This document shows, in pieces, positions 1 through 20,441 of a stretch of DNA of 20,441 nt. The notes beneath the pieces are model-generated. The model was given only the letters and a program-made list of their open reading frames with translations. It was not told the origin of the DNA and made no database searches. Source of the stretch: a virus; the IMG/VR virus record IMGVR_UViG_3300044609_001190, positions 1-20,441 of that record; one strand, given 5' to 3'. How positions within the stretch are numbered: the first letter of the stretch is position 1; every line of letters begins with the position of its first letter. Position numbers and translations under genes: made by a program.

Positions 1-1
1 C

Positions 2-181
2 TGGGATGCTACGAATAGCAGTGGTCAGCCTTATGCTCGTTATGTTCATGATGCGCTAAGAGGAACAAGCGTGCCATACGCAAGACCGTGGACTCAAGAC
101 ATTGCCATTCCAAGTCGGTTTGAACAAAGCATGGTAAAACGACAGCTTCTGGCCCGCATTCGCACGGTAATGGGTAAATGA
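2..181 (+). CDS. Head-tail/tail completion protein, C-terminal part (5' end outside window)
   Basis: The reading frame enters from the left edge and is open for 59 codons to a TGA at 179-181. The fragment contains the segment YARYVHDALRG followed by an ARPWTQDI stretch. That spacing of a YA-x-YVH motif and an RPW motif is what I associate with HK97 gp10-like or lambda gpZ-like minor structural proteins at the head-tail junction, which act as completion or adaptor proteins for the tail. The basic tail SMVKRQLLARIRTVMG ends the protein. The stop overlaps the next start (ATGA), so the two genes are translationally coupled. Its place just before the tail chaperones fits a neck or tail-terminator role. 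The family call is by motif memory only and the N-terminus is missing, so the exact family remains uncertain. That it is a real gene is well supported by the overlap and strand. Confidence 0.6.
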   Translation, partial: WDATNSSGQPYARYVHDALRGTSVPYARPWTQDIAIPSRFEQSMVKRQLLARIRTVMGK

Positions 182-441
182 AGATTGACTATCTATGGAG
201 TGCAGACAACACTGTTCATGCCATTAATTGCTTGGTTGATGGCGCCGCCTTAGAAGTGGGCATTCTTTGCCTTGTTTCCTGCAGGGAAACGACCATTAGA
301 ATTGGCAACGACAATCATTCAATGTTGGTTGAAGTGCCGCCAGAATTTCGTTCTTCTCATGAGCGAGTGAAGGTGTTCAACGCATTGCTTAACATTCTTG
401 ATCATGAGCAAATACAGCTTTCTGGTTCAGACCAAAACTGA
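178..441 (+). CDS. Small hypothetical protein (87 aa) between neck protein and tail chaperone
   Basis: I do not recognise this protein. The ATG overlaps the preceding stop as ATGA, the usual sign of coupled translation in this gene cluster. The product is acidic to neutral, with a hydrophobic patch in the middle (ALEVGILCLVSC) that holds two cysteines, and a C-terminal stretch rich in charged residues. There is no signal peptide or clear membrane helix. Its 3' end overlaps the following chaperone start at 404 by 38 nt in another frame, a large but tolerable overlap for phage genes. By position it sits where lambda has gpU or gpV, but it is shorter than both and I see no motif tying it to them. 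It may be a small tail-terminator-like or chaperone-accessory protein. The alternative is a chance frame, which the coupled start makes less likely. Confidence 0.6.
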   Translation: MKIDYLWSADNTVHAINCLVDGAALEVGILCLVSCRETTIRIGNDNHSMLVEVPPEFRSSHERVKVFNALLNILDHEQIQLSGSDQN

Positions 442-937
442 AGGTTATTTTGAGCTGCTGCCTGAAATTCGCCTTAAGAAATATGGCAGTTGGCTTGTTG
501 CTGAATCCATTGAACAGGAAGAAATCAGCAAGCTGCAAAGCCAGGCTACCATTCGTGCCGTTCAACTTGCCAAGCGCATTGCTGCATCGCGTGAGATTCC
601 CCTCGACGAGGCTTTCGCGCTTCTGCAAGGCGGTGGTTCCATCACCGAAGCCGAACTGCTTTCTGAGTTCACCGAAGAGACTCTGAGCATGATTACAAGC
701 GGTTCGTCGGTGGAAGCTACCAATGCTCGCATGGTCACCGCTTTCATTCGTTCTCGCGGACAGGGTCTCATTGATGGTGAATGGCAAGATCTTGGTGATT
801 GGGAAATTGAAGACACCAAAAACCTGCCGCGCAAATCCATTGCGAAAGTAGTGGAATTCATTGCTGAAGAGCAGAATGCTGAGACCCAGGAGGCTGTAGA
901 AGCAAAAAAAGCGACGAAGAGGAATGGTCCTCAGTAG
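404..937 (+). CDS. Tail assembly chaperone, short (gpG-like) form
   Basis: A 177-residue soluble, helix-rich, acidic protein directly upstream of the tape measure gene, the standard position of lambda gpG-type tail assembly chaperones that coat the tape measure during tail assembly. I chose ATG 404 (MSKYSFLVQTKTEG); a TTG at 398 is in frame but weaker. There is no convincing Shine-Dalgarno, so initiation probably relies on coupling to the overlapping upstream gene. The N-terminal half is beta-like (SFLVQ, YFELLPEIRL). It is followed by a helical segment (about residues 45-75), a short helical block SITEAELLSEFTEET, and an acidic C-terminus ending in a Lys/Ala-rich tail. The frame terminates at TAG 935-937, 24 nt after an A7 heptamer at which a fraction of ribosomes is predicted to slip to make the longer form. 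The role is inferred from position plus the frameshift arrangement, not from a recognised sequence signature. Confidence 0.8.
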   Translation: MSKYSFLVQTKTEGYFELLPEIRLKKYGSWLVAESIEQEEISKLQSQATIRAVQLAKRIAASREIPLDEAFALLQGGGSITEAELLSEFTEETLSMITSGSSVEATNARMVTAFIRSRGQGLIDGEWQDLGDWEIEDTKNLPRKSIAKVVEFIAEEQNAETQEAVEAKKATKRNGPQ

Positions 938-1377
938 CAGAAAAGCTTGAAGCGCAAGCAAGGAAACAGCTTAAGAGCCTGACAGATTGGAACGAAATCT
1001 ATTTCAGGCTCTCAGCTTCTGACTTTAAAGACGAGCGATGGAGTGCCAATAATTTTGGCCTCCAGAAGCTTGATGACGTTAAGCGTGCGCTTAAATACTT
1101 AGACAGGCATGACGTTGCAAAATACAACGTGAGCAGTGTTGCCGTTGCCAAGCTTGGCACGATGGCAGCAGGAATGATGGCGGGCAAGAAGAGCAAGGTA
1201 AAGCCTGAAGATTTCTTGCCATTTGACACGAAGCAACTTAAGAAGGAAGATGGCGTGACAGACGCTAGCTTGATTGCGCTTCAGCGTTTGATGAAGACAA
1301 GAAGGATGGACGGAAGAGTGATTGCATTGCTTGCTGACGAGCTAAAGGCTTTTGCTGGGCGCAATCAGGAACAATGA
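404..1377 (+). CDS. Tail assembly chaperone, frameshifted long (gpGT-like) form, join(404..910,910..1377)
   Basis: Reading 404-910 in frame, then slipping back one base at the A7 run and continuing from 910, gives a 324-residue fusion: 169 residues of the short chaperone plus 155 from the -1 frame, ending at TGA 1375-1377. The -1 frame is open over this whole stretch. It begins SDEEEWSSVAEKLEAQA and carries a helical T-like domain (WNEIYFRLSASDFKD, KLDDVKRALKYLDRHDV) and a basic C-terminal segment KLGTMAAGMMAGKKSKVKP. No ATG with a ribosome site exists before residue 85 of the extension, so it is not plausibly an independent gene. In lambda and many long-tailed phages a minor G-T fusion made by -1 slippage is needed to recruit the tail tube protein to the tape measure. 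The slip site, its signals and the position just before the tape measure all match. Efficiency cannot be read from sequence. Confidence 0.85.
888..932 (+). promoter_or_regulatory. Programmed -1 ribosomal frameshift signal
   Basis: Three elements are present. A Shine-Dalgarno-like AGGAGG lies at 888-893. Ten nt further on is the heptamer A AAA AAA at 904-910, exactly in X XXY YYZ phase with the codons GCA AAA AAA. After an 8-nt spacer comes a hairpin with a GAGGA/TCCTC stem (919-923 with 928-932) and an ATGG loop. This is the same three-part layout as the well-studied E. coli dnaX signal. The zero-frame stop follows at 935-937. Confidence 0.85.
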
Positions 1378-1411
1378 TTATAGAATGAAGAGAACGTAGG
1401 CATATAGGCAA

Positions 1412-4400
1412 ATGGCTCAAGACGCCGAATTGAAGCTGAAGGTAAGTCTTGACCTAGCATTTTTTAGGCAGCAATTAAGCACTGTTGGCGCTCAACTTGG
1501 CGGGCAGTCGCTACAGCTCAATATTCAGTTCAACAAGAAGAGCATTGTAGATCAATATCGCCTTCTCGATACTTACATTGGTCGTAAAACTTTTAAGGTA
1601 AAAATTGAAAGCAATACTCTTGATGTTCTCGTTGAAAAAGTAAGTACATTCAAGAAGAATCTCATTGCCTTAGGGAATGAAAAGATTAATTTGGCGGTCA
1701 ATGTAACAAGCAATGTCGACGAGACTCGGAAGAGCATCAAAGAAAAGCTTTCTTCTGTTGAAGTCAAAACACAACTTGCCGATCCCGTAAATGTTGATGA
1801 CTTCATTCGTGGCGTAGCGAAAAAAGTTGACGATCAGGTGAAGAAAAGCTATGCAGCGGGCGGCGTTCCCATTGCCACAAAGCTTGCATTGCCCGGCATT
1901 GCGGATTCGCTAAAAGCTTTGCAGAAAAATTTAAACCAAAAAGATCCACTGCGAGCAAAAGTCAGCACAACGCCGTCAATACTAAAAGCAGATGTAACCG
2001 CATTTAAAACTGCCGTCAGTGAAAAATTCAAGGACATCACCGTAAAGGTTAGAGCCGAACTTGACACCGCTACTACTGCTGCGCAAGGCGCTATTGCTGG
2101 ACCTTCTCGCACTTTCTTGCAAGAGCTGAAAGACTTAGATAAGAGCGCTCTTCAAAATATTTATGGGGCCGCTGGCAAAGATGCGTTACTGGCGTTTGAC
2201 GAAGGAATTATCAACAACAAAGCGAAAATGGTGCAAGCCTTAAGCAAGGCAGCAGAAGATGCAAGTGCTGGGTTTATTGCCGCGCTTGAAAATAAAAAGA
2301 GCGCTTTGTTTAAGGCTGCAGGCGAATACGGCGGTGCCTTGCTCAGCGGCTTGAAAAAAACCCTTAAGATACAATCTCCTTCGAGAGAGATGTTTGATAT
2401 TGGCGATGATGCGGGCAAAGGTTTTGAACTCGGCCTGCTGAAAGCAATGGAACTAGCGGAGAAATCTGCTACCAGTCAAATGCGGCGGATGTTAGACCGT
2501 CTCGCTCGAATGGCGCTCATGATGGGAGGCATGAGTGCGGCGGCAATTAACAAACAAGTTGCGCAATCAAGAGCCCTGCCCAGTGTTAATTTTCCAGCGA
2601 CTGTACCACCTAGTCAGAGCATTCCTATTGGACCATCTTCTACTGGCAGGACTCTTCCTGCTAGTCGTGCTGCCGCTGGATTGATTGGAGCTGCACAAGC
2701 TCCTGCAGGCTTACTGCCAAGCGCAACAAGACAGAGTGGACTCACTACTGGTCTTGAAGCCTTAATTCAATCACTCGTTTCCCAAAGTCGCGGGAGGGGG
2801 CCGGAAGGTCCTGGTTCCATTGTTTCCATGGAGACAGGATTTATTCCTGCGATGCGCAAACGCTTTGCAAAAGCTGCGGAACGCTATTTGTTTGGCGTTG
2901 AAACGCAAGTAATGGATTTGTTCGACGCTGCGTTGAGGCAAGTGGAATCTGCAGTTGATTTGCACATCGCAAAGATTCAAGGGCAGATTTCGCAAAGAAT
3001 GAGAAGCGCTTTTTCCGTAGTGGATCTTGGCGTGCAGGAACGACCAATGCTTCCTGGTGCCGCTACAGGACAAGAGCCTCTAATGCTGCCTTCTGCAGGC
3101 GGAACAACACCGCAAGGACAGATGCGTTTCAACGCAGTTCGCACTGGCGAAGTTATTCCTTCTACACCATTGATGCTTCCGCCCGCTGGCGGCACCACGC
3201 CTCGCAGGGAAATGCGTTTCAATGCAGTGACATCTACTGGTGGACGAGGCGGCGGTTATGTCCCTCCCGGCGGTTTCCCGGAAGAGGGCATGCTTGGCAT
3301 GCTTGGTGGGCGCCAAGGTCCAGCTACGTTTATTGGTGCTGGCAGTCAAATGGTGAAACTTAAAGCTAATTTAGATGCCACTGTTCAATCAGTAGAGCAG
3401 TTCCGCAAGTCTCAGATACCGCTAGCAGGTACCATGCAAGAGCTTGCCGGAGAATTTGGAAACGCGGCTCAGCAAGTATTGCTTTATGGAACGGCTTACA
3501 AAGCGCTTGCATTCTTTGTGGGCCTTCCTGGTCAGGCTTTGAATGCAGCAAAAAGCTTGCAAACATTTAACAACCAATTAAATGCAATCACTGGAAGCTC
3601 CGAGAATGCAGATCGGGCATTTGCTTTTGTTGATAATTTAGCTGCTCGTTTTAATGTGCCACTGGAAAGCGCTCGTCAGGGATTCGTAAAACTTTACGCT
3701 TCCATGGCTCCCGCTGGTTTTAGTAGCGGTGAAATTGAAAATCTATTCAGTGGAATTAGCAAAGCATCTGCAACTCTTGGACTCAGTTCTGATAAAGTTG
3801 ATCGCGTTACTTATGCCTTCTCTCAAATGGCCAGCAAAGGTCAATTGATGAGTGAAGAAGTTAGCGGCCAATTGGGCGACGTAATTCCAGGCGCGTTGTC
3901 AATCATGGCAGAAGCTGCTCGCATGGACATTGCCACGTTCAAGAAAGCGATGGAAGATGGCGTATTCGTTGGAGAAACTTTTAAGCAGGTAATGAGCAAT
4001 GTGCCTATTGTTTTGGAAAATCGTTTTGGGAAAGGAGCTGCTAACGCCGCGAAAACTCTTCAGGGTTCGATGAACGCTCTTGCCATTTCAACGCAAAAGT
4101 TTTATGAATCTTTTGAACCCATTATTTCTATGGGCGCAGCTTCAATTTTCCCCATCATTGCTGCTGCCATTAATGATGCAACGCAAGCAGTACAGGCATT
4201 TACTGCTGCTATGCAGGGCAATACTACTCCCGCTCAAATACTAGAAGGCAATGCTGCTCAAATTTATGGCGTATTGCAGCAATTAAGGGAAATCTTTGTA
4301 GCCGTCGCAGGAGTTATTCAAGGTATAGCTCCAACATTGATGATTGTCGGAAAAACATTTTTAACAACAGCGGAATACGTTGCAAAGCTTATTAATACAC

Positions 4401-7400
4401 CAATCGGAGGTTTCCTTGCTGATCTTGCTGTCAAAGCCGGCATTGCGCTAATCGCCGTTCAGTTGCTTACAAAAACTGGAATAGTTGGATTGATTTCGCA
4501 GTTAATTTTGCTTCAAAGAAGCACTGCGGCGGCAGGCGGAGGTCTTCTCACTTTTGCCGGGAATTTAACAAAAACAGCTACGGCTGCTAAGCTTTTCAGA
4601 CTTGCAATAACTGGACTAATTGGCGCTGGTATTTTGTTTGGAATCGAAGCTTTAGTCAATGCCATTGGCAGAATGGCTAATCGCCTGTCTGATGCAAGGA
4701 AAAATGCAATTGCTGCTCGCGATGCAATTAAGTCAATGACTGGAGCCGAACTCGGAGAGCAAATAATTGTTCAGCAAAACAAACTTCAAGCTTTAAGCAG
4801 AACTCAAAAAGCTGGAGGCAGGATAGGTTCCGAAAAAGATCGTCAAGCTTTAGAGCAAATGGGGATGAAGGTTTCGGCCACAGGCGGGACTTTTGTTGGA
4901 GGGCAGTTGATTGGCGGCAAGTATGCAGTTGACAAAAACTTGATTGAGTCTTTCCGAATTAGGGAGAAAGAGCAGCTAAAAGCAATTCAAGACCAAAGAA
5001 AATCGCTTTACGATACCACTCCTCTCCCGTTGAATGAGGTAGAGCTTGGCGCAGGGACAGGGGACGAAAAAGCAACCAAGAAAGCTCTCAATGACGCAGA
5101 GCAATTGGCGAAGCAAGAACAGCAGCGCCGCATTGAGCTTGCAAATTTTGCGAATGATATGCAAAAGATTGAATTTGACCGCGACGTACAGTTGAGTGAT
5201 GCAGCTTTTGAGCACAAGAAAAGTCTTATTGATACACTCAATGAATATGAGCTTTCTGGCCTCAATGATATACAGGCTCGCCAAGTTAAATTTGCCCAAG
5301 ACCTTAAGAAGATTCAATTGAATGCAGTTGATGCTGTCAGGAAGGCATTGCAAAAATCTCAAGAAGCGCAATTGAACGTAGTCACTGCGCAACGCACTGC
5401 ACAAGCTGCCGGAGGAGGAGGGGGTCCATCTGTGGCCGGATTCACTCCAGCCGAACTATCCACTGCGACAGCCGCAGCGAGCAGGTTTACAGGTATCGCC
5501 AATATGTGCTCGGAATCCGTAAAAGCTTTTTACAAGAGCTTGGGAATTTCGCTGCCCGGCGTGACGGCATGGGCAGATACGGTGCGCAATGCCGGTACAA
5601 CAATGAGGGATTGGTCCAAATTGGCGCCCGGCGACATTGTTGCCACTGGCAGGCCTGGGGACACTCCTCACGTTGGTGTTTATACTGGCGGACAAAATGT
5701 ATTCCACCAAAGCAGGAGCAGGGGATTGAAGGCTGGCAATTATCCAGACCTTGATTACTTTAAGCAGGGTGGATACTTTGTTCGTCCCAATGGCGGAATG
5801 AAGCAATCATCTGCTTCTTTCTCCATGGATACAAAGATGCAGAAAGAAAGCTTTGATCTGCAAAAACAGCTTGCTCAATCCACGAATCAGATTGCTTTGC
5901 AAAGTTTGGAAATCGAAAGAGCAATTCAACTAGCAAAAGAGCAAACAGCGGCAACAATTAAAGCAAATATTGACAACATTTTCCCTGTTGAGAAACAAAA
6001 GCTTGATCTTCAGTTGCAGCAAATGCGGAATAATTTAATTTTACAAGGCATGCCACAAGAGTATATTGACTACGAAGAACAGCGTGCATTGAAGACGGAA
6101 GAGGCGGCTGCAGCTTCGTCGAAGATGAAGGACGCGATTAACGAAGCAAAAGTAGAGCTAGGTAAATACAATACCGAGGCGGCTAAGGGAATAGATTTGG
6201 CGCCAGAACAAAAAGCTCGCATGAAGATCCTTGAGGATCAAATTGCAGCGAATGAAGAAGGGCTTAAAAAATTAACGGACGCCCAGCGACAATCAAACAT
6301 TGCTTCTCTTGAAAGTGCAATTGCGACGATGAAGCAAGCGGACGCTCTCAAGGCAATGGAAGAAGTGTCTGGGCGCATTGATGATGCCGTAGAAGGCGTC
6401 ACTGGCACTTACAAGAGCATGTTTAAAGAGATTGCCATGGGAGGAGATTCAGTAGAAGCACTGAAAAAAGCTCAGCAAGCGCTTGCTGATCAATTCCTAA
6501 CAATGGTCTTTGACATGGCAATGAAGCCAGTAGAGGAATCCATGAAGAACTCTCTCAGTAAAATGTTTGGCGTGCCCACTGAGAAAGAGAAGAGAGAGGA
6601 AAGCATCAAGAAGATGGAAGAGCAGCTTACGCAATTAAAGCTCATTGAAAACAATACGGCTATTGCCGCTGGTAAAGCGCCAGCATCTGGGACAGTTCCT
6701 ACGCCTGCTGCTCCCATCCCCGGTCAAACAACAGCGGCTGGGACTACTGGTGGATTCTTAACTGGCACCGCCGCGCTTCAAACCCTCCCCTTCAACGGTC
6801 AAACAAGCGGCATGCTTCAAACACTGCCTTTCAACGGTCAAACAAGCGGCATGCTTCAAACACTGCCTTTCAATGGAGAGGGCGGATTCTTGTCTTCTCT
6901 CGGAATTGATAGCGATGCACTGTCTACTTCAATAACAGACAGCGCCAATGCCTATTCTGAGCAGCTAAGCAAGGTGGACGCTTCAGTATTTGAAAGCGCA
7001 AATGCTCTTGGTACGGCCGGTACAGAATTAGGAAAAGAAGGAGCTGCTGGCAAGAAGTGGCACGAAAGTCTTGGGCAGGCAGTTGGCGGGCTCGGCATGG
7101 CTGCCGGTGCTGTCATGGGCATTGTGGCAGGCATCAATCAAATTAAAGAAGGCGGCACTTCCAACGTGCTAGGTGGTATCGGCATGATTGCTTCCATGGC
7201 TGGTAGTTTGCTTGGAAGCTTTGGAGGTCTGTTCGGCGGAGGCGGAGGAGCGAGCAGTATTGTTAAAGGCGTAGACATGCCAGTTTCTCAAATGCCGGCC
7301 GGCATGGCGTTTGCAAATGGTGGCATCGCTTTTGGTGGATTCCGTGCCTTTGCCAATGGCGGCACAGTAAGCGGCCCAACTCTGGGGCTCATCGGTGAAG

Positions 7401-7708
7401 GTAAGTACAACGAAGCCGTTGTACCGCTTCCTGACGGTCGTTCTATTCCCGTGCAGCTCGGCGGACGTTCCGCTCGCGACATGATGGGCGGCAATGCTCC
7501 AGGTATGCCTCAGGCACCTTCTCTCAGTATGAAGTTTGAAACCACTAAGATCAATGGCGTAGAATACGTTAGCCGCGAACAATTAGAGCAAGCAATGACA
7601 GAAACTCGTCGTGCTTCCATTGCAGGAGGCGCTCAACGAGGCATGTCAATGACTCTCGATAAGATTAAGCAAAGTCCCTCCACTCGCTCTAGCATTGGTA
7701 TTCGCTAA
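1412..7708 (+). CDS. Tail tape measure protein with embedded peptidoglycan peptidase domain
   Basis: At 2098 residues this is by far the longest gene next to the chaperones. Order of parts: helical and coiled-coil N-terminus (1-320); an SPSREMFDIGDDAGKG segment near 325, common in tape measures; Pro/Gly-rich linkers (390-460, 540-650); a classic tape measure domain about 715-900 (QLNAITGSS, FSQMASKGQLMSEEVSGQLG, KTLQGSMNALAIS); hydrophobic stretches about 1005-1090; coiled coil about 1210-1330; a cysteine-peptidase domain about 1345-1465 with Cys1366 (NMCSESV), His1420 (HVGVYTGG) and His1432 (FHQS), as in NlpC/P60 or CHAP enzymes; a second coiled coil to about 1650; hydrophobic Gly-rich segments about 1890-1950; and an ANGGTVSGPTLGLIGEG motif near 1981 typical of tape measure C-termini. 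It sets tail length and probably exits at infection, with the peptidase opening the cell wall. The ribosome site is weak. The stop overlaps the next ATG (TAATG). Confidence 0.95.
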   Translation: MAQDAELKLKVSLDLAFFRQQLSTVGAQLGGQSLQLNIQFNKKSIVDQYRLLDTYIGRKTFKVKIESNTLDVLVEKVSTFKKNLIALGNEKINLAVNVTSNVDETRKSIKEKLSSVEVKTQLADPVNVDDFIRGVAKKVDDQVKKSYAAGGVPIATKLALPGIADSLKALQKNLNQKDPLRAKVSTTPSILKADVTAFKTAVSEKFKDITVKVRAELDTATTAAQGAIAGPSRTFLQELKDLDKSALQNIYGAAGKDALLAFDEGIINNKAKMVQALSKAAEDASAGFIAALENKKSALFKAAGEYGGALLSGLKKTLKIQSPSREMFDIGDDAGKGFELGLLKAMELAEKSATSQMRRMLDRLARMALMMGGMSAAAINKQVAQSRALPSVNFPATVPPSQSIPIGPSSTGRTLPASRAAAGLIGAAQAPAGLLPSATRQSGLTTGLEALIQSLVSQSRGRGPEGPGSIVSMETGFIPAMRKRFAKAAERYLFGVETQVMDLFDAALRQVESAVDLHIAKIQGQISQRMRSAFSVVDLGVQERPMLPGAATGQEPLMLPSAGGTTPQGQMRFNAVRTGEVIPSTPLMLPPAGGTTPRREMRFNAVTSTGGRGGGYVPPGGFPEEGMLGMLGGRQGPATFIGAGSQMVKLKANLDATVQSVEQFRKSQIPLAGTMQELAGEFGNAAQQVLLYGTAYKALAFFVGLPGQALNAAKSLQTFNNQLNAITGSSENADRAFAFVDNLAARFNVPLESARQGFVKLYASMAPAGFSSGEIENLFSGISKASATLGLSSDKVDRVTYAFSQMASKGQLMSEEVSGQLGDVIPGALSIMAEAARMDIATFKKAMEDGVFVGETFKQVMSNVPIVLENRFGKGAANAAKTLQGSMNALAISTQKFYESFEPIISMGAASIFPIIAAAINDATQAVQAFTAAMQGNTTPAQILEGNAAQIYGVLQQLREIFVAVAGVIQGIAPTLMIVGKTFLTTAEYVAKLINTPIGGFLADLAVKAGIALIAVQLLTKTGIVGLISQLILLQRSTAAAGGGLLTFAGNLTKTATAAKLFRLAITGLIGAGILFGIEALVNAIGRMANRLSDARKNAIAARDAIKSMTGAELGEQIIVQQNKLQALSRTQKAGGRIGSEKDRQALEQMGMKVSATGGTFVGGQLIGGKYAVDKNLIESFRIREKEQLKAIQDQRKSLYDTTPLPLNEVELGAGTGDEKATKKALNDAEQLAKQEQQRRIELANFANDMQKIEFDRDVQLSDAAFEHKKSLIDTLNEYELSGLNDIQARQVKFAQDLKKIQLNAVDAVRKALQKSQEAQLNVVTAQRTAQAAGGGGGPSVAGFTPAELSTATAAASRFTGIANMCSESVKAFYKSLGISLPGVTAWADTVRNAGTTMRDWSKLAPGDIVATGRPGDTPHVGVYTGGQNVFHQSRSRGLKAGNYPDLDYFKQGGYFVRPNGGMKQSSASFSMDTKMQKESFDLQKQLAQSTNQIALQSLEIERAIQLAKEQTAATIKANIDNIFPVEKQKLDLQLQQMRNNLILQGMPQEYIDYEEQRALKTEEAAAASSKMKDAINEAKVELGKYNTEAAKGIDLAPEQKARMKILEDQIAANEEGLKKLTDAQRQSNIASLESAIATMKQADALKAMEEVSGRIDDAVEGVTGTYKSMFKEIAMGGDSVEALKKAQQALADQFLTMVFDMAMKPVEESMKNSLSKMFGVPTEKEKREESIKKMEEQLTQLKLIENNTAIAAGKAPASGTVPTPAAPIPGQTTAAGTTGGFLTGTAALQTLPFNGQTSGMLQTLPFNGQTSGMLQTLPFNGEGGFLSSLGIDSDALSTSITDSANAYSEQLSKVDASVFESANALGTAGTELGKEGAAGKKWHESLGQAVGGLGMAAGAVMGIVAGINQIKEGGTSNVLGGIGMIASMAGSLLGSFGGLFGGGGGASSIVKGVDMPVSQMPAGMAFANGGIAFGGFRAFANGGTVSGPTLGLIGEGKYNEAVVPLPDGRSIPVQLGGRSARDMMGGNAPGMPQAPSLSMKFETTKINGVEYVSREQLEQAMTETRRASIAGGAQRGMSMTLDKIKQSPSTRSSIGIR
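3077..3229 (+). repeat. Two 21-residue repeats in the tape measure linker
   Basis: Copies at 3077-3139 and 3167-3229, 90 nt apart start to start, each encode PLMLP-(S/P)-AGGTTP-xxx-MRFNAV. A shorter partial copy of the MLP part precedes them. The codons differ at several synonymous sites, so the duplication is not recent. The repeats fall in a Pro/Gly-rich linker ahead of the tape measure domain. Confidence 0.8.
6776..6873 (+). repeat. 39-nt tandem repeat (2.5 copies) in the tape measure gene
   Basis: The unit encodes LQTLPFNGQTSGM. Copy 1 is 6776-6814, copy 2 is 6815-6853, and a partial third copy is 6854-6873. Copies 2 and 3 are identical over their shared first 20 nt, and copy 1 differs by a few bases. 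This looks like a young in-frame expansion in a flexible linker after the coiled coil, at about residues 1789-1821. Confidence 0.9.
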
Positions 7709-8103
7709 TGGCAGTCTTTCCTTCTATTCGCCCCACAGGGCGTTCTTATTCTCCAGGGCAATTTCCCACTAAAACTTATCGCGGCCTTTCAGGCGCCACT
7801 GTTAAGCGAGTGTTTGGCAATCGTTCATTCGGCCATGGCATTGACTTGCAGTTTGAGAATATTTCTGACGTAAACACAAAGGCCATTCTTGATCACTACT
7901 ATGGACAGTTTGGCAACTATGCTCGCTTTACTCTCCCTGATGCTGTTTTTTCTGGCACTTCCTCTGAGCTAAAAGGCGTTCTGCAGGCTCCTACTAGCAT
8001 CCTTTGGGAATATGCCGAACCTCCGCAAGTGGAAAGCGTATTCAATGGACGAAGCACTGTTACAGTGAGACTGATTGGCGAGCTTGATTATTCTGGCGCT
8101 TGA
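7708..8103 (+). CDS. Distal/minor tail protein, gpM-like (131 aa)
   Basis: This gene directly follows the tape measure, its ATG sharing one base with the tape measure stop. The 131-residue product is a beta-rich soluble protein with no signal peptide. Features: an N-terminal FPSIRPTGRSYSPGQFPTK segment, then VKRVFGNRSFGHGIDLQFEN, a helix-like AILDHYYGQFGNYARFTLP, a W-containing strand (ILWEYAEPPQVES), and a final strand VTVRLIGELDYSG. The order (basic start, FG strand, helix with HYY, F-x-LP, W-x-Y, and a last strand ending GEL) resembles lambda gpM and Dit-type distal tail proteins, which join the tube to the tip. The similarity is of pattern and gene order rather than a signature I can name. 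It ends in tandem stops TGA TAA (8101-8106) that overlap the next start. Confidence 0.65.
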   Translation: MAVFPSIRPTGRSYSPGQFPTKTYRGLSGATVKRVFGNRSFGHGIDLQFENISDVNTKAILDHYYGQFGNYARFTLPDAVFSGTSSELKGVLQAPTSILWEYAEPPQVESVFNGRSTVTVRLIGELDYSGA

Positions 8104-8105
8104 TA

Positions 8106-8615
8106 ATGGAAACCTCAGTTCACATTGCTCATTTCCTTTTCATTCAAACGGCAAACGGTCAATCGCATTACTATCAAAACTACTTCTTTAATACAGGCGC
8201 TTCCGCCGTGGCAATTCCAGGCTCGGCCTCACCGAGTTATCGCCATGCTCCTTTTCGCGTGGAAGGAGCATTGTCTTCATTGAATGGAGAAAATAGCCTA
8301 TTGCGTGTTTTGTTTCCTCACAGTGCTTTCACCATTGCTCTTGTTGAAAACGGAGAGGGAAATCGACTTAGTAAGCTGTCTTTGAAAACAGTATGGATGG
8401 CGACAACTGGCTCCATCCTTGACTACAGCGGCTACACAAAGACGGCTGAATATGAAGAATTTTATGTGGGCGTTGGAGCTTCTTTCGACGACACTACTGT
8501 AGAACTACGTTTTAGAAGCGCAATGGATAGCGTTGGCGCATCATTTCCAAGGCAAACATTCTCTTCCAAGAACGTTGGATTCTTGCCTTTGAATGCAGAA
8601 ATTAGCCTGCGATGA
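8106..8615 (+). CDS. Minor tail protein in gpL/DUF2163 position (169 aa)
   Basis: I chose ATG 8106 (METSVHIAHFLF); a TTG at 8100 is in frame but overlaps the previous stop. The product is beta-rich: VHIAHFLFIQTANGQSHYY looks like an N-terminal strand pair. The middle contains APFRVEGALSS and LLRVLFPHSAFTIALVENGEGN, and the C-terminal half contains LDYSGYTKTAEYEEFYVGVG and VELRFRSAMD. In lambda (M-L-K-J) and gene transfer agents, the gene in this slot encodes a hub-associated protein whose C-terminal domain binds an iron-sulfur cluster. This protein contains no cysteine at all, so it cannot hold such a cluster by itself. The stop overlaps the next ATG (ATGA). The gpL equivalence is inferred from order and size; I cannot confirm homology. 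Confidence 0.6.
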   Translation: METSVHIAHFLFIQTANGQSHYYQNYFFNTGASAVAIPGSASPSYRHAPFRVEGALSSLNGENSLLRVLFPHSAFTIALVENGEGNRLSKLSLKTVWMATTGSILDYSGYTKTAEYEEFYVGVGASFDDTTVELRFRSAMDSVGASFPRQTFSSKNVGFLPLNAEISLR

Positions 8616-9007
8616 TTAATGATTTAATTGGCCTTGCATACGAGCGCAGAGCCCGATTTTGCGAAGGAGAAAATAAAACCGATTGCTTTATGCTTGTTTG
8701 CGAAGCAAGGCGTCGCTTGGGCCTTCATGACTACGAAGAGGAATTTCGCTGGGCATACGATGAATATGATTCCGGCAGTTTGCCAATGAAGAGGATCATT
8801 CGATGGTTATTCGATAATGGCAAAAGGACTAGAGAGAAAGAGGATGGCAACGTGGCCATTATTCTTCCAAGGCCAGGAGGTGAGGTGGCAGTGGGAGTGG
8901 CTTATGATGGGGGAATACTTACAGTTTCACGAGGAGGGCGATCATGGTGGTCATCGTCTTTTCCATCACTGAAACTGTTCAAAATGTTGCCTGATATTAA
9001 AGAATGA
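8612..9007 (+). CDS. NlpC/P60-like tail tip protein, probably catalytically degenerate (131 aa)
   Basis: This sits in the lambda gpK / gene transfer agent gp14 slot just before the J-like gene, with ATGA overlaps at both ends. The N-terminus LIGLAYERRARFCEGENKTDCF followed by a helix (MLVCEARRRLGL) matches the start of NlpC/P60 cell-wall peptidases, with Cys25 of the TDCF motif in the nucleophile position. The second half, DGNVAIILP then EVAVGVAYDGGILTVSRGG, matches the strand pair in which active enzymes have an H-V-G-I/V motif. Here the histidine position is occupied by Ala/Val. The only histidine in the protein lies elsewhere (LGLHDY). I therefore infer a structural or inactivated member that keeps its place in the tip while wall cleavage is left to the peptidase domain in the tape measure. 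It ends in a basic/hydrophobic LKLFKMLPDIKE. Confidence 0.7.
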   Translation: MINDLIGLAYERRARFCEGENKTDCFMLVCEARRRLGLHDYEEEFRWAYDEYDSGSLPMKRIIRWLFDNGKRTREKEDGNVAIILPRPGGEVAVGVAYDGGILTVSRGGRSWWSSSFPSLKLFKMLPDIKE

Positions 9008-12000
9008 GACGCCTCCTTCCTTACGAACGCGCTCTGATTGACGCCCTTCAAATTTCAGAGGAAGAATACTGGCAGTTTTATTTGGCTCGATTGAATTATC
9101 GCGACAATAAAGAAGGCACCATTCTTGACGTGCGGAATGGCATAGAGGTCGGCACTGTTGCGCTTATCCTCACCATTGTTGGAACATTAGCGCAAGTTGG
9201 CGCTGCCTTACTTGCTCCGAAGCCAGAGGCTCCCAGTGCAACGATGGGACGGCGGAGCAGGAATTTATTCTTTGCTCCTCGATATGGTTTCAATTCCTTC
9301 CAGGAAGTGGCTCGTTACGGCGATCCAGTGAATCTCATCTATACGAATAATTCTGAGAACTCTGCCGGTGGAGTGAGGGTTAACACTTCGTTGGTTTGGT
9401 CTGCAGTGCATAGTCTTGGCTCTCGCCAGTTCATGCAGATGCTTACAGTTGTAGGCGCTGGTCCCATTGAAGAATTTGGTTATGGTCGCACAGCGTTTGG
9501 GCAAACGCCATTAAGGGACATTCCAGCTCAACGCTTCTGGCTTTATGCGCAACCAGACGGCGGACGCCTTTCTTTCATCCATAATCGCTTTCCACAGCCA
9601 TTGAATGCCGATGATCCGTCCAGAGAAGGCATTGCTCCTTCTGATGCAGTTTATAAAGTTAACACGTCAGGATTAAGCAGGCCGGAAGGTTTCAGTCAAG
9701 CATTTTCCCCGACCACTGCTTCTTCGCTGGGGCTCTATGACGTGGTACCAATCCGAGTGCAAGTAGAAGATCGCGATGACGAAGGGAAAGAAGACCGCGA
9801 CCAACTAGGAACAAATTTGACAGGCAGAGGAATTTATTGGCCAGATACATGGCCCACCTTAGGAGTGCGTCCTATTTTACCTGTAGATAGCGCACTCACT
9901 TTGATTTTTAGAGAGGACGATGGGAAACGAACAGATGATGATGTGGAGCGAGCAGCGGTAGACTTGCGCAGCTCATATATTACGGTTTTCGATTCTTCAA
10001 GCCTATACAAAATTGGCGCCGCTAAATTCAAGATGGTTTCTAGCTCCATTCAAAGTGGTAGCGATGTTGAGGGGCAATTTACATTTCGTTGCGTAGAGGC
10101 GGGAGTCTTGTGCGAAGAAGACTATTCCACTTTGAACTATCAGCAAAACGGAGAAGAGCTTAGAGCAAAAAAGCGTCAAATTGAAGCCTTAATTTCCCAA
10201 TTGAATATTGAATATGGCCAGGCTTTTGCTAATAAGGTTAAGGGTGCAACTGCAGAACAAATTAACCAGTACCAAATTCGACTTGGGCAGTTAGATGAAA
10301 ATATTTTGAATGCTTCGGCCATACGCAAGGGAAATATGGCGGCTCAGGATTTTGCAGACTTACTGGACGCCACTGGATCTTTCCCTGAAGCAAATAGACA
10401 AATTGAAGCCTGGGAAACTGACATTAGAGAGCGAAATAGAATTATTGATGCCAAAAGAGAAGAGCTTGATGACATTAACAGCTCGATCCAAGACGTTTTG
10501 GCGAAAAGACCATTTAACGACTCCGAGCGAAACGAAATTAAAAAACTTAGAGAAAAACGAGCTGGTCTTAGGCAAGACATTAAAGACCAAACCACCAATA
10601 AAAAGGAAAGCCGCACAAATCTTAACAATATTGTTCGGAGGCTTATGCCACGAGCGATTGAAGAAGGCCTATTTGATGGCTCGCCTCGCACAGATTTAAA
10701 AACAGAGTTGCGCAATATGCGCAACGAACGCCGTCAAATTAGACGCACCATTGATGAGCTTGTAAGAGACCAGCGCGATACAGCCGCTGAGACAATAGCG
10801 CAGCGAGATTGGCAGCGGAGATATGATGCAGCTCAGAGAGAACTTGGGGAGACCAATGCCGCGCTCAATAACAAAGATAATTGGAATGATTATTTCAATA
10901 CTAAATGCATTGCAAAAATTGACGAAATTAGCTACGAAACGACTACAAAATGTGATGTTATAAATTTTTGCTTCAAGAGTAAAATCTTTCAGCGCATTCA
11001 AGGGCGTCAAAGCAAATACGCAGAAACAGACATGCAGGGTCACAAGGATAGCGACAATGGCGTGCGAAATCGCACTTCACTATTTTGGATGCTGTATAAG
11101 AAGCCAACTGACACTCGCTATACGAGAGCAAAATACGTGCTTGCTATTCGCAATGGAAAGGAGGTGGACATCTACACGCATCTTCGCTTCATTGCAGCAA
11201 GTAAAGAAAAATGGCAGTTTAAATTTGAGCCCATTCTTGATCTTCCCGCAGAATTGCGCACCCATAATAATGGCGCAAACATAGATGTTTTATATCTGCG
11301 CACTTTTGGTTACGGGCTAAATGATGAGCAGCAAACGCTGCCTCTTGATGGTGGGCATAGTTTAGTGTTTCGTGGTAAGCGCCGTCAAACCATTCGCCTT
11401 CGCCCACACCTTAATCGCACCCCTAAGTTTGTTGATGAATGGGGGCTTTTCTCATTGCGTTCCGACACGCAGATTTCCTTCTCGTTTGATAGCGGCCCAG
11501 AAAATACGCTAGCCGCTGTCACTGAGCAGCAGCTCCAATCCTTCTCTCCCAGTCTCTACCAAGATTTAGTGTTGCTTGGTCTTAATATCTACAGCGGGCA
11601 GGGAGTGCAAGACTTGCGTTCTCTTAGTGCATGGGTAACAAAAGGGAAAAAAGTCAGAAAACTAAGCGATGGCGGGAGCTATTCTTCTGCGCTGGTTTCA
11701 TCTACTAGCTTTGCGCCAGAAATTTTTCTTGACACAATTCTTGATGAGAAGAATGGCATTGGCGCCTATGCGAATGTCAATGGTATTGATACGGCGCGTC
11801 TTGGTTTGGCACAGAAATTCTGCCGGGCCAATAGCTACTACATGGACGGAGTGATTGCGGAGCCGCAGTCATGGCGAGAATTCTGGAGCACTGTCGCGCC
11901 ATTCTCCCTTCTGGAATTTGCACGAATTGGCGGCAAGGAAACTTTGGTTCCTGCAGTGCCTTATGACACATTTGGCAACGTCACCAGAAACATTTCCATT

Positions 12001-12726
12001 TCTGCGTTGTTTAACCAAGGCAACATTCTTGAGGACAGCTACAAGGAAGAGTTTCTTGATTATGGCGATAACACACAAGATTTGATTGCCACCATTGTCT
12101 ACCGCAACACTGAGAATGATAATGTTTTCCCAAGCAATACAAGCTTGACAATTATGCTTGCCGACGCTAGCGAAAGCACTAGCGTTCGCCAAACGTTCAA
12201 TCTGTCTGATTTTGTCGTTCGCCGTACGCAAGCGCTACATTACGGGATGTTGCTTTGCCAGCAGCGAAGGCTATCGAGGCGTGCTGTTGAGTTCAAAACA
12301 TTCCCCACTGAAAGTCCCATCGAGCCTGGTAGCTACATTTACGTGCAAACAGATCAGAATCAATGGGATGACTTCCGTAGTGGCATTGTCGAAGCAGACG
12401 GCAGACTAAACACGCCATTGGCCGAGGATCCAATTAATGGCTCCTACACAGCGCTTTTGTATAGCGGCAGTCCCAATGAAGGTATTGTAAAGCTTTCAGT
12501 GTCAGTGGCAGACAGTCAATCGTCCTCCCTTGCTGCATACGAAGGATGGTTGTTTGTACTTGGCACTGCAGTGACTGCCAAGCGTGTTTTCCGAGTAACT
12601 GAAGTGTCAATGGAGGAAGAAGGTGAGATTACAGTGAGAGCCATTGAACATCCTTGCGAAGAAGAAGGCGGGCAAACAAAATCCAAAATTGTTCGTTTTG
12701 ATCCATCGCTTTATCGCATTGATTAA
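9004..12726 (+). CDS. Tail tip central hub/attachment protein, J-like, with coiled-coil insertion
   Basis: 1240 residues, the last gene of the M-L-K-J-like set, overlapping the preceding stop (ATGA). Early on there is a hydrophobic segment (about 50-70, VALILTIVGTLAQVGAALL) followed by PKP, as in gpJ and gene transfer agent hub proteins. The segment EVARYGDPVNLIYTNN with the later MLTVVGAGPIEEFGYG corresponds to the hub's first domains. About residues 371-634 form a long charged helical insertion (KKRQIEALISQLNIEYG, WETDIRERNRIIDAKREELD, MRNERRQIRRTIDELV). It is bordered by Cys363 and Cys370 on one side and Cys635, Cys650 and Cys656 on the other. The C-terminal part has the usual hub motif FVVRRTQALHYGMLLCQQRR followed by a PIEPGSYIYV strand. 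Three copies would form the closed tip that opens on receptor binding. The coiled-coil arms are unusual for the family and may project as legs. Confidence 0.85.
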   Translation: MRRLLPYERALIDALQISEEEYWQFYLARLNYRDNKEGTILDVRNGIEVGTVALILTIVGTLAQVGAALLAPKPEAPSATMGRRSRNLFFAPRYGFNSFQEVARYGDPVNLIYTNNSENSAGGVRVNTSLVWSAVHSLGSRQFMQMLTVVGAGPIEEFGYGRTAFGQTPLRDIPAQRFWLYAQPDGGRLSFIHNRFPQPLNADDPSREGIAPSDAVYKVNTSGLSRPEGFSQAFSPTTASSLGLYDVVPIRVQVEDRDDEGKEDRDQLGTNLTGRGIYWPDTWPTLGVRPILPVDSALTLIFREDDGKRTDDDVERAAVDLRSSYITVFDSSSLYKIGAAKFKMVSSSIQSGSDVEGQFTFRCVEAGVLCEEDYSTLNYQQNGEELRAKKRQIEALISQLNIEYGQAFANKVKGATAEQINQYQIRLGQLDENILNASAIRKGNMAAQDFADLLDATGSFPEANRQIEAWETDIRERNRIIDAKREELDDINSSIQDVLAKRPFNDSERNEIKKLREKRAGLRQDIKDQTTNKKESRTNLNNIVRRLMPRAIEEGLFDGSPRTDLKTELRNMRNERRQIRRTIDELVRDQRDTAAETIAQRDWQRRYDAAQRELGETNAALNNKDNWNDYFNTKCIAKIDEISYETTTKCDVINFCFKSKIFQRIQGRQSKYAETDMQGHKDSDNGVRNRTSLFWMLYKKPTDTRYTRAKYVLAIRNGKEVDIYTHLRFIAASKEKWQFKFEPILDLPAELRTHNNGANIDVLYLRTFGYGLNDEQQTLPLDGGHSLVFRGKRRQTIRLRPHLNRTPKFVDEWGLFSLRSDTQISFSFDSGPENTLAAVTEQQLQSFSPSLYQDLVLLGLNIYSGQGVQDLRSLSAWVTKGKKVRKLSDGGSYSSALVSSTSFAPEIFLDTILDEKNGIGAYANVNGIDTARLGLAQKFCRANSYYMDGVIAEPQSWREFWSTVAPFSLLEFARIGGKETLVPAVPYDTFGNVTRNISISALFNQGNILEDSYKEEFLDYGDNTQDLIATIVYRNTENDNVFPSNTSLTIMLADASESTSVRQTFNLSDFVVRRTQALHYGMLLCQQRRLSRRAVEFKTFPTESPIEPGSYIYVQTDQNQWDDFRSGIVEADGRLNTPLAEDPINGSYTALLYSGSPNEGIVKLSVSVADSQSSSLAAYEGWLFVLGTAVTAKRVFRVTEVSMEEEGEITVRAIEHPCEEEGGQTKSKIVRFDPSLYRID

Positions 12727-12748
12727 CCATTGCTGAAAGTGCTAAGAT
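12719..12748 (+). promoter_or_regulatory. Candidate promoter before the tail tube-like gene
   Basis: TTGATT (12719-12724, overlapping the upstream stop) and TAAGAT (12743-12748) are separated by 18 nt. A TG one base before the -10 box makes it an extended -10 type. This is the first true intergenic gap (43 nt) after a run of overlapping genes. The match is by eye only. A short CATTG/CAATG pairing (12728-12732 with 12768-12772) could also fold over the start codon at 12770. Confidence 0.3.
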
Positions 12749-12769
12749 TAAAACAAAAGACTTAGAACA

Positions 12770-13189
12770 ATGCCCTTTTACACTGGTCGTACTGGCAAAC
12801 TGCGTCTTGGTGGCAGCGAAGTATCAAAAGTTCGCAACTGGACGCTTGACACTTCAGTCAACATGCTTGACACCACAGCGCTGGGAGACGCTGCCAATAC
12901 TTTCACTCCTGGTCTGTTTAGCGCCACTGGCAGTGCTACATTGTCGTATTACAATGGCGACACCACTGATGTGACCAATCTTCTTGAGAAAATCACCAAA
13001 ACTGGTGCCGTCACTGAAAGTGACCGTGTAAATCTGACCTTTGAAGTGGGTACTAGCCAATCGTTCAATGCTGATGCCTACATCAACAGCGCCAGTATCA
13101 CTTCCTCTACTGACGAACTGACCACCGTTTCGTTTAACTTTACGGTTGATGGTCCCCTTGATGCAGTGGTTCTCACTGGTACCACCTGA
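12770..13189 (+). CDS. Major tail tube-like protein (139 aa)
   Basis: A 139-residue beta-rich protein with the overall character of lambda gpV/TP901-type tail tube proteins. It has a short N-terminus FYTGRTGKLRLGG, a first strand SKVRNWTLDTSVNMLDTT, and the conserved-looking loop ALGDAANTFTPGLFSATGSATLSYY. Next comes a helix-like segment with DVTNLLEKITKTG, and then paired strands (VNLTFEVG, FNADAYINSASITSS, LTTVSFNFTVDGPL). The pattern of a W/F-x-L-D-T strand, then a gap and a GSATLSYY strand, is typical for tube subunits. Tube proteins stack in hexameric rings around the tape measure. In most phages this gene lies before the chaperones; here it follows the J-like gene. It is the likely major tube protein unless another copy lies upstream of the window. 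It ends with tandem stops TGA TAG (13187-13192). No clear Shine-Dalgarno is visible. Confidence 0.75.
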   Translation: MPFYTGRTGKLRLGGSEVSKVRNWTLDTSVNMLDTTALGDAANTFTPGLFSATGSATLSYYNGDTTDVTNLLEKITKTGAVTESDRVNLTFEVGTSQSFNADAYINSASITSSTDELTTVSFNFTVDGPLDAVVLTGTT

Positions 13190-13197
13190 TAGGATGC

Positions 13198-13228
13198 TTA
13201 ATTTACAATTTGCATTGTTCGTACAATG
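13198..13228 (+). promoter_or_regulatory. Candidate promoter and small hairpin between the two tube-like genes
   Basis: TTAATT (13198-13203) and TACAAT (13222-13227) are spaced 18 nt apart. The -35 match is poor and the -10 match good. The -10 box also forms part of a 6-bp hairpin, CATTGT/ACAATG (13213-13218 with 13223-13228, loop TCGT), which has no T-run after it and so is a poor terminator. The next gene has GAGG at 13243-13246 close to its ATG at 13251. Confidence 0.25.
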
Positions 13229-13250
13229 GAAGAATAGTCGCTGAGGCGAG

Positions 13251-14261
13251 ATGACGTTTTTTGTTGGCCATACAGGCGCTATCAAGCTTCAGCGAGGAGG
13301 TGAAAACACTTTCACGACTATTGTTTCGCCTAGCGATATAAATACAGCGCTAAATCGCTTTAGCTTTGAAGGGAGCGATGACAACTTAATCACTGGCGAT
13401 CTTCTGGAAATTTCAACCGAAGATCCCAGAGGGCTTTTGTTCATGCCGGCTACGTTCTGGAGCATTCCAGGGCCAGACGTGGATGGCTATAGCGCAGTGG
13501 CATGGTCATCAGGAAGCACTGCCGCAATGTCGGGCTATTTAGATGATGATATTACGACCAGCAGCGACTTTCCCCCTGAAGGGTATGACGAATTTAGACT
13601 AAGCGACTATATTATTTCTGACAATATTAGAGCCTATGCCAATATAAACCGCGTAGGCGGCATTCGCTTGTTTGAAGACTTTGGCGATGCTATAAATAAT
13701 GAAAGAGCAAATGAATATAGTCTGGCTAAATTTTACGGCGAACCAATTGAAATTACAGTGGGGGTAAGGGATACAAGATATAACACACTTGGCTCTGTCA
13801 CATCGTTTGAGATTAACACTGACAGGGCCGCAATGGAAACAACAAGTCTGTCCGACCGATTTAAGCAGCAGTATTCTGCCGGCTTATTAAGTGGCAATGG
13901 CAGTATCGAATGTTTATTTAGTTATGAAACAGTAGCGGATCAGGACGTGCCGCTGTTCTTGTTACAAGTAATTAATCGCTTGGACGTGGGAAGTAGCTTT
14001 AAGGCATTACTCGCATTGTCCTCAGTGGAGCAATCGCCTACTTTTAGAGAGGAGGTTTATTACGACATAGAGGCGGTAGTGACGAGAGCAGGAGTAACTG
14101 TGACTTCTGATGCTTTGGTGGCTTGCTCTGTTGATTTCGTTACTACTGGCGAATTCAAGATTAGAGTGGGCGTTCCTCCAGAGTACATTTTGAAGGAAGA
14201 CAACGATGCCATTTACCTTGAGCAGGGCCTTGATTACTTGCTGAAAGAAATTGTTGATTGA
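13251..14261 (+). CDS. Tail tube-related protein with large internal insertion (336 aa)
   Basis: The first residues (FFVGHTGAIKLQRGG) match the start of the preceding tube-like protein (FYTGRTGKLRLGG). From about residue 183 the match resumes: SVTSFEINTDRAAMETTSLSD against SKVRNWTLDTSVNMLDTTALGD, then AGLLSGNGSIECLFSY against PGLFSATGSATLSYY. The end, DIEAVVTRAGVTVTSDALVA then VDFVTTGEF, matches DAYINSASITSSTDELTTVS then FTVDGPL. Between lie about 165 extra residues containing NLITGDLLEISTEDPRGLLF and AYANINRVGGIRLFEDFGDA, a strand-rich module of unknown role. About 40 residues after the tube fold (VPPEYILKEDNDAIYLEQGL) extend the C-terminus. It may form a minor ring of the tail tube, a terminator-like cap, or a decorated tube subunit. 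The paralogy is directly visible; the role is inferred. Confidence 0.7.
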   Translation: MTFFVGHTGAIKLQRGGENTFTTIVSPSDINTALNRFSFEGSDDNLITGDLLEISTEDPRGLLFMPATFWSIPGPDVDGYSAVAWSSGSTAAMSGYLDDDITTSSDFPPEGYDEFRLSDYIISDNIRAYANINRVGGIRLFEDFGDAINNERANEYSLAKFYGEPIEITVGVRDTRYNTLGSVTSFEINTDRAAMETTSLSDRFKQQYSAGLLSGNGSIECLFSYETVADQDVPLFLLQVINRLDVGSSFKALLALSSVEQSPTFREEVYYDIEAVVTRAGVTVTSDALVACSVDFVTTGEFKIRVGVPPEYILKEDNDAIYLEQGLDYLLKEIVD

Positions 14262-14287
14262 TGAGGTAAAGCTAGTCGGGCGATAAT
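14258..14287 (+). promoter_or_regulatory. Candidate promoter before the long tail fibre gene
   Basis: TTGATG (14258-14263, over the end of the upstream gene) and GATAAT (14282-14287) have an 18-nt spacer. They match the bacterial housekeeping consensus at 4 of 6 and 5 of 6 bases. The -10 box is the left half of a perfect palindrome. Transcription would start about 45 nt before the fibre ATG. Confidence 0.35.
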
Positions 14288-14328
14288 AGCTATTATCGAG
14301 AGAGACTAGACTGTATTTAGCTTTGCCT
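14264..14328 (+). promoter_or_regulatory. Nested three-stem hairpin directly before the tail fibre start
   Basis: Outer stem AGGTAAAG (14264-14271) pairs with CTTTGCCT (14321-14328) with one U-G wobble. The middle stem is CTAGTC (14272-14277) with GACTAG (14304-14309). The core is the perfect 18-nt palindrome CGATAATAGCTATTATCG (14281-14298). The 3' arm ends 9 nt before the ATG at 14338. There is no T-run, so it may be a translational or processing element rather than an intrinsic terminator. Confidence 0.6.
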
Positions 14329-14337
14329 TTCTGAGAG

Positions 14338-17300
14338 ATGGCCGATCAAAGAATTACGGAACTCGTTGAACTTCCTCAGGGAGGCGTAGCTTCCAATGAC
14401 GTGCTGCCCATTGCAGACGTTACTGCCAGTCAAACCAAAAAGGTGCAAGTGAAGAGCCTGATTCAGGCAGGCTTTAACATTGCCGATGCTTCAACGCTTG
14501 ATATTTCCAAGATCAATCAAGGCAGCGCTGCAAAATTTACCGGCGTTTCCATTGCCACCAATACGCTTACATACGACAAAATCCAGCAAGTAAGTGCCAA
14601 CAAGCTCCTTGGACGCAGTGCGTCTACTGGCAATGTAGAAGAAATTGATTGTACTGTTTATATTCGCACGCTTCTTGACGATGCGGATGCTGCCGCTGCT
14701 CGCTCTACGCTTGAGCTTGGCATTGTTGCCACTGGCAACACCGTCAACACTTCTCTTCTTGAAGACTTAAGTGTTACCACTGGCAAGGTAAACAATCTTG
14801 CTATTACTGCTGGCAAGCTTGCCGCTGATGCAGTGGAAACGGCCAAAATCCTTAATGGTGCCGTCACTTCCGCCAAAATTCAAACTAGTGGCATCACCGG
14901 GGTCAATGTAAGCGCTGACGCCATTGATACTATTCATATTGCTGCTAGCGGCATTACGTTGGCAAAAATGGCTTCCAATTCAGTTGGAACCATTCAGATT
15001 GTCGACAGTGGCGTCACCCAGGCGAAGCTGGCAAGCAATGCAGTTGCCACCATCAATATTGTTGATAGCGGCATCACTCAAAATAAGCTTGCTGCAAATA
15101 GCGTAAATACTATCAATCTTGTTGACAGCGGCGTTACGCAGGCAAAGCTAGCAAGCGATGCCGTTGCAACAATCAATATCGTTGACGATGCTATTACCAT
15201 TGCCAAAATGGCCGACGGCAGTGTTAGTACTGCTCAGTTAGTCGATAGCGGCATCACTCAACCAAAACTAGCGAGTGGGGCAGTCGCAACAATCAACCTT
15301 CTTGACAGCAGTGTCACGCTCGCCAAAATGGCAAGCAATAGCATTGGCACTTCTCAGCTTGTTGATAGTGGCGTCACACAAGCAAAGCTAGCTGCAAACT
15401 CAGTGGCCACGATTAACGTGGTCGACAGTGGCATTACGCAATCCAAGCTTGCATCTGGAAGCGTTGCGACTGTCAATATCATTGATAACGGCGTCACTCA
15501 AAGCAAGCTTGCGTCAGGCGCTATTGGCACTGTAAATATCATTGATTCCGCTATTACTTTGGCAAAGATGGCCAATAATAGTGTTGGCACTTCTCAGCTT
15601 GTTGATAGTGGAGTTACACAGGTAAAACTAGCGAGCGATGCTGTTAATACAGTCAATATCCTTGATAGTGCAGTTACGCTTTCCAAGCTTGCAGTAAATA
15701 GCGTAGACACCACAAAGATTATTGACAGTGGCGTCACCCAAGCCAAACTTGCTGCTAATGCAGTGGCAACAGTCAACATTGTCAACAGCGGAATCACCCA
15801 AGCGAAACTTGCTGCCGATGCAGTTGCGACTATTAATTTGGTTGATGGCGGCGTCACTTTTGCAAAGCTTGCAGCCGATAGCGTCAACACAATCAATTTG
15901 GTTAATAGTGGCGTCACTCAAGCCAAGCTTGCAGCGAATGCAGTGACAACTGCAAATATCGTTAACAGCGGCATCACTCAATCAAAACTCTCCAGTGGCG
16001 CTGTTGATACTGTTAATCTTGTTGACGCTGCCGTAACGCTTGCCAAGATGGCGAGTAACAGTGTTGGGACGAGCCAACTAGTCAATAGCGGAGTCACCCA
16101 AGAAAAGCTGTCCAGCGGATCCGTTGCCACAATCAACATCATTGACTCGGCTGTAACGCTTGCCAAGATGGCAAATGCAAGCGTTGATACTGCTCAACTT
16201 GTAACCAGCGGCGTTACGCAAGCAAAACTTGCGAACGATGCAGTTGCCACCGTAAATATTATAAATGACGCCGTAACTCTTGCCAAAATGGCAAGCGGAA
16301 GTGTCAATACTGCACAGCTCGTTGACAACGGAATTACCACTGCGAAGATTGCATCTGGTGCTGTCACCATTAGCAAGCTAAGTCTTTCTTCTGGAGAACT
16401 TTCCGGCGCTGTCATTACTGCCAGCTCCATTCCCTCTGGAAGCTATGCAAGTGGATCCATTCCCACTGCTGCCATTGCAGACAATGCAGTTACGTTTGCC
16501 AAGATCCAGCAAGTAGCAAGTGGCGTGCTTCTTGGTCGCGCTTCCGCTGGTAGCGGCAACGTGGAAAGCATCACGCTCACTGAAGCTGGTAGGGCGCTCC
16601 TGGACGATGCCGATGCTGCTGCTCAGCGCACAACGCTTGGCATTGGTACCATGGCAGTGCAGGCAGCTTCTGGCGTGGCGATCACTGGCGGCACAGCCGT
16701 GCTCAGTAGTGGCACCATTTCTTATGCAACCATCAATGGAGGTGTCATCAGCGGCATCACTGATCTCGCAGTTGCAGATGGCGGCACAGGCGCCTCTACT
16801 GCTTCTGGCGCTCGCACCAATCTTGGCTTGGCTATTGGCACTGACGTGCAGGCTTATGACGCTGCACTGGCTTCAATTGCAGGGCTTACCACTGCGTCTG
16901 GTCAGCTCATTTATACCACTGCTTCTGACACCTACGCGACTACTGCAATTACTGCGGCTGGTCGTGCCATTCTTGATGATGCAGATGCAAGCGCTCAGCG
17001 TACAACGCTTGGCCTTGGTTCGCTAGCCGTAAAAAACACAGTTGGAAGTGGTGACTATGATTCCTCTTCCATTGTCACTGCCAATATTGCCGACAGTGCA
17101 ATCACCACCGCAAAGCTTGTTGATAGTGGCGTTACTGCTGTCAAGATTGTTGACGCAAACGTTACGGCAGCCAAGCTTGCGAGTGATTCAGTTACTACTG
17201 TCAAGATTGTTGACAGCAACGTTACAACTGCCAAAATTGCTAATGCAGCAGTTTCTTATGCAAAAATTCAGGCTACAAGCTCAAGCGATGTCATCCTTGG

Positions 17301-19458
17301 TCGTTTTTCTGCAAGTGGTGGCACGGTAGAGGAGATTGCTTGTACTTCCGCAGCTCGCTCCATTCTTGATGACGCCAGCGTTGCTGACATTCGCACGACG
17401 CTTGGCCTTGGCACGCTTGCCACACAAAATGGAAGCTTTTCTGGCACTTCCACTGGCACTAATACTGGCGATCAAACCATCACTCTTTCGGGGGACATCA
17501 CGGGCACTGGCACTGCTGGATTTGCTACCACCATTGCCAATGATGCCGTCACAACTGTCAAGATCCTCAATAGTGCAATTACCACGGCAAAAATTGTTGA
17601 CAGCGGCGTAACTGCTGCAAAGCTGTCCGACAATTCTGCTGCTGTTGTTGCTGGCTCCACTCCCACGGGCGATGGCGATTTTATTGGTCAGCAATGGCTC
17701 AATACAAATACTGGTGTTGAATACACTTGGACGGGAAGTGCTTGGCGGAGGCAAAGTGGGCTCGCTACTACTGTCATTTCGGGCGACACTGTTTACACTT
17801 ATGCCACATCTTACCCTGATGAATTTAGTGCTTCCATTGTTCCTTCGTTAAATACGCAAGTAGCAACACGCTTCTTTGCTGGCCCGGCAAGTGGCAATAC
17901 TGACGCTGCTCCTACTTTCCGTGCTATTACTACCGACGATCTTCCCAAGGCGACCACTGCTGCCCTGGGCGTGGCTCAAGCTGGTACAGGCTTGGTCACT
18001 GTTAGCGGCATTTTTAATCACGCAAATAGCGTGGCTTCTGGCACTTATTACAAAGTAATAGTAGATGAGCAGGGGCACGTTAGCGCTGGCGAAGCTTCTC
18101 TCGTTGCTGATGATATTCCTTCTCTTCCTGCAAGCAAAATTACCACTGGTACATTTGGTAGCGGCTTCATTGCAGACGAGGCAATTCTTGCTTCTAAGCT
18201 TGCTAACTATTCAGTGAGCCAATTTGGTGAAGCTCCGCCAGTTGCAGATTTTATTGGGCAATTCTTCTTCAATCCATTGGAGAAAGATCTCTATCTATGG
18301 GATGGTAACGTTTGGAACCCAGTTGGTATTAGTGTTGGCGAAATTATTTTTGGCGGCACTTACAATGCAAGCGGCAATACTATTGCAAGTGTTAGTGCTG
18401 ATGGAGCTGCCATTGGCCTTTCTTTAGGGCAGCCACTTCCTGCAGCATCAACCACATTTAATCGCTATTACGTTGTTGTGGCGAGTGGTGGAACGGGAAC
18501 ATCGCCTGCTCCTGAAACTGTCTTGCAGCCGCCCGACATTTTGCTTTGCAATGGTACGGCATGGGTGGAGCTTGACGTTAGTTCCACCTATCTGTCGCAA
18601 ACTGCTTCTAACGTTGCATTTGCTCCCGCTGGTACTATCGGCAGCACCAATGTGCAATCCGCCATTGAAGAAGTTAATGCTGAATGCCGCAATATCAATA
18701 ACGTGGCAAGTGGCATTTTGACCACTGGTTATGGCGGTACGGGCTTTAATACCTACACGAAAGGCGACATTCTTGTTGCCAGTGGAACAACGCTTGTTAG
18801 GCAAGCAGTTGGGACCAATGGACAAGTGCTCACTGCTAATTCAGCATTTGGAGGTGGCGTGCATTGGACTACGCCTACTGTTGGCACTGTCACTTCAGTA
18901 AGCGTCAACTCTCCGTTAACTGTCGTCAGTGGAAGCACTACTCCCGTTGTTTCTATTCCCGATGCATCGACAAGCGTAAGGGGAAGCGTCCAGCTCACTG
19001 ATAGCACGAGCACTACCAGCTCCTCTCTTGCCGCTACTGCCACTGCAGTCAAGAGCGCTTTTGACCTTGCCAATGCTGCCCTTCCGAGGGCGGGTGGCAC
19101 CATTACTGGCGAAGTGGTCATCGGAAGCGCTGGTACGCTGTTGTTTGAAGGCGCCACTGATAACGCTTTTGAAATTCAACTTACTGCTGCTGATGCCACT
19201 TCCGATAAAGTGGTTACGCTGCCAGATACTACTGGCACCATCATCACCACTGGCGACACTGGCACTGTCACTAATACGATGCTTGCTGGCAGCATTGCTG
19301 ATACCAAGCTCGATACTATTTCTACTGCTGGAAAAGTTAGCAATAGTGCCACTACTGCAACTAGCGCCAATACGGCAAATGCAATCATCGCTCGTGATGG
19401 CAGTGGCAACTTCTCCGCTGGTACTATTGATGCCACCATTGATGAAGGCACTTTCTGA
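14338..19458 (+). CDS. Long tail fibre protein with 20-residue repeat shaft (1706 aa)
   Basis: The N-terminus RITELVELPQGG then DVLPIADVTASQTKK has the form of virion-anchoring domains in many phage fibres. A module YDKIQ, LLGR, GNVEEI, LLDDADAAAARSTLEL (79-134) recurs at about 720-775, 871-900 (partial) and 974-1031. Residues 202-681 are 24 perfect-length 20-residue repeats of the VDSGVTQAKLASNAVATINI type, a beta-structured shaft expected in a trimeric fibre. Shorter runs of the same decapeptide follow at about 915-970. Further on are W-x-G-x-x-W hairpin motifs (YTWTGSAW near 1129, LYLWDGNVW near 1318), GGTGFNTYTKGDILVASG near 1466, RAGGTITGEV near 1584, and a C-terminal LPDTTGTIITTGD segment shared with the next gene. 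There is no cysteine-rich, enzymatic or S74 chaperone domain. It probably carries host binding or holds the next fibre. The start has only a weak GAGAG. Confidence 0.9.
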   Translation: MADQRITELVELPQGGVASNDVLPIADVTASQTKKVQVKSLIQAGFNIADASTLDISKINQGSAAKFTGVSIATNTLTYDKIQQVSANKLLGRSASTGNVEEIDCTVYIRTLLDDADAAAARSTLELGIVATGNTVNTSLLEDLSVTTGKVNNLAITAGKLAADAVETAKILNGAVTSAKIQTSGITGVNVSADAIDTIHIAASGITLAKMASNSVGTIQIVDSGVTQAKLASNAVATINIVDSGITQNKLAANSVNTINLVDSGVTQAKLASDAVATINIVDDAITIAKMADGSVSTAQLVDSGITQPKLASGAVATINLLDSSVTLAKMASNSIGTSQLVDSGVTQAKLAANSVATINVVDSGITQSKLASGSVATVNIIDNGVTQSKLASGAIGTVNIIDSAITLAKMANNSVGTSQLVDSGVTQVKLASDAVNTVNILDSAVTLSKLAVNSVDTTKIIDSGVTQAKLAANAVATVNIVNSGITQAKLAADAVATINLVDGGVTFAKLAADSVNTINLVNSGVTQAKLAANAVTTANIVNSGITQSKLSSGAVDTVNLVDAAVTLAKMASNSVGTSQLVNSGVTQEKLSSGSVATINIIDSAVTLAKMANASVDTAQLVTSGVTQAKLANDAVATVNIINDAVTLAKMASGSVNTAQLVDNGITTAKIASGAVTISKLSLSSGELSGAVITASSIPSGSYASGSIPTAAIADNAVTFAKIQQVASGVLLGRASAGSGNVESITLTEAGRALLDDADAAAQRTTLGIGTMAVQAASGVAITGGTAVLSSGTISYATINGGVISGITDLAVADGGTGASTASGARTNLGLAIGTDVQAYDAALASIAGLTTASGQLIYTTASDTYATTAITAAGRAILDDADASAQRTTLGLGSLAVKNTVGSGDYDSSSIVTANIADSAITTAKLVDSGVTAVKIVDANVTAAKLASDSVTTVKIVDSNVTTAKIANAAVSYAKIQATSSSDVILGRFSASGGTVEEIACTSAARSILDDASVADIRTTLGLGTLATQNGSFSGTSTGTNTGDQTITLSGDITGTGTAGFATTIANDAVTTVKILNSAITTAKIVDSGVTAAKLSDNSAAVVAGSTPTGDGDFIGQQWLNTNTGVEYTWTGSAWRRQSGLATTVISGDTVYTYATSYPDEFSASIVPSLNTQVATRFFAGPASGNTDAAPTFRAITTDDLPKATTAALGVAQAGTGLVTVSGIFNHANSVASGTYYKVIVDEQGHVSAGEASLVADDIPSLPASKITTGTFGSGFIADEAILASKLANYSVSQFGEAPPVADFIGQFFFNPLEKDLYLWDGNVWNPVGISVGEIIFGGTYNASGNTIASVSADGAAIGLSLGQPLPAASTTFNRYYVVVASGGTGTSPAPETVLQPPDILLCNGTAWVELDVSSTYLSQTASNVAFAPAGTIGSTNVQSAIEEVNAECRNINNVASGILTTGYGGTGFNTYTKGDILVASGTTLVRQAVGTNGQVLTANSAFGGGVHWTTPTVGTVTSVSVNSPLTVVSGSTTPVVSIPDASTSVRGSVQLTDSTSTTSSSLAATATAVKSAFDLANAALPRAGGTITGEVVIGSAGTLLFEGATDNAFEIQLTAADATSDKVVTLPDTTGTIITTGDTGTVTNTMLAGSIADTKLDTISTAGKVSNSATTATSANTANAIIARDGSGNFSAGTIDATIDEGTF
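14572..17430 (+). repeat. Four dispersed copies of the LLGR/LLDDADA fibre module
   Basis: Copies lie at about 14572-14739, 16495-16662, 16948-17037 (C-terminal half only) and 17257-17430. The shared pattern is (Y/F)xKIQ, then LLGR, then a G-x-V-E-(E/S)-I strand, then R-x-(L/I)-LDDADA-x-A-x-R-(T/S)-TL-x-LG. They bracket the repeat shaft, with copy 1 before it and copy 2 just after. The copies are diverged at DNA level. Confidence 0.85.
14941..16380 (+). repeat. 24 x 60-nt in-phase protein repeat (fibre shaft)
   Basis: Twenty-four consecutive units of exactly 60 nt with no insertion or deletion, each encoding two decapeptides (consensus (V/I)DSG(V/I)TQAKL plus ASxAVATINI). Less regular units extend upstream to about 14761. 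The amino acid pattern is strong while codons differ freely among units. It is protein-coding throughout, not a CRISPR array: there are no variable spacers. Confidence 0.95.
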
Positions 19459-19470
19459 TCAATAAAAACA

Positions 19471-19526
19471 AAAGCCTTTTAGAATTGCGAAAGACTTATT
19501 AGTCTTCTGTAATTCCGAAAGGCTTT
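19471..19526 (+). promoter_or_regulatory. Nested hairpin directly before the second fibre gene
   Basis: Outer stem AAAGCCTTT (19471-19479) pairs perfectly with AAAGGCTTT (19518-19526). The middle stem is GAATT/AATTC (19482-19486 with 19511-19515). The inner stem is AAGACT/AGTCTT (19491-19496 with 19501-19506), loop TATT. The AAAGG of the right arm (19518-19522) is also the Shine-Dalgarno of the ATG at 19531, so folding would hide it. On the + strand no T-run follows; on the - strand the stem is followed by a T-rich stretch. Confidence 0.65.
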
Positions 19527-19530
19527 AATC

Positions 19531-20441
19531 ATGGCTGGTGTTCTTCAGCATCTGCGTTCATCGACGCTTAATAAGCGTCCTAATCCTGCTTCTATGGTTG
19601 ATGGTCAAGTTGCCATTAACTATGCAAGTGGCAGTCCTGGCATGTTCTTCAAGGACAGCAATGGAAGCCTGGTAAAAGTGGGGCCTGTACACGTGGGGAG
19701 TGGCGCTCCTAATGCCGTGCCTGCAAGTGGTGGCACTGCTGGTAATTCTATTGGGGAGCAATGGCTTGATACCAGTGGTGGCACTTATGTGTTCAAGATT
19801 TGGGACGGTGCTGCATGGCGCAGTGAGGCCGGTGAGTTTGTAAACGCTACTGGCGATACGATGACGGGCGATCTCGTCATGAATAATGCCAATGTAGTTT
19901 TTGAAGGCAGCGTTGATGACGGCTTTGAAACTACGCTTACTGTTGTCAATCCCACTGCTGACCGCACTATTACATTGCCGAATGTTACTGGCACTGTAGT
20001 TACTACTGGTGATAGCGGTACCGTTACTAGCACAATGATTGCCGATGGCACCATTGTTAATGCTGATGTTAATGCAAGCGCTGCTATTGCTGGCACGAAG
20101 ATTAGTCCTGACTTTGGTAGTCAAACCATTCAGACCACAGGCATTGTTAGTCATGCACTTGGCAGTGCATCTGCACCAACTGTCACATTTACCGGCGATA
20201 CAAACACCGGCATCTACTCCCCCGGTGCAGACCAAGTAGCCATCTCGACTAATGGCACTGGGCGGTTGTTTGTTGATGCGAGTGGGAATGTCGGGGTTGC
20301 TACAAGCCCATCTGCCTGGTCAGCATTTACGGTGCTTCAAATTCAAAAGGGTTCAATCGCTTCGTCAGGTGATGACCTTAATCTGATGGCTAATGCTTAC
20401 TATGACGGATCAGATTATCGTCGCATAGGAACGCAGGGCGT
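19531..20441 (+). CDS. Second tail fibre/tail spike-like protein (3' end outside window)
   Basis: ATG 19531 is preceded by AAAGG 8 nt upstream, and the frame is open for 303 codons to the right edge. The protein begins MAGVLQHLRSSTLNKRPNP, followed by MVDGQVAINYASGSPGMFF, a common start of phage fibres that bind the virion. A W-x-G-x-x-W motif lies near residue 91 (IWDGAAW), then GDTMTGDLVM (108-117). The FEGSVDDGFETTL and LPNVTGTVVTTGD segments (124-161) repeat the C-terminal domain of the upstream fibre (FEGATDNAFEIQL, LPDTTGTIITTGD). Next comes FTGDTNTGIYSPGADQVAIS (220-239), then RLFVDASGNVGVATSP, a motif usual just before the distal domains of such fibres. The missing end may hold a receptor-binding domain or an S74-type self-cleaving chaperone, but none is visible here. 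It lies 72 nt after the long fibre gene. Confidence 0.85.
   Translation, partial: MAGVLQHLRSSTLNKRPNPASMVDGQVAINYASGSPGMFFKDSNGSLVKVGPVHVGSGAPNAVPASGGTAGNSIGEQWLDTSGGTYVFKIWDGAAWRSEAGEFVNATGDTMTGDLVMNNANVVFEGSVDDGFETTLTVVNPTADRTITLPNVTGTVVTTGDSGTVTSTMIADGTIVNADVNASAAIAGTKISPDFGSQTIQTTGIVSHALGSASAPTVTFTGDTNTGIYSPGADQVAISTNGTGRLFVDASGNVGVATSPSAWSAFTVLQIQKGSIASSGDDLNLMANAYYDGSDYRRIGTQG

Follow-up and report, generated by a model that had tools for sequence, protein, structure and literature searches.

A conserved and unusually complete set of candidate -1 frameshift signals in predicted tail assembly chaperone genes of phages related to Synechococcus phage S-CBS4

Results

An open frame with no start of its own precedes the tape measure gene

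How is a reading frame of 155 codons expressed when no usable start codon lies near its beginning? This question is raised by a locus in the IMG/VR record IMGVR_UViG_3300044609_001190, of which we analysed a stretch of 20,441 bases, here called the window. Two overlapping frames, G and T, lie immediately upstream of a tape measure gene, and the locus contains the following features.

178 to 441, + strand: small upstream ORF, a conserved neighbour, with 54% identity to the gp031 region of S-CBS4
404 to 937, + strand: G, the 0-frame product, predicted to be a gpG-like tail assembly chaperone (ORF, homologues, gene order)
888 to 893, + strand: internal Shine-Dalgarno (SD) element AGGAGG (sequence, codon conservation)
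904 to 910, + strand: slippery heptamer A_AAA_AAA (phase checked; in-phase heptamer in 157/157 distinct homologues)
911 to 918, + strand: 8-nt spacer, variable in sequence
919 to 932, + strand: hairpin GAGGA-ATGG-TCCTC, 3' of the slip site (predicted MFE structure, stem conservation)
935 to 937, + strand: 0-frame stop TAG, invariant in the window clade and displaced in other clades
910 to 1377, + strand: T-like domain in the -1 frame, 155 aa, SDEEEWSSVAEK... (open frame, homologues, dN/dS)
1412 to 7708, + strand: tape measure protein, the expected chaperone client (PF20155 TMP_3, phrog_2335, S-CBS4 identity)

G begins MSKYSFLVQ... at ATG 404 and is 177 aa long; the ORF can be extended to TTG 398, a less likely start. 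Near its end the 0-frame codons read GCA AAA AAA GCG, so the phase of the heptamer is exactly A_AAA_AAA, the X_XXY_YYZ arrangement required for simultaneous slippage. AGGAGG lies 10 nt upstream of the heptamer, the stem GAGGA (919-923)/TCCTC (928-932) with its ATGG loop starts 8 nt downstream, and TAG 935-937 ends the short product 8 codons past the slip. The original prediction, made from the letters alone, had named the heptamer with its phase, the upstream element and the hairpin with these distances, and a base check confirmed each. It had also described the -1 frame as open for 155 codons with no usable start. This frame is indeed bounded by TGA at 880 upstream and TGA 1375-1377 downstream, leaving 155 codons after the slip, and no conventional start occurs in it before GTG 1129, which is internal and has no SD.

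The gene order (G overlapping T, then the tape measure gene at 1412) is the same in S-CBS4, and the ORF at 178-441, a homologue of S-CBS4 gp031, overlaps the start of G. The tape measure protein matches PF20155 TMP_3 (E 5.8e-26) and phrog_2335 (E 1.8e-56) and is 54% identical over 367 aa to that of S-CBS4.

Other features of the tail region were seen in passing. The tape measure protein contains an NlpC/P60 peptidase domain (PF00877, 9.6e-6; window 5507-5737, residues 1366-1442), and its gene has an in-frame 39-bp tandem repeat at 6775-6873 (LQTLPFNGQTSGM). Two proteins match major-tail-protein PHROGs, one encoded at 12770-13189 (phrog_10528/1407, 5e-9) and one, weakly, at 13251-14261 (0.04); both come after the gene for a central fibre J-like protein and not before G, which is unusual for tail-tube-like proteins. 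The ORF at 14338-19458 encodes a tail-fibre-like protein of 1706 aa, made largely of roughly 20-aa repeats (..ASNSVGTSQLVDSGVTQAKL..), with 60-bp tandem repeats in the DNA.

The -1 relation and an in-phase heptamer are found in every homologue

We collected near and far homologues from IMG/VR with G and T as queries, and added S-CBS4. Both G and T were present at 442 loci, corresponding to 157 distinct regions, which are related in sequence and so are not 157 independent observations. T lies in the -1 frame relative to G in all of them (157/157 regions, all 442 loci), and the overlap always contains an in-phase X_XXY_YYZ heptamer (157/157). This is A_AAA_AAA in most regions, A_AAA_AAG in some and G_GGA_AAA alone in six. 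In L424, L426, L428 and L448 (IMG/VR), G_GGA_AAA replaces A_AAA_AAA, a swap of slippery sequence within one protein family.

Among the findings that, according to the original prediction, would count against it were homologues with an intact -1 frame and no slippery heptamer, and homologues with a start codon and ribosome site for the downstream frame. Neither turned up among the 157 distinct regions: wherever the -1 frame is intact an in-phase heptamer is present, and the T frame is free of ATG, GTG and TTG as far as codon +10 past the slip. In alignments of T, conservation starts directly past the heptamer, far before GTG 1129. We therefore give hardly any credence to a separate start for T, whether internal or non-canonical, for which AGGAGG would serve to bind ribosomes and termination-reinitiation might be the route. 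The element does precede the 0-frame stop, an SD ahead of a stop codon can support coupling (PMC5009743), and S-CBS4 is annotated with an internally started separate ORF, gp033. However, this explanation has to do without a start codon in 157 sequences and with conservation that begins well ahead of GTG 1129, and it leaves the conservation of the heptamer unexplained. These sequences give very good support to the view that a G-T fusion, of about 325 aa, would be the sole product containing the T domain.

Both frames are under purifying selection; for the -1 (T) frame, dN/dS is 0.016-0.09 in the window clade. Homopolymer runs are prone to error, and an indel introduced by sequencing or assembly, or a decayed split gene, could in principle produce such an arrangement. 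The comparison refutes this: 442 loci, drawn from many metagenomes, share the -1 arrangement with the sequenced isolate S-CBS4, and selection acts on G and T alike.

The composition of the heptamers bears on a further possibility, in which RNA polymerase would stutter along the A's and some mRNAs with one additional A (or two fewer) would join the frames with no shift by the ribosome. The window has a run of seven A's, two loci have eight, and poly-A slippage yields the short dnaX product in Thermus (PMC5009743, PMC3711429). However, the run is down to six A's (AAAAAAG) in 18 loci and to four in the G_GGA_AAA subgroup, below the usual rule of at least 8 (PMC3711429). Sites of transcriptional slippage would have a homopolymer of about 8 or more and no strict phase, and this is not what we found: the strict X_XXY_YYZ phase in 157/157 regions and the conserved SD are instead expected of ribosomal slippage. 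Transcriptional slippage is thus a very improbable source of the fusion, and we favour programmed -1 ribosomal frameshifting.

A scan of genome contigs found one locus. L456 (2940-3005), on a contig binned as a Rhodobiaceae MAG, has a T domain with GAGGAGGG close upstream of AAAAAAG; the contig probably comes from a phage, either binned wrongly or infecting another host.

The internal Shine-Dalgarno element is constrained

The window clade comprises 67 sequences. Across these, synonymous variation is zero at the SD codons (CAG GAG) and at GCA AAA, the codons with which the slip site begins, compared with a mean of 0.43 at 76 other G codons, none of which falls below 0.03. The codons beside the SD vary freely, and GGAGG is retained even where codon -7 is CTG or CGG. 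Because this stretch is coded in one frame only, dual coding cannot account for its conservation.

Stimulatory SD elements for -1 shifts are spaced 9-14 nt from the slip site (PMC5009743); that of the window lies within this range, and its GGAGG is invariant in the window clade. Across the wider family, 152 of 157 regions have an SD-like element at a spacing that is stimulatory in experiments, by a rule taken from PMC4066793, and five lack one. GGAGG is spaced at 10 nt in 72 of the 157, at 13 nt in 14 and at 16 nt in 21.

A 30-gene stretch of S-CBS4 has an SD-like element in range at only 7 starts, and the main gene starts of the window mostly have none. With so few gene starts having such an element, the conserved internal AGGAGG is probably not background, and recoding appears to be what anti-SD pairing serves at this site. 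In the window alone, a GGAGG 9-14 nt upstream would occur by chance at 0.7% of positions and a perfect 5-bp stem 4-10 nt downstream at 2.4%, and A7 runs occur just twice in 20 kb. The conservation tests are much stronger evidence than these single-sequence odds.

A short hairpin follows the slip site

The predicted hairpin, 8 nt past the heptamer and thus in the 4-10 nt range, is short and weak (-5.1 kcal/mol; z -1.3 alone and -2.4 for the 30-nt region). In the window clade, heterozygosity is 0.024 and 0.008 in the two stem arms, 0.286 in the loop and 0.143 in the spacer. This contrast favours the hairpin, and a conserved 0-frame KRN(S/G)P tail could contribute to it. The whole hairpin is dual-coded, and in such DNA every substitution, or nearly every one, changes an amino acid in one frame or both. 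Dual coding confounds the conservation of the hairpin.

The S-CBS4 and L311 clades have hairpins of their own at this position, with mean folding energy z of -3.3 and -3.2. In these two clades, the hairpins of which differ in sequence, the local minimum of RNA stability falls 3-9 nt past the heptamer. The slip-site minimum of the window clade (z -2.0) is not the strongest in the ORF, so its stability profile is not a main argument. The strongest predicted local structure of the G-T region in this clade lies inside T at offset +129 from the heptamer (about window 1040-1069; mean MFE -14.5 per 30 nt, z -5.1). Covariation in the S-CBS4-clade hairpin was compensatory in 1 of 8 pairs, not clearly above shuffles, and a scan for promoters and terminators stayed at chance level. 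We also considered whether AAAAAAG is coupled to a weakened stem as compensation, as in L101, L102 and L103, and rejected this as anecdotal, since other AAAAAAG members keep the stem.

The frameshift could be real and the SD, the hairpin or both be passive by-products of coding, the former from QEA codons and the latter from the dual-coded KRN(S/G)P tail. The hairpin is after all entirely dual-coded, and distant clades have other SD spacings and stems or, in five regions, no SD-like element. However, the SD is singly coded and shows no synonymous change in 67 sequences while adjacent codons vary, the loop and spacer are also dual-coded yet vary, and other clades carry other stems at the same place. 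We consider passive stimulators unlikely. The original prediction had proposed alignment of homologous phages as a check: within the window clade the heptamer, SD and stem are kept, and in the wider family SD spacing (7-16 nt) and stems differ and a few members have no SD. Since the SD and hairpin vary in this way, the heptamer and frame form the core of the signal, with stimulators tuned by clade.

S-CBS4 and the protein families of G and T

S-CBS4 (HQ698895) is the best or only good cultured relative for G, T, the tape measure protein and the upstream ORF, at 61%, 54%, 54% and 54% identity, respectively. Its gp032 and gp033 are homologous to G and T, stand in the -1 relation with an A7 heptamer and are followed by the tape measure gene; its SD-like GGAGG is at 16 nt, and its hairpin is different. 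The two are annotated as separate hypothetical proteins. Because gp033 is annotated from an internal start, the 5' part of T, about 200 nt (HQ698895.1 20324-20528), is left unannotated. We suggest a single gene model for gp032 and gp033, with a -1 shift at the A7 run linking them. In this group of phages, as the original prediction had anticipated in saying that simple gene calling would miss about 465 nt of coding sequence in the window, callers split or miss the second frame.

Homologues of G in S-CBS4 and IMG/VR are 60-99% identical, and those of T 45-99%. G has no significant Pfam or PHROG match. For T, PF06223 Phage_tail_T, the Pfam family matched by most members, gave sub-threshold matches in 11 of 21 (best E 0.008), with the window T scoring 15.5 bits against a cut-off of 25.9 bits, and phrog_337 'tail protein' gave weak matches in 14 of 21. 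Comparison by hhalign with small alignments of lambda T and G was not significant for either protein, and a search of solved-structure profiles returned nothing useful. NCBIfam matches were scattered and discarded as chance. AlphaFold models of G and T had pLDDT of 48-49, from alignments that predate the diverse homologues, and were too poor for use.

Discussion

We propose that two tail assembly chaperones of the G/GT type are made from a single start codon at this locus by programmed -1 ribosomal frameshifting, a reading to which we assign a probability of about 0.93 from the sequence and its homologues. Most ribosomes would read 404-937 and produce the 177-aa G. When a ribosome is at A_AAA_AAA, the 3' end of its 16S rRNA would pair with AGGAGG 10 nt upstream, and this pairing, together with the hairpin 8 nt downstream, would hold it at the heptamer. 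In a minority of cases the two lysyl-tRNAs would re-pair one base back, and the -1 frame would then be read to 1377, yielding the fusion. By analogy with lambda, the tape measure protein would be coated by G, and the fusion would recruit the major tail protein through its T domain. We infer the slippage, its efficiency, the stimulation by SD and hairpin and the chaperone role. The efficiency could be low, as E. coli ribosomes shift far less readily on A_AAA_AAA than on A_AAA_AAG (PMC5009743).

The recoding proposed here is of a well-known kind, well supported in this instance, and the mechanism is not new; the set of helper signals is unusually conserved and complete. The finding provides a predicted function and a correct fused gene model for an unannotated protein family, carried by frequent and mostly uncultured phages related to S-CBS4. 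More than 150 homologous signals with varying heptamers, SD spacings and hairpins offer a natural series on how stimulators are traded off for a fixed chaperone ratio. One tentative possibility is that this lineage uses a dnaX-type signal in which heptamers (A_AAA_AAA, A_AAA_AAG, G_GGA_AAA), SD spacings (7, 10, 13 or 16 nt, or no GGAGG) and hairpins are exchanged between clades while one G:GT ratio is held; as its own genes mostly start without SDs, anti-SD pairing may be selected more for recoding than for initiation.

Comparison with known systems

Heptamers of the A_AAA_AAG type with an SD and a hairpin are known from IS3/IS911-type elements, which differ in encoding transposases, unrelated to tail genes, and in usually having larger structures. 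SDs are estimated to occur in 56% of IS elements (PMC5009743). Of 13 IS/prophage clusters, Sharma et al. 2014 found 3 with a conserved SD, and 9 of 69 clusters had both stimulators (PMC4066793), so an SD and a hairpin together are not unprecedented. In the literature we searched, which was thin in subscription journals, we found no description of an SD-stimulated tail chaperone frameshift in a cyanophage.

The E. coli dnaX signal shares the A-rich heptamer, an upstream SD in the 9-14 nt range, there also at 10 nt, and a downstream hairpin. The dnaX hairpin has 11 bp (PMC5009743), compared with 5 bp in the window, and dnaX is a different gene with a different purpose. Its shift, at about 50%, makes a shorter product, whereas that proposed here makes a longer one, so 'dnaX-style', as the original prediction had it, fits the signal parts and not the logic of the products.

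The closest likeness is to lambda gpG/gpGT, a programmed -1 frameshift (Levin et al. 1993; Xu, Hendrix and Duda 2004, 2013, as cited in PMC5009743). In both, two overlapping ORFs lie immediately 5' of the tape measure gene, the slip occurs or would occur near the end of the first, and the second domain, in the -1 frame, forms a C-terminal extension. The lambda heptamer is G_GGA_AAG, compared with A_AAA_AA[A/G] in the window family, and the lambda proteins were not significantly related to the window G and T in the tests we made. Lambda, N15, phi80, mEp237, PhiR55_1 and LLS have GGGAAAG or GGAAAAG slip sites, and none of these six lambda-type comparators has a GGAGG 9-14 nt upstream. The original prediction had called the set of signals here fuller than that of many chaperone frameshifts, and in these six no stimulator set of the dnaX/IS kind was seen. 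The G/GT-type reading of the original prediction is supported by the homologue survey as well, and in gene order and architecture this locus agrees with the lambda G/GT type.
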